Below are positions 1-64,000 of a DNA stretch of 64,000 nucleotides, in pieces. Every line of letters starts with the position of its first letter. Position 1 is the first letter of the stretch. The notes below the pieces were generated by a model that ran no database searches, was not told where the DNA came from, and saw nothing but the letters and a program-made list of their open reading frames with translations. A program made the position numbers and the translations under genes. This stretch comes from Rhodohalobacter sp. SW132 (GTDB lineage Bacteria; Bacteroidota; Rhodothermia; Balneolales; Balneolaceae), in contig NZ_QUOK01000001.1 in the NCBI RefSeq assembly GCF_003390325.1, forward strand, positions 744,001-808,000, read 5' to 3'.

Positions 1-2
1 AA

Positions 3-731
3 CTTCCGCTTCTATTCCTGCTCGTTCTGCCGGGAACGCTCGGCATTTTATTAATGCCCGATATCGACAATCCCAACCTGATCTACACCGAATTGATGTA
101 TGACCTGATTCCAGTCGGTGTATTGGGCATCATCCTCACCGGATTTGTGGCCGCGCTGATGTCGAGCATCGATTCTGCGCTCACGGCATCATCGAGTATC
201 GCCACGATGGATCTTTACCGAAAATTCAGGCCCGGGGCCACTCAAAAAAACCTGGTGAATACCGGTAAAATCTTTATCCTGATCTCGGTTATCCTGGCAT
301 CTTTCTGGGCTCCATACATTGACCGATTCCCCACGCTTTGGGAATATCTGCAGGCGGTGCTCTCCTATCTGAGTCCGCCCATTGCGGCCTGCTTTCTGTT
401 CGGACTGTTTTGGAATAGAGCAACATCCGACGGCGCATTCTATTCATTACTGGGTGGCAGCGGCATGGCGCTTCTGCTGATTCTGAATAACTATTTTTAT
501 ACGATTCTCTTCCCGATCCACTTCCTCTATTCAGCTACCATCATCTTCCTGTTCAGCAGTATTGTGATGCTGATCGTAAGCCTGGCGAAACCCGAAAAAG
601 AGGTCTCACCATTTTTTACGGCGTCAAAAGAACGCATTCCTGAAACAGAAGTGTCGTGGTATAAAAATTATCGATTTCACGCCCTGATCGTACTTATTCT
701 TACGATAGGACTGGTGGCTCTTTTTTGGTAG
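3..731 (+). CDS. Sodium:solute symporter (SSS family), C-terminal part
   Basis: Integral inner-membrane Na+-coupled transporter, cut by the left edge of the window; the frame is open from base 3 and the ATG at 54 is internal. About seven hydrophobic segments are visible. The stretch after the second one (ALMSSIDSALTASSSIATMD) is the serine-rich SSS signature that contributes to the Na2 site. The substrate cannot be told from this half; the adjacent glycan-use genes make a sugar or sugar acid plausible, but that is inference. The protein ends in a short hydrophobic tail (LIVLILTIGLVALFW), typical of the SGLT-like branch. The next gene begins 152 bp downstream. Confidence 0.85.
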   Translation, partial: LPLLFLLVLPGTLGILLMPDIDNPNLIYTELMYDLIPVGVLGIILTGFVAALMSSIDSALTASSSIATMDLYRKFRPGATQKNLVNTGKIFILISVILASFWAPYIDRFPTLWEYLQAVLSYLSPPIAACFLFGLFWNRATSDGAFYSLLGGSGMALLLILNNYFYTILFPIHFLYSATIIFLFSSIVMLIVSLAKPEKEVSPFFTASKERIPETEVSWYKNYRFHALIVLILTIGLVALFW

Positions 732-883
732 AGTATTGATGTATGATTTGCTTTCAAAAAAATTTGAGCCCATCAATCATTTTACTTTACCTGAACTATC
801 ATTTATCACAACAAAAAATTACGATCTCTGCCTTAAACTGTTACATTGACTCAAAGTAATTTCAAATTTTCAATCCTCGAAAA

Positions 884-1870
884 ATGAACTATCGAACACT
901 TGGCAAAACCGGCTTTAAAATCTCTGAAATCTCCCTGGGAACCTGGCAGCTTGGCGGAAAGTGGGGAACGGACTTCGATGAAAAAATTGCGGCTGAAACT
1001 CTGGATACGGCGATTGAAGCGGGAGTAAATTTTATCGACACGGCCGATGTGTATAAAGGCACTGAAAGCGAAGTTGCCGTCGGAAAAGCGGTGAAGCGGA
1101 CCGATAAACAAATCCACGTGGCAACAAAATGTGGCCGGCAGATCAATCCCCACATCAATGAAAATTACACTCCGGAAGTTCTCCGGGGATATGTAGAAGA
1201 TTCCCTCCAGCGGATGAATCTCGAAACGATTGACCTGATTCAGCTCCACTGCCCGCCCACCGAGGTGTATTACCGACCTGAGATTTTCGGCGAATTTGAA
1301 AAGCTGAAAGAGGAAGGAAAGATTCAGAATTTGGGAGTGAGTATCGAAAAAGTGGAGGAAGGGATCAAAGCCCTGGAATATGATAATGTGACCTCCATCC
1401 AGGTGATTTATAACATGTTTCGGCAGCGTCCTCATGAAGTGCTTTTCCCGATGGCACAAGAGAAAAATGTGGGTATTATCGTCCGGGTTCCACTGGCGAG
1501 CGGCCTGCTGACCGGTAAGTTTTCGAAGGAAACCACATTTGGTGAAAAGGATCACCGCAACTTCAATCGTGAGGGAAAGTTTTTTGATGTGGGCGAAACC
1601 TTTTCAGGGATTCCATACGAAAAGGGAGTGGAAGCAGTGAATGAGCTGAAAGAAATTCTTCCGGATGATGAAAATCTTGTCCACCTGGCCCTTCGATGGG
1701 TATTGATGAGCGACGAGGTTAGCTGCGTAATTCCCGGCGCATCATCCGTGGATCATGTAAAGTCCAATGCTGAAGCAGCAGAAAAACCGCCGGTTTCTGA
1801 TGAGATCATGAAAGAGATTGATCGGGTGTACAGTGAGCAGATCAAACCGCTTGTGCATCAGCGGTGGTAG
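884..1870 (+). CDS. Aldo/keto reductase
   Basis: NAD(P)H-dependent oxidoreductase of the aldo/keto reductase superfamily, cytoplasmic, 328 aa, normal length for the family. The tetrad pattern can be followed: Asp and Tyr in FIDTADVYKGTESEVAVGKA, Lys in VATKCG and His in IDLIQLHCPP. The C-terminal half has the expected phosphate-binding region (VIPGASSVDHVKSNAEAA). The substrate is not predictable. The last 160 bp have a degraded homologous copy at 16336-16495 on the far side of the glycan locus, showing that a second, related reductase gene once stood there. A 64-bp gap separates it from the convergent GH144 gene. Confidence 0.92.
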   Translation: MNYRTLGKTGFKISEISLGTWQLGGKWGTDFDEKIAAETLDTAIEAGVNFIDTADVYKGTESEVAVGKAVKRTDKQIHVATKCGRQINPHINENYTPEVLRGYVEDSLQRMNLETIDLIQLHCPPTEVYYRPEIFGEFEKLKEEGKIQNLGVSIEKVEEGIKALEYDNVTSIQVIYNMFRQRPHEVLFPMAQEKNVGIIVRVPLASGLLTGKFSKETTFGEKDHRNFNREGKFFDVGETFSGIPYEKGVEAVNELKEILPDDENLVHLALRWVLMSDEVSCVIPGASSVDHVKSNAEAAEKPPVSDEIMKEIDRVYSEQIKPLVHQRW

Positions 1871-1934
1871 CAGGAAGGTTTCCAGGTAAAATATAATCAC
1901 TCCCGGTATAGTCCTGCAATTGCTGCAATTACAA

Positions 1935-3317
1935 TCAATACGTAAAGCCTAATTCATCAAGACCGTTTTGGATATCTTCGTTGCTCATAAAAAGATCCCA
2001 TAACAAACCGGAGCGGTGGTTTTCAATCATAACCACAATCGGGCCCTGATCAATTGCAAGATAGCGCTGAGGGAACCAGTTGTGTTCAAAGCTGAATGCG
2101 TCGAAAAATCCAAATTTACCAAAGGTCTTGTCTTTATGATTCTCGTACAGATTACGGATTACCTTCATCGATTCATCAGGGGTATAAGGGATAGATGAAA
2201 GTGCCGCAGTTGGAGTAATAACGCCAAAATCTACATCAAATGGCCGGTGTGCGGCATAACCATCGATCGAGTAGCTGGCCGTCAATCCCCAGAGATCCTC
2301 TCCATATCCTTCAAAACCTTTTGGGTTTTCAATAGCGTACTCATACTGAATCAAAGTATGATTGCGGTTATTTTCCCAGTAGTTGGCATATCGATCTTCA
2401 AGATTTCTCGGGTCGAGTCCAAGAAAAGAGTAGTGTGCCCAGAAAAGCGGTCCTCCATACTCCTGGGCTCCATTGTGGCGAAGCGGTAGGGAGTAACCAT
2501 ACGCTTCATGGCCTGTATACCTGATATTACCACCCCTGGCCCACCCTTCGTGATACACTTCCGGGTCGATTGAATAGGTGGGGGAACCTGCAGCGAGGAT
2601 GTAAACAATCATCGCTTCGTCGTATCCCCGAACCTGATGGTTGATCGCCCAGCCGTGGTTTGGCGACCAATGCCAATAAAGTACATTTTCAGAACCGTTT
2701 TTTGTATGCCAGTTCCAGTTTACGTCTCGCCATAAAGTGTCGATGCGATCGGCAAGTTCCAGTTCCCGTTCATCACCCTCAAGCAGATACTGTTTTACGG
2801 TTAAAAGCCCCTGGATCAGGAAAGCAGTCTCTACAATATCAGCACCATCATCCTCCTGGCTGAAGGGGCTAACCCTGCCGCTGTTGCCTTCAAGCCAGTG
2901 CGGCCAGTGTCCGTTAAAGCGGTCGGCCGATTCCAGAAATCCGATTATCCGGTCAAAACGATCCACCGCTTCATCACGCGTAATATATTCCCGTTCGACA
3001 CCGACAATAATAGCCATCAGCCCAAAACCTGAGCCTCCGGTTGTGACAATATTCCGATCTTCACCCTGTCCATCAAGATGATATCGTTCGCGAGCCATCC
3101 CGGAATTGGGTTCAGCTCCCTCCCAGAAATACTGGAATGTTGCTTCCTGAACGATATCCAAAAGCTCATCATCTGAAAGTTCTGTTGGTTCTTCACCATT
3201 TCCATTTTCCAGTGGAGGTCTCTCTTCCACAGAAGTGGTTTCACATGCATTAAACGTTGCTAATCCACTAAATAGCAGAAAAAAGATAAAGAGGTACTTG
3301 ATATTTTTATCACTCAT
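1935..3317 (-). CDS. GH144-type endo-beta-1,2-glucanase-like lipoprotein (copy 1)
   Basis: Secreted lipoprotein, 460 aa, with an N-terminal hydrophobic helix and lipobox (TFNAC, Cys25), so probably anchored in the outer membrane. The rest is one alpha/alpha-barrel domain of the glycoamylase/GH144 type (Pfam Glycoamylase), with conserved blocks SGMARERYHLDG, GGSGFGLMAIIVG, DGADIVETAFLIQGL, HWSPNHGW and IDQGPIVVMIENHRSGLLWD. Characterised GH144 enzymes (for example from Chitinophaga pinensis) are endo-beta-1,2-glucanases, so sophoro-oligosaccharide release from beta-1,2-glucan is the best guess. It is a close paralogue of the gene at 5091-6467. A LacI-type palindrome lies 86 bp upstream of its start. 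Confidence 0.85.
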   Translation of the reverse strand: MSDKNIKYLFIFFLLFSGLATFNACETTSVEERPPLENGNGEEPTELSDDELLDIVQEATFQYFWEGAEPNSGMARERYHLDGQGEDRNIVTTGGSGFGLMAIIVGVEREYITRDEAVDRFDRIIGFLESADRFNGHWPHWLEGNSGRVSPFSQEDDGADIVETAFLIQGLLTVKQYLLEGDERELELADRIDTLWRDVNWNWHTKNGSENVLYWHWSPNHGWAINHQVRGYDEAMIVYILAAGSPTYSIDPEVYHEGWARGGNIRYTGHEAYGYSLPLRHNGAQEYGGPLFWAHYSFLGLDPRNLEDRYANYWENNRNHTLIQYEYAIENPKGFEGYGEDLWGLTASYSIDGYAAHRPFDVDFGVITPTAALSSIPYTPDESMKVIRNLYENHKDKTFGKFGFFDAFSFEHNWFPQRYLAIDQGPIVVMIENHRSGLLWDLFMSNEDIQNGLDELGFTY

Positions 3318-3402
3318 AACGCTTGATGATCAGGGGAAAAAAGGGTTACAGATCGCAACAGTAAATCAGTTTGAGAACACATAAATTCTATTAGCCGCTT
3401 TT

Positions 3403-3421
3403 TTATGCAATTTTTGCATAA
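3403..3421. promoter_or_regulatory. LacI-family operator palindrome upstream of GH144 copy 1
   Basis: TTATGCAA-TTT-TTGCATAA: 8-bp arms that are perfect reverse complements around a 3-bp centre, in the 413-bp divergent gap between the GH144 gene and the LacI regulator. Size, symmetry and AT-rich flanks fit a LacI-family operator. The same TGCAAA/TTTGCA half-sites recur upstream of the EEP/GH144 and SusC promoters (7509-7706). Binding by the neighbouring regulator is inference. Confidence 0.6.
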
Positions 3422-3545
3422 CTTATTTTTTTAAAAAACTTCACTAAAAATGGTTATCTAATTCAAATATACACCATTTAGCTTTATAATGAATGAATGT
3501 GGGGAATATAAAACTTTATCTGTATTTAGATGAGGTGTGCAACGC

Positions 3546-3563
3546 TGTGCAAAATCTTACGCA
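3546..3563. promoter_or_regulatory. Possible second, imperfect operator upstream of LacI gene
   Basis: TGTGCAAAATCTTACGCA is an 18-bp imperfect palindrome (about 7 of 9 positions match), 168 bp before the LacI start, in a short stretch with four related TGCA/CGCAA words (3536-3571). It could mediate autoregulation. Weak on its own. Confidence 0.3.
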
Positions 3564-3730
3564 AGTCTGCACAGAATTTAATCAATGAAAAGGGACTGGA
3601 ACAGAATGTGACATAAAACTACTGGCTTTGCAATGACTCTGAATTATGAATTAAGCTATCATTTGCCGATAAAGGGAAAATATAGACGACAATTGCTGCA
3701 TTTAAGTGAATCATAAATCAATCAGCTACA

Positions 3731-4729
3731 ATGAAAATAACTCTCAAAGATATAGCAGAGGACACCGGGTTTTCCATATCTACAATTTCACGGGTTTTAA
3801 ATAATTCTGATAAAATCAGTTCTGACACTCGGAAAAAAGTTCTTTCAAGTGCAAAAAAGCTTGGTTATAAAATTGCAAAAAGTGGAGACTCTGCATCAAA
3901 AAAGCATCTTAATATAGCTTTAGTTGCTACCGGGTTTCATCAGGGAGAGTTTTATACAAGTTATTTTTATGGTTTGAATAAAGCAGCTCAACAAAATAAT
4001 GTCCGCCTTTTTTTATCAGTAGTGATTGATCATCAGAAGGGCCTCGTAAAATTGCTGAAGAGTTTGGCATCAGAATATTATGATGGGATTGTGTTATGCA
4101 TTCCTGAATTATTCAGTTCAGACCACGAAATCATTGCATCTGAACTGCCGAATGATTTTCCAGTGTTATCAAATTCATTAATTGAAAATCCGGTATTTCC
4201 TACAATTACTTTCGACAGTTACTCTGGCGGATATCTTGCCGCCAAACATTTTCAGGAACAAGGGTATAAAAAAGTTGGAATCATTCTTGGACCTTCGGAA
4301 CGATCAGAATCCCGATTCCGGAAAAATGGATTTACAGATTATGTTACTCAACAACGTGGGATGGAGTTAACCTGGAGTTGTGATGGAGATTACACATTTC
4401 AATCAGGCATCAGTGCATTTGAAGATTTTCTGCAGAATAAAAACCAACCTGAAGCTGTGTTTGCTTCAAATGATACTATGGCAAATGGTTTTCTGCAGAC
4501 AGCCAAAAAGAACCATTTTAAGATTCCGGAGGATGTAGCACTTATCGGCTATGATGATCTTCCCTACAATGAACATACTCAGCCATCTTTATCATCCATC
4601 CGCACCGATTACGAAAAACTGGGTAATGCTACAATCAAAGCTCTTTTAGAAACATTGTCTGAAAATAACTTCACATCAAATGTACTAAGCTTCGTGCCGG
4701 TATCTGTTTCTCATAGAGAATCATCTTAG
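3731..4729 (+). CDS. LacI family transcriptional regulator of the glycan locus
   Basis: DNA-binding repressor/activator, 332 aa. Residues 1-55 form the LacI helix-turn-helix and hinge (ITLKDIAEDTGFSISTISRV, then LNNSDKISSDTRKKVL). Residues 60-330 are the periplasmic-binding-protein-like effector domain, with the usual signatures AAKHFQEQGYKKVGII, EAVFASNDTMANGF and VALIGYDDLPYNEHTQPSLS. It sits between the two GH144 genes and is divergent from copy 1, as expected for a local regulator responding to an oligosaccharide. The start is the only ATG in front of the HTH. The candidate targets are the TGCAAA-containing promoters at 3403-3421 and 7500-7710. Confidence 0.93.
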   Translation: MKITLKDIAEDTGFSISTISRVLNNSDKISSDTRKKVLSSAKKLGYKIAKSGDSASKKHLNIALVATGFHQGEFYTSYFYGLNKAAQQNNVRLFLSVVIDHQKGLVKLLKSLASEYYDGIVLCIPELFSSDHEIIASELPNDFPVLSNSLIENPVFPTITFDSYSGGYLAAKHFQEQGYKKVGIILGPSERSESRFRKNGFTDYVTQQRGMELTWSCDGDYTFQSGISAFEDFLQNKNQPEAVFASNDTMANGFLQTAKKNHFKIPEDVALIGYDDLPYNEHTQPSLSSIRTDYEKLGNATIKALLETLSENNFTSNVLSFVPVSVSHRESS

Positions 4730-4786
4730 TCTTATTTTTTGCAGTATTGGATGGTATGACTATGATTTTTGTACCGGTATAGCTGT

Positions 4787-4992
4787 GAGGCTGCAAAAAA
4801 AAGTGGCTTCCTGTAAATCATCGCCTAATTAAGTTTTTAAGTTAAATTTAAGTTCCCGGTCTTTTTGACCCACCCCCGACCCCTTCCTATGTCGCAAATA
4901 CACTCTATATGGATGGGAGCACAATAAAATATTTACATTTTCTTACGGTATTTAGGGTCTGAGAATTCAGTTGACGCTTTTTGTAAATAGCC
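4787..4992. repeat. MITE-like repeat, copy A
   Basis: About 206 bp, one of three copies (others at 42143-42350 and 45255-45463). All share the core CCTAATTAA...GGTCTTTTTGACCCACCCCC...CCTATGTCGCAAATACACT...GGTATTTAGG.TCTGA. The ends are short inverted repeats, clearest in copy C (RACTGTCCAAAAAG against CTTTTGGGACAGCC) and eroded here. No ORF. It lies between the LacI gene and the end of GH144 copy 2; nothing else is visible in this 361-bp gap. Confidence 0.7.
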
Positions 4993-5090
4993 AGCCCCGG
5001 GCCGGAATTTCCGATTCAGTTATATATCAGCTTCCAGGTAAATTTTGTGCCATCTCACAACACATCTGATGGTTTGTGATTTCGCATTTC

Positions 5091-6467
5091 TCAGTAAGAA
5101 AAACCAAGTTTATCGAGTCCGTTCTGCACCTCATCGCTGCTCATGAACAGATCCCAAAGTAAACCGCTTCTGTGGTTCTCTATCATAACTACAATCGGTC
5201 CCTGGTCTATTGCAAGATATCGCCGGGGAAACCAGTCGTGCTCCGGGCTCATGGCATCATAAAAACCGTATGGGCCAAACATTTCATCATGATAATTTTC
5301 ATACAGATTTCTCATAACTTTCATCGATTCCTCCGGTGTGTATGGAAAGGATGAAAGTGCAGCTGTAGGAGTGATTACGCCATGGTCCACACCGTGGGGC
5401 CTGTGTCCATCGTAGCCATCCATTGAATAACTTGCGGTTAAACCCCATAAATCTTCGCCATACCCTTTGTAATCAAATGGATTATCTATTGCGTACTCGT
5501 AATGAATTAATGAATGATTTCGATTATTCTCCCAATAATTGGCATACTGATCTTCAAGATTTCTTGGATCTAACCCGAGATAGGAGTAATGAGCCCAGAA
5601 AAGAGGCCCGCTGTATTCTATAGCGCCATTGTGTTTAAGAGGCAGTGAATATCCATACGCTTCATGATCCTCCAGAACAATATCACCACCCCGGGCCCAG
5701 CCTTCGTGGTATACCTCGGGATCAATCGAATAAGTGGGAGAAGAAGCTGCCAGAATGTATGCGATCATCGCTTCATCGTAACCCTGCACGGTATGATTCA
5801 TGGCCCAGTCATGATTTGGTGACCAGTGCCAGTAGAGTACACTCTCTTCCCCTTCTTTTGTGTGCCAGTTCCATTGCACCTCTCGCCAGAGAGTATCAAT
5901 CCGGCTGGCTATTTCCTGTTCTCGTTCATTTCCATCCTGCAGATATTGGCGCACGGTTAACAAACCCTGGACAAGAAATGCGGTTTCAACAATATCTGCC
6001 CCGTCATCCTGCTGGCTGAACGGTTTTGTCTCGCCGGTTCCACCGTCCATCCAGTGAGGCCATAAACCATTAAAACGGTCGGCTTCTTCAAGAAAATCAA
6101 CGATACGATCAAACCTGTCAACCGCTTCGTTTCGTGTAATAAAGCCACGTTCAGCACCTACAATAATGGCCATCAAACCGAAACCGGAACCGCCGGATGT
6201 TACCACATTTTTGTCGTCCTGCGGATAATAGCCATCCACATGATATCTTTCACGTGCCATACCTGAATTGGGTTCTGCACCATCCCAAAAATACTGGAAA
6301 GTAGCATACTGAACCTCATCGAGTAACTCCTCATCTGAGAGTACTTCATCTGTCGAAATTGACGACGATTCAGGCTGTCGTTCAATATTTTTACAGGTAG
6401 AAAATAAAAAGATGCCTGCTGTAAGAATCAGAAGGAAATTGTATCGCTTTCTGTAAAATGCTTTCAT
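5091..6467 (-). CDS. GH144-type endo-beta-1,2-glucanase-like lipoprotein (copy 2)
   Basis: Lipoprotein of 458 aa with signal helix and lipobox (FSTC, Cys25), followed by the same glycoamylase/GH144 barrel as copy 1. The shared blocks include SGMARERYHVDG, GGSGFGLMAIIVG, QDDGADIVETAFLVQGL, YLAIDQGPIVVMIENHRSGL and the final GLDKLGFSY. Most core positions are identical between copies, while the linkers after the lipobox differ. It is the second gene of a two-gene operon: its ATG overlaps the stop of the upstream EEP gene by 4 bp (ATGA), implying translational coupling. Role: surface or periplasmic cleavage of beta-1,2-glucan, inferred from family. Why two copies are kept is unknown; different product size or substitution tolerance is possible. 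Confidence 0.85.
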   Translation of the reverse strand: MKAFYRKRYNFLLILTAGIFLFSTCKNIERQPESSSISTDEVLSDEELLDEVQYATFQYFWDGAEPNSGMARERYHVDGYYPQDDKNVVTSGGSGFGLMAIIVGAERGFITRNEAVDRFDRIVDFLEEADRFNGLWPHWMDGGTGETKPFSQQDDGADIVETAFLVQGLLTVRQYLQDGNEREQEIASRIDTLWREVQWNWHTKEGEESVLYWHWSPNHDWAMNHTVQGYDEAMIAYILAASSPTYSIDPEVYHEGWARGGDIVLEDHEAYGYSLPLKHNGAIEYSGPLFWAHYSYLGLDPRNLEDQYANYWENNRNHSLIHYEYAIDNPFDYKGYGEDLWGLTASYSMDGYDGHRPHGVDHGVITPTAALSSFPYTPEESMKVMRNLYENYHDEMFGPYGFYDAMSPEHDWFPRRYLAIDQGPIVVMIENHRSGLLWDLFMSSDEVQNGLDKLGFSY

Positions 6468-7411
6468 TTATCTCTGCTTTGTGAGTTGAATTTGATTTCT
6501 GCAATAACCGGGAAATGGTCTGATGGATAATTTAATCCGTCATAACTGTCTGTTAACACTCCATATCGGTTTACCTCAAAATGATTGGTGAGAAATATAT
6601 AATCGATGCGGCGATCGGGTTCCCTGGTGAAACTAAAGCCATTAAATGTGCCTGTTGGTCCATGCGGAGGTAGATTTGAGATGTGATACGTGTCTTGAAA
6701 TCTGCCATCATCGATCACTTTTTTGTAAGCTTTGTTATCGGGTTCAGCATTTAAATCCCCTAAAAAAATTATTTTTGCATCCTCAGGGGTATTTTCTTCT
6801 ATATGCTCAAGAATCATTCTGCTGCTGTTTTCACGGGCTTCCTGACTTTCATGATCAAAATGAACATTGTATACGTAAAACTCTTTTCCTGAATCCAAAT
6901 GCTCAAATTTGCCCCAGGTACAAATCCTGTGAAAATTGACTCCCCAGTCCATCGAAGGCCGATCCGGGGTTTTTGAAAGCCAGAATGTATCGTGTTCAAT
7001 TACCCGGAAAAGATCCGGGTTGTAAAATATAGCACTATGTTCACCTTCTGTGTCTCCATCATCCCGAGAAAACCCGATGTATTCCTGCCCAAGCATTTGA
7101 CGCAAATCCTGCAGCTGATTGTGTTCACCCTCTTGAGAACCCCATAGCACGATATCGTGAAACCTGATAACACTTGCTACGTGGTGCTTGCGGGATTCCC
7201 AGCTATTTTCATGTTCAGCTGGGGTAAAGTAAAAAATGTTGTAGGATGAGATGTTAAATGGCTGAGCCGAAACGGTGGAAAACCCGGCTAAAAGGAACAA
7301 TAGGACCGCAGAATAAACGATCACGCATACACCATTATGTACTTGCAGCCGGAGAAACATTTTTCGGGTTGTAATCTGATTCATCTTTTCTACAATTATG
7401 TGAGTTATCAA
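6464..7411 (-). CDS. Secreted endonuclease/exonuclease/phosphatase-fold hydrolase
   Basis: Exported metal-dependent phosphoesterase-fold protein, up to 315 aa. A signal peptide (VYSAVLLFLLAGFSTVSAQ) ends near residue 50; the later ATG at codon 10 (MNQITT) may be the true start. Family motifs are present in order: SQEGEHNQ (metal Glu), NVHFDHES (His), GDLNAEPD (Asp/Asn), RIDYIF and SDHFPV (catalytic His). It is the first gene of an operon with GH144 copy 2, with a 4-bp overlap. EEP proteins cut nucleic acids, inositol phosphates or phospholipids. In a glucan locus it may remove phosphate-linked substituents such as phosphoglycerol from the polysaccharide; this is inference only. Confidence 0.85.
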   Translation of the reverse strand: MITHIIVEKMNQITTRKMFLRLQVHNGVCVIVYSAVLLFLLAGFSTVSAQPFNISSYNIFYFTPAEHENSWESRKHHVASVIRFHDIVLWGSQEGEHNQLQDLRQMLGQEYIGFSRDDGDTEGEHSAIFYNPDLFRVIEHDTFWLSKTPDRPSMDWGVNFHRICTWGKFEHLDSGKEFYVYNVHFDHESQEARENSSRMILEHIEENTPEDAKIIFLGDLNAEPDNKAYKKVIDDGRFQDTYHISNLPPHGPTGTFNGFSFTREPDRRIDYIFLTNHFEVNRYGVLTDSYDGLNYPSDHFPVIAEIKFNSQSRDK

Positions 7412-7789
7412 CAGGCAATTCCAATCTGGAATATGGAGGAAATCTTGAATTGTCCGGACTTTGCTTATTCATGATGCCTGTTGAAGTGATACACTAAAAA
7501 AGAGATAATGCAAACTAAAGTGCAAACTATCAAATGTTAATGAAATTTTGCATAAAACCAATAAAAGTCTAAGACATAAATTTCGAAATACACTTTTTAA
7601 ATTCACTTTTAAATGTTAAAATTATAAGTGTTTAAGTTAAAAAGCGTAGATAATAAAACGTACCTGTTATTTATGCAACACAATGCAAACTGATTTCTAT
7701 TTTGCACTATTAAGTGTAACAGATGATGTAGATTCAACTTTTTCAACATCACGAATGCAATTTTTAAAAGATTATCAAAGAGGCAATCT
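7412..7789. promoter_or_regulatory. Divergent promoter region of EEP/GH144 and susCD operons
   Basis: AT-rich 378-bp gap without a gene. It holds six copies of a TGCAA/TTGCA half-site: 7509-7515, 7521-7527, 7546-7553, 7674-7678, 7684-7690 and 7701-7706. The last two form TGCAAA-N11-TTTGCA. The same word makes up the palindrome at 3403-3421, so both divergent operons are probably under the LacI regulator. No clear -10/-35 pair could be fixed. Confidence 0.45.
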
Positions 7790-10700
7790 ATGAGAAAAAG
7801 GATACGATTTTGTAGAGATTTTACTTGTATCGCAGTGCTCATCATATTTTTATCTGGAAGCGCTTCTGTTGTGTTCGCACAGCATCAGGTCAGAGGTACG
7901 GTTACAGATAATGCTACAGAAGAGCCGCTTCCCGGTGTGAATATTGTCATTGAAGGCACTACCATTGGTACTTCAACTGGTGTTGATGGCCAGTATCAAT
8001 TGAATGTTCCATCATCCGATCAGGTATTGATCTTCTCTTATATTGGGTATCAAACTCAGGAGATTGCTATTGATGGAAGATCTGAAATCAATGTAAGTCT
8101 ATCAGAAATTGAGCTTGTGGGTGAGGATTTAGTTGTGGTTGGCTATGGAACCCAACGAAGAAGAGATGTAACCGGATCGGTTTCAAGAGTGAGCGGTGAA
8201 AGAATCAGTCGAATTGCCACACAGTCGGTAGACCAGGCGCTGCAGGGAGTGGCAGCGGGTGTGCAGGTCACCCCGTCATCCGGTGCGCCGGGAGCAGGTT
8301 CTGTCATTCGCATTCGGGGAGTCGGTACTCTCGGTGATGCATCTCCCCTCTTTGTAGTTGATGGAATGACCACAGATAACATCAATTACCTCAATCCAAA
8401 TGATATTGAATCTGTTGATATACTGAAAGATGCATCAGCTACAGCTATTTATGGCGCCAGGGGTGCCAATGGAGTAATTCTGATTACTACCAACCGATCG
8501 AACCTTGAAAGACCCGCTGAATTTAATATAAATTACTACAGGGGATTTCAAAATGTGGCGCGAACTGTCCCCGTTACCAATGCCCGTGAATATGCCATGC
8601 TGGCAAACGAGGTAGCACTAAACGAAGGAGGCACACCTCCATTCAGTGACCCAGATCAGTTTGGTGACGGTACAGACTGGCAGGATGAGATCTTCAGAAC
8701 GGCACCTATTCAGAATTTGAATATCTCCGCATCGGGTGGTACAGCCTCAACATCGTATAACATTAGTGGCAGCTACTCCTCTCAGGACGGTATCATCAGG
8801 GAGAACTATCTTGACAGGATCTCCCTGCGTCTAAATAACGAATATTACATTACCGATGATTTTCAGATCGGACATAATCTTGCCCTGGTCTACGAATCGT
8901 ATCAAAATGCACCGGGAGTTGTGGGTTCGGCCTACAGAGGGGACCCAACCATTCCCGTATTTACTGAAGATGGAGCATATTCACCGACCGATGCGCGTGC
9001 TTCGGTGGGAAACCCGGTTGCACAATTCGAATATGACAGTAACAACGAAAATTCCCGTAACAGAATAATGGGTAATGTCTTCCTGAACTACTACTTCCTG
9101 GATAATTTCCAGTTCAGAAGTAATTTCGGGCTCGATACAAACCGCGTTGAAGGCCGGAGCTTCTCCCCCATCTTTTTTGTGTCTGCTATTCAGAATAGTG
9201 AACAAACCTCTTTAAATGTATTCAATAATTTCACAACGAATATTCTTTGGGAGAACACGCTTCAGTATCAGCAACAGTTTCAGGATCATCGGGTTGAAGC
9301 CCTTGTTGGGTATACGGTTGAAGAGTTTAGTACAGAAAATCTTGCCGGTAGCCGGATTGGAATTGTTGGTGATGATCCCTCACTCTGGTATCTCAATTCC
9401 GGTGATGATAGCGAAGGTGTAACGAATACAAACACAGCCGGAGAATGGGGGATGGAATCTCTGCTGGGCAGGATTAACTATAATTTATTAGAGCGATACC
9501 TGCTTACTGCCACCATTCGCCGTGATGGATCTTCACGCTTTGGCGCGGATAACCGGTATGGATGGTTTCCATCATTTGCATTGGGGTGGATCATTTCCGA
9601 TGAACCATTTATGCCACAGACAAACTGGATAACACAGCTTAAAATCCGCGGAAGCTGGGGTATTACCGGAAATGATAAAATTGATTTTTACCCTGGCGTA
9701 CCTACCGTTTCAGGTAATCTGAATGCTATATTCGGGCCCGGTGAAGACGTACATTTCGGAGCATTACCCATCAATCTGGCAAATCCTCAAATACGCTGGG
9801 AGGAAACCACACAATTTAATATCGGAGTGGAGCTGGATTTAATTGACAGCCGCCTGAGAGGTGAATTTGAATATTACGATCGGGTAACCGATGGCATTCT
9901 TGTACGAGTGCCTATTCCGAGTTATGTAGGTGCAACACCATCGCCATTTGTAAATGCTGCTGAGGTTAAAAATCACGGACTGGAGCTAACCTTAAACTGG
10001 CGGGATACCCACGGGGATTTTATGTACAGTTTTGGTGTAAATGCCACTACAATCAATAATGAAGTACTCTCGCTGGGAAGAGGCAACGAAGATATCTTTG
10101 GCGGCGGTGTGGGTGTTGGAGGCATGCTTGCTACACGCACCATTGTGGGCCAGCCCATCGGTTCTTTTTATGGGTACAAAATGGACGGAATTTTCCAGAA
10201 CCAGTCAGAAATTGATGCGGGACCTACCATGGGTAATGAACAACCGGGAGATATCCGATTCACTGATTTTACGGGCGATGGCCAAATAACTACAGATGAC
10301 CGAACATTCCTGGGCTCCCCCATTCCTGATTACCTGTTTTCTTTTAACATGGAGTTCGATTACAGGGGATTTGATTTCAGCGCTGCATTGACTGGGCAGT
10401 ATGGAAATGAAATATACAATGCAAAAAAACAAGCCCGCTTCGGAACCCCGAATTTTGAGGAATCTGCTCTGAACCGATGGACAGGTGAAGGCACCACAAA
10501 TTCATACCCAAGAATTACGAATGGCGGTCATAATTACAATGTCTCAGATTTTTTTATTGAAGATGGCAGTTTTTTAAAGCTTCAAAGCCTCACTCTCGGA
10601 TACACACTGGACGCATCATTAACAAACCAGTTGGGATTGAGAAACCTGAGAGTGTATGCCAACGGAAATAATTTATTCACACTCACAGGATATGATGGCT

Positions 10701-10804
10701 ATACACCGGAGATCACAAGTGGTTCTGTGATTGCTTCGGGTATCGACAGCGCATTTTATCCGTTTGCGAGAACCATCACATTTGGTATTAGTGCCTCATT
10801 TTAA
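7790..10804 (+). CDS. SusC-like TonB-dependent outer-membrane receptor
   Basis: Outer-membrane importer for oligosaccharides, 1004 aa. Signal peptide to about residue 30 (SGSASVVFAQ), then a carboxypeptidase-regulatory-like domain at about 33-110 (VRGTVTDNATEEPLPGVNI). The SusC plug follows, with VVVGYGTQRRRDVTGSVSRV and the motif ATAIYGARGANGVILITT, and then a 22-strand barrel ending in Phe (TITFGISASF). It works as a pair with the SusD lipoprotein that starts 50 bp downstream, drawing energy through TonB-ExbBD. Its place next to GH144 and GH3 genes suggests a beta-1,2-gluco-oligosaccharide as ligand. Confidence 0.95.
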   Translation: MRKRIRFCRDFTCIAVLIIFLSGSASVVFAQHQVRGTVTDNATEEPLPGVNIVIEGTTIGTSTGVDGQYQLNVPSSDQVLIFSYIGYQTQEIAIDGRSEINVSLSEIELVGEDLVVVGYGTQRRRDVTGSVSRVSGERISRIATQSVDQALQGVAAGVQVTPSSGAPGAGSVIRIRGVGTLGDASPLFVVDGMTTDNINYLNPNDIESVDILKDASATAIYGARGANGVILITTNRSNLERPAEFNINYYRGFQNVARTVPVTNAREYAMLANEVALNEGGTPPFSDPDQFGDGTDWQDEIFRTAPIQNLNISASGGTASTSYNISGSYSSQDGIIRENYLDRISLRLNNEYYITDDFQIGHNLALVYESYQNAPGVVGSAYRGDPTIPVFTEDGAYSPTDARASVGNPVAQFEYDSNNENSRNRIMGNVFLNYYFLDNFQFRSNFGLDTNRVEGRSFSPIFFVSAIQNSEQTSLNVFNNFTTNILWENTLQYQQQFQDHRVEALVGYTVEEFSTENLAGSRIGIVGDDPSLWYLNSGDDSEGVTNTNTAGEWGMESLLGRINYNLLERYLLTATIRRDGSSRFGADNRYGWFPSFALGWIISDEPFMPQTNWITQLKIRGSWGITGNDKIDFYPGVPTVSGNLNAIFGPGEDVHFGALPINLANPQIRWEETTQFNIGVELDLIDSRLRGEFEYYDRVTDGILVRVPIPSYVGATPSPFVNAAEVKNHGLELTLNWRDTHGDFMYSFGVNATTINNEVLSLGRGNEDIFGGGVGVGGMLATRTIVGQPIGSFYGYKMDGIFQNQSEIDAGPTMGNEQPGDIRFTDFTGDGQITTDDRTFLGSPIPDYLFSFNMEFDYRGFDFSAALTGQYGNEIYNAKKQARFGTPNFEESALNRWTGEGTTNSYPRITNGGHNYNVSDFFIEDGSFLKLQSLTLGYTLDASLTNQLGLRNLRVYANGNNLFTLTGYDGYTPEITSGSVIASGIDSAFYPFARTITFGISASF

Positions 10805-10853
10805 AAAGGCTAATTGCATAGTAATAAAAGTTTAAGCCTCAAATAACGATCAC

Positions 10854-12701
10854 ATGGACTATTTAAAAAAACCTCATTCCAATTCAGTGCTAAGACTTGT
10901 CGGTGTTTCATTCCTTCTGGCAGTTTTCGCAATTGCGTCCTGCAGCGATGTGGTAAACAAAACCCCTCTTGTGGAACAAACCAGCGAAAATTTCTTTCAG
11001 AACGAGCAACACGCGATTCAGGCCACGAATGCAAGCTATCAGAAAATGAGGGATTGGAATGTTCACGTGTTTTCATTTATTGGGCTGACTGACATGATAT
11101 CGGATGATGCAACAAAAGGCAGCACACCGACGGATGCTGCTCAGCTTCTTGAACTGGAAAACCTGACATTTGATGCTGGAAGTGGCGATGTAAGTGCCTG
11201 GTGGGAAGGCAATTACCAGGGTATTTATCGCACAAATATAGCCATCAAAAATATCCCCGGTATTGATATGAATACGGTGTTGAGAGACAGGCTTGTAGCA
11301 GAAAACAGGTTTCTGAGGGCGTATTATTATTTCAATCTTGTTCGCGGGTACGGAGGAGTACCTTTAATAACAGAACCACTTTCGCCCGATGAATATGAGC
11401 AGGACAGGGCATCAGCTGAAGAGATCTACTCACAAATAATCAGTGATCTCGAAGCGGCCGCTGATGACTTACCCGTTAAATCGGATTACCCGGCGTCAGA
11501 CCTGGGTAGAGCTACAAAAGGTGCCGCGGATGCCCTGCTTTCAAGAGTCTACCTGTTTCGGGAAAACTATGAACTTGCCCTGCAATATGCCGAAGATGTG
11601 ATCACATCTAATGAGTACCAATTGCTTCCGGATTATTTTCAAATCTTTACCAATGAGGGTGAAAATTCTTCAGAATCCATATTTGAAGTGCAGGCAACCG
11701 ATAGCGAGGAGGGAGGCACCGGAAGCCAGTATGCCGAAGTGCAGGGTGTGCGCGGACAGCCAAATCTTGGCTGGGGATTTAACAGGCCATCGCGCGATCT
11801 TGATGCCGCCTATGAAAACGGTGACTTAAGACAACAAGCTACAATTTTATCACCATGGGAAGAACTTCCGGATGGATCGGGACTTACCGTGGTTGAAAAC
11901 ACCACTATGGTTGATGAACGCTATAATAAAAAAGCGTTTGCACCATCCGATCATGCAGGAGCGCGTGGAAACAGTCCGGTGAATATTCGAAGAATCCGTT
12001 ACGCTGATGTACTTTTAATAGCAGCAGAAGCGAGCTATCGCACCGGAAACGAAGGTGATGCGCGTACGTACCTGAATATGGTTCGCGATCGTGCCAGGGT
12101 TGGAAATACAAATACCATGGGTGTAATTCCTGAAAATATGGCTCCCCTGGTGATAAATTCCCTCGACCTTGAAGGTATAAATTCACGTGTATTCGCAAGA
12201 TTTGTAAATAGCGGCAGCCCTGCTGATGTTGCCGGTGCAGAACCGTTTGCCTATAGCTTTTCACGGGGCCGGCCGGTGGTTGAAGTGATGGATCTATTCA
12301 CATCCATCAATGGAACAGAAGTGACCAACCGCACAGAGTTTTTAGACGCTTTAAATGCACAAACGTCAGGCTCAACAATTCCTGTTGAGATCATCAGAAT
12401 CCAGCATACAGATAACGGCCAGGTTAATGAAGAGATAACATTGAATGTAGCTGTAGAAGAATTACTGCCAGACGTTACTGCATCAGGTCAGTCTCTGCTT
12501 GATGCCATCTGGCATGAACGAAGAGTTGAACTGGCAATGGAGCAAAAACGCTGGTTTGATCTCATCAGGCAGGGAAGAGCTGCAGACGTGATGCAGGCTC
12601 TTGGTAAGAATTTTGAAACAGGTAAACATGAGCTTTTCCCGATACCTACTAATGAAATTGATCTTAGTAACGGGAGGCTTCAGCAGAATCCGAACTGGTA
12701 G
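10854..12701 (+). CDS. SusD/RagB-like glycan-binding lipoprotein with inserted PDZ-like domain
   Basis: Surface glycan-binding partner of SusC, 615 aa, with signal helix and lipobox (AIASC, Cys26). The SusD N-terminal TPR-like part is recognisable (FLRAYYYFNLVRGYGGVPL at about 160). The C-terminal RagB/SusD part is split: RYADVLLIAAEASYRTGN ... YLNMVRDRARVG ends near residue 417, and SLLDAIWHERRVELAMEQKR resumes near 546. The 125-130 residues between resemble a PDZ domain: VNSGSPADVAGAEP, then DLFTSINGTEVTNRTEFLDA and IPVEIIR. Usual SusD proteins run 450-550 aa, so the insertion explains the extra length. It ends with the standard LFPIPTNEI and QNPNW. Confidence 0.93.
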   Translation: MDYLKKPHSNSVLRLVGVSFLLAVFAIASCSDVVNKTPLVEQTSENFFQNEQHAIQATNASYQKMRDWNVHVFSFIGLTDMISDDATKGSTPTDAAQLLELENLTFDAGSGDVSAWWEGNYQGIYRTNIAIKNIPGIDMNTVLRDRLVAENRFLRAYYYFNLVRGYGGVPLITEPLSPDEYEQDRASAEEIYSQIISDLEAAADDLPVKSDYPASDLGRATKGAADALLSRVYLFRENYELALQYAEDVITSNEYQLLPDYFQIFTNEGENSSESIFEVQATDSEEGGTGSQYAEVQGVRGQPNLGWGFNRPSRDLDAAYENGDLRQQATILSPWEELPDGSGLTVVENTTMVDERYNKKAFAPSDHAGARGNSPVNIRRIRYADVLLIAAEASYRTGNEGDARTYLNMVRDRARVGNTNTMGVIPENMAPLVINSLDLEGINSRVFARFVNSGSPADVAGAEPFAYSFSRGRPVVEVMDLFTSINGTEVTNRTEFLDALNAQTSGSTIPVEIIRIQHTDNGQVNEEITLNVAVEELLPDVTASGQSLLDAIWHERRVELAMEQKRWFDLIRQGRAADVMQALGKNFETGKHELFPIPTNEIDLSNGRLQQNPNW

Positions 12702-12780
12702 AGTGAAAAAGGTGATGTGTTTAAAAAGGATACGTTCTTTTTATTAAAAAATTAGCTGTGGCAATTGGCACATTGTATTA

Positions 12781-12909
12781 CTGAGAGCTGAGCTATCCAA
12801 AGGGTGTCATCCCGCACTTTCCTGCGGGAGATGCCGGATCAGAGTCCGGCATGACGGAAGGGTAAGAAATGTTCGTTTTTCACGCCTTTTTGGATAGCCT
12901 TCCTCAGTT
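12781..12909. repeat. Nested palindromic element (small MITE/REP-like)
   Basis: Outer ends are inverted repeats: CTGAG at both tips, and GCTATCCAAA at 12792-12801 against its complement ending at 12898. Inside, 12806-12855 is bounded by GTCAT/ATGAC and holds two hairpins, CCCGCA-N6-TGCGGG and ATGCCGGA-N6-TCCGGCAT. No coding potential. It fills most of the 245-bp gap between susD and the GH3 gene and could act as a terminator or mRNA stabiliser as well as being mobile. The tip GCTATCCAAA resembles the RCTGTCCAAA tips of the 208-bp repeats. Confidence 0.6.
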
Positions 12910-12946
12910 TAGATTGTAGAATCTTTAATTACAAATACCTCTGTAT

Positions 12947-15250
12947 ATGGAATTAAGAAATTTACCAGGTTTACTACTTTTCTCTGTATTGATTTTAGGT
13001 TCAACACTTTTAAGCACATCTGAAAAGCCGGTTGGCTATGAGGTTTATGAGGGAAAAGAACAGATTACCACAAATACTCCGGTACGCATAACACCTCTGC
13101 GGCATCCTGAGAAAGTGGACTCAGTACTTGCTTTAATGACTCTTGAAGAAAAAGTGGGTCAGCTGAATTTACTCAGCAGCGGATTTGCTGAAACAGGCCC
13201 TACTCTTAGCGAAGAGTATCGGGAAATGATTGGTGAAGCAAAATTGGGCGGCGTGTTTAACGCTCATACTGTTGAACATACACTTGATCTTCAGCGCATT
13301 GCAGTTGAGGAAACGCGGCTCGGTATCCCCCTTCTTTTCGCGTTTGATGTGATCCATGGTCATCGTACAATCTTCCCTGTTCCACTGGCTGAAGCGTCCA
13401 CGTGGGACCCGGATCTTATCAAAAAAGCATCCCGAATTGCGGCTAAAGAATCAGCCGCTGCCGGTCTTCACTGGACATTCACCCCCATGCTGGACGTATC
13501 ACCTGATCCGCGATGGGGCCGGATCGTTGAAAGCTCAGGCGAAGATCCGCTGCTGAACAAACGATTTGGAGTTGCGAGAATTGAGGGGTTCCAGGGAGAT
13601 GACCTTTATGAGCTGGATACCATTATGGCTACTGCAAAGCATTTTGCAGCCTACGGAGCTGCTGAAGCCGGCCGGGATTATAATACGGTAGATATTTCAG
13701 AACGGACATTAAGGGAGATCCACCTGCCCGCATTTAAAGCTGCCGTTGATGCCGATGTACGAACATTTATGACGGCATTTAATGAATACGATGGAGTACC
13801 GGCTACCGGAAGCGATTACCTTTTCAACAAAATATTGCGGGATGATTGGGGATTTGACGGATTTGTTATCACCGATTACACGGCCATTATGGAGATGATC
13901 CCTCACGGATACGCACGTGATGAAGCTCATGCCGGAGAACTTGCCCTTAATGCAAATGTGGATATGGACATGATGAGCAACATTTTCCTGAATGAACTTC
14001 CCGGTCTTGTTGAAAGCGGACGGGTGAGTGAGGAGCAGGTTGATATGGCCGTGTCCCGGATTCTGGATATGAAATTTGAACTGGGCCTGTTTGATGATCC
14101 CTACCGCTATTCAGATTATGATCGTGAAGCGGAGACCATCATGCGGCAGGATTTTCTCGATTTTGCCCTCGAAGTTGCTGAAAAATCGATAGTGCTTCTG
14201 AAAAATGAAAACAACCTGCTCCCGCTATCCGATTCTGCTAAAAATATCGCCATCATCGGCCCACTTGGTGATAACCAATATGATGTGATGGGATCCTGGT
14301 CGGCAGCGGGGGAATCATCAGATAACGTCTCTCTTCTGGCGGGTTTGAGAAACGCAGTTCCGGAGGGTACAAATATACAATTTTCTGAAGGTGTACCTTT
14401 AAGTCTCGATGACCATTCTGCAGATGGAATAGATGAAGCCGTTAATCTCGCTGCCGAATCGGATGTTGTGATTTTGGCTCTGGGTGAAGGCCGGCACATG
14501 AGCGGCGAAGCGGCTTCAAGAACAACGTTGAATTTACCCGGTGCTCAGCAAGATTTACTCGAAGCGGTTCACGCTACAGGCACTCCGGTTGTTATGGTAC
14601 TGATGGCAGGGCGGCCGCTTGACATCAACTGGGCAAATGAGAATGTCGGTGCTATAGTGAATGCATTTTATCTTGGAACTCGAACAGGAGATGCCATTGC
14701 ATCGGTGCTATATGGAAATCACAACCCAAGCGGCAAACTGACATTCAGCTGGCCCTACACGGTGGGTCAGATTCCAAACGTATACTATCAAAAAAAGACC
14801 GGCCGGCCCATTGATCCGGACCAGCGTTATACCTCAAAGTTTATCGATGCACCGAATGATCCGCTGTTTCCATTTGGATATGGATTAAGCTACACATCCT
14901 TCGATTATAGTAACCTGACTCTTAGTGAAACTGAAATATCCCGCGATGGTCATCTCACAATATCCGTAGATGTGACAAACAGCGGAGATTTTGCCGGACA
15001 TGAGATCGTACAGCTCTATACCCGGAAAATGGTTGCAAGTGTTACACAGCCGGTCAGATTGCTTCGCGATTTTGAGAAGATTTTTCTTGAACCGGGTGAA
15101 ACTAAAACGGTTGAGTTCACTTTAAATGCAAGTCAGCTCACCTATTTAGATCAACAACTCAATCCTGTACTTGAGCCGGGAATTGTTAAGGTGTTTGTTG
15201 GTCCCAATGTTAGTGAGACGATGGAGAATGAATTAGAAATCATACAATAG
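12947..15250 (+). CDS. bglX: GH3 beta-glucosidase, BglX type
   Basis: Exported glycoside hydrolase family 3 exo-acting beta-glucosidase, 767 aa. An N-terminal signal or anchor (LPGLLLFSVLILGSTLL) is followed by the GH3 TIM barrel from about residue 55. BglX landmarks are MTLEEKVGQLN, FAFDVIHGHRTIFPVPLAEA, DVSPDPRWGR and ATAKHFAAYGAAEAGRDYNT. The nucleophile is Asp310 in FVITDYTAI. The alpha/beta sandwich follows (IVLLKNENNLLPL) and then a C-terminal fibronectin-III-like domain (VTQPVRLLRDFEKIFLEPGE). In this locus it would finish the GH144 products; some GH3 enzymes are known to prefer sophorose. Specificity is not readable from sequence. Confidence 0.93.
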   Translation: MELRNLPGLLLFSVLILGSTLLSTSEKPVGYEVYEGKEQITTNTPVRITPLRHPEKVDSVLALMTLEEKVGQLNLLSSGFAETGPTLSEEYREMIGEAKLGGVFNAHTVEHTLDLQRIAVEETRLGIPLLFAFDVIHGHRTIFPVPLAEASTWDPDLIKKASRIAAKESAAAGLHWTFTPMLDVSPDPRWGRIVESSGEDPLLNKRFGVARIEGFQGDDLYELDTIMATAKHFAAYGAAEAGRDYNTVDISERTLREIHLPAFKAAVDADVRTFMTAFNEYDGVPATGSDYLFNKILRDDWGFDGFVITDYTAIMEMIPHGYARDEAHAGELALNANVDMDMMSNIFLNELPGLVESGRVSEEQVDMAVSRILDMKFELGLFDDPYRYSDYDREAETIMRQDFLDFALEVAEKSIVLLKNENNLLPLSDSAKNIAIIGPLGDNQYDVMGSWSAAGESSDNVSLLAGLRNAVPEGTNIQFSEGVPLSLDDHSADGIDEAVNLAAESDVVILALGEGRHMSGEAASRTTLNLPGAQQDLLEAVHATGTPVVMVLMAGRPLDINWANENVGAIVNAFYLGTRTGDAIASVLYGNHNPSGKLTFSWPYTVGQIPNVYYQKKTGRPIDPDQRYTSKFIDAPNDPLFPFGYGLSYTSFDYSNLTLSETEISRDGHLTISVDVTNSGDFAGHEIVQLYTRKMVASVTQPVRLLRDFEKIFLEPGETKTVEFTLNASQLTYLDQQLNPVLEPGIVKVFVGPNVSETMENELEIIQ

Positions 15251-15342
15251 TTGTATCGCAACAAGCTGCCCGGTTTTTTTGGAAAAATTCCAGAATAAAT
15301 CGATGCAGTTTTAAACCTAACATGAATAAAAACAGGAGTACT

Positions 15343-16209
15343 ATGAAAACCAAGCTACTACTATCGCTATTTTTAGCAGCTGCATTTACCTTGCAGCAGG
15401 CAACCGCGCAAAACTACATCGTTATAGAGGATTTCGAAGATCCCGAAGCACACATTCCATTGAATAACATGACGGATGGAGATGTGAGTGATGAAGAGGC
15501 ATTTGAAGTCATTGAAAATCCTGATCCGGATGAAGTAAATGACAGTCAATATGTACTACAATACACCCGGGCTGCCAATGGTAACGTATGGGGCGGATTC
15601 TGGAGTGAGGTATTTGAACCATTGCAAATGGATGATATGAAATACACCCATTACCAGGTATGGAAACCTCGCATTAGTCCGCTCCGCTTCAAAGTTGAAG
15701 GGAGTGATGAAACTGAGGATTTTGAACATGAATCTATGGATGAACAGACAATAACGGATGGCTGGGAAAACATAACCTTTCACTTTCCGGATGCAGCCGG
15801 TGAATACCCTGTTATTGCTCTTATGCCAGACTTTTCTGATCCAGTAGATCTTGAGGAAAACATTGTTATCTACATCGATAACATCATCCTGAGCGATTCT
15901 CCCGATGATCCACTCGCAACAAGTATCGAGCAGGGAGAAATACCTGTTCATATGGCACTAAAGCAAAACTATCCAAACCCCTTTAACCCCGCAACAAATA
16001 TTACCTTTGAGCTGAATAACCCTGGCCAGGTAACACTGAAGGTCTACGATATGCTTGGCAAAGAAATTGCCACAATTGCAGACGGGCACTATAATTCTGG
16101 GCAGCATCATGTGAATTTTAATGCCGATGGATTATCAAGTGGTATGTATCTCTACCGCCTGCAAACCGCTGATCGTTCAATTACAAGAACAATGACGCTG
16201 GTCAAATAA
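15343..16209 (+). CDS. T9SS-sorted secreted protein, probable carbohydrate-binding
   Basis: About 288 aa from the ATG at 15343, which has AGGAG just upstream; an ATG at 15322 would add seven residues. Signal peptide LLLSLFLAAAFTLQQATAQ. Residues 20-185 look like a beta-sandwich (YIVIEDFEDPE, VWGGFWSEVFEPL, ENIVIYIDNIILSDSP), a layout seen in glycan-binding modules. The last 80 residues form a type IX secretion sorting domain (NYPNPFNPATNITFELNN, VTLKVYDMLGKEI, GMYLYRLQT). It is the last gene of the susCD-GH3 run and is followed by a terminator. A surface glucan-binding role is inference. Confidence 0.8.
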   Translation: MKTKLLLSLFLAAAFTLQQATAQNYIVIEDFEDPEAHIPLNNMTDGDVSDEEAFEVIENPDPDEVNDSQYVLQYTRAANGNVWGGFWSEVFEPLQMDDMKYTHYQVWKPRISPLRFKVEGSDETEDFEHESMDEQTITDGWENITFHFPDAAGEYPVIALMPDFSDPVDLEENIVIYIDNIILSDSPDDPLATSIEQGEIPVHMALKQNYPNPFNPATNITFELNNPGQVTLKVYDMLGKEIATIADGHYNSGQHHVNFNADGLSSGMYLYRLQTADRSITRTMTLVK

Positions 16210-16228
16210 GCAGCGATTCACAATTCTA

Positions 16229-16265
16229 AAAGCGGGCTTTTCACAAAGAGAAGCTCGCTTTTTTT
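16229..16265 (+). terminator. Rho-independent terminator after the glycan locus
   Basis: AAAGCGGGCTT and AAGCTCGCTTT form an 11-bp stem (one G-U pair) around an 11-nt loop, followed by a run of T, 20 bp after the stop of the T9SS-sorted protein. It closes the susC-susD-GH3 transcription unit. Confidence 0.8.
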
Positions 16266-16335
16266 AATTCCGGGCTTAAATCGTATGCCAGACTTCCCCG
16301 CAATTGGAAGTTACTTTTGTAATGGATATAATTAC

Positions 16336-16495
16336 GCGACGAGGTTAGCTGCGTGATTCCCGGCGCATCTTCTGTGGATCATGTGAAATCCAATGCCGAA
16401 GCGGCGAAAAACCGCCTGTTTCTGATGAGATTATGAAAGAGATAAATCGGGTGTACAGTGAGCAGATCAAACCGCTTGTGCATCAGCGTTGATAG
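16336..16495 (+). pseudogene. Relic 3' end of a second aldo/keto reductase gene
   Basis: 160 bp aligned to bases 1710-1870 of the intact aldo/keto reductase. By eye there is one single-base deletion (frameshift) in the GCGGCGAAAAACC stretch and a TGG-to-TGA change in the last codon. Nearly all other differences fall at third codon positions and are silent (for example GTA/GTG, TCA/TCT, AAG/AAA, ATC/ATT). So this is not a fresh duplication but the remnant of a gene that had diverged under selection before it decayed. The 5' part is missing; homology begins abruptly at 16336. It is unlikely to be expressed as protein. Confidence 0.85.
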
Positions 16496-16617
16496 TAAAA
16501 TCAGGTTATTGGTAAATTAGGCTATTTGTTATCAGGATTATTTTTCCAGATTCTGTTGTTATAACCTGGAAATAATTATGCCGAAAGAACTAATGAATGA
16601 GACATCAAATTTCCTAA

Positions 16618-17757
16618 ATGGACTGTAAAAAATCTGATTTCAATCTCGACACTTCCTACACCTACCTCAACTGCGCCTACATGTCTCCACAGCTCAACAC
16701 TGTTGAGAAGGCCGGCATCGAAGGAGTTCGCCGGAAACGCAATCCATTCAAAATTTCGGCGGAACTCTTTTTTGATGAGACAGAGACATTGAGGAAAGAG
16801 TATGCAAAACTGATCAACGCATCAGAACCTCGTCGAATCGTGGTGATTCCCTCGGTTTCGTATGGGATGGCAAATGTGGCCCGAAATCTTCCGTTGTCAA
16901 GAGGAGAAAATATCATTGTGGCGGATGAACAGTTTCCGAGCAACATCTATCCGTGGCGGTCACTAGCTGATGACAAAAACGCGGAGATCATTACCGTTAC
17001 GCCGCCAGCCGGTCCGTCGCGCGGTAAACGCTGGAATGAAATGATCCTGGAATCCATCAACCCAAAAACAAAAATGGTGGCGATCGGGAATGTTCATTGG
17101 GCGGACGGCACGCTGTTCGATCTGAAACAGATCCGAAAACGAACCCGGGATGTGGGTGCATGGCTGGTGATCGATGGCACGCAATCGGTCGGCGCGCTGC
17201 CAATTGACGTGGAGGAGATTGAGCCGGATGCGCTGATTTGTGCAGGCTACAAATGGCTGATGGGGCCATACAGCATCGGCCTTGCGTATTATGGTCCGGC
17301 GATGGATGATGGAAAACCGGTGGAGGAGAACTGGATCAACAGGTACGAAAGCGAAAATTTTGCGGGACTGGTGAATTACAGCGACCGCTATCAGCCCGGA
17401 GCCCTGCGATACGAAGTGGGCGAGCACAGCAACTTTATTCTTGTGCCGATGATGCTGACCGCCGTGAAACATCTCAACGAGTGGGGTGTGGAAAATATCC
17501 AGGCCTATTGCCGTGACTTGATTTCAAAACCAGTGAAGCAACTTCGCGAGGCCGGTTTCCGCATAGAAGATGAAAATCACCGGTCGGCACACCTGTTTGG
17601 AGTAAGACTTTCATCACACCACAATATGGAGGATATCAAAAAAGCCCTGGAAACGAACCATATCCTGGTGTCGGTCAGGGGAGATTCAATTCGTGTATCG
17701 CCAAATGTGTATAACACACAGAATGAGCTCCGTAAGTTTGCTGAAACACTTGTTTAA
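16618..17757 (+). CDS. Class V aminotransferase family protein (cysteine-desulfurase-like fold)
   Basis: PLP-dependent enzyme of fold type I, class V, 379 aa, cytoplasmic. The PLP phosphate-binding region is at RIVVIPSVSYGMANVARNL, the cofactor Asp in WLVIDGTQSVGALPIDVEEI and the Schiff-base Lys in ALICAGYKWLMGPYSIG. The N-terminus (DTSYTYLNCAYMSPQL) is typical of the NifS/CsdA/kynureninase-like subgroup. No C-terminal cysteine motif of a clear cysteine desulfurase is seen, so the reaction stays open. It stands alone, with gaps of 122 and 162 bp to its neighbours. Confidence 0.85.
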   Translation: MDCKKSDFNLDTSYTYLNCAYMSPQLNTVEKAGIEGVRRKRNPFKISAELFFDETETLRKEYAKLINASEPRRIVVIPSVSYGMANVARNLPLSRGENIIVADEQFPSNIYPWRSLADDKNAEIITVTPPAGPSRGKRWNEMILESINPKTKMVAIGNVHWADGTLFDLKQIRKRTRDVGAWLVIDGTQSVGALPIDVEEIEPDALICAGYKWLMGPYSIGLAYYGPAMDDGKPVEENWINRYESENFAGLVNYSDRYQPGALRYEVGEHSNFILVPMMLTAVKHLNEWGVENIQAYCRDLISKPVKQLREAGFRIEDENHRSAHLFGVRLSSHHNMEDIKKALETNHILVSVRGDSIRVSPNVYNTQNELRKFAETLV

Positions 17758-17919
17758 AGGTCGTTTTTGTAGATAGATTACAACTTTTGCCCGGGTTAAA
17801 AGTTGATAAATCTATTATTCAATGATGGTCGCTGCATTGTTTTTTACTCAATTTTAAGTTAAATAACGACTATGATTCTTAAGCTGAGTTTGTCTAATTA
17901 TTAAACTGGAGATCAGGAT

Positions 17920-18948
17920 ATGAAACATGTAAGTGCACTTATTACTTTTTTAGTGATTGTATATAGTTTTACCACAGGGCATGATAACATCGATAAATCT
18001 TCAGATACAGAGTTAGTGTCCGATGTGATCCTTTCCGTTGATGAATGGAAAGTTCCCTTCGATGACACCCGCTCCCGTGATCCGTATGTAGCCCCTGACG
18101 GGACGGTGTATTTTGCAGGCCAGCGAGCCCATTATGTTGGACATTTTAATCCCGAAACGGAAGAGTTCAGAGAATTTCCACTTGAAGATGGAGCCGGGCC
18201 GCATACAGTAGTTGTAGCTGATGACGGTACAGTTTGGTATGCCGGAAACCGGGCACGTCATATTGGAAAAATGGACCCCGAAACAGGCGAGATTACAAAA
18301 TATATGATGGATGATGATTATGCCCGTGATCCACACACCTTTGCATTTGACAAGGACGGCAATATTTGGTTTACAGCCCAGGGCGGTAATGGTGTGGGCC
18401 ATTTTAATGTAGAGACAGGTGAAAGCCAAATCATTCCTGTACCAACCGAGCGTTCGCGTCCATACGGAATCCGTATGAGCCCTGATAAAGAACGGCCCTG
18501 GATTGCACTTTTCGGAACGAACAAAATTGCAACGGTAGATCCCGAAACCATGGAGCTTACAGAGATTGAACTTCCCCGGGATGAAATCCGCCCTCGCCGG
18601 CTGGATGTAACTTCTGATGGCAATGTATGGTACGGCGATTATGCCGACGGAATTATTGGCCGCTACAATCCCGAAGATGGTTCGTTTCAGGAATGGGATA
18701 TGCCCGATGGTTCATCTTCACAGCCTTACGCGGTTCTGGCCGATGATAAAGACCGAATCTGGTTTTCAGCAAGCGGCCTGGAACCCAACAAATTAGTCGC
18801 GTTCGATACCCGTACAGAAGAGTTTGTCGCATCCCGTGAAATAGAGAGTGCAAGCGGCTCGATCCGCCACATGGATTATGACGAACGAACCCGTTCTCTT
18901 TGGTTTGGTACAGATACCGGACATATTGGTCGACTTGTTGTAAACTAA
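17920..18948 (+). CDS. Secreted Vgb-like (streptogramin lyase family) beta-propeller
   Basis: 342 aa with a signal peptide (LITFLVIVYSFTTG). The rest is seven sheet-like repeats with the recurring pattern DGTVWYAG / DPETGEITKY / DGNIWFT: DGTVYFAGQRAHYVGHFNPE, DGTVWYAGNRARHIGKMDPE, GNIWFTAQGGNGVGHFNVE, DGNVWYGDYADGIIGRYNPE. This is the virginiamycin B lyase-like propeller family. True Vgb opens streptogramin B rings in the cytoplasm. An exported, stand-alone homologue in an environmental bacterium more probably has another substrate, or only a binding role. Both sides are plain intergenic DNA. Confidence 0.8.
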   Translation: MKHVSALITFLVIVYSFTTGHDNIDKSSDTELVSDVILSVDEWKVPFDDTRSRDPYVAPDGTVYFAGQRAHYVGHFNPETEEFREFPLEDGAGPHTVVVADDGTVWYAGNRARHIGKMDPETGEITKYMMDDDYARDPHTFAFDKDGNIWFTAQGGNGVGHFNVETGESQIIPVPTERSRPYGIRMSPDKERPWIALFGTNKIATVDPETMELTEIELPRDEIRPRRLDVTSDGNVWYGDYADGIIGRYNPEDGSFQEWDMPDGSSSQPYAVLADDKDRIWFSASGLEPNKLVAFDTRTEEFVASREIESASGSIRHMDYDERTRSLWFGTDTGHIGRLVVN

Positions 18949-19148
18949 TTTTTTTCTGGTGTAGTACCATTGCTAAAAGTAATTGGATGAGTTTTTTTTG
19001 AAAAATCGAGCATTGATGATTCAACATGTGATTCGTGGATAACTCATGCGATGACCTCGTTTTGGATAGCAACCACTTGAGATGATGCTGATATAAACGG
19101 CTGTGGAAATTTAATTCACGCGGCCCTCAAATTTCATATCTCTGCTAA

Positions 19149-19739
19149 ATGAATCCTATTCTCAAACTCATACCAATCATTCTTGCGCCGTTCGTCATCG
19201 GTATGGTGTTGGCCGGAATGGAGGTGACTCCAAAGACCAATCCAATGTCAGAAATCAACCCCGATCACCTCGACGGGGCATTTACTGGTGGTTTTGGTGA
19301 ACAGACCTGCCGGAGCTGCCACTTTGATTACGATTTAAATATGGAGGGAGGGAGCCTTTCAATCCAGGGACTGGACGAGCCGTACAAACCCGGTGGTGAG
19401 ATTCCTATAACCGTTACAGTTCAGAGTGAACAGCTCGAGATCGGCGGATTTCAACTAACAGCCCGGTTTGAAGACGGCACGCAGGCGGGATCGTTTGCAT
19501 GGAACGGCGATCGTCTGATGTTTACACCCGACATTGGCGGTAACGTTCAATACATTCAGCATTCAGAGGAAGGAACCAAACCCACCGATGAACGTGAAGT
19601 TAGCTGGTCATTCACCTGGACTGCCCCCGAGACCAGTGACCCAGTGGTCTTCAATGTGGCTGCAAACGCCGGAAACCACGATGACTCGTCGTTTGGCGAC
19701 TGGATTTATATTGAGGAGATGAAAGTCGAAGGAATCTAA
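19149..19739 (+). CDS. Reeler-like, choice-of-anchor-V type protein with one CxxCH
   Basis: Exported protein of 196 aa with an N-terminal hydrophobic segment (LIPIILAPFVIGMVLAG). Residues 40-60 contain GAFTGGFGEQTCRSCHFDYD, a CxxCH pattern that could bind one c-type haem. A Reeler-like beta-sandwich follows (YKPGGEIPITVTVQ, GGFQLTARF, VSWSFTWTAP, VVFNVAANAGNHDDSSFGDW). This matches the choice-of-anchor V proteins of Bacteroidota-type bacteria, whose function is unknown. No C-terminal sorting domain follows here, so anchoring must be by the N-terminal helix, if at all. Confidence 0.75.
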   Translation: MNPILKLIPIILAPFVIGMVLAGMEVTPKTNPMSEINPDHLDGAFTGGFGEQTCRSCHFDYDLNMEGGSLSIQGLDEPYKPGGEIPITVTVQSEQLEIGGFQLTARFEDGTQAGSFAWNGDRLMFTPDIGGNVQYIQHSEEGTKPTDEREVSWSFTWTAPETSDPVVFNVAANAGNHDDSSFGDWIYIEEMKVEGI

Positions 19740-19766
19740 TCTAATTATCCTGGTCAAATATCCGGA

Positions 19767-20840
19767 TTATACGAGTTTCAACTCCCAAAGCTCCACATAC
19801 TCACCTTCTCGGTTATCTCTTCGTTTCGTTTTCGAAGATGGACGGTCGGCTTTTCGTTTGATCAGTTTAACTTTGATATATCGACTGTTTTTGGAAAGCT
19901 CAGATTCAACGGGATGCTCTTGTTCAATTTCTGTAATACGGGCAACATTCGAAAAGAGGAAGACAATTCGCCCATCATCGTTGATATGATGCCGGGCTTC
20001 GTCAAAAAACCGTTCAAAAAGTATCGGTTTGTAATAGATTGCCGTATCCAGCCCGCCTGTTTCTTTTTGGCCGGGCAGCCAGGGCGGATTAAATACGATC
20101 AGGTCCGTTTTCTGGCGGATACGCTGAAACAGATCCGACTGCCAGGCCTTCAGACGGTCTTCCACGCCAACACGTTTCGCATCGTCCCTGACCGATGTGA
20201 TGGCATTCTGGTTGATATCGGTGGCGTAAACTGTTTCAAACCCACGATCCAGGAGTTTAAAAGCCAGTACTCCGCATCCCGTGCCTATATCGAGGGCTGT
20301 AGATTTTGACCCGGCATATTTTTTAAGCCAGTAATCAAACAGGTAGAGATGGTCGAACCGCGTAGGAAAATAGGTGCCGTAATACGGATAAAGCTTGTTT
20401 TCTAAGACGGGATACTTTATGCCTTTCTGATACCATTGCCAGGAACTGTTGAGGCCCTGTACTTGTGGGAATGGAAGCAAAAAATCATCGATATCGGGAT
20501 AAAGTTTTTTAAGCCAGCCGATGCCCGGGGCCTTTTCCAGGTCTATTTTGTTCTGCCTGATGGGAACAAGAAGCCGGTTTGATGCGAGATGATATTGACT
20601 CCTTTTTTCGCGGTATGCAAGAAAATCTTTTTTATCAGCTCCGCCAAACACCTGCTTTTTTAACTCTGAGAGAAATTTCAGTCCGGACGAAAATTTATCC
20701 CCAATCAGAACATAATTACCCTGCAGCAGTTTTTCTGCAACTGCGTCTGGGGATGTACTTCCGGTTACAGTAAACGGTTCTTCCCCCGGTTTAACGGGTT
20801 CGGGACGATCCGGGTTTGGGTCTTCTGAATGATCAATCAT
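19767..20840 (-). CDS. Class I SAM-dependent methyltransferase with NPPW motif
   Basis: 357 aa, cytoplasmic. The C-terminal 200 residues have the Rossmann methyltransferase motifs: motif I ALDIGTGCGVLAFKLLDRG, the acidic loop VYATDINQNAI, and motif IV VFNPPWLPG. NPPW/Y is typical of enzymes that methylate an amino group (PrmC/HemK, RlmG-like, N6-adenine). The first 150 residues are a separate domain without a motif I can place. The target is therefore unknown: a ribosomal RNA base or a protein glutamine are the usual options. It is convergent with the CxxCH gene (27-bp gap). Confidence 0.8.
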   Translation of the reverse strand: MIDHSEDPNPDRPEPVKPGEEPFTVTGSTSPDAVAEKLLQGNYVLIGDKFSSGLKFLSELKKQVFGGADKKDFLAYREKRSQYHLASNRLLVPIRQNKIDLEKAPGIGWLKKLYPDIDDFLLPFPQVQGLNSSWQWYQKGIKYPVLENKLYPYYGTYFPTRFDHLYLFDYWLKKYAGSKSTALDIGTGCGVLAFKLLDRGFETVYATDINQNAITSVRDDAKRVGVEDRLKAWQSDLFQRIRQKTDLIVFNPPWLPGQKETGGLDTAIYYKPILFERFFDEARHHINDDGRIVFLFSNVARITEIEQEHPVESELSKNSRYIKVKLIKRKADRPSSKTKRRDNREGEYVELWELKLV

Positions 20841-21052
20841 CTCGGCTGTGTATTCGTGGATTTTTTATTTTCTGTAAGAAAAATCCTGAGTTCGGTTTCA
20901 CTGAGTAAATAAGTGACTGATACTGTCCAAAGATTTTTTGCGATTTAATAGTCACAGAAACTGTACAAAATTGGTGATTACCTGAAGATCGCTTTCGATA
21001 AATCCTTATTCTTAAATAAGGCTACCCAAAAAGTTTCAAAATTAAACTCACC

Positions 21053-21853
21053 TCAAATATCAATTGATAAACCTACCAGGCCGAAGTTTATCCAGGAGAA
21101 ATTGTAGACTTCATCAACATCCGCGCCGCCTTCAAGAAAACGGTATCCGGCAGTTAGTTTCAAGTTTTCCATCATCCGAATATTTGCTGTTATGGCCGTA
21201 TCAAATGCCCGTCCCTGCCCCATTGGAGAGGCAAGGCCTTCCGCATCAACGGCTAATGAAAAGCGTTCGCCAAACCGGCGCTCAGCGTAGAGGTGCAGCA
21301 ACGGCACAAATCCAAGATCGGTATTTGAGGCGGAGTGTTCCGGCTGCGTAAGCCGCACTTCAGCATCCCGTATTAATCCTGCCACACCGGCGCCAAGGTT
21401 CCAGCTCTCGTTATCCAGAAAAGTAAACCGGTACGTCAGCCGATAGGTATTGAAACGATAGAGCCCGTCGGTCGGGGTATCGGGTTCAAACGTAGTATCC
21501 TCAAAAAAGACCGGTTCATCAAACATCGCTGTACCGATTTTTTGGAGCGGCGCATAGAGCACACGAAATGTGTGGCGATCGGCAATTGTTGCGCTAACGC
21601 TCATGCGGATGTATCTGGCTGGATTGGTGCTGATCAACCCGATCATATCAAACGTTGTTCCGCCATCATTTGGAATTCGGATATCATTCCGGTCAAACCA
21701 AAAAAGTCCCGCTTCAATATTTACGGTAAAATCAGCTTCAATTTCATCATCCCCGTTATCCTGTCCATAAACTGCACCGTTAAATCCTGCAAGTAACAGT
21801 ATGGAGAGTGCCAGTAAAAAGATACAAATCAACCCATTTCTTGATGTGTTCAT
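21053..21853 (-). CDS. Outer-membrane beta-barrel protein of unknown function
   Basis: 266 aa, signal peptide LLALSILLLAGFNGAVYGQ, then alternating hydrophobic/polar strands with aromatic ends (FTVNIEAGLFWFDRNDIRIP, FNTYRLTYRFTFLD, LYAERRFGERFSLAVDAEG, NLKLTAGYRFLEGGADV). It finishes FSWINFGLVGLSIDI, typical of small OmpW/OmpA-like barrels. No ligand motif was found. The stop lies in a 212-bp gap to the methyltransferase gene on the same strand. That gap holds no gene, only a TGACTGATACTGTCCAAAG fragment that looks like an end of the 208-bp repeat. Confidence 0.65.
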   Translation of the reverse strand: MNTSRNGLICIFLLALSILLLAGFNGAVYGQDNGDDEIEADFTVNIEAGLFWFDRNDIRIPNDGGTTFDMIGLISTNPARYIRMSVSATIADRHTFRVLYAPLQKIGTAMFDEPVFFEDTTFEPDTPTDGLYRFNTYRLTYRFTFLDNESWNLGAGVAGLIRDAEVRLTQPEHSASNTDLGFVPLLHLYAERRFGERFSLAVDAEGLASPMGQGRAFDTAITANIRMMENLKLTAGYRFLEGGADVDEVYNFSWINFGLVGLSIDI

Positions 21854-21971
21854 ACGACTAAATAAAATCTTTTGATGTTACAACTGTCTGTTTTAAACTC
21901 CATAAATCTGGTTTTGATATATTTGGCATTCTGTTCTCTTACCACAGGTTACAAAATCAATACAAATGATC

Positions 21972-22721
21972 ATGAAAATATTCCATTCTGTACTAATTTT
22001 TACACTTCCTTTTTTTCTGATGATAGGTTCGCCGGTCAATGCGGAACTCACCGATTGCAGCGATGAATCTCCGGCACTGAATCCTGCACCGCTTGAAGAG
22101 GAGTGGGCCATTGAGTGGTGGATGCCGCGCCATGAAGCGAAACTTGCTGAAGATGGACGCGAATCTGCACAACTTCTCTTGATCGGCGATTCCATCACAC
22201 ACGGATGGGAAACCACCGGCAGTGATGCGTGGGATGCCCATCTTTCGGACTATTCCGTCTATAATATCGGCTACAGCGGCGACCGGACGGAGAATGTTTT
22301 ATGGAGATTTCAGCATGGGGAGATTGACGGCATCAATCCTGACCTTGCCGTTCTGATGATCGGAACAAACAATACCGGCCACCGGCAGGACCCGCCTGAA
22401 TGCACTGCAAAAGGAATTGAAATGATTCTTGATGAACTGAGCGAACACCTTCCCGAAACCGACATCTTACTTCTCGCCATTTTTCCGCGGAGTGAATCGG
22501 CGAACGACCCGCTTCGGCTGCTCAATGAAGAGATCAACCAAAAAATTGAGCCGTTTGGCGAACGGGAACAGGTAACATTTGTAAACCTGAACAGCCATTT
22601 TCTCGATGATGATGAAAATCTGCCCGAAGATATCATGCCCGACATGCTTCACCCAAATGAAAAGGGCTACAATATCTGGGCAAAGGAATTGAAATCCTAT
22701 TTTAGTACGATGCTGGAATAA
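21972..22721 (+). CDS. SGNH/GDSL-type secreted esterase
   Basis: Serine esterase of about 249 aa. An ATG at 21966 is equally possible and adds two residues. Signal peptide IFHSVLIFTLPFFLMIGSPV. Block I LLIGDSITHGWE carries the nucleophile Ser, block II is GYSGDRTENVLWRF, block III VLMIGTNNTGH and block V DMLHPNEKGYNIWA with the catalytic Asp/His. It resembles the platelet-activating-factor-acetylhydrolase-like deacetylases that often remove acetyl groups from glycans. It is upstream of, and co-directional with, the Gfo/Idh gene (97-bp gap), so both may serve sugar catabolism. Confidence 0.87.
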   Translation: MKIFHSVLIFTLPFFLMIGSPVNAELTDCSDESPALNPAPLEEEWAIEWWMPRHEAKLAEDGRESAQLLLIGDSITHGWETTGSDAWDAHLSDYSVYNIGYSGDRTENVLWRFQHGEIDGINPDLAVLMIGTNNTGHRQDPPECTAKGIEMILDELSEHLPETDILLLAIFPRSESANDPLRLLNEEINQKIEPFGEREQVTFVNLNSHFLDDDENLPEDIMPDMLHPNEKGYNIWAKELKSYFSTMLE

Positions 22722-22818
22722 AGCCATTAATCCTATTGGGATATTTCAGAAAAATCAGCTATTTACCAAAAAGAAGCAGAGCAAAATCGAACAACTTTAA
22801 GCCAGTCCATCTACCATT

Positions 22819-24333
22819 ATGAAAAAAGATAAAGTAAACCAGGTTATCAAAGGAATCACCCGAAGAGATTTTTTAGGAAAAACAGCTGCAGCTGCGGCCG
22901 GAATTTCCATTCTGCCGAGTTATGTGGTTAGCGGCCTTGGCCACAAAATGCCGAGCGATAAACTGAATATCGCCTGTGTGGGCGTAGGGGGGCGCGGTTT
23001 TGGTGTCATTCGCCAGGTAGAGGAGACAGAGAATATTGTAGCTTTATGTGATGTGGACTGGCGTTATTCACAGGAAGCATTTGATCATTACCCTGATGCT
23101 CAGAAATTCTGGGACTGGCGGAAAATGTTCGATGAGATGGGCGATGATATCGACGCCGTGGTTGTGGCAACATCCGATCACACCCACGCCACGATTGCCG
23201 CACACGCCATGACAATGGGCAAGCATGTGTACGTTGAAAAACCACTCACGCATACAGTGTACGAATCACGGTTGCTCACAAAACTGGCTGAAGAGTATAA
23301 GGTTGCTACGCAAATGGGCGACCAGGGAGCGTCCGGCGAAGGGATCAATTTAATAACCGAGTGGGTTCAAAGCGGTTTGATCGGAGATGTGACGAAGATT
23401 GAGTCGTTTACCAATCGACCCATCTGGCTACAGGGCCAAAATCCACCCGAAGGGGAGCAGGCTGTTCCGGATACGTTAGACTGGGATCTGTTTGTAGGAC
23501 CCGCGCAAATGCGTCCGTATAACGAGATTTATACACCCTGGAACTTTAGGGGCTGGTGGGATTTTGGAACCGGCGCACTGGGTGATATGGCGTGCCACAT
23601 TTTGCACGCTCCGTTTAAAGCGCTTGAGCTCGGTTACCCAACCAAGGTTCAGGGCAGTTCTACGCTGCTTTTGAAGGATTCAGCACCGACAGCCCAAAAA
23701 GTTCGTCTTACCTATCCGGAACGCGAAAGTAGTTTTGGACATCTTCCGGAAGTGGATATTTATTGGTATGACGGCGGCATCAAGCCGATGAAGCCTGAAG
23801 GATGGCCCGAAGGTCGAAATATGAATCATCGTGGCGGTGGAGTTCTGTTCCACGGAACCAAGGATACACTTGTTCATGGCTGTTACGGATCAGACCCGTG
23901 GCTGCTATCAGGCAATGAACCCAGTGTTCAAAAGACGGAAAGAAGAGTCCAGGTTGGTGAAACAGAAGGTGAGTCTGCCCACGTAAAAGACTGGGCAAGA
24001 GCCTGCAAGGAGAGCCCGGAAAGCCGAACGGAATGCAAATCGTCATTTGGTCAATCCGGCCCGTTTAATGAAATGGTTGTAATGGGCGTACTTGCCGTGC
24101 GGCTCCAGAACTTGAATAAAGAGCTGGAGTGGGATGGCGAGAAGATGGAGTTCACAAATATTTCCGATACAGAAGAGCTTAGTATTGTGTTGAAAGATGA
24201 ATTTCGAATGGAAGATGGAAACCCGTCCTTTTCGCAACAGCGCACTGACCCAATTAACGCGGCTGAATTTGCCAACAGTCTGATTAAAACAGAGTACCGT
24301 GAGGGCTGGACGCTACCGGACATGCCTGCGTAA
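22819..24333 (+). CDS. Gfo/Idh/MocA family oxidoreductase, Tat-exported
   Basis: 504 aa. The N-terminus carries a twin-arginine signal (ITRRDFLGKTAAAAAGISIL), so the folded, cofactor-loaded enzyme is exported. Residues 48-180 are the NAD(P)-binding Rossmann domain (IACVGVGGRGFG, VVVATSDHTHATIAAHAMTM) with the family EKP motif (VYVEKPLTH). The C-terminal part is the alpha/beta substrate domain (WDFGTGALGDMACHILHAPF). Exported members of this group from Bacteroidota act on sugars or on glycosides through bound NAD; the substrate here is unknown. No cognate sugar transporter is adjacent. Confidence 0.9.
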   Translation: MKKDKVNQVIKGITRRDFLGKTAAAAAGISILPSYVVSGLGHKMPSDKLNIACVGVGGRGFGVIRQVEETENIVALCDVDWRYSQEAFDHYPDAQKFWDWRKMFDEMGDDIDAVVVATSDHTHATIAAHAMTMGKHVYVEKPLTHTVYESRLLTKLAEEYKVATQMGDQGASGEGINLITEWVQSGLIGDVTKIESFTNRPIWLQGQNPPEGEQAVPDTLDWDLFVGPAQMRPYNEIYTPWNFRGWWDFGTGALGDMACHILHAPFKALELGYPTKVQGSSTLLLKDSAPTAQKVRLTYPERESSFGHLPEVDIYWYDGGIKPMKPEGWPEGRNMNHRGGGVLFHGTKDTLVHGCYGSDPWLLSGNEPSVQKTERRVQVGETEGESAHVKDWARACKESPESRTECKSSFGQSGPFNEMVVMGVLAVRLQNLNKELEWDGEKMEFTNISDTEELSIVLKDEFRMEDGNPSFSQQRTDPINAAEFANSLIKTEYREGWTLPDMPA

Positions 24334-24449
24334 TTTCGCCGTAAAATAATCTGGTCTGACAATGGGTTGAGTGTAACAGTAAAATCCGCATATTGTGTAA
24401 TATTTTTGGATTCAATGAGTTTCTGTCAGATAGTCACTATCCTAACATT

Positions 24450-24914
24450 GTGAAAAACACTTCATCCACATACCGCATTCTCACAAAAAGCACGGCTATC
24501 CTGCTTTTGATGGCCTTCCTGATTCCGGGGGGGCTTCATGCCAAGCAGCTGGTGGATTTCTGTAAGACTGAGCTTGGCAGCCACAACGCGACGGAAATGC
24601 CCCATCATTCGGATGAAATGGCCGCCGATCACAGCTGCTGTGAATCAGAAACTGAAGAGAAAGAGAAACAAACGGACAGCCATACTCATCACGATTGCGA
24701 CTGGGGCTTTATCTGCGCCTGCAGTATCGGGCAGAGTCAACTTGGTGATGAAGAGTGGATCCCAACCACAAAAAATTTAGAAATTGCCCTAACCCAACAG
24801 GGTGATGTCCCACCATTTTTTACATCCGGCGATCACATTCTGGCCGATCAGCAAATCCGCATCGGCCAATACGACCCACCCCTTTGGCTCCTCTACGACA
24901 CCTTTTTGATGTAG
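24450..24914 (+). CDS. Small Cys/His-rich periplasmic protein heading the metal island
   Basis: 154 aa from a GTG at 24450. The longer frame back to a TTG at 24393 runs into a possible promoter (TTGAGT-18-TATTGT) and is less likely. Signal peptide AILLLMAFLIPGGLHA. The mature part has DFC, a His-rich run (MPHHSDEMAADHSCCESE, DSHTHHDCDW), CC and finally DVPPFF. This resembles the short HYC_CC_PP-type proteins that precede heavy-metal RND pumps in Bacteroidota. Metal binding or sensing in the periplasm is inferred. A 318-bp repeat-filled gap separates it from cusA. Confidence 0.65.
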   Translation: MKNTSSTYRILTKSTAILLLMAFLIPGGLHAKQLVDFCKTELGSHNATEMPHHSDEMAADHSCCESETEEKEKQTDSHTHHDCDWGFICACSIGQSQLGDEEWIPTTKNLEIALTQQGDVPPFFTSGDHILADQQIRIGQYDPPLWLLYDTFLM

Positions 24915-24940
24915 CCTTTCTTTTTTATTGGGAAGGATAT

Positions 24941-25126
24941 ACCTCTCCTCCCCGGAGGAGACAGAGCATAAAGCGTCCAGCGTATGCTCAGAGGTGGGTT
25001 GACGGAGCCCTGAGTTAGCGAAAGATCATTTCGTGACTCTAAGCCCCCACAAACCCACCCCCTCGCTAAACTCATCCGGCTTTGCCGTTTCGTTTACGCA
25101 TTTCCCCTCCAAGGAGGGGAGGTTTT
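24941..25126. repeat. Long hairpin repeat, G-rich class (copy 1)
   Basis: Non-coding element with complementary ends (CTCCTCCCCGGAGGAG at the left, CCCCTCCAAGGAGGGG at the right) and complementary inner blocks (AGGTGGGTT and AACCCACCCCC). Related elements are at 29032-29216, 30575-30717 and 57909-58106. It fills most of the gap before cusA. Confidence 0.65.
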
Positions 25127-25190
25127 CTACCCTTCCCCACCAAACACCACAAAACCCAATAACCAACACAAAACCACTTTAAAGAGTCCT

Positions 25191-25212
25191 CCCTCTCTAC
25201 GCGTAGAGAGGG
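25191..25212. repeat. 22-bp perfect palindrome just upstream of cusA
   Basis: CCCTCTCTACG-CGTAGAGAGGG is fully self-complementary and ends 20 bp before the cusA ATG; it is followed by GAGACAGAGGGTGAGT. A near-identical unit lies at 61071-61115, so it belongs to a dispersed repeat. Its position in the 5' leader could affect translation of the pump. Confidence 0.6.
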
Positions 25213-25232
25213 AGACAGAGGGTGAGTCAAAA

Positions 25233-28200
25233 ATGACAAACAAACTCATACGCTTTTTTCTCGAAAATAAACTCATCGCACTGCTGCTGTTTTTAGCACT
25301 TGCAGGCTGGGGAATTGCCACGGCTCCGTTCGACTGGGATATCGACTTCATTCCGCGTGATCCCGTTCCGGTGGATGCCATCCCCGATATCGGCGACAAT
25401 CAGCAGATCGTATTTACCGAATGGGGAGGGCGATCCCCGCAGGATATTGAGGATCAGATTACCTATCCGCTGACCACCGAACTGCTTGGATTGCCGGGCG
25501 TCCGCACTGTTCGAAGTAACTCTATGTTTGGCTTCTCATCCATCAACATCATTTTTGAAGATGATATTGAGTTCTACTGGAGTCGGTCGCGTATTCTTGA
25601 AAAACTGAATGCGCTACCCGGTGGTACGCTGCCTGAAGGTGTGCAGCCCGCACTGGGCCCCGACGCCACAGCGTTGGGGCAGATTTTCTGGTACACGCTT
25701 GAGGGATATGACTCTGATGGTAACCCAACCGGCGGATGGGATCCGCAGGAGCTTCGTTCGATCCAGGATTTCCAGGTGCGCTATGCACTCTCGGCCGTGG
25801 ATGGCGTGGCTGAGGTGGCCAGCATCGGTGGGTTTGTAAAAGAGTACCAGGTGGATATCGATCCGGTGGCGATGCGGGAGTTTGGCGTAAATGTGAACCA
25901 GATTGCCGATGCCGTTCGAAAGTCGAATCTGGATGTGGGGGCCCGTACGATTGAAATGAATCGTGCTGAGTATGTGGTTCGCGGACTCGGGTATATGGAA
26001 TCACTTGAAGACCTGGAAGAAAGCGTGGTTGCCATGATGGAGAACACGCCGGTCCGTATTAAAGATGTGGCGCATGTTGCGATGGGTCCCGCACAACGCC
26101 GTGGTGCTCTCGACAAAGCGGGCGCCGAAGCGGTGGGCGGAGTGATTGTTGCCCGTCATGGTGAAAATCCGCTTGAGGTGATCAACAATGTAAAAGAGGA
26201 AATTGAAAATATTGCGACAGGGCTGCCTACCAAAGAGCTGGCTGACGGTTCCACCTCGCAGGTTAAAATCGTGCCGTTTTACGATCGTACCGGTTTGATC
26301 TATGAAACGCTCGGCACGCTGGAGGAGGCTCTTTCACTTCAAATTCTGATCACCATCATCGTCATTATCATTATGGTGATGCATCTTCGCACCTCGTTTG
26401 TTATATCGGCACTGCTCCCACTCGCTGTGCTGATGAGCTTCATCCTGATGAAATATGTCGGTGTGGATGCAAACGTGGTGGCCCTGGCCGGGATCGCCAT
26501 CTCGATAGGTACGGTGGTGGATATGGGGATTATCCTCACCGAGAATATGCTCAAACATATCGAGGAGAAAAATCCGGGTGAGGATCTGCTCGAAACGATC
26601 TACCGTGCCACCGCCGAGGTGAGTCCTGCCGTGATTACCGCGCTCATGACCACCATCGTCAGCTTTCTGCCCGTATTTATGCTGGAAGCGCAGGAAGGAC
26701 GGATGTTCGGCCCGCTGGCGTGGACCAAGACCTTTATTCTGATCGCTGCCCTTGTGATCGTCATCACCCTGATTCCTGCATTTTCTCACTGGCTCTTTTC
26801 GCAGAAAATCAGCAAACGTCGGTGGAAAATTTTCTGGAACGGTGTGATGATCGTCGCCGGACTGATTATCGCCATAACCCTCTACGGCTGGGGCGGTTTG
26901 ATTCTGATTGCGCTCGGCATCAACAACCTGGTGTCGGTCTATCGTGAGGAGTATCAGGCCTGGTCACCGTGGGTGAATAACATCATTATTCTGCTGGGTG
27001 TTGCCTGGCTGCTGGCGGGACAGTGGCTCCCGCTCGGCCCGGAAAACCCGGTTACGTTCAGCCTGATTTTTATACTGTTGCTGGTTGGCCTGATATTCGG
27101 CCTCTTCTGGCTATTCATGAAATATTACGAGCAAATTCTCGACTGGTCGCTCCGAAATAAAGCAGCGTTTCTTGCTCTACCGATTCTTATTCTGCTCTTT
27201 GGGCTAATGAGCTGGCGCGGGTTTGATGCCACATTTAGTTATGTGTCTAATGGATTTAATGCAGTCGGTTTCGAGATTGAGGAGACATCATTTTGGTCTG
27301 CCGCTGATGAACGGTTTCCCGGACTGGGTCAGGAGTTCATGCCCACGCTGGACGAAGGCTCCTTCCTGCTGATGCCCACCGCCATGCCCCACGCCGGGAT
27401 GGAGGAGTCCCTGCAGATGATGCGTGAGATGGATATGCGTATTGCATCCATTCCGGAAGTGGAAACCGTGGTTGGAAAAATCGGCCGTGTAGAATCGGCA
27501 CTTGATCCGGCTCCGATCTCGATGTTTGAGACTGTGATCCAGTATAAGAGCGAATATAAAACGAATGAGCGCGGCCAGCGGGTTCGGTTCAAAACAGAAA
27601 ACGGGGAGTTCGTTCGGGATGATAGTGGCGATCTGATACCCGATCGAAGTGGCCGGTATTACCGTCAGTGGCGCGATCACATTCAGAATCAGGATGATAT
27701 CTGGACAGAAATTCTGCACGCCTCTGATGTGCCGGGAGTTACCTCTGCCCCGAAACTGCAGCCGATTGAAACGCGGTTGATTATGCTTCAGACCGGAATG
27801 CGTGCCAACATGGGTGTTCGAATCAGCGGGCCCAACCTTGATGTAATCGATGAATTTGCCACTGCGCTCGAGCCGGTGATCCGGGAAGTGGATGGGGTTC
27901 GTCCCGCCTCTGTTTTTGCCGACCGCGTCGTCGGGAAGCCCTACATCGAAATCGATATTGATCGCCGAGAAATTGGCCGGCATGGACTCACCATTCAGGA
28001 TGTGCAGCAGGTGATCAGCACGGCTATCGGCGGACAAATGCTCGGCATGACTGTCGAAGGCCGCGAGCGATATCCGCTGCGGGTTCGCTATGCGCGGGAG
28101 TACAGAAACTCCCCTGAGATGATGGAGCGCGTACTCGTGCCGGCGCCGGACGGCAGCCAGATTCCGCTTGGACAGCTTGCCGAGATCCGTTTCGAAACAG

Positions 28201-29000
28201 GCCCGATGAACATCCGGAGCGAAAATACATTTCTGAGCGCCTACGTCACGTTCGACGGACAGCCCGGCCATTCGCCGGTCGACCTGGTGAATCAGGTACG
28301 TGAGTATCTGGATCATAACATCAGTGAAGGATCTCTAAACGTTCCCGATGGTATCAGTTACACGTTTGAAGGTGAATTCAAAAACCAGCAGCGGGCAACC
28401 GAGCGGTTATCGGTTGTGCTGCCCATCACCCTGCTGATCATCTTTCTGATCATCTACTTCCAGTTCCGGTCAGCGCCTACAACGATGATCGTCTTTTCCG
28501 GAATAATTCTGGTCTGGGCGGGCGGATTTATCCTGCTCTGGCTCTATGGCCAGAACTGGTTCTTCAACTTCTCGATTCTGGGCGTGGAGATCCGCGATTT
28601 CTTCCAGATGGGAGTGATTAATATGAGTGTGGCGGTCTGGGTTGGATTCCTGGCTCTTTTCGGAATCGCGGTGGATAACGGCGTGGTGATGGCCACCTAC
28701 CTCGATCAGCTATTTGAACGAAAAAAACCGCAAGGTCGCGAAGGTATTTACGCCACAGCCATCGAAGCCGGAATGCGCAGGGTGCGTCCCTGCCTGATGA
28801 CCACCGGCACCACCCTGCTGGCCCTGCTGCCAATCCTGACCTCACCCGGCAAAGGATCCGAGATCATGATCCCCATGGCGATCCCGATCTTTGGCGGGAT
28901 GCTGATCCAGGTATTGAGCCTGCTGCTTGTGCCACTGCTCTACGCGATGTGGAAAGAGTTTGAGATGAGAAATGTGAATGAATTGGAGGAGAAAATATGA
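25233..29000 (+). CDS. CusA/CzcA family heavy-metal RND efflux pump
   Basis: Inner-membrane proton-driven trimeric pump, 1255 aa. Hallmarks are the N-terminal FFLENKLIALLLFLALAGWG, the porter region (RSNSMFGFSSINIIFEDDIE) and the TM4 motif (GIAISIGTVVDMGIILTENM) with its charged proton-relay residues. The second half repeats the fold (GIAVDNGVVMATYLDQLFE). Typical CusA/CzcA are about 1030-1060 aa. The extra length lies mainly near residues 525-680, where three or four added membrane spans sit between the two halves. It works with the TolC and CusB-like proteins encoded next. The Cu/Ag assignment rests on the neighbours. It overlaps a short upstream start of the next frame by 4 bp. Confidence 0.94.
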   Translation: MTNKLIRFFLENKLIALLLFLALAGWGIATAPFDWDIDFIPRDPVPVDAIPDIGDNQQIVFTEWGGRSPQDIEDQITYPLTTELLGLPGVRTVRSNSMFGFSSINIIFEDDIEFYWSRSRILEKLNALPGGTLPEGVQPALGPDATALGQIFWYTLEGYDSDGNPTGGWDPQELRSIQDFQVRYALSAVDGVAEVASIGGFVKEYQVDIDPVAMREFGVNVNQIADAVRKSNLDVGARTIEMNRAEYVVRGLGYMESLEDLEESVVAMMENTPVRIKDVAHVAMGPAQRRGALDKAGAEAVGGVIVARHGENPLEVINNVKEEIENIATGLPTKELADGSTSQVKIVPFYDRTGLIYETLGTLEEALSLQILITIIVIIIMVMHLRTSFVISALLPLAVLMSFILMKYVGVDANVVALAGIAISIGTVVDMGIILTENMLKHIEEKNPGEDLLETIYRATAEVSPAVITALMTTIVSFLPVFMLEAQEGRMFGPLAWTKTFILIAALVIVITLIPAFSHWLFSQKISKRRWKIFWNGVMIVAGLIIAITLYGWGGLILIALGINNLVSVYREEYQAWSPWVNNIIILLGVAWLLAGQWLPLGPENPVTFSLIFILLLVGLIFGLFWLFMKYYEQILDWSLRNKAAFLALPILILLFGLMSWRGFDATFSYVSNGFNAVGFEIEETSFWSAADERFPGLGQEFMPTLDEGSFLLMPTAMPHAGMEESLQMMREMDMRIASIPEVETVVGKIGRVESALDPAPISMFETVIQYKSEYKTNERGQRVRFKTENGEFVRDDSGDLIPDRSGRYYRQWRDHIQNQDDIWTEILHASDVPGVTSAPKLQPIETRLIMLQTGMRANMGVRISGPNLDVIDEFATALEPVIREVDGVRPASVFADRVVGKPYIEIDIDRREIGRHGLTIQDVQQVISTAIGGQMLGMTVEGRERYPLRVRYAREYRNSPEMMERVLVPAPDGSQIPLGQLAEIRFETGPMNIRSENTFLSAYVTFDGQPGHSPVDLVNQVREYLDHNISEGSLNVPDGISYTFEGEFKNQQRATERLSVVLPITLLIIFLIIYFQFRSAPTTMIVFSGIILVWAGGFILLWLYGQNWFFNFSILGVEIRDFFQMGVINMSVAVWVGFLALFGIAVDNGVVMATYLDQLFERKKPQGREGIYATAIEAGMRRVRPCLMTTGTTLLALLPILTSPGKGSEIMIPMAIPIFGGMLIQVLSLLLVPLLYAMWKEFEMRNVNELEEKI

Positions 29001-29031
29001 GTATTAAGTATCAAGTAGTGAGTAGTGAGAA

Positions 29032-29216
29032 ATCTCCCCTCTTGGGAGGGGACAGACGATGGAGCGTTCAGCGGAATCGTCAGGGGTGGGTTGATGGGGC
29101 GTTGAGTGACGGTACTGCCCGTTCAGGGCGCCTTACCCCCGCAGAACACACCCCTCGCTCACCGAATCGCGCGTCGCGCTTTCGGTTTCGCATATCCCCT
29201 CTCAAGAGGGGATTTT
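29032..29216. repeat. Long hairpin repeat, G-rich class (copy 2), upstream of tolC
   Basis: Ends CTCCCCTCTTGGGAGGGG and TCCCCTCTCAAGAGGGGA, inner GGGGTGGGTTGATGGGG against CCCCCGCAGAACACACCCC. It is open in one frame from 28997, so a naive gene call for the TolC protein would begin with about 74 residues of translated repeat. Confidence 0.7.
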
Positions 29217-29218
29217 TC

Positions 29219-30619
29219 ATGGCCGTTTTAATATTGGTTGCCATTCTTATGGGAGCTTTCACGACCACGGTTTATGCACAGGGTACAGAATCATCGACAA
29301 ACTCAGTGAACACCCCTCAGACAGAATCGGGAACTACCGATTCTGTCATCTCCCCTCCCCGAGGTGTCGGGACCAGGAAAGCACTGGCAGGGGAGACTGC
29401 TTACCCCCAACTCGAAAATTACATCCAGATCGCAATCGAGGAAAACCCCGAACTCCGTTCTCTGCACCATCTTTATGAAGCAGAAAAGGAGCGTGCACGG
29501 GAAGTGGGTGTGCTGCCTGATCCGGAGCTGAATATCATGTACGATTTCAACCCGATGATGTCGGAATCACAGCTGGGACGCTTTTCGGTGTCGGCGATGC
29601 AGATGTTTCCGTGGTTTGGATCGCTTGGGACCATGCGTGATGCGCAGCGGGCTATGGCGGAAGCTGACCGGGCGCAGATTGATGTTCGTCAGCTCGAGAT
29701 ACTTCGCGACCTTCAAATCGCCTGGTTTGAAATCGCTGATGTTGAGCAGCAGATACGAATCGTGAATGATCAGATTGAGCTGGTTCGGGAGCTGGAAACC
29801 CTTGTGGAGATCCGGTACGAAACCGGCGGTGCTGCACAGGCGGATATTCTGCGAATCCAGATGGAGGAAGCGCGACTCCAGAACCGCATTGAAAACCTGG
29901 AAGATCAGCTTATACCACTGAAGGCCGGCTTTAACGAATTTCTGAACCGGCCGGCTGATTCCGATGTGGAAACTACGGAGCAGACCGAAACGCAAGAGGT
30001 GCTCTACAGTGATGATCAAATCCACCGGATGGTGCGTGCGGAGAATCCCCGGTTTGACGGGATTGAATCCAGAAGTAACGCGCTCGATCAGCAGCAGCGG
30101 GTTGCTCAGCTTAGCGGACGCCCATCCTTCGGGCTGGGCCTGGAAGTGATGGGCCGCGATTTCGGTCCGATGTCGATGTTTCCGGACGCCCGGGAGAGCT
30201 TTATCGGCATGGCAACGGTTCGTCTGCCCATTTTTCGGTCCCGTACAAATTCACAACAGCAGCAGATCACCAGCCGAAAGCGGGCTCTAGACTCTGAACT
30301 CCTTCAGACCGAAAACCGGCTATCAAGCGAAGTGGAATCGGCATTGGAAGAGCTGAGAAAATCAGAACGAAATTTACGACTGCTGGATGAAGAGCTCGTC
30401 CCCCGCGCACAACAGGCCCTCGACATTCTCACTGATGAGTACACCGTAGGCCGTGCACGGTTTGATGAACTCCTGCAAATTCAGCGCGAACTGCTCGATT
30501 TCGAGATTGAGCGGATTGAAGCCGTTGTGGGGCAAAACAAAGCCGTTGTACGGATTATAAGTTTGATTGGGAATAGTCCCCCTTTGAAGGGGGAAAGCGC
30601 CACAGGCGCAGGGGGATGA
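29219..30619 (+). CDS. TolC family outer-membrane efflux protein
   Basis: Outer-membrane channel of the tripartite pump, 466 aa from the ATG at 29219. This start directly precedes a good signal peptide (MAVLILVAILMGAFTTTVYA) and excludes the upstream repeat. Two OEP domains of long helices follow (YIQIAIEENPELRSLHHLYE; QMFPWFGSLGTMRDAQRAMA; LREL-type heptads to residue 450). Mature residues 25-58 (SPPRGVGTRKALAGE) and the last 13 residues (PPLKGESATGAGG) look like translated repeat sequence, so elements appear to have invaded both ends of the gene in frame. It lies between the pump and adaptor genes. Confidence 0.88.
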   Translation: MAVLILVAILMGAFTTTVYAQGTESSTNSVNTPQTESGTTDSVISPPRGVGTRKALAGETAYPQLENYIQIAIEENPELRSLHHLYEAEKERAREVGVLPDPELNIMYDFNPMMSESQLGRFSVSAMQMFPWFGSLGTMRDAQRAMAEADRAQIDVRQLEILRDLQIAWFEIADVEQQIRIVNDQIELVRELETLVEIRYETGGAAQADILRIQMEEARLQNRIENLEDQLIPLKAGFNEFLNRPADSDVETTEQTETQEVLYSDDQIHRMVRAENPRFDGIESRSNALDQQQRVAQLSGRPSFGLGLEVMGRDFGPMSMFPDARESFIGMATVRLPIFRSRTNSQQQQITSRKRALDSELLQTENRLSSEVESALEELRKSERNLRLLDEELVPRAQQALDILTDEYTVGRARFDELLQIQRELLDFEIERIEAVVGQNKAVVRIISLIGNSPPLKGESATGAGG

Positions 30620-30717
30620 TGTGGGGGAAACAGGCTTAAATAAAATCTTGAATTGGATCAACGGCCAGTGATCATCCCCCGGCTCACTCCGTTCGCCACC
30701 CCCTTCGAAGGGGGACT
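30575..30717. repeat. Long hairpin repeat (copy 3) overlapping the tolC 3' end
   Basis: Ends AGTCCCCCTTTGAAGGGGG and CCCCCTTCGAAGGGGGACT are inverted. The left end encodes the last residues of the TolC protein, and the right end stops 27 bp before the adaptor ATG. A transcript would form a 140-nt hairpin between tolC and the adaptor gene. Confidence 0.7.
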
Positions 30718-30743
30718 TTTTATCACAGTTAAACAATAGCATT

Positions 30744-32543
30744 ATGAACATCACAAAAACACAATTACTTACAGGCGCCGGACTCCTCATCACCGGGCTG
30801 TTGCTTGGATGGCTGATCTTCGGCGGATCCCATGATCATGACCCGCATGCCGGCCACGATCATGAAGTGACCACAGAAAACGGCGAAGAGGTGTGGACCT
30901 GCTCCATGCACCCATCCGTTCGCGAAGACGGTCCCGGCTCCTGCCCGATCTGCGGGATGGACCTGATTCCGGCATCGTCCGAAGAGCGTGAGGATGACTA
31001 CAGCATGGTGATGACTGAAGCCTCCATGCAGCTCGCCAATATCCAGGCCACGCCGGTGATTCGTGAGCGCCCCAAACGTGAACTGCACCTGCCGGGACGT
31101 GTGGAGATTGATGAGCGGCGAATAAGCTATGTGACGGCCCACTTTGCTGGACGAATTCAGGATGTGGAGATCAATTTCACGGGTGCACCGATACGTGAGG
31201 GTGATGTGATGGCCACCATCTACTCACCGGAACTGGTTTCCGCTCAGCGTGAGCTGCTGGAAGCGGTGAAGGTGAAGGATCGAAATCCGGGCCTGTATGA
31301 ATCGGCCGTGCGAAAATTCAGGCTGTGGGAGTTTACCGATGAGCAGATTCAGGAGATTGTTGACCGCGGTGAAGTGATGCGGAATATGGAGATTCTCTCT
31401 CCGGTAGATGGATTTGTTATGAAAAGAAATGTGGTGGATGAGCAGCATGTCACAGAGGGATCCGTCATCTACGAAGTGGCGAACCTCGATCAGCTCTGGG
31501 TAACATTTGATGCCTACGAGGAGGATATGGGTTGGCTGCAGGAAGGATCAGAGATCGAATTCAGAAGCCGATCGAACCCGGGAAGCAGTTATACCGCCAG
31601 CGTGGATTATATCGACCCGACTTTCAACCCGCAAAAACGGACTATCCGGGTGCGGGCAGATGTGGAAAATGCTGATCACACCCTGCGTCCGGAGATGATT
31701 GTTCGGGGTGTGATTCAATCCGAAATGCAGGAAGAAAAGCTGCTGGTTCCAGCTTCGGCTGTACTCTGGACCGGTCCGCGATCCCTTGTTTACGTGAAAG
31801 ACACATCAGCCGACACCCCGAGATTTGAAGTGAAAGAGGTTGAGCTTGGCAGCCGAACCGGAGATTATTATATCATTGAAGAAGGCCTTGAATCCGGCCA
31901 GGAAGTTGTTTTCAATGGCGCATTCCGGATCGATAGTGAATTTCAGCTTGCCGACCGCTTCAGCATGATGAACCGTGAGCCCGGAACGGGAGCAGTACCC
32001 GGTGGTCATGATCATGGGCAGATGGGTGGTGATGATATGGATGACCATGATGAAATGGAGACGCAGCAGGAGACAGATGCCCACGATCATACAGGTGCGA
32101 TAGATGGGGCTACTGATGATTTCCGGGAGGATTTCAAGGTACTTCTCACTCATTACCTGGATGGAAAAGAGGCATTATTCGAATCTGATATGGATGGAGT
32201 AAGTACGGCCTTTCAACAAGCCGCTGAAGAACTTGAATCGATCGGATTACACCGTATGCAGGGCGATGCTCATATGCGCTGGATGGAGCAGTATGAAGCG
32301 ATTGAAGGGCATTTGAATCACATTTTAGAAGCCGAAGATATGGAGGTCCGGCGTGAAGGTTTTGCTTTGCTATCGCATGTACTCATTGAGGCTGTCAATA
32401 ATTACGGTATTCCCGGTATGGTTTACCATCAGTACTGCCCGATGGAGGATGCGAACTGGCTGAGCCGTGATGAGCAGATTGAGAATCCATATGCACCCGA
32501 TACAATGCCGAGCTGCGGAGAGGTGATTGAACGAATTGAATAA
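30744..32543 (+). CDS. CusB-type periplasmic adaptor with heavy-metal-binding and DUF3347 domains
   Basis: Membrane-fusion protein linking pump and channel, 599 aa. N-terminal anchor (LLTGAGLLITGLLLGWLIFG), then a His-rich stretch (HDHDPHAGHDHE) and the short heavy-metal-binding domain (WTCSMHPSVREDGPGSCPIC) near 50-75. The barrel-sandwich/HlyD core is at about 115-410 (APIREGDVMATIYSPELVSA; ILSPVDGFVMKRNVVDEQHV). A second His/Asp-rich linker precedes a C-terminal DUF3347 domain (about 460-599), with VYHQYCPMEDANWLSRDEQI and NPYAPDTMPSCGEVIERIE. The metal-binding ends support Cu/Ag specificity. The C-terminal domain also occurs alone in the next gene. Confidence 0.93.
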   Translation: MNITKTQLLTGAGLLITGLLLGWLIFGGSHDHDPHAGHDHEVTTENGEEVWTCSMHPSVREDGPGSCPICGMDLIPASSEEREDDYSMVMTEASMQLANIQATPVIRERPKRELHLPGRVEIDERRISYVTAHFAGRIQDVEINFTGAPIREGDVMATIYSPELVSAQRELLEAVKVKDRNPGLYESAVRKFRLWEFTDEQIQEIVDRGEVMRNMEILSPVDGFVMKRNVVDEQHVTEGSVIYEVANLDQLWVTFDAYEEDMGWLQEGSEIEFRSRSNPGSSYTASVDYIDPTFNPQKRTIRVRADVENADHTLRPEMIVRGVIQSEMQEEKLLVPASAVLWTGPRSLVYVKDTSADTPRFEVKEVELGSRTGDYYIIEEGLESGQEVVFNGAFRIDSEFQLADRFSMMNREPGTGAVPGGHDHGQMGGDDMDDHDEMETQQETDAHDHTGAIDGATDDFREDFKVLLTHYLDGKEALFESDMDGVSTAFQQAAEELESIGLHRMQGDAHMRWMEQYEAIEGHLNHILEAEDMEVRREGFALLSHVLIEAVNNYGIPGMVYHQYCPMEDANWLSRDEQIENPYAPDTMPSCGEVIERIE

Positions 32544-32558
32544 TTATAACAAACAAAG

Positions 32559-32591
32559 AGACCTCCAGGATTTTTGAAACCTTGGAGGTCT
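32559..32591. repeat. ACCTCCAAGG-class hairpin
   Basis: AGACCTCCAGG and CCTTGGAGGTCT form an imperfect stem between the adaptor and DUF3347 genes. Same family as 33215-33247, 36414-36468 and 62661-62690. It may attenuate or stabilise the operon mRNA. Confidence 0.6.
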
Positions 32592-32631
32592 GATCCGAAA
32601 AAATTAATTGAAAAATAAAACAGATAAACCC

Positions 32632-33207
32632 ATGAAAAACTTAATCATAACATCTATATCAACCTTGGTTATAGCGGCACTATTTATGCAGCCCTCTATA
32701 GCACAAGATCATGCAGGGCATCATGACGAATCAGAAAAAGTGGAACAGTTTAATGATGTACCGGAAGAGTTTCAGGCAAGCTTTACCGAAGTATTTGAAG
32801 CTTATATTACCGGGAAGGATGCACTTCTGGAATCAGATTTAGAAGCTTCAATTACCAGCTTTGAGGAATTTATCAATAAGCTGGAAGCTATAGGAGAGCA
32901 CGGGCTTTCCGGTGATGGACACATGGCCTGGATGGAATCCTATTCGAAACTGGAACGACATGTATCTACTCTTACAGCTGCCAATAATATGGATGAGGCC
33001 CGAATTGCCTTTCAACATCTTTCTGTAGAGATAACCGAAGCTGTTAAAACATTTGGAATCAATGGAGTGGTGTATCATCAATATTGCCCGATGGCTAATG
33101 ACAATGATGGAGCAGTCTGGCTAAGTAGCCGGGAAGAGGTGCAAAATCCATATTCACCTGAAACAATGCCGGGCTGTGGACAGGTGATTGAAAGAATTGA
33201 GTCGTAG
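32632..33207 (+). CDS. Stand-alone DUF3347 periplasmic protein
   Basis: 191 aa from the ATG at 32632; a TTG 24 bp earlier is less likely because the signal peptide (LIITSISTLVIAALFMQPSI) begins at this ATG. The mature protein is one four-helix DUF3347 domain, homologous along its length to the C-terminus of the adaptor. The conserved part is VVYHQYCPMANDNDGAVWLS with NPYSPETMPGCGQVIERIE. DUF3347 proteins are tied to copper efflux; the Cys, Met and His residues of the YHQxCPM motif suggest metal binding. Probably a periplasmic metal carrier handing ions to the pump (inference). Confidence 0.88.
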   Translation: MKNLIITSISTLVIAALFMQPSIAQDHAGHHDESEKVEQFNDVPEEFQASFTEVFEAYITGKDALLESDLEASITSFEEFINKLEAIGEHGLSGDGHMAWMESYSKLERHVSTLTAANNMDEARIAFQHLSVEITEAVKTFGINGVVYHQYCPMANDNDGAVWLSSREEVQNPYSPETMPGCGQVIERIES

Positions 33208-33214
33208 ATGATAA

Positions 33215-33247
33215 AACCCTCCAAGGGTTTGGAACCCTTGGAGGGTT
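33215..33247. repeat. Perfect 15-bp-arm hairpin (ACCTCCAAGG class)
   Basis: AACCCTCCAAGGGTT-TGG-AACCCTTGGAGGGTT: perfect arms around a 3-nt loop, 8 bp after the DUF3347 stop. No T-run follows, so it is a poor terminator but a strong RNA barrier. Confidence 0.75.
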
Positions 33248-33283
33248 GGTAAAAACTACATAATTCAAAAAAAGGTGATCAAC

Positions 33284-33622
33284 ATGAAAGAAATCAAAGC
33301 GATGATTCGGCCTGAGATGTTTGAAAATGTTTATCAAGAACTGAGATCAGCAGGATACTGCTGTTTGACAGTGTATCATGGTGAGGGTATCGGGCGGCAT
33401 GGAGATCCTGACAACCTTAATGCAACCCTGGAATTTCCCTTTCTTCATTCAAAAATTGTGAAAATTGAGATTGTTGCAGCTGATGAGCAGCAGGATGAGG
33501 TTGTTAATATCATCCGGCAGGCAGCCTGTACGAACAATAAAGGAGACGGGATCATCTACAGTTCAGAGATTGATGCAGCAATGAGTATAAGAACCGGTGA
33601 AACAGGAGAAGTAGTGCTGTAA
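33284..33622 (+). CDS. PII-like signalling protein of metal-efflux operons (PII-NG type)
   Basis: 112 aa from the ATG at 33284, which has AAGGTGAT upstream; a GTG nine bases earlier is possible. The fold signature is present: KEIKAMIRPEMFENVYQELR at the start, KIVKIEIVAADEQQDEVVNI, and a C-terminal GDGIIYSSEIDAAMSIRTGE that matches the PII B- and C-loop region. The T-loop region reads VYHGEGIGRHGDPDNLNATL and lacks the uridylylated Tyr context of GlnB/GlnK. PII-NG proteins are known to be encoded beside RND metal pumps; the ligand and target are not settled. Cys-Cys at residues 23-24 is unusual and could sense metal. Confidence 0.87.
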   Translation: MKEIKAMIRPEMFENVYQELRSAGYCCLTVYHGEGIGRHGDPDNLNATLEFPFLHSKIVKIEIVAADEQQDEVVNIIRQAACTNNKGDGIIYSSEIDAAMSIRTGETGEVVL

Positions 33623-33736
33623 TCCTGCCAAAAATATTACACATTAACCATTTCTGGGAATAACGCTAAAGGCTTGTAAAAAAAGCTCTTTGCAATGAGC
33701 CCGGAGGTCTATTCACATATAATACGGAGACAAATT

Positions 33737-35809
33737 ATGAAAGATCACAATCATCATTCACAGGATGAACACAGTCATGAGCATGATCATGACAATCACT
33801 CACACGAGGATCATGATCACGGTGATCACGATCATGATGGCCACTCCCATCACGAGCACCACAAGCAGATGGTGCAGGATTTTAAATTCCGTTTTTGGTG
33901 GGTATTAGCTCTTACGATTCCGATTTTGGCCCTCTCCCCAATGATTCAGGATTTCCTGGGTGTAGATTGGCGGTTTGCAGGTGACACCTGGATATTAACC
34001 GCCCTTTCAACCGTTGTCTTTTTCTTTGGTGGATGGCCGTTTTTAACAGGGCTGGTTGATGAACTGAAGAAAAAACAGCCGGGGATGATGACCCTGATCG
34101 GTTTGGCAATCTCAGTGGCTTACATCTATAGCGTGTTCGTTGTGTTTGGCCTTGATGGGCATCTGCTGTTTTGGGAATTGTCCACTCTTGTAGCCATTAT
34201 GCTACTGGGGCACTGGATTGAGATGCGATCGGTGATGAGTGCTTCTGCTGCACTGGAAAAGCTGGCAGAACTGCTTCCCGGTAAAGCACATCGTGTTAAA
34301 GAGGACGGTTCTACCGAAGATGTTCCGGTTGAGGAGCTGAAAGTAGATGATCATATCCTGATTAAACCCGGAGAGAAAATTCCGGCCGACGGAATCGTGA
34401 TCGAAGGTAAAACCAATGTCAATGAGGCGATGCTTACCGGAGAATCTCTGCCGGTAGAGAAAAATGTAGATGATGAAGTGATAGGTGGAGCAATCAACGA
34501 AGAGGGGTCCATCACCGTAAAAATTCACAAAACCGGCGATGAATCCTTTCTTTCGCAGGTGATTGATTTGGTTCGACAGGCGCAGGAGAGCAAATCGCGT
34601 ACGCAGGACCTGGCCAACCGGGCGGCTTTTTGGCTAACAATCGTGGCTATAGGCGGTGGTCTTCTCACATTCTTTGCATGGACACTCTTTACAGGACAGG
34701 ATCTCAGTTTTGCCATTAACCGAACCGTAACGGTGATGGTAATCGCCTGTCCACACGCACTTGGCCTGGCCATTCCCCTGGTTGTTGCCGTTTCAACAAC
34801 ATTGGCAGCTACGAACGGATTTTTGATTCGTAACCGTACGGCATTTGAAGAAGCGCGAAATCTGGGAGCCGTCATTTTTGATAAAACCGGAACCCTGACC
34901 GAAGGTACGTTCACGGTAACCGATATCCTGAATTTCAACGAAGAAATTAGTGATGAGGAGCTTCTGAATTATGCAGCGGCTGTTGAGGTCAACTCTGAAC
35001 ATCCGATTGCCAGAGGCATCCTTGAAAAAGCCGGTGAGACATGGAAAGTGGAGGACTTCAATTCCATAACCGGAAAAGGTGTGGAAGGGAATGTGAAAGG
35101 TAAATCGGTGAAGGTGGTCAGCCCGGGCTATGTTCGGGATGAAAACATGGAATATCCAAAGGACCAAGTAGAGGATATCTCATCGCAGGGTAAAACAGTT
35201 GTTTTTGTGGTTCTTGATGATGAACTGCATGGAGCTATTGCACTCGGTGACAAGATTCGACCGGAGTCAAGAGACGCGATTGACCAGCTTCACGAAATGG
35301 GAATTCAATGCGTGATGCTAACCGGAGATAATCGTCAGACTGCCGAATATGTGGCCAAAGAACTTGGCATCGACCAGGTGTTTGCCGAGGTGCTGCCGGA
35401 TGAAAAAGCTGAAAAAGTGAAAGAGGTACAAGAGCAGGGAATGAAGGTGGCGATGACCGGTGACGGTGTAAATGATGCACCTGCACTTGCCACCGCGGAT
35501 GTGGGAATTGCTATTGGCGCCGGATCAGATGTAGCCGTGGAGACCGGAGACATCGTGCTGGTTCGGGACAATCCGATGGATGTAGCTCATGTGATTCAGC
35601 TTTCCAAAGCAACGTATAGCAAAATGGTTCAAAACCTGTTCTGGGCCACTGGTTATAACGTGGTTGCCATACCACTGGCTGCGGGTGTGCTATTTGTCTG
35701 GGGCATTATTCTGAGCCCGGCGATGGGCGCTGTTTTGATGTCGCTCAGTACAGTAATCGTTGCGATTAATGCACGGTTTTTGAAGATGGAGGGAAGTGGT
35801 ACTGAGTAG
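33737..35809 (+). CDS. CPH-type P1B copper-translocating ATPase
   Basis: Inner-membrane ATP-driven metal exporter, 690 aa from the ATG at 33737; the frame extends 42 bp upstream, but the His-rich domain starts here. Residues 1-45 are a His/Asp tract (HSHEHDHDNHSHEDHDHGDH) in place of a CxxC domain. Eight membrane spans are expected. The TM6 motif is Cys338-Pro-His (VIACPHALGLAIP), which marks the CopB-like P1B-3 group, linked to copper and silver. Phosphorylation site Asp382 (IFDKTGTLTEG), TGES at the actuator (MLTGESLPVEK), HP at SEHPIARG and the hinge TGDGVNDAPALA. It complements the RND pump by moving metal out of the cytoplasm. Confidence 0.93.
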   Translation: MKDHNHHSQDEHSHEHDHDNHSHEDHDHGDHDHDGHSHHEHHKQMVQDFKFRFWWVLALTIPILALSPMIQDFLGVDWRFAGDTWILTALSTVVFFFGGWPFLTGLVDELKKKQPGMMTLIGLAISVAYIYSVFVVFGLDGHLLFWELSTLVAIMLLGHWIEMRSVMSASAALEKLAELLPGKAHRVKEDGSTEDVPVEELKVDDHILIKPGEKIPADGIVIEGKTNVNEAMLTGESLPVEKNVDDEVIGGAINEEGSITVKIHKTGDESFLSQVIDLVRQAQESKSRTQDLANRAAFWLTIVAIGGGLLTFFAWTLFTGQDLSFAINRTVTVMVIACPHALGLAIPLVVAVSTTLAATNGFLIRNRTAFEEARNLGAVIFDKTGTLTEGTFTVTDILNFNEEISDEELLNYAAAVEVNSEHPIARGILEKAGETWKVEDFNSITGKGVEGNVKGKSVKVVSPGYVRDENMEYPKDQVEDISSQGKTVVFVVLDDELHGAIALGDKIRPESRDAIDQLHEMGIQCVMLTGDNRQTAEYVAKELGIDQVFAEVLPDEKAEKVKEVQEQGMKVAMTGDGVNDAPALATADVGIAIGAGSDVAVETGDIVLVRDNPMDVAHVIQLSKATYSKMVQNLFWATGYNVVAIPLAAGVLFVWGIILSPAMGAVLMSLSTVIVAINARFLKMEGSGTE

Positions 35810-35920
35810 AAGGTATTGAGTATTGAGCACTCCCCTCTCGAGAGGGAAAATCGGAAAACTCAACTGTATTAAAAAAACTAAAAAATCAAAATGTACAAAC
35901 CTAAAACAAGAGGTAACACA

Positions 35921-36400
35921 ATGAAGAATTTTATCTTAACAACAATCGCACTGTTCACCATGATTCTATTTACGAATCCGGTGACAGCACAGGATCATCA
36001 ACATCACGAGAAACATGAACAGATGATGCAAATGATGGAAGATTCAGAGATGCGAGCCATGATGATGGAACGTATCGCCGAAAATCCTGAAATGCACCGG
36101 GAAATGATGAAGCATATGAGAAAGGCCATGATGGAAAATATGCAGCAGATGGATCACTCTGAGATGATGGGCCAAATGCGCCAACGCATGAATGACCCGG
36201 AGATGAAGGAACGGATGCAGGAGCACATGAAAATGATGCAATCCATGATGGAAGGAGAAGTGATGGATCACTCGATGATGAGGGAAAAAATGCAGGACTC
36301 AGAGATGATGAGAATGCATATGATGTGCATGCAAATAATGCACGGAGATGATATGGACGGTGGCGACACTGAAGCCGGTGATCATGAAGAGCATCATTAG
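35921..36400 (+). CDS. Met/His-rich periplasmic protein
   Basis: 159 aa from the ATG at 35921, preceded by AGAGGT; the frame extends 30 bp further but without a better start. Signal peptide LTTIALFTMILFTNPVTAQ. The rest is almost wholly helical repeats rich in Met, His and Glu (MMQMMEDSEMRAMMMERIAE, MLMEEmission-free MREKMQ-type units such as MQEHMKMMQSMMEGEVMDHS) and a final GDHEEHH. Methionine-rich clusters are known Cu(I)/Ag(I) ligands in periplasmic chaperones. It is likely a metal sponge or chaperone for the neighbouring pumps; there is no family name I can assign with certainty. Confidence 0.75.
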   Translation: MKNFILTTIALFTMILFTNPVTAQDHQHHEKHEQMMQMMEDSEMRAMMMERIAENPEMHREMMKHMRKAMMENMQQMDHSEMMGQMRQRMNDPEMKERMQEHMKMMQSMMEGEVMDHSMMREKMQDSEMMRMHMMCMQIMHGDDMDGGDTEAGDHEEHH

Positions 36401-36413
36401 ATAATTATTTTAA

Positions 36414-36468
36414 AGACCTCCAAGGTTTCCCGCAAAGCGATCCCTATGGGGCAAAACCTTGGAGGTCT
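36414..36468. repeat. Hairpin with 15-bp arms (ACCTCCAAGG class)
   Basis: AGACCTCCAAGGTTT and AAACCTTGGAGGTCT are perfect complements around a 25-nt loop, between the Met-rich gene and the SHOCT gene. An ATG within it (36446) is in frame with the SHOCT gene but translates repeat, so it is not taken as the start. Confidence 0.7.
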
Positions 36469-36487
36469 GAATCTAACCCCCGACTCT

Positions 36488-36694
36488 ATGGAATCATTGA
36501 ACGAAATCTTAACCAACTGGTATCCGGTTTTTTTCATTCTGAGTGCCGTGATTGCACTCACTGTTTGGGCATGGGCAAGCAAAAAGAAAGCCCGGCTGGA
36601 TATAGATAAGGCGAATAAACTGATTTTGAAACGTCGGTATCGAAATGGAGAGATTTCCAAAAAAGAGTATGAAACTCGAATCGGTGACACATAA
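36488..36694 (+). CDS. Small membrane protein with SHOCT domain
   Basis: 68 aa. The ATG at 36488 is chosen because the earlier in-frame ATG lies in the hairpin repeat. One membrane span (YPVFFILSAVIALTVWAWA), then a charged SHOCT module (LILKRRYRNGEISKKEYETR). SHOCT domains are short oligomerisation modules, common in small proteins of copper operons. It is 20 bp ahead of the GAPDH gene, so the two are probably co-transcribed. Confidence 0.7.
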   Translation: MESLNEILTNWYPVFFILSAVIALTVWAWASKKKARLDIDKANKLILKRRYRNGEISKKEYETRIGDT

Positions 36695-36714
36695 CACTAA
36701 ATCAATCTGAGATT

Positions 36715-37743
36715 ATGAAAAAAATCAACGTAGCAGTAAACGGATATGGAGTGATTGGAAAAAGGATCGCTGAAGCATTAGATCTGCAAGACGATATGGA
36801 ATTGATTGGTATTGGGGATGTGGCTGCCGACTGGCGGATAAAAGTTGCAGCCCAAAAATATAGTGTATTTGCCAATACAGAAGAAGGCCGCAACGCGATG
36901 GCTCAGGAGAACATTCAGGTAGCCGGTGATCTTGATGATCTGCTTGATGGCGCCGATGTGGTTGTGGACTGTGCTCCCAAAAAATTCGGCGCACAAAATG
37001 CTGAAAAATATCGGCAAGCAGGTGTAAAATTTATCGTGCAGGGTGGAGAAAAGCATCAAACAACAGGCCATTCCTTCACCGCCGAATCTAACTACACCTC
37101 GGCTTTAGGCAGGGAGTCGACGCGTATTGTCTCTTGTAATACGACTTCCATCGTGCGTACGCTAAGTACGTTAAAACGTGCAGATTTATTAGAAAAAGCA
37201 CGCGGTACGCTTCTGCGACGAGCCACCGATCCATGGGAAAGTCACAAAAACGGAATTATGAATACAATGGTACCCGAACCGGAGATTCCCAGTCACCAGG
37301 GGCCGGATGCTCAAAGTGTGGATCCTGATCTGGATGTAGTAACCGCAGCTGTGAAAGTGCCGCAAACACTTTCCCACCTACACTACTGGACTGTGCAATT
37401 GACCAGGGAAGCATCCAAAGAAGAAGTTCTGGAAGCGTTTGCGAGCTCTACCCGAACAGCATTCATAAAAATGAGCGATGAACTTTCTGCTAATAATGCT
37501 GTCAAAGAGTTGATGCTCGACCTTGGCCGGCCGCACGGAGATATGTACGAAGTAGCCATCTGGGAAGACATGCTTAAAGTAGAGGGAGATGAGCTGTACT
37601 ACGCTTATTTGGTAGATAATCAAGCCATCGTTATTCCCGAAACCATCGATGCCATACGTGCATTAACGGAAGCTGAATCCGATCCCAAAAAATCGATTGA
37701 AAGGACAAATCAGTCACTGGGTGTCAGGCAACGGTTTGTATAG
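36715..37743 (+). CDS. Archaeal-type (type II) glyceraldehyde-3-phosphate dehydrogenase
   Basis: Cytoplasmic NAD(P)-dependent enzyme, 342 aa. N-terminal nucleotide-binding motif VAVNGYGVIGKRIAEAL; catalytic Cys141 in VSCNTTSIVRTL; then RRATDPWESHKNGIMNT and LGRPHGDMYEVAIWED, which follow archaeal GAPDH rather than the bacterial GapA pattern (ASCTTNC). The type II form is rare in bacteria. Here it sits between small metal-island genes with gaps of 20 and 11 bp, so it is very probably in their operon. Glycolytic GAPDH is a known copper target through its active-site Cys. A spare enzyme made under copper stress is a reasonable hypothesis, unproven. Confidence 0.87.
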   Translation: MKKINVAVNGYGVIGKRIAEALDLQDDMELIGIGDVAADWRIKVAAQKYSVFANTEEGRNAMAQENIQVAGDLDDLLDGADVVVDCAPKKFGAQNAEKYRQAGVKFIVQGGEKHQTTGHSFTAESNYTSALGRESTRIVSCNTTSIVRTLSTLKRADLLEKARGTLLRRATDPWESHKNGIMNTMVPEPEIPSHQGPDAQSVDPDLDVVTAAVKVPQTLSHLHYWTVQLTREASKEEVLEAFASSTRTAFIKMSDELSANNAVKELMLDLGRPHGDMYEVAIWEDMLKVEGDELYYAYLVDNQAIVIPETIDAIRALTEAESDPKKSIERTNQSLGVRQRFV

Positions 37744-37754
37744 AGAACAAAATT

Positions 37755-38240
37755 ATGAGTAAACACACATTTTGGATGATCATCGGATGCGGGCTTCCGC
37801 TGTTGCTGCTATTTCTTGCACCTGTTATCGGGCTTAGCAGTAATATCGCCATTTTCATTTTTATCATTGCTATGTTCGCCTGTCATCTGCTGATGGCGAA
37901 AAACATCACGGACATGACACTAACAAGCCAAATCAACACAAATCATAGAGGAGAACCCATGAAAAAATTAAACATTAAAAAACTCGGATTGGCCTTCGGT
38001 TCTACGACAGCGATCCTGTATCTGGGGTGTGTTCTGTTAATGATCATCGTAGGACAGGAAGGAACTGTTGCCTTCTTTAATACACTCCTGCATGGTTTCG
38101 ATACATCAGCCATTATCCGGATGGATATCCCCTGGTGGGAAGCTGTGATGGGAATCGTTCAGATATTTATTTTGGGATGGTTAACGGGAGCACTTGTAGC
38201 GGCAATTTATAATGTTGGATCAGATCCAAATATAGAATGA
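37755..38240 (+). CDS. Fused small membrane protein; C-terminal half DUF5676-like
   Basis: 161 aa with two unlike halves. Residues 1-60 have two hydrophobic spans (FWMIIGCGLPLLLLFLAPVI; IAIFIFIIAMFACHLLMA), like the tiny membrane proteins next to copper pumps. Residues 69-161 start MKKLNIKKLGLAFGSTTAIL and continue IPWWEAVMGIVQIFILGWLT, matching the DUF5676 membrane family, which is normally a separate protein of about 90 aa. An internal ATG at 37959 has a strong AGAGGAG 5 bp upstream, so the second half may also be translated alone. It overlaps the next gene by 4 bp (ATGA). Confidence 0.7.
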   Translation: MSKHTFWMIIGCGLPLLLLFLAPVIGLSSNIAIFIFIIAMFACHLLMAKNITDMTLTSQINTNHRGEPMKKLNIKKLGLAFGSTTAILYLGCVLLMIIVGQEGTVAFFNTLLHGFDTSAIIRMDIPWWEAVMGIVQIFILGWLTGALVAAIYNVGSDPNIE

Positions 38241-38443
38241 GTCTTATCAATAAATCAGAAATTACATGTCCTAATTGCGGTTATAAGAAAACTGAGGTGA
38301 TGCCAGTGGATGCATGTCAGTTTTTCTATGAATGTGAATCATGCCATACCATTCTGAAACCTGAAAAAGGCGACTGCTGTGTGTTTTGCAGTTATGGAAC
38401 GGTTCCTTGTCCGCCGGTGCAGAAATCGAAAGGCTGTTGCTGA
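38237..38443 (+). CDS. Cys-rich GDCCVxC-type small protein
   Basis: 68 aa, cytoplasmic. Two zinc-ribbon-like pairs (TCPNCG, YECESCH) precede KPEKGDCCVFCSYGTVPCPP, the GDCCVxC signature, and a C-terminal GCC. Such proteins occur in heavy-metal and mercury resistance clusters and probably bind metal; no activity is known. It starts within the stop of the upstream membrane-protein gene, suggesting coupled translation. Confidence 0.8.
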   Translation: MSLINKSEITCPNCGYKKTEVMPVDACQFFYECESCHTILKPEKGDCCVFCSYGTVPCPPVQKSKGCC

Positions 38444-38521
38444 TCAAGCCTAAGTCCAAATTTAATCCGGCCTGATTACTTCTAAAAATCCAATTAATCA
38501 ATAACCATTACACTATTAACC

Positions 38522-39577
38522 ATGTTACCTGACTGGATACCCAACATACACCCGTTCGTTGTTCACTTTCCCATTGCTCTGCTTGTCATAGCCGTTCTGT
38601 TTGATCTGGCCCGACTCTGGTTCAGGGAACAGAGCTGGCTGCAAAATGCAGTGATTACACTATATACACTGGGAACCGTTGGTCTGATCGCCGCATTTCT
38701 TTCCGGCCGGCAGGCGGTGGAGACCGTCTCCGTTACCGGTGATGCCGTTCCGGTTGTCACCTCCCACGAAGACTGGGCACTCTACACACTGATCTTTTTC
38801 GGAATATTCACCGCCATCCGCCTCTGGACCTGGTGGAAGGAACTGGAAAAAGGCTGGGTGCTTCCCGCACTGATTGTGCCTGCTTTGATTGGTACAGGAA
38901 TGCTATGGTACACGGGTGAACAGGGAGCCAAACTGGTATATAAGCACGGTGTGGCTGTGGGCGAAATTGACCGGCTTGGTCAGCAGATTGAAGAGCTTGA
39001 GCAGCGACTTGCCGGATTCCGGGAAGAAGCCGGGCCTGAAATGCGGGATGACGGCTCATGGATCTGGAGAATCGGTGCCGGTGCAGACCAGGTAATCACT
39101 GAATCTTTCAGCACCGAAGGTGTGGAAACTGTTGACGCTTCAACCGGACGGGATGATGGACGTATTCACCTCGAACTATCAGCCACAGATGAAAAGGCGT
39201 TTCTTTATACCGAAGGCGATCTGAGTGCTGTCGATGGACGTGCTGAAGTTAATCTGACTGATTTCAATGGCGAATTTCTGCTGATCCATCACTTTACCGA
39301 TAGCGAGAGTTATCAGTATATCCGAATCTCAGGATCTGAACTTCAGCAAGGCCAAATAGTAAATGGATCAGATAATGTTCTCGGTGCAGGCCGGGTTGAA
39401 ACCGGTGGATGGACAACGTTTAGGGTAACTGCTTCTGGTCAACATTTTTACGGGTATCAAAACGGAAATACCATCGTCCATACCCATGCTGATGAGATGG
39501 AAGAAGGAAGAACTGGCTTTGCATTTACCGGTTCCGGAAATATTAAAATTCGGCTGATTGAATTTACTGCGCTTTAA
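38522..39577 (+). CDS. DUF2231 membrane protein with C-terminal LamG-like domain
   Basis: 351 aa. N-terminal four-helix DUF2231 membrane domain with the family motif HPFVVHFPIALLV, then further spans to about residue 140 (ALIVPALIGTGMLWYTGEQG). A short coiled coil follows (IDRLGQQIEELEQRLAGFRE), then a beta-sandwich of concanavalin/DUF1080-like type (FNGEFLLIHHFTDSESYQYI; GWTTFRVTASGQHFYGYQNG). The conserved His residues of DUF2231 could bind haem or metal; its role is unknown. It is the last clear gene of the metal island. Confidence 0.8.
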   Translation: MLPDWIPNIHPFVVHFPIALLVIAVLFDLARLWFREQSWLQNAVITLYTLGTVGLIAAFLSGRQAVETVSVTGDAVPVVTSHEDWALYTLIFFGIFTAIRLWTWWKELEKGWVLPALIVPALIGTGMLWYTGEQGAKLVYKHGVAVGEIDRLGQQIEELEQRLAGFREEAGPEMRDDGSWIWRIGAGADQVITESFSTEGVETVDASTGRDDGRIHLELSATDEKAFLYTEGDLSAVDGRAEVNLTDFNGEFLLIHHFTDSESYQYIRISGSELQQGQIVNGSDNVLGAGRVETGGWTTFRVTASGQHFYGYQNGNTIVHTHADEMEEGRTGFAFTGSGNIKIRLIEFTAL

Positions 39578-39679
39578 CTCAGGAATCTATCTGCATCTAC
39601 AAAAGTCTGTTTTCGAAATACTATGAATGTATAGAGGGGCATAATTGTACTATTGGTAAATCAAACAAAATCATAAATT

Positions 39680-40351
39680 ATGTCCTATACAGTCAAAATT
39701 AAAGACATTCAGAATATTACGCACGATGTAAAACAGCTAACGTTTGAAAAGCCGGGTGGATATGAATTTTCACCGGGGCAGGCTACAGAAGTGGCGATTG
39801 ATAAAGAAGGATGGCGTGATGAGAAACGCCCATTTACTTTTACTTCCCTTCCCAAAGATGATTACCTGGAGTTTGTGATTAAAATCTATCCGGAACACGA
39901 CGGGGTGACGGAACAAATTGGAAAACTGGAACCCGGGGATAACCTGATGATCGGTGATGCGTGGGGTACGATTCAATATGATGGTGAAGGTGTTTTTCTT
40001 GCCGGAGGTGCCGGCGTGACGCCATTCATCGCCATACTCCGTGATCTGCACGAAAAAAGTGAAATTGGAGATAATCACCTCATTTTTTCAAATAAATCAC
40101 CTAAAGATGTAATTCTGAAAGAAGAGTTCGAATCGATACTGGGTATCCAATTTACCAGTCTGGTAACCGATGAATTCTCCAAAGATGACCTGTTCCTGGA
40201 TGGCTATATTGATAAAGATTTTCTCAAAAAACAGATTACCGATTTCGAACAGCCGTTTTATGTTTGTGGACCTAAAGAATTCAATGAAGCGATGATGACC
40301 TACCTGAAAGAACTTGGTGCGGATCCCGATGCTCTTGTGTTTGAGGAGTGA
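39680..40351 (+). CDS. Ferredoxin-NADP reductase family FAD/NAD(P) oxidoreductase
   Basis: 223 aa, cytoplasmic. The FAD-binding barrel motif RPFTFTSLP occupies the place of the usual RxYS. The NAD(P)-binding half has VFLAGGAGVTPFIAILRDL and ends with FYVCGPKEFNEAMMTYLKEL. No iron-sulfur domain is attached, so it resembles flavodoxin or ferredoxin reductases and stand-alone reductase subunits. It stands alone, with a strong bidirectional hairpin 46 bp downstream. The electron acceptor is unknown. Confidence 0.88.
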   Translation: MSYTVKIKDIQNITHDVKQLTFEKPGGYEFSPGQATEVAIDKEGWRDEKRPFTFTSLPKDDYLEFVIKIYPEHDGVTEQIGKLEPGDNLMIGDAWGTIQYDGEGVFLAGGAGVTPFIAILRDLHEKSEIGDNHLIFSNKSPKDVILKEEFESILGIQFTSLVTDEFSKDDLFLDGYIDKDFLKKQITDFEQPFYVCGPKEFNEAMMTYLKELGADPDALVFEE

Positions 40352-40396
40352 TCTCAGCATTTGCTCATTTATTCAAAAAAATCCTTTTTAAAATTT

Positions 40397-40447
40397 AAAA
40401 AGTGAGCATCAAAACGGGGATTTCCCTGCCATTGACGCTCACTTTTT
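40397..40447. terminator. Bidirectional terminator between reductase and thiamine operon
   Basis: AAAAAGTGAGCATCAA and TTGACGCTCACTTTTT pair over 16 bp (one mismatch) around a loop with its own GGGATTTCCC. A-run before and T-run after. It insulates the TPP riboswitch, which starts 14 bp later. Confidence 0.8.
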
Positions 40448-40460
40448 GTATGTTCCATAC

Positions 40461-40542
40461 ACCATTAGGGGTGCCCCGTTCTCAGGGGCTGAAATAATAC
40501 CCTTATCACCTGATCCGGATCATACCGGCGGAGGGAAATGGA
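40461..40542 (+). promoter_or_regulatory. TPP riboswitch (THI element)
   Basis: The conserved core is readable: GGGGTGCC, then GGGGCTGAAATAATACCC, then ACCTGATCCGGATCATACCG and GCGGAGGGAAATGG. These are the P1/P2/P4 and pyrimidine/pyrophosphate sensor parts of the THI box. It lies about 100 bp ahead of thiM, so TPP should repress the thiamine genes downstream. The expression platform between 40543 and 40642 has no clear T-run terminator; translational control is possible. Confidence 0.95.
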
Positions 40543-40642
40543 TTGATTCGCTCATATTCTTTAGTGAGTGAGTGAACCTGTTTTCTCTTCCCGCCCGTTG
40601 TGACCGATCTCGATCTGAAATTATCAAAAAAACTGCACAGCC

Positions 40643-41452
40643 ATGAATGAAGCTGAACGTACATCAAACCACCTGCAAAATGTGAGAGAGACCGGGCCGC
40701 TGGTCCACAATATTACCAACTATGTAGTGATGAACAATACCGCAAACGCACTGCTCTCGCTGGGTGCTTCCCCTGTGATGGCGCATGCCAAAGAAGAAGT
40801 CGCCGACATGGCAGCCATCGCCAGTGCACTGGTTATCAATATCGGAACGCTGAGCCCGCACTGGGTGGAGGCAATGGAGATTGCGATGAAATCAGCCGCT
40901 GAAAACGGCGCGCCAATTATTATTGACCCCGTAGGTGCAGGCGCAACACCGTATCGCACAGATACGCTCAAGAAATTGATTGGTGCTACTTCGCCGGATA
41001 TCATTCGGGGAAATGCATCTGAAATCGGCGCACTTTACACTGCTGATGTAAAAACAAAGGGTGTGGACAGCACACAGGAGAGCCACTCATCGGTTAACGC
41101 CGCTCACCACCTGGCCGGGGAATATAGCTGCGTGGTGGTTGTAAGCGGCGAAACAGACTATATCGTTTCAGAAAATGAAACGCGGACCGTACATAACGGG
41201 CATTCGCTGATGGGCCGCGTGACCGGAATGGGGTGTACAGCTTCGGCGCTCATCGGGGCGTTTGCCGGTGCGGGAATTGATCCCGTAGAAGCGTCACTCT
41301 CTGCCATGCGTGTGATGGGCATTGCCGGTGAGATGGCTGCTGAAAAATCGGCCGGCCCAGGCTCATTTCAGACCCACTTCCTTGATGCACTCTACGTATT
41401 GGACAACCAGGGAATAGAATCGCGACTGAAACCGGAGGAAACCCATGCGTAA
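40643..41452 (+). CDS. thiM: Hydroxyethylthiazole kinase ThiM
   Basis: Phosphorylates 5-(2-hydroxyethyl)-4-methylthiazole, a thiamine breakdown product, giving the thiazole phosphate used by ThiE. 269 aa. Signatures: [64 protein letters not shown] and [19 protein letters not shown] with the catalytic Cys. First gene under the TPP riboswitch; it overlaps thiE by 8 bp. Confidence 0.96.
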
Positions 41453-42098
41453 GGCCGACCTGAGCTTATACCTGGTAACCGACCGGGAAATGATGAAAGA
41501 GAACAGTCTGCCCGAACTGGTGCAAATAGCAGCGGAAAATGGAGTAACGACAGTTCAACTTCGGGAAAAGAACGCTTCAACCCGGGAATTTATCCGGCTG
41601 GGATTTGAGCTGAAAAAAGTACTTGATCCGCTTCACATTCCTCTGATTATAAACGATCGGGTGGATGTTGCATTAGCGGTAGACGCAGCGGGCGTTCACC
41701 TCGGTCAGAACGATATGCCCGTGAGCATCGCGCGAAATCTTCTCGGCCGGGATAAAATCATCGGACTATCGGTGGAGACGGAAGAAGACCTGGAAACGGT
41801 GGATGCACTCCAGCCGGATTACCTGGGTGTGAGCCCTATATACAGCACGCCTACAAAAACCGACACCAAACGGGAGTGGGGACTCACCGGACTGAAAATG
41901 ATCTCGGAGAGAACCAGTTATCCACTTGTTGCGATCGGCGGAATAAACATCGGAAATGCACAGTCCATATTGAAAAATGGAGCCGATGGACTGGCAGTTG
42001 TATCAGCAATTTGCGCTTCTGAAGATCCCGGCTGCGCCACTGCCGAACTCCGCAAACAAATTGATGCGATAATCAAACCTCAGGCGCATGGAATTTGA
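41445..42098 (+). CDS. thiE: Thiamine phosphate synthase ThiE
   Basis: Joins the thiazole phosphate and HMP pyrophosphate into thiamine phosphate; 217-aa TIM barrel. Motifs: [67 protein letters not shown] and [16 protein letters not shown]. It starts inside the end of thiM. A 325-bp gap with a MITE-like repeat separates it from thiL. Confidence 0.96.
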
Positions 42099-42142
42099 TC
42101 TAAACCCTGAGTTCTATTTTAAGATGGAGTTAATTCGTGACT

Positions 42143-42350
42143 GATACTGTCAAGAAAGGAGATGCCTATAAATCGGCGCCTAATTAATATAAGTTTGTGA
42201 GTTAAATTTGAGCACCTGGTCTTTTTGACCCACCCCCGGCCCCTCCCTATGTCGCAAATACACTCCATATGGAGGGGAGCGCAATAAAATATTGATAGCT
42301 TGTTTAAAGTATTTAGGTTCTGAGAATTCAGTTAATGCTTTTTAACAGCC
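42143..42350. repeat. MITE-like repeat, copy B, between thiE and thiL
   Basis: 208 bp, closely similar to copy C at 45255-45463 and more loosely to copy A at 4787-4992. Left tip GATACTGTCAAGAAAGG, right tip TTTTTAACAGCC. Internal GGTC-TTTTT-GACC hairpin and a CCATATGG palindrome. No ORF. It splits the thiamine operon. Bases 42351-42423 hold nothing further recognisable. Confidence 0.8.
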
Positions 42351-42423
42351 TCGGGGTAGTTCATTATGAAAGAGATCATTTCCATGCAGTCAATAACCTT
42401 TATAAATACACGAGACAATTATT

Positions 42424-43467
42424 GTGAGCGATAAATCACCTTTTAAAGGTTTCGATTCCCTTTCCGAACTCGGTGAGTTTGGTTTTATTGATCAGGTTGC
42501 GGCTCTTTTCGGCACGGAGAACAACTATGGTGAAACCGGGATCGGGGATGATTGCGCGGTATTGCCGTATGGCGAAGGAACGTCGCTGCTGGTCACAACC
42601 GATATGCTTATTGAAGACCGCCATTTCCGGCGTGAATGGATTTCACCGGAGGATCTCGGGTATAAATCCCTGGCAGTGAATCTGAGCGATATCTCAGCGA
42701 TGGGCGGCAAACCGCTTTACGCATTTCTGAGTATCGGGTTGTCGGATGACCTCTCTGTTTCATGGATTGAAAAGTTCTTTCGCGGCACTCAGGAATTGAC
42801 CCAATTGCACGATGTGCAGCTCATGGGGGGCGATACAACAAAAAGTCCCGGTCCGGTTGTGATAAACTATACCATTATCGGGGTGATGCAGACAGATTCA
42901 ATCCTTTGGCGATCAGGCGCGAAACCGGGTGATCACATCGCGGTACTGGGCAATCCTGGGGAGTCCGGCGCCGGGCTGAAATTGCTTCTGGATGGCGCTC
43001 CTGCAGACGGTGAGGATGAACAGAAATTGATCAGCGCACATCATCGTCCCCAGCTATATGTTGAGGAGGCACAATTTTTGGCATCGTTTGGCGGTGTGAA
43101 CTCTATGATTGATCTTTCAGACGGAATAGAGTCAGATGCACGTCATATTGCACAAAAGTCTGGCATCACGCTGCAAATGAAAGTCGATCAGATTCCCATC
43201 TCCCCAACCCTCCAACGGGTTTGTGATACCCGATCCTGGGATCCGCTGGAGCTGGCCGTTGCCTCCGGTGAAGATTACGGACTGCTGTTTACAGCAGGTG
43301 GAGAAAAAATTGATCATCTTCAGCAGGAATTCCACCAAAAATTTGGGTACAGTTTCATAACGATCGGTGAAGTAACCGAAGGACCAGCCGAATTACAATG
43401 GATGAAAAACGGTGAGATGGTTGATGTTGGGAAGAAAGGATTTGATCATTTTAAAAGTGAAAAGTGA
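42424..43467 (+). CDS. thiL: Thiamine-monophosphate kinase ThiL
   Basis: ATP-dependent phosphorylation of thiamine phosphate to the active cofactor TPP. 347 aa from a GTG start; no suitable ATG lies ahead of the conserved LGEFGFIDQ. PurM/ThiL-fold motifs: GIGDDCAVLPYGEGTSLLVT, LIEDRHFRREWISPEDLGYK, SLAVNLSDISAMGG, QLMGGDTTKSPGPVVINYTI and IDLSDGIESDARHIA. It lies after the MITE and may need its own promoter. Confidence 0.95.
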   Translation: MSDKSPFKGFDSLSELGEFGFIDQVAALFGTENNYGETGIGDDCAVLPYGEGTSLLVTTDMLIEDRHFRREWISPEDLGYKSLAVNLSDISAMGGKPLYAFLSIGLSDDLSVSWIEKFFRGTQELTQLHDVQLMGGDTTKSPGPVVINYTIIGVMQTDSILWRSGAKPGDHIAVLGNPGESGAGLKLLLDGAPADGEDEQKLISAHHRPQLYVEEAQFLASFGGVNSMIDLSDGIESDARHIAQKSGITLQMKVDQIPISPTLQRVCDTRSWDPLELAVASGEDYGLLFTAGGEKIDHLQQEFHQKFGYSFITIGEVTEGPAELQWMKNGEMVDVGKKGFDHFKSEK

Positions 43468-43479
43468 AAAAAATGCCAT

Positions 43480-43526
43480 GTTGCGAAGCTCTGCTTCGCA
43501 ACGAAGAACAAGTCAGCTCTGCTGAC
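43480..43526. repeat. Two tandem perfect hairpins between thiL and thiD
   Basis: GTTGCGAAGC-TCT-GCTTCGCAAC followed 9 bp later by GTCAGC-TCT-GCTGAC. Both have the same TCT loop and AGC/GCT neck. They start 13 bp after the thiL stop; no T-run follows. Confidence 0.7.
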
Positions 43527-43603
43527 GAATAGACGAATAAAGGAAAAGAAATCAGAAACTCTGCCTGAGTACGTATTACAAAAAACAATAAAGAAATTTA
43601 ACC

Positions 43604-44428
43604 ATGAGCCCAAAACAGTACACAAAAGCACTCACCATCGCGGGATCAGACAGCGGCGGCGGAGCGGGAATACAGGCCGACCTGAAAACCTTCTCCGCAC
43701 TTGGATGTTACGGGATGTCGGTAATCACAGCGATGACGGCACAGAATACGCAAACGGTAGCGGGAATACAGGCTGCGGAACCGCAATTTGTGGCACAGCA
43801 AATCGATGCGGTGCTGGATGATATCGGGACCGATGCGATCAAAATCGGGATGCTCTTTTCCGCGGAAATTATTGAAGCGGTGGCGGAACGGCTGAAAGCG
43901 CACAAATCAGAAAACATTGTGCTCGATCCCGTTATGATTTCAAAAAGCGGGGCTCAGCTGCTTAAAGAAGACGCCATTGAGACGATGGTGAAACAACTTT
44001 TTCCGGTTGCTAAACTAATCACGCCAAATAAACCGGAAGCGGAAAAACTGACGGGAATCAATATCGAGACGGACAACGATATCAAACATGCCGCCGAAAT
44101 TCTGTTCGATACCGGCGCCAAGAGCGTTCTGATCAAAGGAGGGCACCTGAAAGGAAAGCAGTCCAAAGATATGCTTTTTTGCAAAAACGGCGGGAAAACC
44201 GACACCTATGTTTTCGCATCAGCCCGGATCAATACAAAAAACACGCATGGAACCGGGTGTACCTATTCATCGGCCATCGCATCCTATCTTGCGCACGATT
44301 GTGACCTGGAGAGTGCTGTGAAATTTGCCAAACAGTACGTGAAGGGCGCGATTGAGGACGGGGCAGCCTACAAAACCGGATCGGGTCACGGTCCGTTAAA
44401 TCATTTTTTTAATGTGTGGAATCGGTGA
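43604..44428 (+). CDS. thiD: Hydroxymethylpyrimidine/phosphomethylpyrimidine kinase ThiD
   Basis: Two-step kinase making HMP pyrophosphate for ThiE. 274 aa, ribokinase fold: ALTIAGSDSGGGAGIQADLK, TFSALGCYGMSVITAMTAQN, KIGMLFSAEIIEAVAE, VLDPVMISKSGAQLL, LITPNKPEAEKLTG and NTHGTGCTYSSAIASYLAHD with the catalytic Cys. 63 bp before tenA. Confidence 0.96.
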   Translation: MSPKQYTKALTIAGSDSGGGAGIQADLKTFSALGCYGMSVITAMTAQNTQTVAGIQAAEPQFVAQQIDAVLDDIGTDAIKIGMLFSAEIIEAVAERLKAHKSENIVLDPVMISKSGAQLLKEDAIETMVKQLFPVAKLITPNKPEAEKLTGINIETDNDIKHAAEILFDTGAKSVLIKGGHLKGKQSKDMLFCKNGGKTDTYVFASARINTKNTHGTGCTYSSAIASYLAHDCDLESAVKFAKQYVKGAIEDGAAYKTGSGHGPLNHFFNVWNR

Positions 44429-44491
44429 AAAATCCGGACTGCTTAACCACCTATCCTCATCAAACAAACAACTAATCAACAGTTATCTAAA

Positions 44492-45142
44492 ATGTCATTT
44501 ACCAATTCGCTTTGGGAGAAGATTTCACCGATCTACAAAGAAATCCTGAATCTGCCTTTTAACAAAGAACTCACGGTGGGTACGCTTTCAGAGGACAAAT
44601 TCGCATTTTACATGAAACAGGACGCACTCTACCTGGCTGATTTTTCAAAGGCATTGGCGATTGCCGGCGCGAAAAGTCAAAATGCTAAGGAGCTGAAAGA
44701 TTTTCTCGATTTTGCCACCGGCGCCGTGGTGGTTGAGCGGGCACTTCACGAAAGCTTTCTTCAAAAATTCGATACCCACATCGATGTGGGTAAATCACCC
44801 GCCTGTTTTTCCTATACGCATTTTCTTCTCTCAACCGCATCTCTTGAGGATTATCCGGTGGCGGTAGCCGCGCTGCTTCCCTGCTTCTGGATCTACCGCG
44901 AGGTGGGGCTGCATATTCATGAGCGATCTGCCGAAAACAATCCCTACCGGGAGTGGATCGATACTTACGCAGGCGAGGATTTCTCCGAAAGCGTTGATCG
45001 CGCAATTGAGATCACGGACCGGGCTGCCAAAACCAGCTCAGAGCCCGTTCGCCGGCGGATGACGCAAGCGTTTATTGATTCCACAAAAATGGAGTGGATG
45101 TTCTGGAACTCGGCGTACAAAGTTGAGCAATGGCCGGTCTGA
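44492..45142 (+). CDS. tenA: TenA-type aminopyrimidine aminohydrolase (thiaminase II)
   Basis: Salvages HMP from degraded thiamine by hydrolysing the aminopyrimidine amine. 216 aa, all-helical. Recognisable: FAFYMKQDALYLADFSKALA, YTHFLLSTASLEDYPVAVAA and LLPCFWIYREVG with the catalytic Cys; C-terminal MEWMFWNSAYKVEQWP. Last gene of the thiamine set. Together with ThiM and ThiD it defines a salvage route; no ThiC, ThiG or ThiS genes are visible here. Confidence 0.93.
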   Translation: MSFTNSLWEKISPIYKEILNLPFNKELTVGTLSEDKFAFYMKQDALYLADFSKALAIAGAKSQNAKELKDFLDFATGAVVVERALHESFLQKFDTHIDVGKSPACFSYTHFLLSTASLEDYPVAVAALLPCFWIYREVGLHIHERSAENNPYREWIDTYAGEDFSESVDRAIEITDRAAKTSSEPVRRRMTQAFIDSTKMEWMFWNSAYKVEQWPV

Positions 45143-45177
45143 TTAAACCGCTGAGACGCTGAGTCGCGGATATAGTC

Positions 45178-45562
45178 GTAGCGCGGCGTCGCTGACCCAC
45201 GTACTGATTTTATAAAAACACGGAATGTCTATTGCCAGCAATCAATCAGGACGCGAGACTGTCCAAAAAGAGGACGCCCATTATTCAGTGCCTAATTAAT
45301 TTAAGTTTATGAGTTGAATTTGAGCACCCGGTCTTTTTGACCCACCCCCGGCCCCTCCCTATGTCGCAAATACACTCCATATGGAGGGGAGCTCAATAAA
45401 CCATTCTTAGCCTGCTTAAGGTATTTAGGTTCTGAAAATTTAGTTAATACTTTTGGGACAGCCTTTCACGCTGATTACTCTATTTCAGCTCTTATCGAAT
45501 CTAAGCTCTTGTTCTGATCCTCAATCAGATCATAATCTTGGCAGGTCAGCGACCTGCGCTAC
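45178..45562. repeat. Larger inverted-repeat element containing MITE copy C
   Basis: GTAGCGCGGCGTCGCTGACC at 45178-45197 is the reverse complement (one gap/mismatch) of GGTCAGCGACCTGCGCTAC at 45544-45562. The 208-bp repeat copy C lies between them. This looks like one repeat inserted into another. Just upstream, ACCGCTGAGACGCTGAGTCG (45147-45166) is a fragment of a further dispersed repeat. Confidence 0.5.
45255..45463. repeat. MITE-like repeat, copy C
   Basis: 209 bp, the copy with the best-preserved ends: GACTGTCCAAAAAG at the left, CTTTTGGGACAGCC at the right (inverted). Its interior matches copy B almost base for base from CCTAATTAAT to GGTATTTAGGTTCTGA. No coding capacity. Confidence 0.8.
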
Positions 45563-45639
45563 GCTGATGACATTGACTTCGATATTCAGTTTATTACAGT
45601 GGACACACAATCGAATTCAGCTGACTAAATCATCATCCT

Positions 45640-47823
45640 ATGAAAAATCCACTGATACTTTTTCTGCTCTTACTGCTGATTCCGGGGACGGTTTTTTCGC
45701 AACAGGTTTACCTGCTGTATGATGAATCCGTGCCGCAGGCAGCCTACTCCGCCGATCGTCTCGGCAGTGCACTCTCCGATCAGGGCTACTCAATATCGAC
45801 AAACCGATCGGAGTACGATCTGCTGATAAATATTGGCGTGAATGAAGTGAACCTGGATCCGGAAGCGTTCGAAATCATCCCTGAACAGGATCGGTTTCTT
45901 ACCATTTACGGCGGGGATGAAGCCGGAATGGTGTATGGCAGTCTTGCTGTTGTGGAGAGGCTTGGAAACGGAGTGGCGCTTCAGGATATCGAACGGATCA
46001 AAGAATCTCCAAAATTTTCGTTCCGGGCAATTAAGCACAATATGCCCTGGGATACTTACCGGCCCAGCATGGCGCTCGATCAGCACTACGATACGGCACG
46101 CGAACTCGACTACTGGGAAGCCTTCCTGGATATGATGGCCGAGAACCGGTTCAACGCACTTTCTCTGTGGATGCTTCATCCCTTTACCTATATGATCATG
46201 CCCGAGAATTTTCCCGAAGCAAGCCAATTCAGTGAGGAGGAGCTGGATGAGTGGAGGGAACTGTTCAGCGGAATTTTCGGGATGGCTAAGGCCCGGGGAA
46301 TCGACACCTACATTGTGAACTGGAGCATTTTTGTGAGTGAGGAGTTCTCTAAAGCGCACGATGTAGCCCACGATAATTTTTATCCCCATTATTATGTGGA
46401 AGGAGATACCACCGAGATTGTGAAAAGGTATACCCGCGAGAGTGTTACGCAGGTACTCAATGAATATCCCGATCTATCCGGCTTTGCAATCTCCCACGGT
46501 GAAGGAATGGCCGGTATGACTCCGCAGCAGCGGCAAGACTGGATGGATGAAACCATGATCGAAGGCATGCGGCTGGCTGACAGACCGGTAAAATTTATCC
46601 ACCGGGTGCCGTTTTCGGCCGGTACGGGTTCTGAAGGTTCCACCAGTGAGCATGTTGAAAAGCTGACCCGCGAAGCGATGGAGAAACTGGACTATTTTGA
46701 TGGCCCGATCTGGGTAGAAATGAAATTTAACTGGTCGCATGCGCACTCCACACCGGAACTGGTGAAGGTGCATGGCGGGGAGCTGGGTGATACCTATTTT
46801 GAGCCTGAACCGGAAAATTACAAAATCACCTGGATGGCTCGTAACGAGGATTTCTTTGCCCTGCGCTGGGGAGTACCAGATTTCATCCGCGCTCATATTG
46901 AAACCAATGACGCCTCATACATTGGCGGCTATTTCATCGGGTCGGAAACCTACATTCCGGCTAAAGATTATTTTACCAAAATTGATGATCCGGTTGATTG
47001 GGATTATGCATTTCAGCGGCAATGGTTGTTTTACAAGCAGTGGGGCCGCCTGCTTTATGATCCGAAAACTCCGGATGATGTATTCGAGAGAGAGTTCATC
47101 CGCCGTTACGGGGAACGCGGCGAGAACTTGCAGGAGGCGTTTGCACTGGCTTCATCCACGCCGCTTCGTCTGGCTTCGGCGTGGGATTTGCGCTGGGATT
47201 TCACGCTCTATAGTGAAGGATTTTTGTCACTGAATGAAAACGAAGACGACTACGAATCCTCCACCATGGATTACATTTCGGTAGACCGATTGATCAGCCG
47301 CCCGCCGCTGGATCCAAATTACGTATCGGTGAAAGAGTACGTGGAAGCGAACCTGTCCGGTGAATCATTTGGTGATGATGCCATCACTCCAACGAGACTA
47401 ATCGACATGCTGGAAGAAGATTGCCGGCGTGCACTGGAACTTGTTGAAGGTATCGATACGGAGGACAATGCTTCTCTTATGTACGAAGTATCGGATGTGA
47501 AAACCTGGGCGTACCTCGGGCTGCATTTTGCGGATAAGCTGAAAGGAGCCATTGCATTGGAAACATTTCGGCAGCAGGGCGGTGAATCGTATCAGCAGGA
47601 AGCTGTCGGGCATCTTGAAAACGCCCTTGGCCACTGGGATGAGGTGGTGCGTATCACACGCCCTATCTATAAAGATATGCACCTGACCCACTACATGGGC
47701 GGCGGTTTTGACCGTGATGATGAACGCCTGTTTCACTGGGAGCACATTCGCCCCGAGGTGGCTGAAGATGTGGAAATTGCCAGGAATGCCGCAGCTGGGG
47801 AAACAGTTAGAAACGGAGATTAG
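45640..47823 (+). CDS. Secreted glycoside-hydrolase-like protein (GH67/GH20-like layout)
   Basis: 727 aa with a signal peptide (LILFLLLLLIPGTVFSQ). Residues 20-125 resemble the N-terminal alpha/beta domain of GH67/GH20/GH84 enzymes (FLTIYGGDEAGMVYGSLAVV). A TIM-barrel-like part follows, opening FSFRAIKHNMPWDTYRPSMA and DMMAENRFNALSLWMLHPFT, with acidic candidates in GFAISHGEGMAGM and WVEMKFNWSHAH. The C-terminal 200 residues are helical. The blocks suggest a retaining enzyme on uronate- or hexosamine-type sugars, but I cannot place it in a named family with confidence. It has no neighbouring glycan genes. Confidence 0.65.
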   Translation: MKNPLILFLLLLLIPGTVFSQQVYLLYDESVPQAAYSADRLGSALSDQGYSISTNRSEYDLLINIGVNEVNLDPEAFEIIPEQDRFLTIYGGDEAGMVYGSLAVVERLGNGVALQDIERIKESPKFSFRAIKHNMPWDTYRPSMALDQHYDTARELDYWEAFLDMMAENRFNALSLWMLHPFTYMIMPENFPEASQFSEEELDEWRELFSGIFGMAKARGIDTYIVNWSIFVSEEFSKAHDVAHDNFYPHYYVEGDTTEIVKRYTRESVTQVLNEYPDLSGFAISHGEGMAGMTPQQRQDWMDETMIEGMRLADRPVKFIHRVPFSAGTGSEGSTSEHVEKLTREAMEKLDYFDGPIWVEMKFNWSHAHSTPELVKVHGGELGDTYFEPEPENYKITWMARNEDFFALRWGVPDFIRAHIETNDASYIGGYFIGSETYIPAKDYFTKIDDPVDWDYAFQRQWLFYKQWGRLLYDPKTPDDVFEREFIRRYGERGENLQEAFALASSTPLRLASAWDLRWDFTLYSEGFLSLNENEDDYESSTMDYISVDRLISRPPLDPNYVSVKEYVEANLSGESFGDDAITPTRLIDMLEEDCRRALELVEGIDTEDNASLMYEVSDVKTWAYLGLHFADKLKGAIALETFRQQGGESYQQEAVGHLENALGHWDEVVRITRPIYKDMHLTHYMGGGFDRDDERLFHWEHIRPEVAEDVEIARNAAAGETVRNGD

Positions 47824-47915
47824 TGAGTTGGTGAAGTTAACAAACCTGAAAAGGAATCAAGAGTTCACCATAAACTTCACTATTTTGATGCGTTTACTGA
47901 ACCGAATCTATTAGA

Positions 47916-48944
47916 ATGAACCTCCGTCAAATTGAAATTGTAATCCCCGAGGATGAAAGAGACTCCTGCAGCGAGCTTCTGTCTGATGAATCGGTTCTTC
48001 ACTATTGGCGGTCGAAATCAGAAGGTTCCGGGTATATGCTTAAGGTTCTTGTTGAAGCCACTAAAGCCGAGCAGTTTTTGGATAAGGTAGAGCAGATGTT
48101 CGACAACCGTGATGACTTTCGGCTGGTGATGGTTTCCGTGGATGCAACGATTCCAAGGATTAAGAAAGATGAGGAAGAAGAGAGTGAGGAGAAGAAGGAA
48201 AAGGATAAAACATCGGATAAACCCTGGGAAAAACCGCTGCAGAAGGGTATACGAGTAAGCCGTGAGGAGCTTTATTCCGATATAGCTGGAGCAGTTGAAC
48301 TCACCCGCGTCTACATGGCGCTTGTTATCCTTTCAACTATCGTAGCTACTTTTGGAGTATTACGCGACAACACGGCTGTAGTTGTTGGCGCGATGGTTAT
48401 TGCGCCGCTGCTTGGACCAAATGTGGGACTTGCGCTCTCATCTGTCCTGGCGGATTTAAAACTTGGTATTGAATCATTAAAATCGAACATTACTGGTTTA
48501 TTGGTTGCACTGTTTATCTCAGTAGCGTTTGGCGTGTTTATGGATGTGGATTCTGAGATTTACCACATCGCCAGCCGTACAGAAGTTCATATGTCCGATA
48601 TTGCACTGGCCCTCGCATCAGGGGCGGCTGGGGTACTTGCTTATACAGTAGGTATGTCCACGGCTGTCATCGGCGTGATGGTTGCTGTTGCACTGCTGCC
48701 GCCATTGGTAGTGGCCGGGCTTCTGCTGGGCGATATGCAGCTTGATCTCGCCTATTATGCACTGCTCCTCACTCTAACGAATGTGATCTGCGTAAACCTG
48801 GCGGGAGTGGCAACATTTATACTACAGGGAGTCGGCCCGCGTACCTGGTACGAAACGAAGCGGGCTAAAAAAGTAAACCGCATCGTTCTGTTTATCTGGA
48901 TCTTGCTTATTATTATTCTGGGTGCGGTGATCTATTTTGCCTGA
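47916..48944 (+). CDS. DUF389/TIGR00341 family membrane protein
   Basis: 342 aa. Residues 1-85 form a cytoplasmic ferredoxin-like domain (LRQIEIVIPEDERDSCSELL). A strongly charged linker at 85-115 (EEEESEEKKEKDKTSDKPWE) and about six membrane spans follow, with the family motif DNTAVVVGAMVIAPLLGPNV and VALLPPLVVAGLLLGD. Function is unknown for the family; some members have been suggested to bind lipids or transport. It is transcribed alone and convergent with the ABC-F gene. Confidence 0.87.
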   Translation: MNLRQIEIVIPEDERDSCSELLSDESVLHYWRSKSEGSGYMLKVLVEATKAEQFLDKVEQMFDNRDDFRLVMVSVDATIPRIKKDEEEESEEKKEKDKTSDKPWEKPLQKGIRVSREELYSDIAGAVELTRVYMALVILSTIVATFGVLRDNTAVVVGAMVIAPLLGPNVGLALSSVLADLKLGIESLKSNITGLLVALFISVAFGVFMDVDSEIYHIASRTEVHMSDIALALASGAAGVLAYTVGMSTAVIGVMVAVALLPPLVVAGLLLGDMQLDLAYYALLLTLTNVICVNLAGVATFILQGVGPRTWYETKRAKKVNRIVLFIWILLIIILGAVIYFA

Positions 48945-49066
48945 TTCAGGAGAAATCTGAAACCTGATGGAAAATTTATCCGGGGAAGAGTGCTTATAAA
49001 ATCGTTCTCTTATACGATACCGGTACTTTTCAGAAGTCCCGCCCCCCCCTTTTTCGCACATTTCGT

Positions 49067-50968
49067 TCAGTCAGAGTCTTTATCTGCCAGTTCGAGCCAC
49101 TCCATCGTTTTTTCGTCAATCTGATCGGATAGCTCTCCGTAACGAATGGACGCATCACGAAGTTCATCCCCCTCCAGGGTACCACCGCCCATTTTCTCTT
49201 CAAGTTCAGATTTGTCCTTTTCAAGAGCGTGAAGCTGTTTCTCCAGTTTTTTTAGCTCTTTCTGCTCCTTATAGCTCAGTTTGCTCTCCTTTTTTTTGGG
49301 TGCAGCAGGTTTTGTTTTTGGCTTAACCGTCTTTTTCTTCTCCCGTTCTATTTTACGCTGTTCAGCCTCACGCTGCTCGCGAAATTCACGATACTCCATA
49401 TACGTGCCATGGTGGTCGTGAATCACGCCATCACCTTCAAATACAAAATAGTGCTGCACCAGTTTGTCCATAAAAAACCGGTCGTGAGAAACTACAATCA
49501 AACAGCCGCCAAAATTGACCAGGAACTCTTCCAGTTTCTGAAGTGTCATCAGATCCAGATCGTTTGTAGGCTCATCAAGAATGAGGAAGTTCGGATTTTT
49601 GATGAGCACCATCATCAATGCAAGCCTTCGTTTTTCACCGCCGCTTAATTTATGAACCGGTGTGTACTGAAGTTTGCCGGGAAACATAAAATGTTCCAGA
49701 AACTGCGAGGCAGAAATCTGTTTACCATCGGAAAGCTCAATCACCGAAGCCACCTCTTTCACCACTTCAATCGGCCGCAGGTTTTCATCAAAATTAATTT
49801 CCTGCTGGCGGTAGTGCCCAAATTCAATCGTTGCGCCCGTGTTAATATCACCAGAATCGGGATCTTCTTCGCCCGTAATGATTTTCAGAAATGTACTTTT
49901 CCCTACACCGTTTTTCCCAATAATACCAATCCGCTCGCCCTTATTGAACGAATAAGAGAATTCATCCAGAATTGTGAGATCCCCATACGATTTAGAGATT
50001 TTTTCAAGCTCCAGAACCTGCCCGCCGATCCGCCGCGAAGAAACATCCAGTTCCAGCTCGGCATCATCTCCGCCGGAATTGGCTTTCTTTTCGGTTTGAT
50101 AAAAGGCGTCGATACGCGATTTTGACTTACTGGTCCGCGCTTTGGGCTGCCGCCGCATCCAGTCGAGCTCCTTTTTGTAGAGCTGACCCGCTTTGTGAAG
50201 CTCCGCCTGTTCCTGAGCCTCTCGTTCCGCTTTCTTCTGCAAATAATAGGCGTAGTTGCCGTTGTGGTGATAGAGATACCCGGCATCAATTTCAAGAATA
50301 TGGTTACACACACGATCGAGAAAATAACGGTCGTGTGTCACCATCAACAGCGTTACGTTGCTTTTAATGAGATAACTTTCCAGCCACTCGATCATATCGA
50401 GGTCAAGGTGGTTAGTCGGCTCATCGAGGATGATCAGGTCGGGATTGTCGATAAGTACAAACGCCAGTGCAACACGCTTTTTCTCGCCGCCGGAAAGGGT
50501 GGCGATCGATCGGCTCAGATCGTTAATATCCAGTTTGCCGAGAATCTGCTCCATTCGCTGTTCAAAATCCCAGGCGTTAGCCGCATCCATGGCAGCCGTT
50601 GCCTTCATATATGCGTTTTGAGTCTCTTCGGTAAAATCCTCAGCCTGTTTTTCCACAGCCTCTTCATACCGTTTGATGATCGCTGTGACATCGGAATCTC
50701 CCTGAAGGATATACTCCCGGATGGTCATTTCCGGATCAAGCCGCGGCTCCTGCATCAGGTAACCGATCCGGATATCGTTCTGGGTCATCACCTCACCGGA
50801 ATCCTGGCTTTCTTCTCCCGCAATAATTTTTAGCAGAGTCGATTTTCCGGTTCCATTCGGGGCAACCAGCGCGGTTTTATCTCCCTTGGAGAGCCCAAAC
50901 GTAATATTTTCAAAAAGGAATTTTTCACCAAAACTTTTGGAGAGGTTTTCAACGGAGAGATAAGTCAT
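49067..50968 (-). CDS. ABC-F family ATPase (Uup-like)
   Basis: Soluble ribosome-associated ABC-F protein, 633 aa, without membrane spans. Two nucleotide-binding domains: Walker A VAPNGTGKSTLLKI with signature LSGGEKKRVALAFV and ILDEPTNHLDLDMIEWLESY; then Walker A IGKNGVGKSTFLKI with LSGGEKRRLALMMV and LILDEPTNDLDLMTLQKLEE. Between them is the P-site tRNA-interaction linker (QLYKKELDWMRRQPKARTSK). A basic Lys-rich linker and coiled coil (ELKKLEKQLHALEKDKSELE) end the protein, as in Uup, which binds DNA/RNA. Likely a translation or rescue factor rather than antibiotic resistance. Confidence 0.93.
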   Translation of the reverse strand: MTYLSVENLSKSFGEKFLFENITFGLSKGDKTALVAPNGTGKSTLLKIIAGEESQDSGEVMTQNDIRIGYLMQEPRLDPEMTIREYILQGDSDVTAIIKRYEEAVEKQAEDFTEETQNAYMKATAAMDAANAWDFEQRMEQILGKLDINDLSRSIATLSGGEKKRVALAFVLIDNPDLIILDEPTNHLDLDMIEWLESYLIKSNVTLLMVTHDRYFLDRVCNHILEIDAGYLYHHNGNYAYYLQKKAEREAQEQAELHKAGQLYKKELDWMRRQPKARTSKSKSRIDAFYQTEKKANSGGDDAELELDVSSRRIGGQVLELEKISKSYGDLTILDEFSYSFNKGERIGIIGKNGVGKSTFLKIITGEEDPDSGDINTGATIEFGHYRQQEINFDENLRPIEVVKEVASVIELSDGKQISASQFLEHFMFPGKLQYTPVHKLSGGEKRRLALMMVLIKNPNFLILDEPTNDLDLMTLQKLEEFLVNFGGCLIVVSHDRFFMDKLVQHYFVFEGDGVIHDHHGTYMEYREFREQREAEQRKIEREKKKTVKPKTKPAAPKKKESKLSYKEQKELKKLEKQLHALEKDKSELEEKMGGGTLEGDELRDASIRYGELSDQIDEKTMEWLELADKDSD

Positions 50969-51069
50969 TCAGGAAACAAAATTGTGAATCTGGATTGATT
51001 TGGAGCCGGTAAATATAGGGTGATTTTCTTTCAACTCATGATTTAAGTAGAAGAGATATTTAAAAAGCG

Positions 51070-51642
51070 TTACAGCTGACGAATAATCTCACCACAGTTC
51101 ATCATTCGGTCACCGTGATACGGATTCCGGATCTGCTCTTCTCTGCTGAGCCAGTCTGCTGATCCGTCGCGCACCATAGGGCAGCTTTGGTGGTAGATCG
51201 TATATCCCACCGGATTAAACGACTCCACCATCTGGATCATCGCGTTGGATATGCGTTCAAAATAGAATCGCTGATCATCTACATCACTCTCCCCTGCGAG
51301 ATTTGCGGTCTCGGTGCGAATAACCTGTGCAATTCCCAGCCATAGTCCCCGGTTTTCAGCTTCAAGAACTTCATCCATAACGTTATACGTTTCAGCCGAA
51401 AGCTGCTCTGCTTTTTCGGCACCCTGTTCACTATCTGAATCAACAAGTGCATTTTTCAGGTCAAAATAGCGGGTAAGCACGGAATCCATCTCCATTCTGA
51501 AATTGTATGGGAGGTCGGAGGCTTGCTGCTGCTGAAGCTCCATCTGGCGCTGCTGCTGTTGAGTTTGTTCCTCCTCCGTTGGGCCACACGCTGCCATAAC
51601 CAGGATTCCAAGTAAAAACAATATCAGGCTTTGAAGTCTCAT
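51070..51642 (-). CDS. DUF3347-like lipoprotein (third copy)
   Basis: 190 aa lipoprotein with lipobox (MAACG, Cys19) and a Gln-rich spacer (EEEQTQQQQRQMELQQQQ). The rest is a helical DUF3347-like domain with TIYHQSCPMVRDGSADWLSR and NPYHGDRMMNCGEIIRQL, the same motif as the two copies in the metal island 19 kb away. Its partner is the upstream-facing ABC-F gene, 101 bp downstream on the same strand, with no evident functional link. Probably envelope metal handling, from family only. Confidence 0.82.
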   Translation of the reverse strand: MRLQSLILFLLGILVMAACGPTEEEQTQQQQRQMELQQQQASDLPYNFRMEMDSVLTRYFDLKNALVDSDSEQGAEKAEQLSAETYNVMDEVLEAENRGLWLGIAQVIRTETANLAGESDVDDQRFYFERISNAMIQMVESFNPVGYTIYHQSCPMVRDGSADWLSREEQIRNPYHGDRMMNCGEIIRQL

Positions 51643-51914
51643 AAACAGGGTTGGTTAATTTCTTTCAAGACTATTAAGATAAGGATTCCACAGCGATTAT
51701 TTAAAAATGGAAAAATGCTCGACAGACGGTAAAAAGTAATTAGAAGTTTAATGAACAGATACAGAACCAAAAATTTTTTGTGTACTGACTTAAATTCTAT
51801 ATTCTGATGGGGGCAGCAAAAAAACTTGAGTTAATTTCGTTCAAATGCCTTTTTGCTCTCATTTAAATGCTAAGTTTATCTGATCGATCTGCCATTCATA
51901 AAACGAATAACGAT

Positions 51915-52835
51915 ATGAAAATTCATACTATCACAACGGTTTTAACGGTACTTTTATTTAGTGTATTCAGTGCATCTTCGGCTTTGACCGGCCCCGACAA
52001 AACTTCAGGGGATCATAATTCTAATGAAGAGGAAACCCGGCACCTGGCGCTTGTGGCCGGATCTGCAAGTCACGATACAGGCCAGCATGAACACCGGGCA
52101 GGCGTACTGCTGATGGAACGGTGCCTTGCAAATGTCGATGGACTTGAAGTTAGCACACATTTTGAAGGGTGGCCGGAAGACGAATCGATTTTTGAAAATG
52201 CTGATGCGGCGCACTTTTTTATGGATGGCGGCGGAGGACACCCGATCGTTCAGGAAGATCGCCTGGATTTGATTCAACAGTATGTGGATAACGGAATAAG
52301 TATCGGTGCGATGCACTACGGAGTGGAAGTGCCGGCTGAAAATGGCGGTGATCATTTCCTGGAGTGGATCGGCGGATATTATGAAACGGATTACTCGGCC
52401 AACCCGATCTGGGAAGCGGAGTTTGATAACCTTCCGAATCATCCCATCATGCGCGGAGTGGAGCCTTTTACGGTAGAAGATGAGTGGTATTTTAATATCC
52501 GTTTCCGGGACGATATGGTTGGTATTACGCCGCTCCTGGTAACCAAACCGTCAGACGAGACAAGAGATGGCCCCTACGTATGGCCGCACGGTCCGTACGA
52601 TCATATTGTGGAACGGAAAGGCGAAAGTGAAGTCCTTTCATGGGCAGTGGAAAGAAAAGATGGCGGACGTGGTTTTGGTTTTACAGGCGGGCATTTTCAC
52701 AATAATTGGGGCAATGACGGATTCCGGACATACATGCTGAATGCACTGGTTTGGCTGAGTGGTGTTGATATTCCGGCTGAGGGTGTGCAGTGTGCGGTTT
52801 CGGATGCTGACCTGGAGGAAAATCTCGATCACTAA
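51915..52835 (+). CDS. ThuA-like domain secreted protein
   Basis: 306 aa from the ATG at 51915, which directly opens the signal peptide (TTVLTVLLFSVFSASSAL); 16 extra codons upstream are not needed. The body is a ThuA/glutamine-amidotransferase-like flavodoxin fold: LALVAGSASHDTGQHEHRAG, NADAAHFFMDGGGGHPI, GGYYETDYSANPIWEAEFDN and the end GFGFTGGHFHNNWGNDGF with YMLNALVWLSG. Common in Bacteroidota and Planctomycetes next to sugar catabolism; biochemical role unclear. It is convergent with the AI-2E transporter gene (9-bp gap). Confidence 0.85.
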   Translation: MKIHTITTVLTVLLFSVFSASSALTGPDKTSGDHNSNEEETRHLALVAGSASHDTGQHEHRAGVLLMERCLANVDGLEVSTHFEGWPEDESIFENADAAHFFMDGGGGHPIVQEDRLDLIQQYVDNGISIGAMHYGVEVPAENGGDHFLEWIGGYYETDYSANPIWEAEFDNLPNHPIMRGVEPFTVEDEWYFNIRFRDDMVGITPLLVTKPSDETRDGPYVWPHGPYDHIVERKGESEVLSWAVERKDGGRGFGFTGGHFHNNWGNDGFRTYMLNALVWLSGVDIPAEGVQCAVSDADLEENLDH

Positions 52836-52844
52836 AGGCGGGTT

Positions 52845-53954
52845 CTATTCCCGGCCGGGGATCTCTACTTCCTTGCCTAATACATCCTGCACGTAAAAAA
52901 TCCCTACAAAAACCATAGCAACGACTGCAAGCGGCGTGGCAAGTATAATGCCTGCGATACCAAATACAAGCCCAAATGCAACTACAGAAAGAATAACCAG
53001 TGCAGGCGGTATTTTAACCATTTTTTTCTGAATGATGGGAGTGAGCAGGTTCCCTTCAATTTGCTGTACGACCAGATATAAAAGAACAGTGAATAGAGCC
53101 GTCTGCGGACCATCGGAAAAAGCCAGCAGAATAGCCGGTATTGATGCAATGATCGGACCGATAATTGGCACAAAATCGGACACTCCGGCGATAAAACCAA
53201 GAATAAACGGGAGCGGCACACCAATAATCATCAGCCCTATCGTGATGGCTATCCCCACAAAAATCATCGCCATAAACTGACCGGTCAGCCACCGCCATAA
53301 CGCATTTCCGGCAGTATCAAAAGCTTCCAGTACCCTGTCGGTTTTACTTTTTGAAAAAAGCAGGGCGACACCTTTTTTATAGATCGAAGGGTTTATGGCA
53401 AAAAATATCCCGATCATTAAAGTCAGGCCCAGCTTACTGAGCACATCTAAAAATGTGGTCCCAAAGTCGAAAATCATCCCCCCTGCTCCTTCCGGAAGCT
53501 CCGTTTCACTCTCTCCGTTCTCATCATTCTCTTCGGAATCAGATTCAGATTCGGAATCAGATCCGTTTTCACTGCCGACAATCTCTTCACCCATCGGCCA
53601 ACCTCTTATGGTTTCCCGAAGTTCAGAAATCTGCTCCGGAAGTTTTTCGGTCAGTTCATCAAACTCACTGACAATCTGTGCTCCGAACAGAAAGCTGAAA
53701 CCAGCAAACAGGATCAGTAGTGCTGTACCTACAGATACAAGCGACCATGTTCTGCTTAGCGGTGTTTTGTCCTGAACAATAGCAGATAATCCCCCCAGAA
53801 TAATTGCCAGAATTACCCCGGCGAACGCCATCAGAAGTGCATCTTTGATCTGCCAGATGAAAAGTGTAACAGCAAGTATTGCCAATACAACAAGTGTGTA
53901 TTTAGCTACACTACCCGATGTTAAAGATTTTTCGTTTTGTCCGGGTTGTGTCAT
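52845..53954 (-). CDS. AI-2E family transporter
   Basis: Inner-membrane protein, 369 aa with about eight spans. The motifs of the family are present: VLAILAVTLFIWQIKDALLM, GVPLPFILGFIAGVSDFVPI, IGPIIASIPAILLAF and GIAGIILATPLAVVAMVFVG. An unusually acidic loop of Ser/Asp/Glu repeats (GSDSESESDSEENDENGESE, about 122-150) is inserted between spans, likely facing the periplasm. Members export AI-2 or act as Na+/H+ antiporters in halophiles; which applies here is open. Confidence 0.88.
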   Translation of the reverse strand: MTQPGQNEKSLTSGSVAKYTLVVLAILAVTLFIWQIKDALLMAFAGVILAIILGGLSAIVQDKTPLSRTWSLVSVGTALLILFAGFSFLFGAQIVSEFDELTEKLPEQISELRETIRGWPMGEEIVGSENGSDSESESDSEENDENGESETELPEGAGGMIFDFGTTFLDVLSKLGLTLMIGIFFAINPSIYKKGVALLFSKSKTDRVLEAFDTAGNALWRWLTGQFMAMIFVGIAITIGLMIIGVPLPFILGFIAGVSDFVPIIGPIIASIPAILLAFSDGPQTALFTVLLYLVVQQIEGNLLTPIIQKKMVKIPPALVILSVVAFGLVFGIAGIILATPLAVVAMVFVGIFYVQDVLGKEVEIPGRE

Positions 53955-54013
53955 AAAAATCCATGTAAAATCGTACTAATACGACTGTTTTGAGATGATT
54001 TCTTCAGACGGCT

Positions 54014-54172
54014 TTAATTCTTTGCAATGATGTAAACTGCGTGAATAATTCCGGGGATATAACCCAGGATAGTTAGTAAAATATTCAGCCAGAACGCTCC
54101 GGCAAGGCCCACTTCTAAAAAAACTCCAAGTGGCGGCAAAAGAATTGCAATAATGATTTTTAAAATATCCAT
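54014..54172 (-). CDS. Pmp3/YqaE-type small membrane protein
   Basis: 52 aa, two membrane spans, starting at MDILKIIIAILLPPLGVFLE; GAGAGGA-like leader AGAGGAATTTTATCT precedes the ATG. The signature ILLPPLGVFLEVGLAGAFWL plus NILLTILGYIPGIIHAVYII is the Pmp3/UPF0057 proteolipid. Such peptides affect membrane potential and salt tolerance. The frame extends 24 codons further but without family similarity. Confidence 0.87.
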   Translation of the reverse strand: MDILKIIIAILLPPLGVFLEVGLAGAFWLNILLTILGYIPGIIHAVYIIAKN

Positions 54173-54399
54173 AGATAAAATTCCTCTCGTATAATTAAAT
54201 ATTGCCGGATTTTTTACAAAAAAATGCACCTTAAAGAATATCAAAGCCGACTTCCTCTTTGCAATAAAAGAATATAGGGTGGATCAAATCAATATAAAAC
54301 TATTCTTGAAAAAATAGCCTGATGCTAAGAATGAATGATATATTGAAATTTCGCAAGAAACGGGTTTAAAAAAGAAGGGAAAGGTTCGATCTTAAATGT

Positions 54400-55263
54400 A
54401 TGGACAAAGAAAGCAGAAATATTCAGAATATACTGAATTATAACCGAATAGAAGGTGCTATACGGTATATCAGAACTCATTTCAGGGATCAGCCAACTCT
54501 CGAGGCCATTGCTTCAAGTGTTCATCTGAGCCCGCACCATTTCCAGCGAATCTTTACAGAGTGGGCAGGAACCAGCCCAAAAAAGTTTTTAAAATATGTA
54601 ACAGCCGATTATACCAAAGAGATATTGAGAGAAAACCGGCAGCTATCACTTTTTGAAGCAGCCGGAAAAGCGGGCTTATCAGGAACCGGCCGCCTGCACG
54701 ATCTGTTTGTTTCGATTGATGGTATGACACCCGCAGAATTTCGGGATGGCGGAAAAAACCTCGGAATCAACTACAGCTTTAATTCAACCCGTTTTGGGAA
54801 TGTGCTGGTGGCATCTACGGGGCGAGGGATCTGCCACCTTTCCTTTACTCAAAATGAATCGTCATCCTTAAAAAAACTGAAAGCCTGCTTTCCAAAAGCA
54901 GCATATTCACAACAAACAGATATCTGTCAAGAGCGCGCTCTTACAATATTCCGTCGGTCGGATTCTTCTCTGGATACTTTGAAACTACACTTAAGAGGCA
55001 CTGACTTTCAAATAAAAGTGTGGTCGGCACTGCTGAACATCCCATCCGGAATTCTGACCACCTATGGTGATATAGCAAAACAGGCCGGGAATCCGGGCGC
55101 GTCACGTGCAGTGGGTAGCGCCGTTGGCAAAAATCCCGTTGCCTATATCATCCCCTGCCATCGTGTGATCCGTTCCTCGGGAGATATCAGCGGATACCGG
55201 TGGGGAAGCGACAGAAAGAGAGTGATGATTGGCTGGGAAGCTGCCCAGGCAGATCAGAATTGA
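54400..55263 (+). CDS. AraC-type HTH fused to O6-methylguanine-DNA methyltransferase
   Basis: 287-aa Ada-like protein without the N-terminal zinc/phosphotriester domain. Residues 15-115 are an AraC helix-turn-helix pair (IEGAIRYIRTHFRDQPTLEA; SPHHFQRIFTEWAGTSPKKF). Residues 125-285 are the suicide methyltransferase: DFQIKVWSALLNIPSGILTT, NPGASRAVGSAVGKNPVAYI and the acceptor Cys253 in IIPCHRVIRSSG. It repairs alkylated guanine; regulation through the HTH is likely, but the sensing step of Ada is missing. Confidence 0.93.
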   Translation: MDKESRNIQNILNYNRIEGAIRYIRTHFRDQPTLEAIASSVHLSPHHFQRIFTEWAGTSPKKFLKYVTADYTKEILRENRQLSLFEAAGKAGLSGTGRLHDLFVSIDGMTPAEFRDGGKNLGINYSFNSTRFGNVLVASTGRGICHLSFTQNESSSLKKLKACFPKAAYSQQTDICQERALTIFRRSDSSLDTLKLHLRGTDFQIKVWSALLNIPSGILTTYGDIAKQAGNPGASRAVGSAVGKNPVAYIIPCHRVIRSSGDISGYRWGSDRKRVMIGWEAAQADQN

Positions 55264-55541
55264 ACTCTGCCCGAAAAGATCAAATATTTGTGTACGGCAT
55301 AAACCGTCATATTTTCAAACTCATCTCATCATAAAGAGTGGCCCACTCCTGGTTAATCAGTACCGGTATACATGTATCCCCGAAATACAACGCTGCCAGG
55401 AAGTTACGCAGCAGAAGATATAAAGCTGATTTATTTATTGGGCTGGTGACACACGATTTCTTTACCCAAAAAAATATTCATTCTGATCCTGATAATAAAT
55501 ATCGATTTTCAGCGTACATTATCGCTTAACTTAGTTTGTTC

Positions 55542-55570
55542 TTTACATATCAGTCAAAAATATGTAAGAT
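55542..55570 (+). promoter_or_regulatory. Candidate promoter of the aminotransferase/amidase operon
   Basis: TTTACA, 17 bp, TAAGAT, 45 bp before the aminotransferase start, in an AT-rich 351-bp gap. The rest of the gap (55264-55541) shows no gene or repeat that I recognise. Confidence 0.35.
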
Positions 55571-55614
55571 ATATAACTCAATACGACTAAATAATTTACT
55601 ATTACATATAAAGA

Positions 55615-56934
55615 ATGAAATTTTTTAAAAGCAAATCTGAAAAACTACTTGAACGGAGAAAAGCCATTGTAGCCAACGGTGTTGGAGTTTTTAATACTGC
55701 TACAGTGAAGTCGGCCAAAGGGGCTACAATTATAGATTCAGACGGGAAGGAGTGGATCGATTTTGCCGGTGGTATTGGGGTGGTAAACGCCGGTCACTGT
55801 CCGAAATCTGTAGTGAAGGCCATACAGGATCAGGCGGCAAAGTATATCCACACCAGTTTTAATGTGGTTACGTATGAGCCCTACATTGAGCTTTGTGAAA
55901 AACTGGCTGAAATTCTACCGCACGGGGAAGAGACCAAAGCAATGCTTGTAAGCACAGGTGCAGAGGCGGTGGAAAACGCCATTAAAATTGCGCGCCAGGC
56001 TACGAAACGTCAGGCTGTTGTGTGTTACACCGGTGCGTTTCACGGCCGGACCATGATGGCGATGACCCTGACCAGTAAGATTGATTATAAGCTGAATTGC
56101 GGCCCGTTTGCTCCGGAAGTATATCGCCTGCCATTTCCCAACTACTACCGGTACAACCAAAGAGGGGATTTGGATCAGTTTGTGGAGTGGGAATTGAAGC
56201 GTCTGCACGAAAGCATGCGGAATATGGTGGACCCGGCTAACGTAGCTGCCATCATTATGGAGCCCATACAGGGAGAAGGGGGTATCAATCCTGCACCTGA
56301 AAAGTATCTGAAAGGACTGCGAAAATTTTGCGACGACCATGGCATTTTGCTGATTTTTGATGAAGTTCAGAGCGGATTTGGCCGAACCGGGAACTGGGCG
56401 AGCTGGCAGAACTACAGGGTCACACCCGATATCTCCACGTATGCAAAATCATTAGGTTCAGGGATGCCAATTGCCGCTATTCTGGGGAAAGCTGACGTGA
56501 TGGATGCTGCTGCGCCCGGAACCATCGGCGGAACCTACATCGGGAACCCCGTATGCTGCGCTGCCGCTCTTGCCACCATTGCCTATATGGAAGAGATCGA
56601 CCTGAATAAAAAAGGCATTAAAGTGGGCATATACACCCGGAACAGGCTTAAAAAGCTACAGGAAAAATGTCCGCAGATTGGCGACGTGAGAGGGCTTGGC
56701 GCCTTTCTTGCCGTTGAGTTTGTCAAAAACGGAGACCCCCGGCAACCCGATGGTGAGCTGACGGGTAAAATCGTAAAAGCCTGTGCAGAGCGCGGACTCG
56801 TTTTACTAAGCGCGGGAACACACAAAAATGTGCTTCGAATTCTGTCTCCGCTGGTAATTAGTGATGAACAGCTCGATCAGGGACTTAGCATCTTAGAAGA
56901 AGAAACGTTGAAAGCCTGCGGGATAGAATTATGA
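55615..56934 (+). CDS. Class III aminotransferase (4-aminobutyrate/ornithine type)
   Basis: PLP-dependent omega-amino acid or diamine aminotransferase, 439 aa. Motifs: WIDFAGGIGVVNAGHCPKSV, LVSTGAEAVENAIKIARQAT, VVCYTGAFHGRTMMAMTLTS, LLIFDEVQSGFGRTG (cofactor Asp) and STYAKSLGSGMPIAAIL with Lys278 as Schiff base. The layout is that of GabT. The overlapping (4 bp, ATGA) amidase gene and the nearby decarboxylase suggest that it handles an amine end in the same small-molecule pathway rather than plain GABA breakdown; that is inference. Confidence 0.9.
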   Translation: MKFFKSKSEKLLERRKAIVANGVGVFNTATVKSAKGATIIDSDGKEWIDFAGGIGVVNAGHCPKSVVKAIQDQAAKYIHTSFNVVTYEPYIELCEKLAEILPHGEETKAMLVSTGAEAVENAIKIARQATKRQAVVCYTGAFHGRTMMAMTLTSKIDYKLNCGPFAPEVYRLPFPNYYRYNQRGDLDQFVEWELKRLHESMRNMVDPANVAAIIMEPIQGEGGINPAPEKYLKGLRKFCDDHGILLIFDEVQSGFGRTGNWASWQNYRVTPDISTYAKSLGSGMPIAAILGKADVMDAAAPGTIGGTYIGNPVCCAAALATIAYMEEIDLNKKGIKVGIYTRNRLKKLQEKCPQIGDVRGLGAFLAVEFVKNGDPRQPDGELTGKIVKACAERGLVLLSAGTHKNVLRILSPLVISDEQLDQGLSILEEETLKACGIEL

Positions 56935-57872
56935 AACCATTTGCAATTGCCGGTGTTCAAATGAAGGTGTTCGCTACCCAGTCGAACGTGGAAATGATGA
57001 AGGTGAAGCTGGATATTCTGATGAATCTCTATCCCTGGGTGGAGATGGTGGTATTCAGCGAACTTTGTGCCTACGGCCCCCTTATTCATACTGCTCAGGA
57101 AATTGATGGCCCTTTCGAGCTCGAAATGAAGAGAATGGCCAAAAAGCACGGTATCTGGCTCCTCCCCGGATCTATCTTTGAAAAAAGAGGAGATGATGTT
57201 TACAACACGGCTACCGTCTATAATCCTGAAGGTGAGGTGGTCACACGGTACAGCAAAATGTTTCCATTTTATCCGTATGAGGTGGGTGTTAAGCCGGGCA
57301 GTGAATTTTGTGTGTTCGAAGTTCCGGATGTAGGAAAATTTGGTGTTTCCATATGCTACGATATGTGGTTTCCGGAAACCGTTCGCACCCTTACCGTGAT
57401 GGGCGCGGAGGTGATTCTACATCCCACGCTTACAGGCACCATCGACCGGGAAATTGAACTCTCTATTGCCAGGGCATCAGCCGCCACAAACCAGTGTTAC
57501 TTTTTTGATATAAACGGGCTGGAATCAGGAGGCAGCGGGCGTTCCATCATTTGCGGACCGGATGGGAGAATTCTTTACCAGGCCGATTCCACTGAGGAGT
57601 TTATTCCCATTGAAGTGAATATGGAAAAAGTGAAGCGCAGCCGTGAGCTGGGGCTGTTGCGGTTGGGTCAGCCCCTAAAAAGCTTCCGGGACCACATAGG
57701 AGATTTTACAATTTACAAGGAAGGAGCGGATCGTTCCTACCTCGATTCACTCGGCCCGCTTATTAAACCGAACCGCGTGGATGAATTGGCAAAATTGAAA
57801 ATGCAGGAAAAAAATCTGGAGTCTCATGAATCCGGAACGGAATACAAGCGGAATTTGGGTGATGAGGTGTAA
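56931..57872 (+). CDS. Nitrilase-superfamily carbon-nitrogen hydrolase
   Basis: 313 aa, cytoplasmic amidase fold. The Glu-Lys-Cys triad is visible: Glu44 in VVFSELCAYGP, Lys109 in YSKMFPFYPYEVGVKPGSEF and Cys142 in VSICYDMWFPETVRT. Relatives include omega-amidase, N-carbamoylputrescine amidase and aliphatic amidases. The C-terminal 60 residues (DHIGDFTIYKEGADRSYLDS) are an extension beyond the core. The start overlaps the aminotransferase stop, so the two are made together. Confidence 0.88.
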   Translation: MKPFAIAGVQMKVFATQSNVEMMKVKLDILMNLYPWVEMVVFSELCAYGPLIHTAQEIDGPFELEMKRMAKKHGIWLLPGSIFEKRGDDVYNTATVYNPEGEVVTRYSKMFPFYPYEVGVKPGSEFCVFEVPDVGKFGVSICYDMWFPETVRTLTVMGAEVILHPTLTGTIDREIELSIARASAATNQCYFFDINGLESGGSGRSIICGPDGRILYQADSTEEFIPIEVNMEKVKRSRELGLLRLGQPLKSFRDHIGDFTIYKEGADRSYLDSLGPLIKPNRVDELAKLKMQEKNLESHESGTEYKRNLGDEV

Positions 57873-57908
57873 GATGTTAATTGTTTGGAGTTGTTTGAGG
57901 AGAATGAC

Positions 57909-58106
57909 ATCCCCTCTCGAAAGGGGAAATGTACAGACTCGATACGACGAAGTCGTGATTGGGTCAAACGAGGGGTGTGTTCGATGGGACCAAAAGCCTA
58001 ACTCTAATTGGAAAGCCAAAACAACGTCTGGAAAACACCCCTGATTCTCAAAACAGTCCGCCAGTTGGCGGATTCTTTTTCAAATCTGTCCCCTCTCAAG
58101 AGGGGA
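57909..58106. repeat. Long hairpin repeat, G-rich class (copy 4)
   Basis: Bounded by ATCCCCTCTCGAAAGGGGAA and TCCCCTCTCAAGAGGGGAT, inverted; inner GAGGGGTGTGTTCGATGGG against AAAACACCCCTG. Related to 24941-25126 and 29032-29216. It fills most of the 367-bp gap between the amidase and decarboxylase genes; the remaining bases show nothing else. Confidence 0.7.
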
Positions 58107-58239
58107 TGTTCTTTTACTTCAAAATGTCGAATCCTCAAACAATCCATCAAGAACCAACAATTTTTTAAAAGCCTAAAACCCACACACAAAACTGTAACCA
58201 TCTTGTTATAACCCGTCCACCCAAAAAAATCCAAAGCCG

Positions 58240-60978
58240 ATGACAGCCACTAAACTGAGCAGTACTCATCATTTTAATGTTATCCAACTGCGAATTGATT
58301 TATGGAACCAGCTTCGGACTCAGCTTCAATTTTATCAGAAAGAGGAGAACAAAGATATTGATTCAGAGAGTAACAAGAGCGTTTCTGAAATTCTTGATGA
58401 CCTTGCCGTTATTGAACAGTATTACTCTTTTCCAGGGAAAAAAAGGGTTGTGAAACTACAGGAGTTTCTTAAAAACGAGGAATTTTATACAGCCTCTGCA
58501 AGGGTCAACGAAATTGTACGTCAGCTTGTAAGCGAATCATATCGAAGTAATCCCCGGCTGATTAAGGACGATTCCGAGGATGAGAATTCCGGCAACGAAA
58601 GTTCTTATCAGAAGCGCAAAAGCGGTAATAAGAATCACTTTGAAGTTCTTTTTCTGGATAATCTGTCGCGCCAGGAAGAGACGGCGATGAGATCCAAAAT
58701 GGCTGAACTTAGTGAAGATGATGAACATCTTTCATACGATGTGGTTGTGCAGCGTTCATTTCAGGATGCGCTCATCGCCCTGCTGTTAAACTACAACATT
58801 CAGGCGGTAGTTATTCGGTATGCTCCACCATACGCTTCAAATAATATTGAATCACTCCTTAAACCATTCCTGGGATATATTCACGACCTCGATTTTTCGA
58901 CTTTTTCTGAAGAGGACCTGGGCCCGATTCTGGGCAAAATAATTAAGCAGTTCCGCCCTGAGCTGGATATCTACTATGTGACAGATACTGCCCTTTTACA
59001 GCTTAAAGATTCAACTGTGAAAAATTTCCGAAGGATCTTTTATCGAAAGGATGATATCCAGGAGCTGCACCTGGCCATTCTTCGGGGAATCCGTGAGCGA
59101 TATAAAACACCCTTTTTCACGGCTCTTAAGGAGTACAGTCAAAAACCGGTTGGGGTTTTCCACGCGATGCCCATCTCCCGCGGAAATTCAGTTTTCAAAT
59201 CACGATGGATCCGGGATTTCGGTCAGTTTTACGGACGTAATCTCTGCCTGGCCGAAACGTCTTCCACAACCGGAGGGCTAGACTCTCTCCTTCAGCCAAC
59301 CGGTTCGCTGAAGGAAGCACAAATGATGGCATCAAAGGCATACGGATCCAAATGCACCTTTTTTGTAACCAATGGCACATCGACCTCCAACAAAATTGTA
59401 CAGCAGGCGCTGGTTGAACCGGGAGACCTGGTGCTGATTGACCGCGACTGCCATAAATCACACCATTACGGGCTGGTACTTGCCGGGGCTCTTCCGGTCT
59501 ACCTGGATTCCTATCCCATTGAAAAATACAGCATGTACGGCGCTGTTCCGCTGGAAGAGATTAAACATACTCTGCTCGAACTGAAAAAGGCCGGCAGGCT
59601 GGATAAAGTAAAAATGCTGCTGCTGACCAACTGCACATTTGACGGCCTTGTCTATAATGTGGAAAGAGTGATGGAGGAAGTTCTTGCCATCAAACCGGAT
59701 ATTATCTTTTTATGGGATGAAGCGTGGTTTGCTTTTGCCGGATTTACCTATACTTATAAGCAGCGCACCGGGATGTTTGTTGCCAACAAACTGTATCAAA
59801 AATACCAGTCAAAGGGATATCGCGAAAAGTATAATAATCATATTGAATCTCTGTCTGATGGTGAGCTGCCTTCGATACCCGATCCGGACAAGGTAAAGAT
59901 TCGTGTATATTCCACTCAAAGTACTCATAAAACACTGTCGAGCTTTCGCCAGGGTTCCATGATCCATATCTGGGACGAAGAATACAGGCGTCTGGTGTCC
60001 GACAGCTTCCAGGAAGCCTACATGACCCACACATCCACCTCACCCAACTACCAGATCCTGGCATCGATGGATGCAGGAAGGCGGCAGGTACAGTTTGAAG
60101 GATACGAGATGGTTGAAAAAAGTATTGAGCTGGCAATGTCGATACGCGCCAAAATACATGATCATCCGCTGCTTCATAAATATTTTCGCGTGCTGACCGT
60201 CCGGGATTTTATCCCCGATCAGTATCGGAAGTCGGGTCTGGATGAATATTACACGGATGATCACGGCTGGAACCGAATGGAGGATGCGTGGGAGCACGAT
60301 GAATTTGTGCTGGATCCCACAAAAATCACGCTTGCGGTTGGCCTCTCCGGAATAGACGGAGATACTTTCAAGAATGAATATCTGATGGACCAGTATAATA
60401 TTCAGATTAATAAAACGTCCCGGAACTCCATTTTGTTTATGACCAGTATCGGTACCACGCGCGGAAGCGTGGCCTACCTGGTGAATACCCTGCTGCAGAT
60501 TGCTGAAAAACTGGATGAGGAGTACCCGGCCCTGAATAAGAAAGAGACGGAGATTCTGCAAAAACGGATTAAATCGCTTATGGAAGATGTGCCGCCGCTT
60601 CCCGATTTCAGCTGGTTTCATTCCTCATTCCAGGCCGTCCCGGGCGTGCCGGGTGGAGATATCCGCCAGGCCTATTTTCTTTCATATAAATCTGACAATT
60701 GTGAATATATTCCCCTCAAAGAGTGTTTAAATGTTATAGAAGGTGGCAGGGAACTGGTTTCAACAACTTTTGTGATTCCCTATCCCCCGGGATTCCCGGT
60801 TCTGGTTCCCGGCCAGGTGATCAGTAAGGAGATTATCAAATTCCTGCTTGCCCTGGATGTAAAAGAGATTCACGGATACCGTCCGGAACTCGGATTGAAA
60901 GTGTTCACTGAAAAAATTCTTAATTATCAGGAAGAAATTCCTGCCCGCGCTGAAAGAATGTCGGGTGAAAAGGCATGA
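58240..60978 (+). CDS. Large Orn/Lys/Arg-type PLP decarboxylase family protein
   Basis: 912 aa. Residues 320-780 are the fold-type-I decarboxylase core: ETSSTTGGLDSLLQPTGSLK, FFVTNGTSTSNKIVQQALVE, LIDRDCHKSHHYGLVLAGA, the cofactor Asp in IIFLWDEAWFAFAGF, and Lys564 in STQSTHKTLSSFRQGSMIHI. The C-terminal part keeps VIPYPPGFPVLVPGQVI. The first 310 residues are a helical/alpha-beta region without the usual wing-domain pattern (FNVIQLRIDLWNQLRTQLQF). Known enzymes of 700-750 aa decarboxylate lysine, arginine or ornithine; the substrate here is not predictable, and the long front part is unusual. Confidence 0.88.
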   Translation: MTATKLSSTHHFNVIQLRIDLWNQLRTQLQFYQKEENKDIDSESNKSVSEILDDLAVIEQYYSFPGKKRVVKLQEFLKNEEFYTASARVNEIVRQLVSESYRSNPRLIKDDSEDENSGNESSYQKRKSGNKNHFEVLFLDNLSRQEETAMRSKMAELSEDDEHLSYDVVVQRSFQDALIALLLNYNIQAVVIRYAPPYASNNIESLLKPFLGYIHDLDFSTFSEEDLGPILGKIIKQFRPELDIYYVTDTALLQLKDSTVKNFRRIFYRKDDIQELHLAILRGIRERYKTPFFTALKEYSQKPVGVFHAMPISRGNSVFKSRWIRDFGQFYGRNLCLAETSSTTGGLDSLLQPTGSLKEAQMMASKAYGSKCTFFVTNGTSTSNKIVQQALVEPGDLVLIDRDCHKSHHYGLVLAGALPVYLDSYPIEKYSMYGAVPLEEIKHTLLELKKAGRLDKVKMLLLTNCTFDGLVYNVERVMEEVLAIKPDIIFLWDEAWFAFAGFTYTYKQRTGMFVANKLYQKYQSKGYREKYNNHIESLSDGELPSIPDPDKVKIRVYSTQSTHKTLSSFRQGSMIHIWDEEYRRLVSDSFQEAYMTHTSTSPNYQILASMDAGRRQVQFEGYEMVEKSIELAMSIRAKIHDHPLLHKYFRVLTVRDFIPDQYRKSGLDEYYTDDHGWNRMEDAWEHDEFVLDPTKITLAVGLSGIDGDTFKNEYLMDQYNIQINKTSRNSILFMTSIGTTRGSVAYLVNTLLQIAEKLDEEYPALNKKETEILQKRIKSLMEDVPPLPDFSWFHSSFQAVPGVPGGDIRQAYFLSYKSDNCEYIPLKECLNVIEGGRELVSTTFVIPYPPGFPVLVPGQVISKEIIKFLLALDVKEIHGYRPELGLKVFTEKILNYQEEIPARAERMSGEKA

Positions 60979-60993
60979 ATATTTTTAAAGAGT

Positions 60994-61115
60994 GTCCCCC
61001 TTTGAAGGGGGACTTTAACCCCAATTTTTAAAAATTGATATACCAGCCAATATCTCCTGAACTCTTTAAAGAGTCCCCCCTCTCTATCCCAATAGAGAGG
61101 GCGACAGGAGGTGAG
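60994..61115. repeat. Pair of hairpin repeats before the ATP-grasp gene
   Basis: GTCCCCCTT-TG-AAGGGGGAC at 60994-61013 and, at 61071-61115, CCCTCTCTATCCCAATAGAG followed by AGGGCGACAGGAGGTGAG. The second unit matches the one directly upstream of cusA (25185-25227). The 175-bp gap has no other feature. Confidence 0.65.
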
Positions 61116-61159
61116 TAGCAAACCGCCGGTAAAACTCTCAACTCAATAAAGACGTGACC

Positions 61160-62647
61160 ATGAAAGACTCAAAAAAAGAAATAAAGACACTAAAAGGCTT
61201 ATCAGATATTCGACGATTTTTTCACCGAAACGAAATGCCCGTCTATTTTATCAGCGCCACAAATTTCAATCTGCTCGGCGCTGATGAGTGGATTAAGAGT
61301 TTCAAGTTCATCTGCTACATTGAGTGTTTCGACGGGCAGCATCCCAATGTGTTTTCTCCGGATGAAGAGGTACCTCACGAAGAGTTCGAAAGTATTGAGG
61401 ATATCAACAATTACCTTCTTGAGCATAAGGAGGTTGTGGATTATATCAAAAGCCGAAAGCAGAATGGAAAAGCGGGAAAGGCAATGTTTTTGATGTTTGA
61501 TGAAAAAACGGAAAAGCTGGCCAAAAAGAACGGCCTGGAAGTCTGCTTTCCACCTGCAAAAATGCGGACATTTATGGACAACAAAGTGAACACCAACCGG
61601 ATTGCCGAAAGAGCCGGTGTTGCCTGTGTACCGTATGTGCTATCGAGTGTCAAGAATTACGATCACATGCGGGAAGTTTCAAAAAAACTGGGGAATGACC
61701 TCGTTATTCAAACTCCATTTGGCGATTCCGGACACACCACCTTTTTTATCTCCAATGAAGAAGAGTTTAAGAAACACGAAGATGAGATCATCAGGGAAAA
61801 AGAGGTGAAAATCATGAAGCGGATTAACTGCCGGGGAGCCGCAATTGAGGCTTGCGTTACACGGCACGGTACGATTGTGGCACCATTAATGACAGAGCTG
61901 GTAGGCTTTCCGGAACTGACTCCCTACAAAGGCGGCTGGTGCGGCAACGAAATTCACGCTAACGTTTTTACCCGCGAGATTCGCCAGAAAGCCCGTGAAT
62001 ATACACGGCTTTTTGGCAACCAACTCCGCGAAGAAGGCTACAAAGGATATTTTGAGCTCGACTTTTTGATTGATCAGGATAACGGGGAGGTCTATCTCGG
62101 AGAGCTGAACCCAAGGATAACCGGGGCCAGCTCCATAACCAACCACGCTGTTTTTGCTCTGGCAGATGCCCCTCTTTTCCTCTTTCACCTCCTGGAATGG
62201 ATGGATACCCCGTACGAGCTGAATGTAAAATCAATCAACAAAAGATGGGCACAGCCTGAAAATATCGATGACTGGAGCCAGCTTGTAATTAAGCACACCG
62301 AAGATACGGTGGAATATATTACGGAAGCACCGCCATCCGGTATCTGGAAGAAGCAGAAAGACGGCACAATTAAATATGACCGAATGGACACTCACCGCCG
62401 CGCCGTTGAAAAAGAAAATGAGGCATTTTTTCTTCGAATTACAGGGGAAGGAGATTATCTCTACGAAGGAGCTGATGTGGGAATCCTGGTAATGAGAGGC
62501 CGTCTGATGACCGATGATTTCAAACTCACCAAACGGGCCAAGAGCTGGATCACGGCCATACAGGATCAATATAAAACCACGGAACCGGCGAGTACAGAAG
62601 CTGAAAAGGAGAAAATCGCTGAGATTGCCGGGTTTAAAATGATGTAG
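61160..62647 (+). CDS. ATP-grasp ligase (carboxylate-amine ligase type)
   Basis: 495 aa from the ATG at 61160; a GTG at 61154 is possible. Residues 135-345 are the ATP-grasp fold: MRTFMDNKVNTNRIAERAGV, LVIQTPFGDSGHTTFFISNE, IMKRINCRGAAIEACVTRHG and the Mg-binding VYLGELNPRITGASSITNHA. The N-terminal 120 residues are a pre-ATP-grasp domain, and the C-terminal 150 are unlike biotin carboxylase. No biotin partner genes are present, so a peptide- or amide-forming ligase is the better reading. Co-directional with the decarboxylase and the C45 hydrolase. Confidence 0.83.
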   Translation: MKDSKKEIKTLKGLSDIRRFFHRNEMPVYFISATNFNLLGADEWIKSFKFICYIECFDGQHPNVFSPDEEVPHEEFESIEDINNYLLEHKEVVDYIKSRKQNGKAGKAMFLMFDEKTEKLAKKNGLEVCFPPAKMRTFMDNKVNTNRIAERAGVACVPYVLSSVKNYDHMREVSKKLGNDLVIQTPFGDSGHTTFFISNEEEFKKHEDEIIREKEVKIMKRINCRGAAIEACVTRHGTIVAPLMTELVGFPELTPYKGGWCGNEIHANVFTREIRQKAREYTRLFGNQLREEGYKGYFELDFLIDQDNGEVYLGELNPRITGASSITNHAVFALADAPLFLFHLLEWMDTPYELNVKSINKRWAQPENIDDWSQLVIKHTEDTVEYITEAPPSGIWKKQKDGTIKYDRMDTHRRAVEKENEAFFLRITGEGDYLYEGADVGILVMRGRLMTDDFKLTKRAKSWITAIQDQYKTTEPASTEAEKEKIAEIAGFKMM

Positions 62648-62660
62648 GTTCTTCCCTAAT

Positions 62661-62690
62661 CCTCCAAGGGTCTGAAACCCTTGGAGGGTT
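62661..62690 (+). terminator. Terminator-like hairpin after the ATP-grasp gene
   Basis: CCTCCAAGGGT-CTGAA-ACCCTTGGAGG then GTTTTTATT. Perfect 11-bp stem with a T-run, 14 bp after the stop. It belongs to the ACCTCCAAGG repeat class, here in terminator form. Confidence 0.75.
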
Positions 62691-62750
62691 TTTATTAAAT
62701 AGATATCCATCAATTGTTTGTAGATTACGATCAAATCATACAGCAGTACT

Positions 62751-63740
62751 ATGTTAATTAAGATCAAATGTATTGACGAAGATAAACCCGGCAAAAAGTG
62801 GGCGAAGGTGTTTAACAGAACCTGGCCCTATTACCGGGCATGGTATCTTCAGGAGGGATTTACCTCCAGGCCGGGATATCTGAGCTGCAAAAATGCGCTG
62901 GACGAGTATATGCCGGAATTGTCGCTGATGTACGATCAGATCTGTGAGCTTGCAGGTGGCGGCGACGTGACCTCCCGGTATCTCTCTATGTGGAATCCTC
63001 CCGCTTTTATGAGCGGCTGCACACAAGTAGCATGGACCAAAAACACGCCGGCGCTAATCCGAAATTACGACTACAACCCAAAATGGTTTGAAGGCGTGAT
63101 GCTGAAAAGCAACTGGCTGCAGCCGGTGATGGGCGTCGGTGATTGCAACTGGGGTCTGCTGGATGGAATGAACGGCAGCGGACTGTGCGCATCATTGAAC
63201 TTTGGCGGGCGAAATGTAGTCGGTGAGGGTTTTGGTATTCCGCTGGTGATTCGCTACCTGCTCGAAACTTGTGAAAATGTTGAAGACGCAATAAGAGTAT
63301 TGGAACGAATCCCGGTTCATATGGCCTATAATGTTATGCTTATGGACCGTAATGGTGAATATGCAACTCTTTTCCTGGGTCCCGACCGTAAACCAGGCCT
63401 GATCACAAAGCAGGCGTGCACCAATCACCAGGAAGATATTGAGTGGCCCGAATATGCCAGGCAAACCCAAACCATTGAACGGCAAAAGGCTGCGGAAGAG
63501 TATTTGAATGATAAAAAGATGGACCTGGACTCCATTTGCAGAAAGTTTTTACAGCCGCCACTGCACCAGTTTGATGTTAAAAAATCGTTCGGTACGTTAT
63601 ACAGTGCAGCCTGGTTTCCTGAGACTGGCGAAGCGAAACTGTTTTGGAAAGGAAAAGAGCTCAATCAAAAATTTGAAGAGTTTAACGAACAGCAGATTAC
63701 TGTTCAAATAACCAAACAGGCCGAATCTTTGATTTATTGA
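62751..63740 (+). CDS. C45-type autoproteolytic Ntn-hydrolase/acyltransferase
   Basis: 329 aa, related to acyl-CoA:6-aminopenicillanate acyltransferase (peptidase family C45). The predicted self-cleavage is at Gly89-Cys90 in AFMSGCTQVAWTKNTPALIR, freeing Cys90 as nucleophile; NYDYNP and MNGSGLCASLNFGGRN follow as in the family. C45 enzymes transfer or hydrolyse acyl groups on amines, amides and beta-lactam nuclei. No signal peptide, so cytoplasmic. It closes the five-gene set; its substrate may be the product of the ATP-grasp ligase (inference). Confidence 0.85.
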   Translation: MLIKIKCIDEDKPGKKWAKVFNRTWPYYRAWYLQEGFTSRPGYLSCKNALDEYMPELSLMYDQICELAGGGDVTSRYLSMWNPPAFMSGCTQVAWTKNTPALIRNYDYNPKWFEGVMLKSNWLQPVMGVGDCNWGLLDGMNGSGLCASLNFGGRNVVGEGFGIPLVIRYLLETCENVEDAIRVLERIPVHMAYNVMLMDRNGEYATLFLGPDRKPGLITKQACTNHQEDIEWPEYARQTQTIERQKAAEEYLNDKKMDLDSICRKFLQPPLHQFDVKKSFGTLYSAAWFPETGEAKLFWKGKELNQKFEEFNEQQITVQITKQAESLIY

Positions 63741-63852
63741 TATTTCGGTTACTATTTTTGCTTGAAGTTGAAAATGTAAATTTGATGATAAAAGTCCCCT
63801 CTCGAGAGGGTGTGAGGAAATACTTAATCAAAGATATCGGCCATTTATTTTT

Positions 63853-63946
63853 ACCACGAAGACGCAAAGCCACGAGGGTACACGAAGTATAAAAAGATCA
63901 AATTACTAACCTTCGTGATTCTTCGTGTCATCGTGACTTCGTGGCC
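63853..63946. repeat. Dispersed CACGAAG inverted repeat
   Basis: ACCACGAAGACGCAAAGCCA at the left and CGTGACTTCGTGGCC at the right, with repeated CTTCGTG words between, form a long imperfect stem. The gap from 63741 to the right edge also has a CCCTCTCGAGAGGG palindrome at 63798-63811; no gene is seen. Confidence 0.6.
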
Positions 63947-64000
63947 AAATAGAAGGAGTTTTTTAAATACTTGTTGATTTATTTTCTCACAGCCTTTAGA

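Follow-up and report, generated by a model that had tools for sequence, protein, structure and literature searches.

A type II glyceraldehyde-3-phosphate dehydrogenase linked to bacterial metal-resistance islands, a candidate second GAPDH under copper stress

Copper resistance in bacteria, as it is known so far, proceeds by export, oxidation or binding of the metal. Regarding the targets of copper within the cell, the glyceraldehyde-3-phosphate dehydrogenase (GAPDH) GapA is inhibited in both Staphylococcus aureus and Streptococcus pyogenes, while the alternative enzyme GapN is not (PMC6350627, PMC7733945), which supports the premise, put forward earlier for the gene considered here, that GAPDH is a target of this metal. 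PRPP synthetase (Prs) is likewise inhibited by copper (PMC10249872), and the structure of E. coli GapA with silver bound has been solved (6io4). As for the type II GAPDHs, they are treated as rare in bacteria and one bacterial representative was without activity when assayed (PMC6543838), an enzyme that has the broad family name in common with the clade described below. On the type II enzyme of metal islands itself, nothing was found in the literature searched.

The stretch of DNA analysed here, hereafter the window, covers 64,000 nucleotides of the genome of Rhodohalobacter sp. SW132. The first-pass annotation had read in it a GAPDH of type II pattern, tightly packed between small genes of a copper-resistance island. 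The SCNTTS motif (residues 140-145) as well as the coordinates, strand and reading frame of this gene all proved exact; the intergenic gaps, namely 20 bp after the SHOCT gene and 11 bp before the DUF2933/DUF5676 gene, were correct when re-read from the gene coordinates, and the island setting is borne out by the presence of CusA, TolC-like, CusB-like and CopB-type genes on the strand of the GAPDH gene (Table 1). Two curated models agree on the family, the protein scoring 449 bits with PRK04207 (NCBIfam, type II GAPDH; cut-off of 185) and 320 bits with TIGR01546 (cut-off of 233). The predicted model of the protein (mean pLDDT of 88.7) superimposes on four archaeal enzymes, which are its closest solved structures (1cf2, 2czc, 2yyy and 1b7g) and rank first with a TM-score of 0.91-0.92, vs. 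about 0.7 for type I enzymes. Neither Cys141 nor His221 varies among the sequences of the island clade or among these four archaeal enzymes. By family and predicted fold, the window gene is a type II GAPDH, and the catalytic residues assigned to it from the alignment are those of type II GAPDH. No foreign signature was found in the base composition of the gene.

Table 1. Position and basis of assignment of the genes forming the copper block around the type II GAPDH gene of the window
Feature	Position	Strand	Basis and remarks
CusA-like RND metal efflux pump	25233..29000	+	Sequence reading; similarity to CusA/CzcA of relatives
TolC/CusC-like outer-membrane efflux protein	28997..30619	+	Sequence and position
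CusB-like periplasmic adaptor with heavy-metal-binding segment and DUF3347-like tail	30744..32543	+	Sequence and position
DUF3347 exported protein	32608..33207	+	Pfam DUF3347, 53 bits
P-II-like protein	33275..33622	+	Pfam P-II, 60 bits
CopB-type (P1B-3) copper ATPase	33695..35809	+	TIGR01511, 643 bits; CPH motif; His-rich N-terminus
Met/His-rich exported protein, probable metal binder	35891..36400	+	Composition; kept beside copper genes of relatives
Small SHOCT-domain membrane protein	36446..36694	+	Pfam SHOCT, E 3e-4, under the curated cut-off
Type II (archaeal-type) GAPDH	36715..37743	+	342 aa, ATG to stop, intact; Cys141, His221, Asp35
Membrane protein with DUF2933-like N-terminus and DUF5676	37755..38240	+	Pfam DUF5676, 83 bits
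GDCCVxC domain protein, small and Cys-rich	38237..38443	+	NCBIfam NF041374, 105 bits

All genes from 25233 to 40351 lie on the same strand, running from CusA to GAPDH in the order of Table 1 and continuing 3' of the latter with the DUF2933/DUF5676 and GDCCVxC proteins, a DUF2231 protein and an FAD/NAD-binding reductase, beyond which thiamine genes are found. Because of this close spacing, co-transcription of the GAPDH gene with the genes of the block is likely; no metal regulator was recognised among the genes of the window block and a promoter scan returned fewer sites there than in shuffled sequences. Rhodohalobacter halophilus (L003) has the same gene order from the P-II-like gene to the GDCCVxC gene. 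A SHOCT gene stands directly 5' of GAPDH in this species and other Balneolaceae (L003, L006, L007 and L009). The Met/His-rich protein gave no family match in the NCBIfam or Pfam scans. Besides, the CusB-like adaptor and the DUF3347 protein carry near-identical Cys-containing ends (YHQYCPM...TMPxCGxVIERIE), a common tail that suggests the duplication of a metal-binding module, and the DUF2933-like and DUF5676 segments, which are fused in the window, correspond to two separate genes in L007. An empty-site comparison based on thiM and the upstream oxidoreductase offered little to compare, thiM itself being rare in the family.

Beyond the window, relatives of the type II gene were collected from 80 loci in species-representative genomes and from 37 plasmid records, 17 of which were typed as conjugative and 9 as mobilizable, which places the gene on chromosomes as well as, often, on conjugative plasmids. 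For comparison, 64 non-redundant type II loci having 8 kb or more of flanking sequence were set against 35 control loci of type I GAPDH; of the controls, 34 belong to genomes in which the type II gene is also present and one belongs to the genome of the window. P1B ATPases, which were recounted by motif because the first count (43/64) could include pumps of other kinds, were present in 44/64 type II loci vs. 0/35 type I loci (Fisher 7e-13), these loci not being independent events since several roseobacters exhibit near-identical spacing. ATPases with a CPC or CPH motif followed the same pattern (29/64 vs. 0/35; 1.6e-7), as did multicopper oxidases (16/64 vs. 0/35). At the level of whole genomes, and among the matches listed, an ATPase of copper type (above the TIGR01511 cut-off) lies at most 12 kb from the type II gene in 32 of the 36 analysed and within this distance of the best-scoring type I gene in 0 of 36, where uniform placement would predict 0.92. 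The linkage of type II GAPDH with metal ATPases, which was encountered in six phyla, is strong and far beyond chance; no earlier report of it was found in the open-licence literature, hence a weak sign of novelty. Candidate metal regulators were present too, CsoR-like genes in 5/64 and MerR/CueR-like genes in 7/64 type II loci, with none in the 35 control loci; in Nesterenkonia (L077) a CsoR-type gene stands directly upstream of the type II GAPDH, and in L087, an Agrobacterium plasmid, the gene for a metal-sensitive regulator faces away from the pair made up of an ICMT-like gene and GAPDH, with cueR on the other side. Ten of the 64 type II loci have no metal marker within reach. Of note, the ATPase beside the type II GAPDH has a CPD motif in 15 of the 64 loci (L030:16530-18959 and 14 others), mostly in Alphaproteobacteria and also in some Actinomycetota, which is a caveat on the identity of the metal.

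Metabolic isozymes are also found on these islands, at least one marker for a carbon or nucleotide enzyme being present in 41/64 type II loci vs. 5/35 controls. A gene for Prs occurs in 14/64 type II loci and in 0/35 type I loci, an archaeal-type AMP/thymidine phosphorylase in 12/64, a hydroxyacid dehydrogenase in 9/64, and phosphoketolase, phosphofructokinase (PFK), alpha-glucan phosphorylase and arginine deiminase in 7/64 each. The locus of Fodinibius roseus (L009), for instance, comprises in this order CopB, PFK, SHOCT, GAPDH, an ICMT-like protein, an ATP-cone protein, a metallo-beta-lactamase exonuclease, an AMP phosphorylase and Prs. The last four, with an archaeal-type AMP phosphorylase and an atypical Prs, form a block that recurs (L009:11881-16550, L014, L015 and L020) and perhaps constitutes a mobile module for PRPP/AMP salvage. 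On three plasmids, namely p1-T1 of Acidovorax sp. T1 (L089), L092 and L085, many duplicates of central-metabolism genes surround the type II GAPDH, including acetate kinase, PEP synthase, enolase, Prs, thymidine phosphorylase and the arginine deiminase pathway.

In its host, the island enzyme is a second GAPDH. A type I GAPDH with the motif SCTTNC is encoded on contig C9 of the same genome, and one above cut-off occurs in 36/36 relatives with a type II gene, which rules out that the window enzyme would be the only GAPDH of the genome. Searching the control loci with the pattern SC[TS]TN[CA] retrieved 35 type I sequences, all of which have SCTTNC, whereas the SCNTT(S) of the island enzyme holds a single Cys at this place. 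Low Cys content as a special adaptation of the island enzyme is a weak idea, since the number is comparably small (1-4) in archaeal type II enzymes. Metal tolerance is not guaranteed either, because the island enzyme retains the Cys and the His through which GapA binds metal, and Cys86 is present in 68 of the 70 sequences of the clade. Regarding the cofactor, NADP is the one described for archaeal type II enzymes, and in Rossmann folds an Asp at the end of the second strand favours NAD where a basic residue favours NADP. In the predicted model, Asp35 is the last residue of this strand; it is invariant in the island clade, all four archaeal enzymes carrying Lys at this position, so that the basic residue of NADP-type archaeal GAPDHs is replaced and NAD rather than NADP is predicted. 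The island clade has probably switched to NAD, and NAD use fits the replacement of a glycolytic GapA. Arg41, Trp174, Gln195 and Lys214 are further invariant residues specific to the clade.

We propose, with a confidence that stands about midway between acceptance and rejection, that the mobile type II GAPDH of metal islands acts as a second GAPDH when type I GapA is inactivated. The clade would move with metal-resistance islands; copper or another thiol-binding metal would inactivate the housekeeping GapA, and the type II enzyme, co-expressed with the efflux genes, would then supply a second GAPDH activity, NAD-dependent as Asp35 leads one to expect, and rescue lower glycolysis. A lower metal sensitivity of this enzyme may be expected because its active site is without the second Cys of the type I SCTTNC motif. 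The principle would be one of target replacement, by analogy the metal counterpart of the drug-insensitive spare enzymes of antibiotic resistance, and Prs would do likewise on some islands for the second published copper target. This idea comes from GAPDH and Prs, both inhibited by copper in cells, being both found on islands, a coincidence that was noticed after the fact and not predicted. More tentatively, islands in many phyla may carry replacements for copper-poisoned steps (type II GAPDH, an atypical Prs and possibly more) as a general mobile arm of resistance that would stand alongside efflux, oxidation and binding. As a hypothesis, the function of copper backup for the type II GAPDH is well supported by comparative genomics. 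It would give this clade of bacterial type II enzymes a function and, if true, would support GAPDH (and Prs) as decisive targets of copper in living cells.

Among other explanations, a doubtful one still deserving consideration is that these islands are mobile persistence modules, which would sustain sugar and energy metabolism in anoxic or energy-limited cells as the low-oxygen-activated (lxa) locus of Burkholderia cenocepacia does; the metal pumps would then be carried along or be of use in that condition. PFK, phosphoketolase, alpha-glucan phosphorylase, PEP synthase, arginine deiminase, PPK2 and the metallo-beta-lactamase exonuclease are indeed present on many islands, and the lxa proteins include a phosphofructokinase, a metallo-beta-lactamase protein, universal stress proteins (Usp) and a heat shock protein (PMC6127331), so that PFK, the metallo-beta-lactamase exonuclease and Usp are common to this locus and the larger islands. 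However, the terms glyceraldehyde, copper and phosphoketolase are absent from the lxa paper (PMC6127331), where GAPDH is not named, and an enzyme of this set was encountered in 3/11 loci of Balneolota vs. 10/11 for a P1B ATPase. For the window, such a module is less likely because its island has copper genes and, among the island genes examined, none of that cargo. It is unlikely, more clearly so, that the enzyme serves mainly gluconeogenesis or redox balance (e.g. NADPH), or acts on another aldehyde, its place in metal islands then reflecting general stress metabolism; the NADP use of archaeal type II enzymes would agree with this, the cofactor of the island enzyme being a prediction, but the invariant Asp35 in place of the archaeal Lys argues for NAD and the catalytic residues match those of type II GAPDH.

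The type II gene is patchily distributed, 16 of 394 genomes of the phylum carrying it above cut-off. In a maximum-likelihood tree, 70 non-redundant island sequences form one bacterial clade (support 100/100) with members from Balneolota, Bacteroidota, Acidobacteriota, Pseudomonadota, Actinomycetota, Deinococcota and one metagenome-assembled genome (MAG) labelled Spirochaetaceae, i.e. about seven phyla, some of the MAG labels being possibly wrong. The stem joining this clade to the archaeal side of the tree, which consists of four PDB sequences with the haloarchaeal ones absent, has a length of about 2 changes per column. The sequences closest to the window gene come from other Balneolota. The first-pass annotation had named a transfer from archaea as worth testing; as a recent event this is unsupported because of the single bacterial clade on its long stem and of the Balneolota as nearest kin. 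The tree places any archaeal transfer as old, before the spread of the clade, and indicates that the window gene came from bacteria. Within the clade, about 100 of the 342 columns are invariant across phyla and the catalytic residues are intact; the linkage persists in distant subclades whose neighbouring genes differ. This conservation and this maintained linkage argue for selection in the metal-island setting, against a gene taken up and spread by metal islands without aiding resistance, a neutral hitchhiking which is quite improbable even though varied cargo is plentiful on such islands.

Lastly, a partnership with ArsJ, in which GAPDH makes the 1-arseno-3-phosphoglycerate exported by this transporter for arsenate resistance, recalls the present locus by a GAPDH gene in a resistance setting, beside a transporter in the known arrangement, but is rejected for the genomes examined and can be considered extremely improbable, since ArsJ is absent from the window's genome, all 7 ArsJ genes above cut-off in the 36 relatives (6 genomes) directly adjoin a type I and not the type II GAPDH of the window's kind, and the MFS genes found next to type II genes look like Tet-type pumps and not like ArsJ.

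Compared with the archaeal type II GAPDHs (TIGR01546; 1cf2, 2czc, 2yyy and 1b7g), the island enzyme has the family, fold, catalytic Cys/His and overall length in common, but is 37-41% identical to them, belongs to its own long-stemmed bacterial clade and, unlike them, is always a second GAPDH beside a type I enzyme. With the type II GAPDH of P. thermosuccinogenes (PMC6543838), the island enzymes have the broad family name in common. The same holds for the type II GAPDHs of a Bradyrhizobium (L154) and a Streptomyces (L155) plasmid, which are however 32-34% identical, on very long branches and with no metal genes in the stretches viewed; there, the distant GAPDH gene lies beside or near prs (L154:3989-9000 and L155:3004-5065) in surroundings resembling biosynthetic clusters, one of which includes a gene of the PEP-mutase family; this may reflect another kind of GAPDH-Prs partnership, or self-resistance. 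The copper resistance islands with CusABC and CopB are a further related system, in that efflux genes and small metal proteins likewise surround the window GAPDH. In the literature searched, a metabolic isozyme is no recognised part of their modes of action; if the copper-backup function proposed here is true, a spare, metal-tolerant enzyme would add to these islands a principle of resistance so far familiar from antibiotics.
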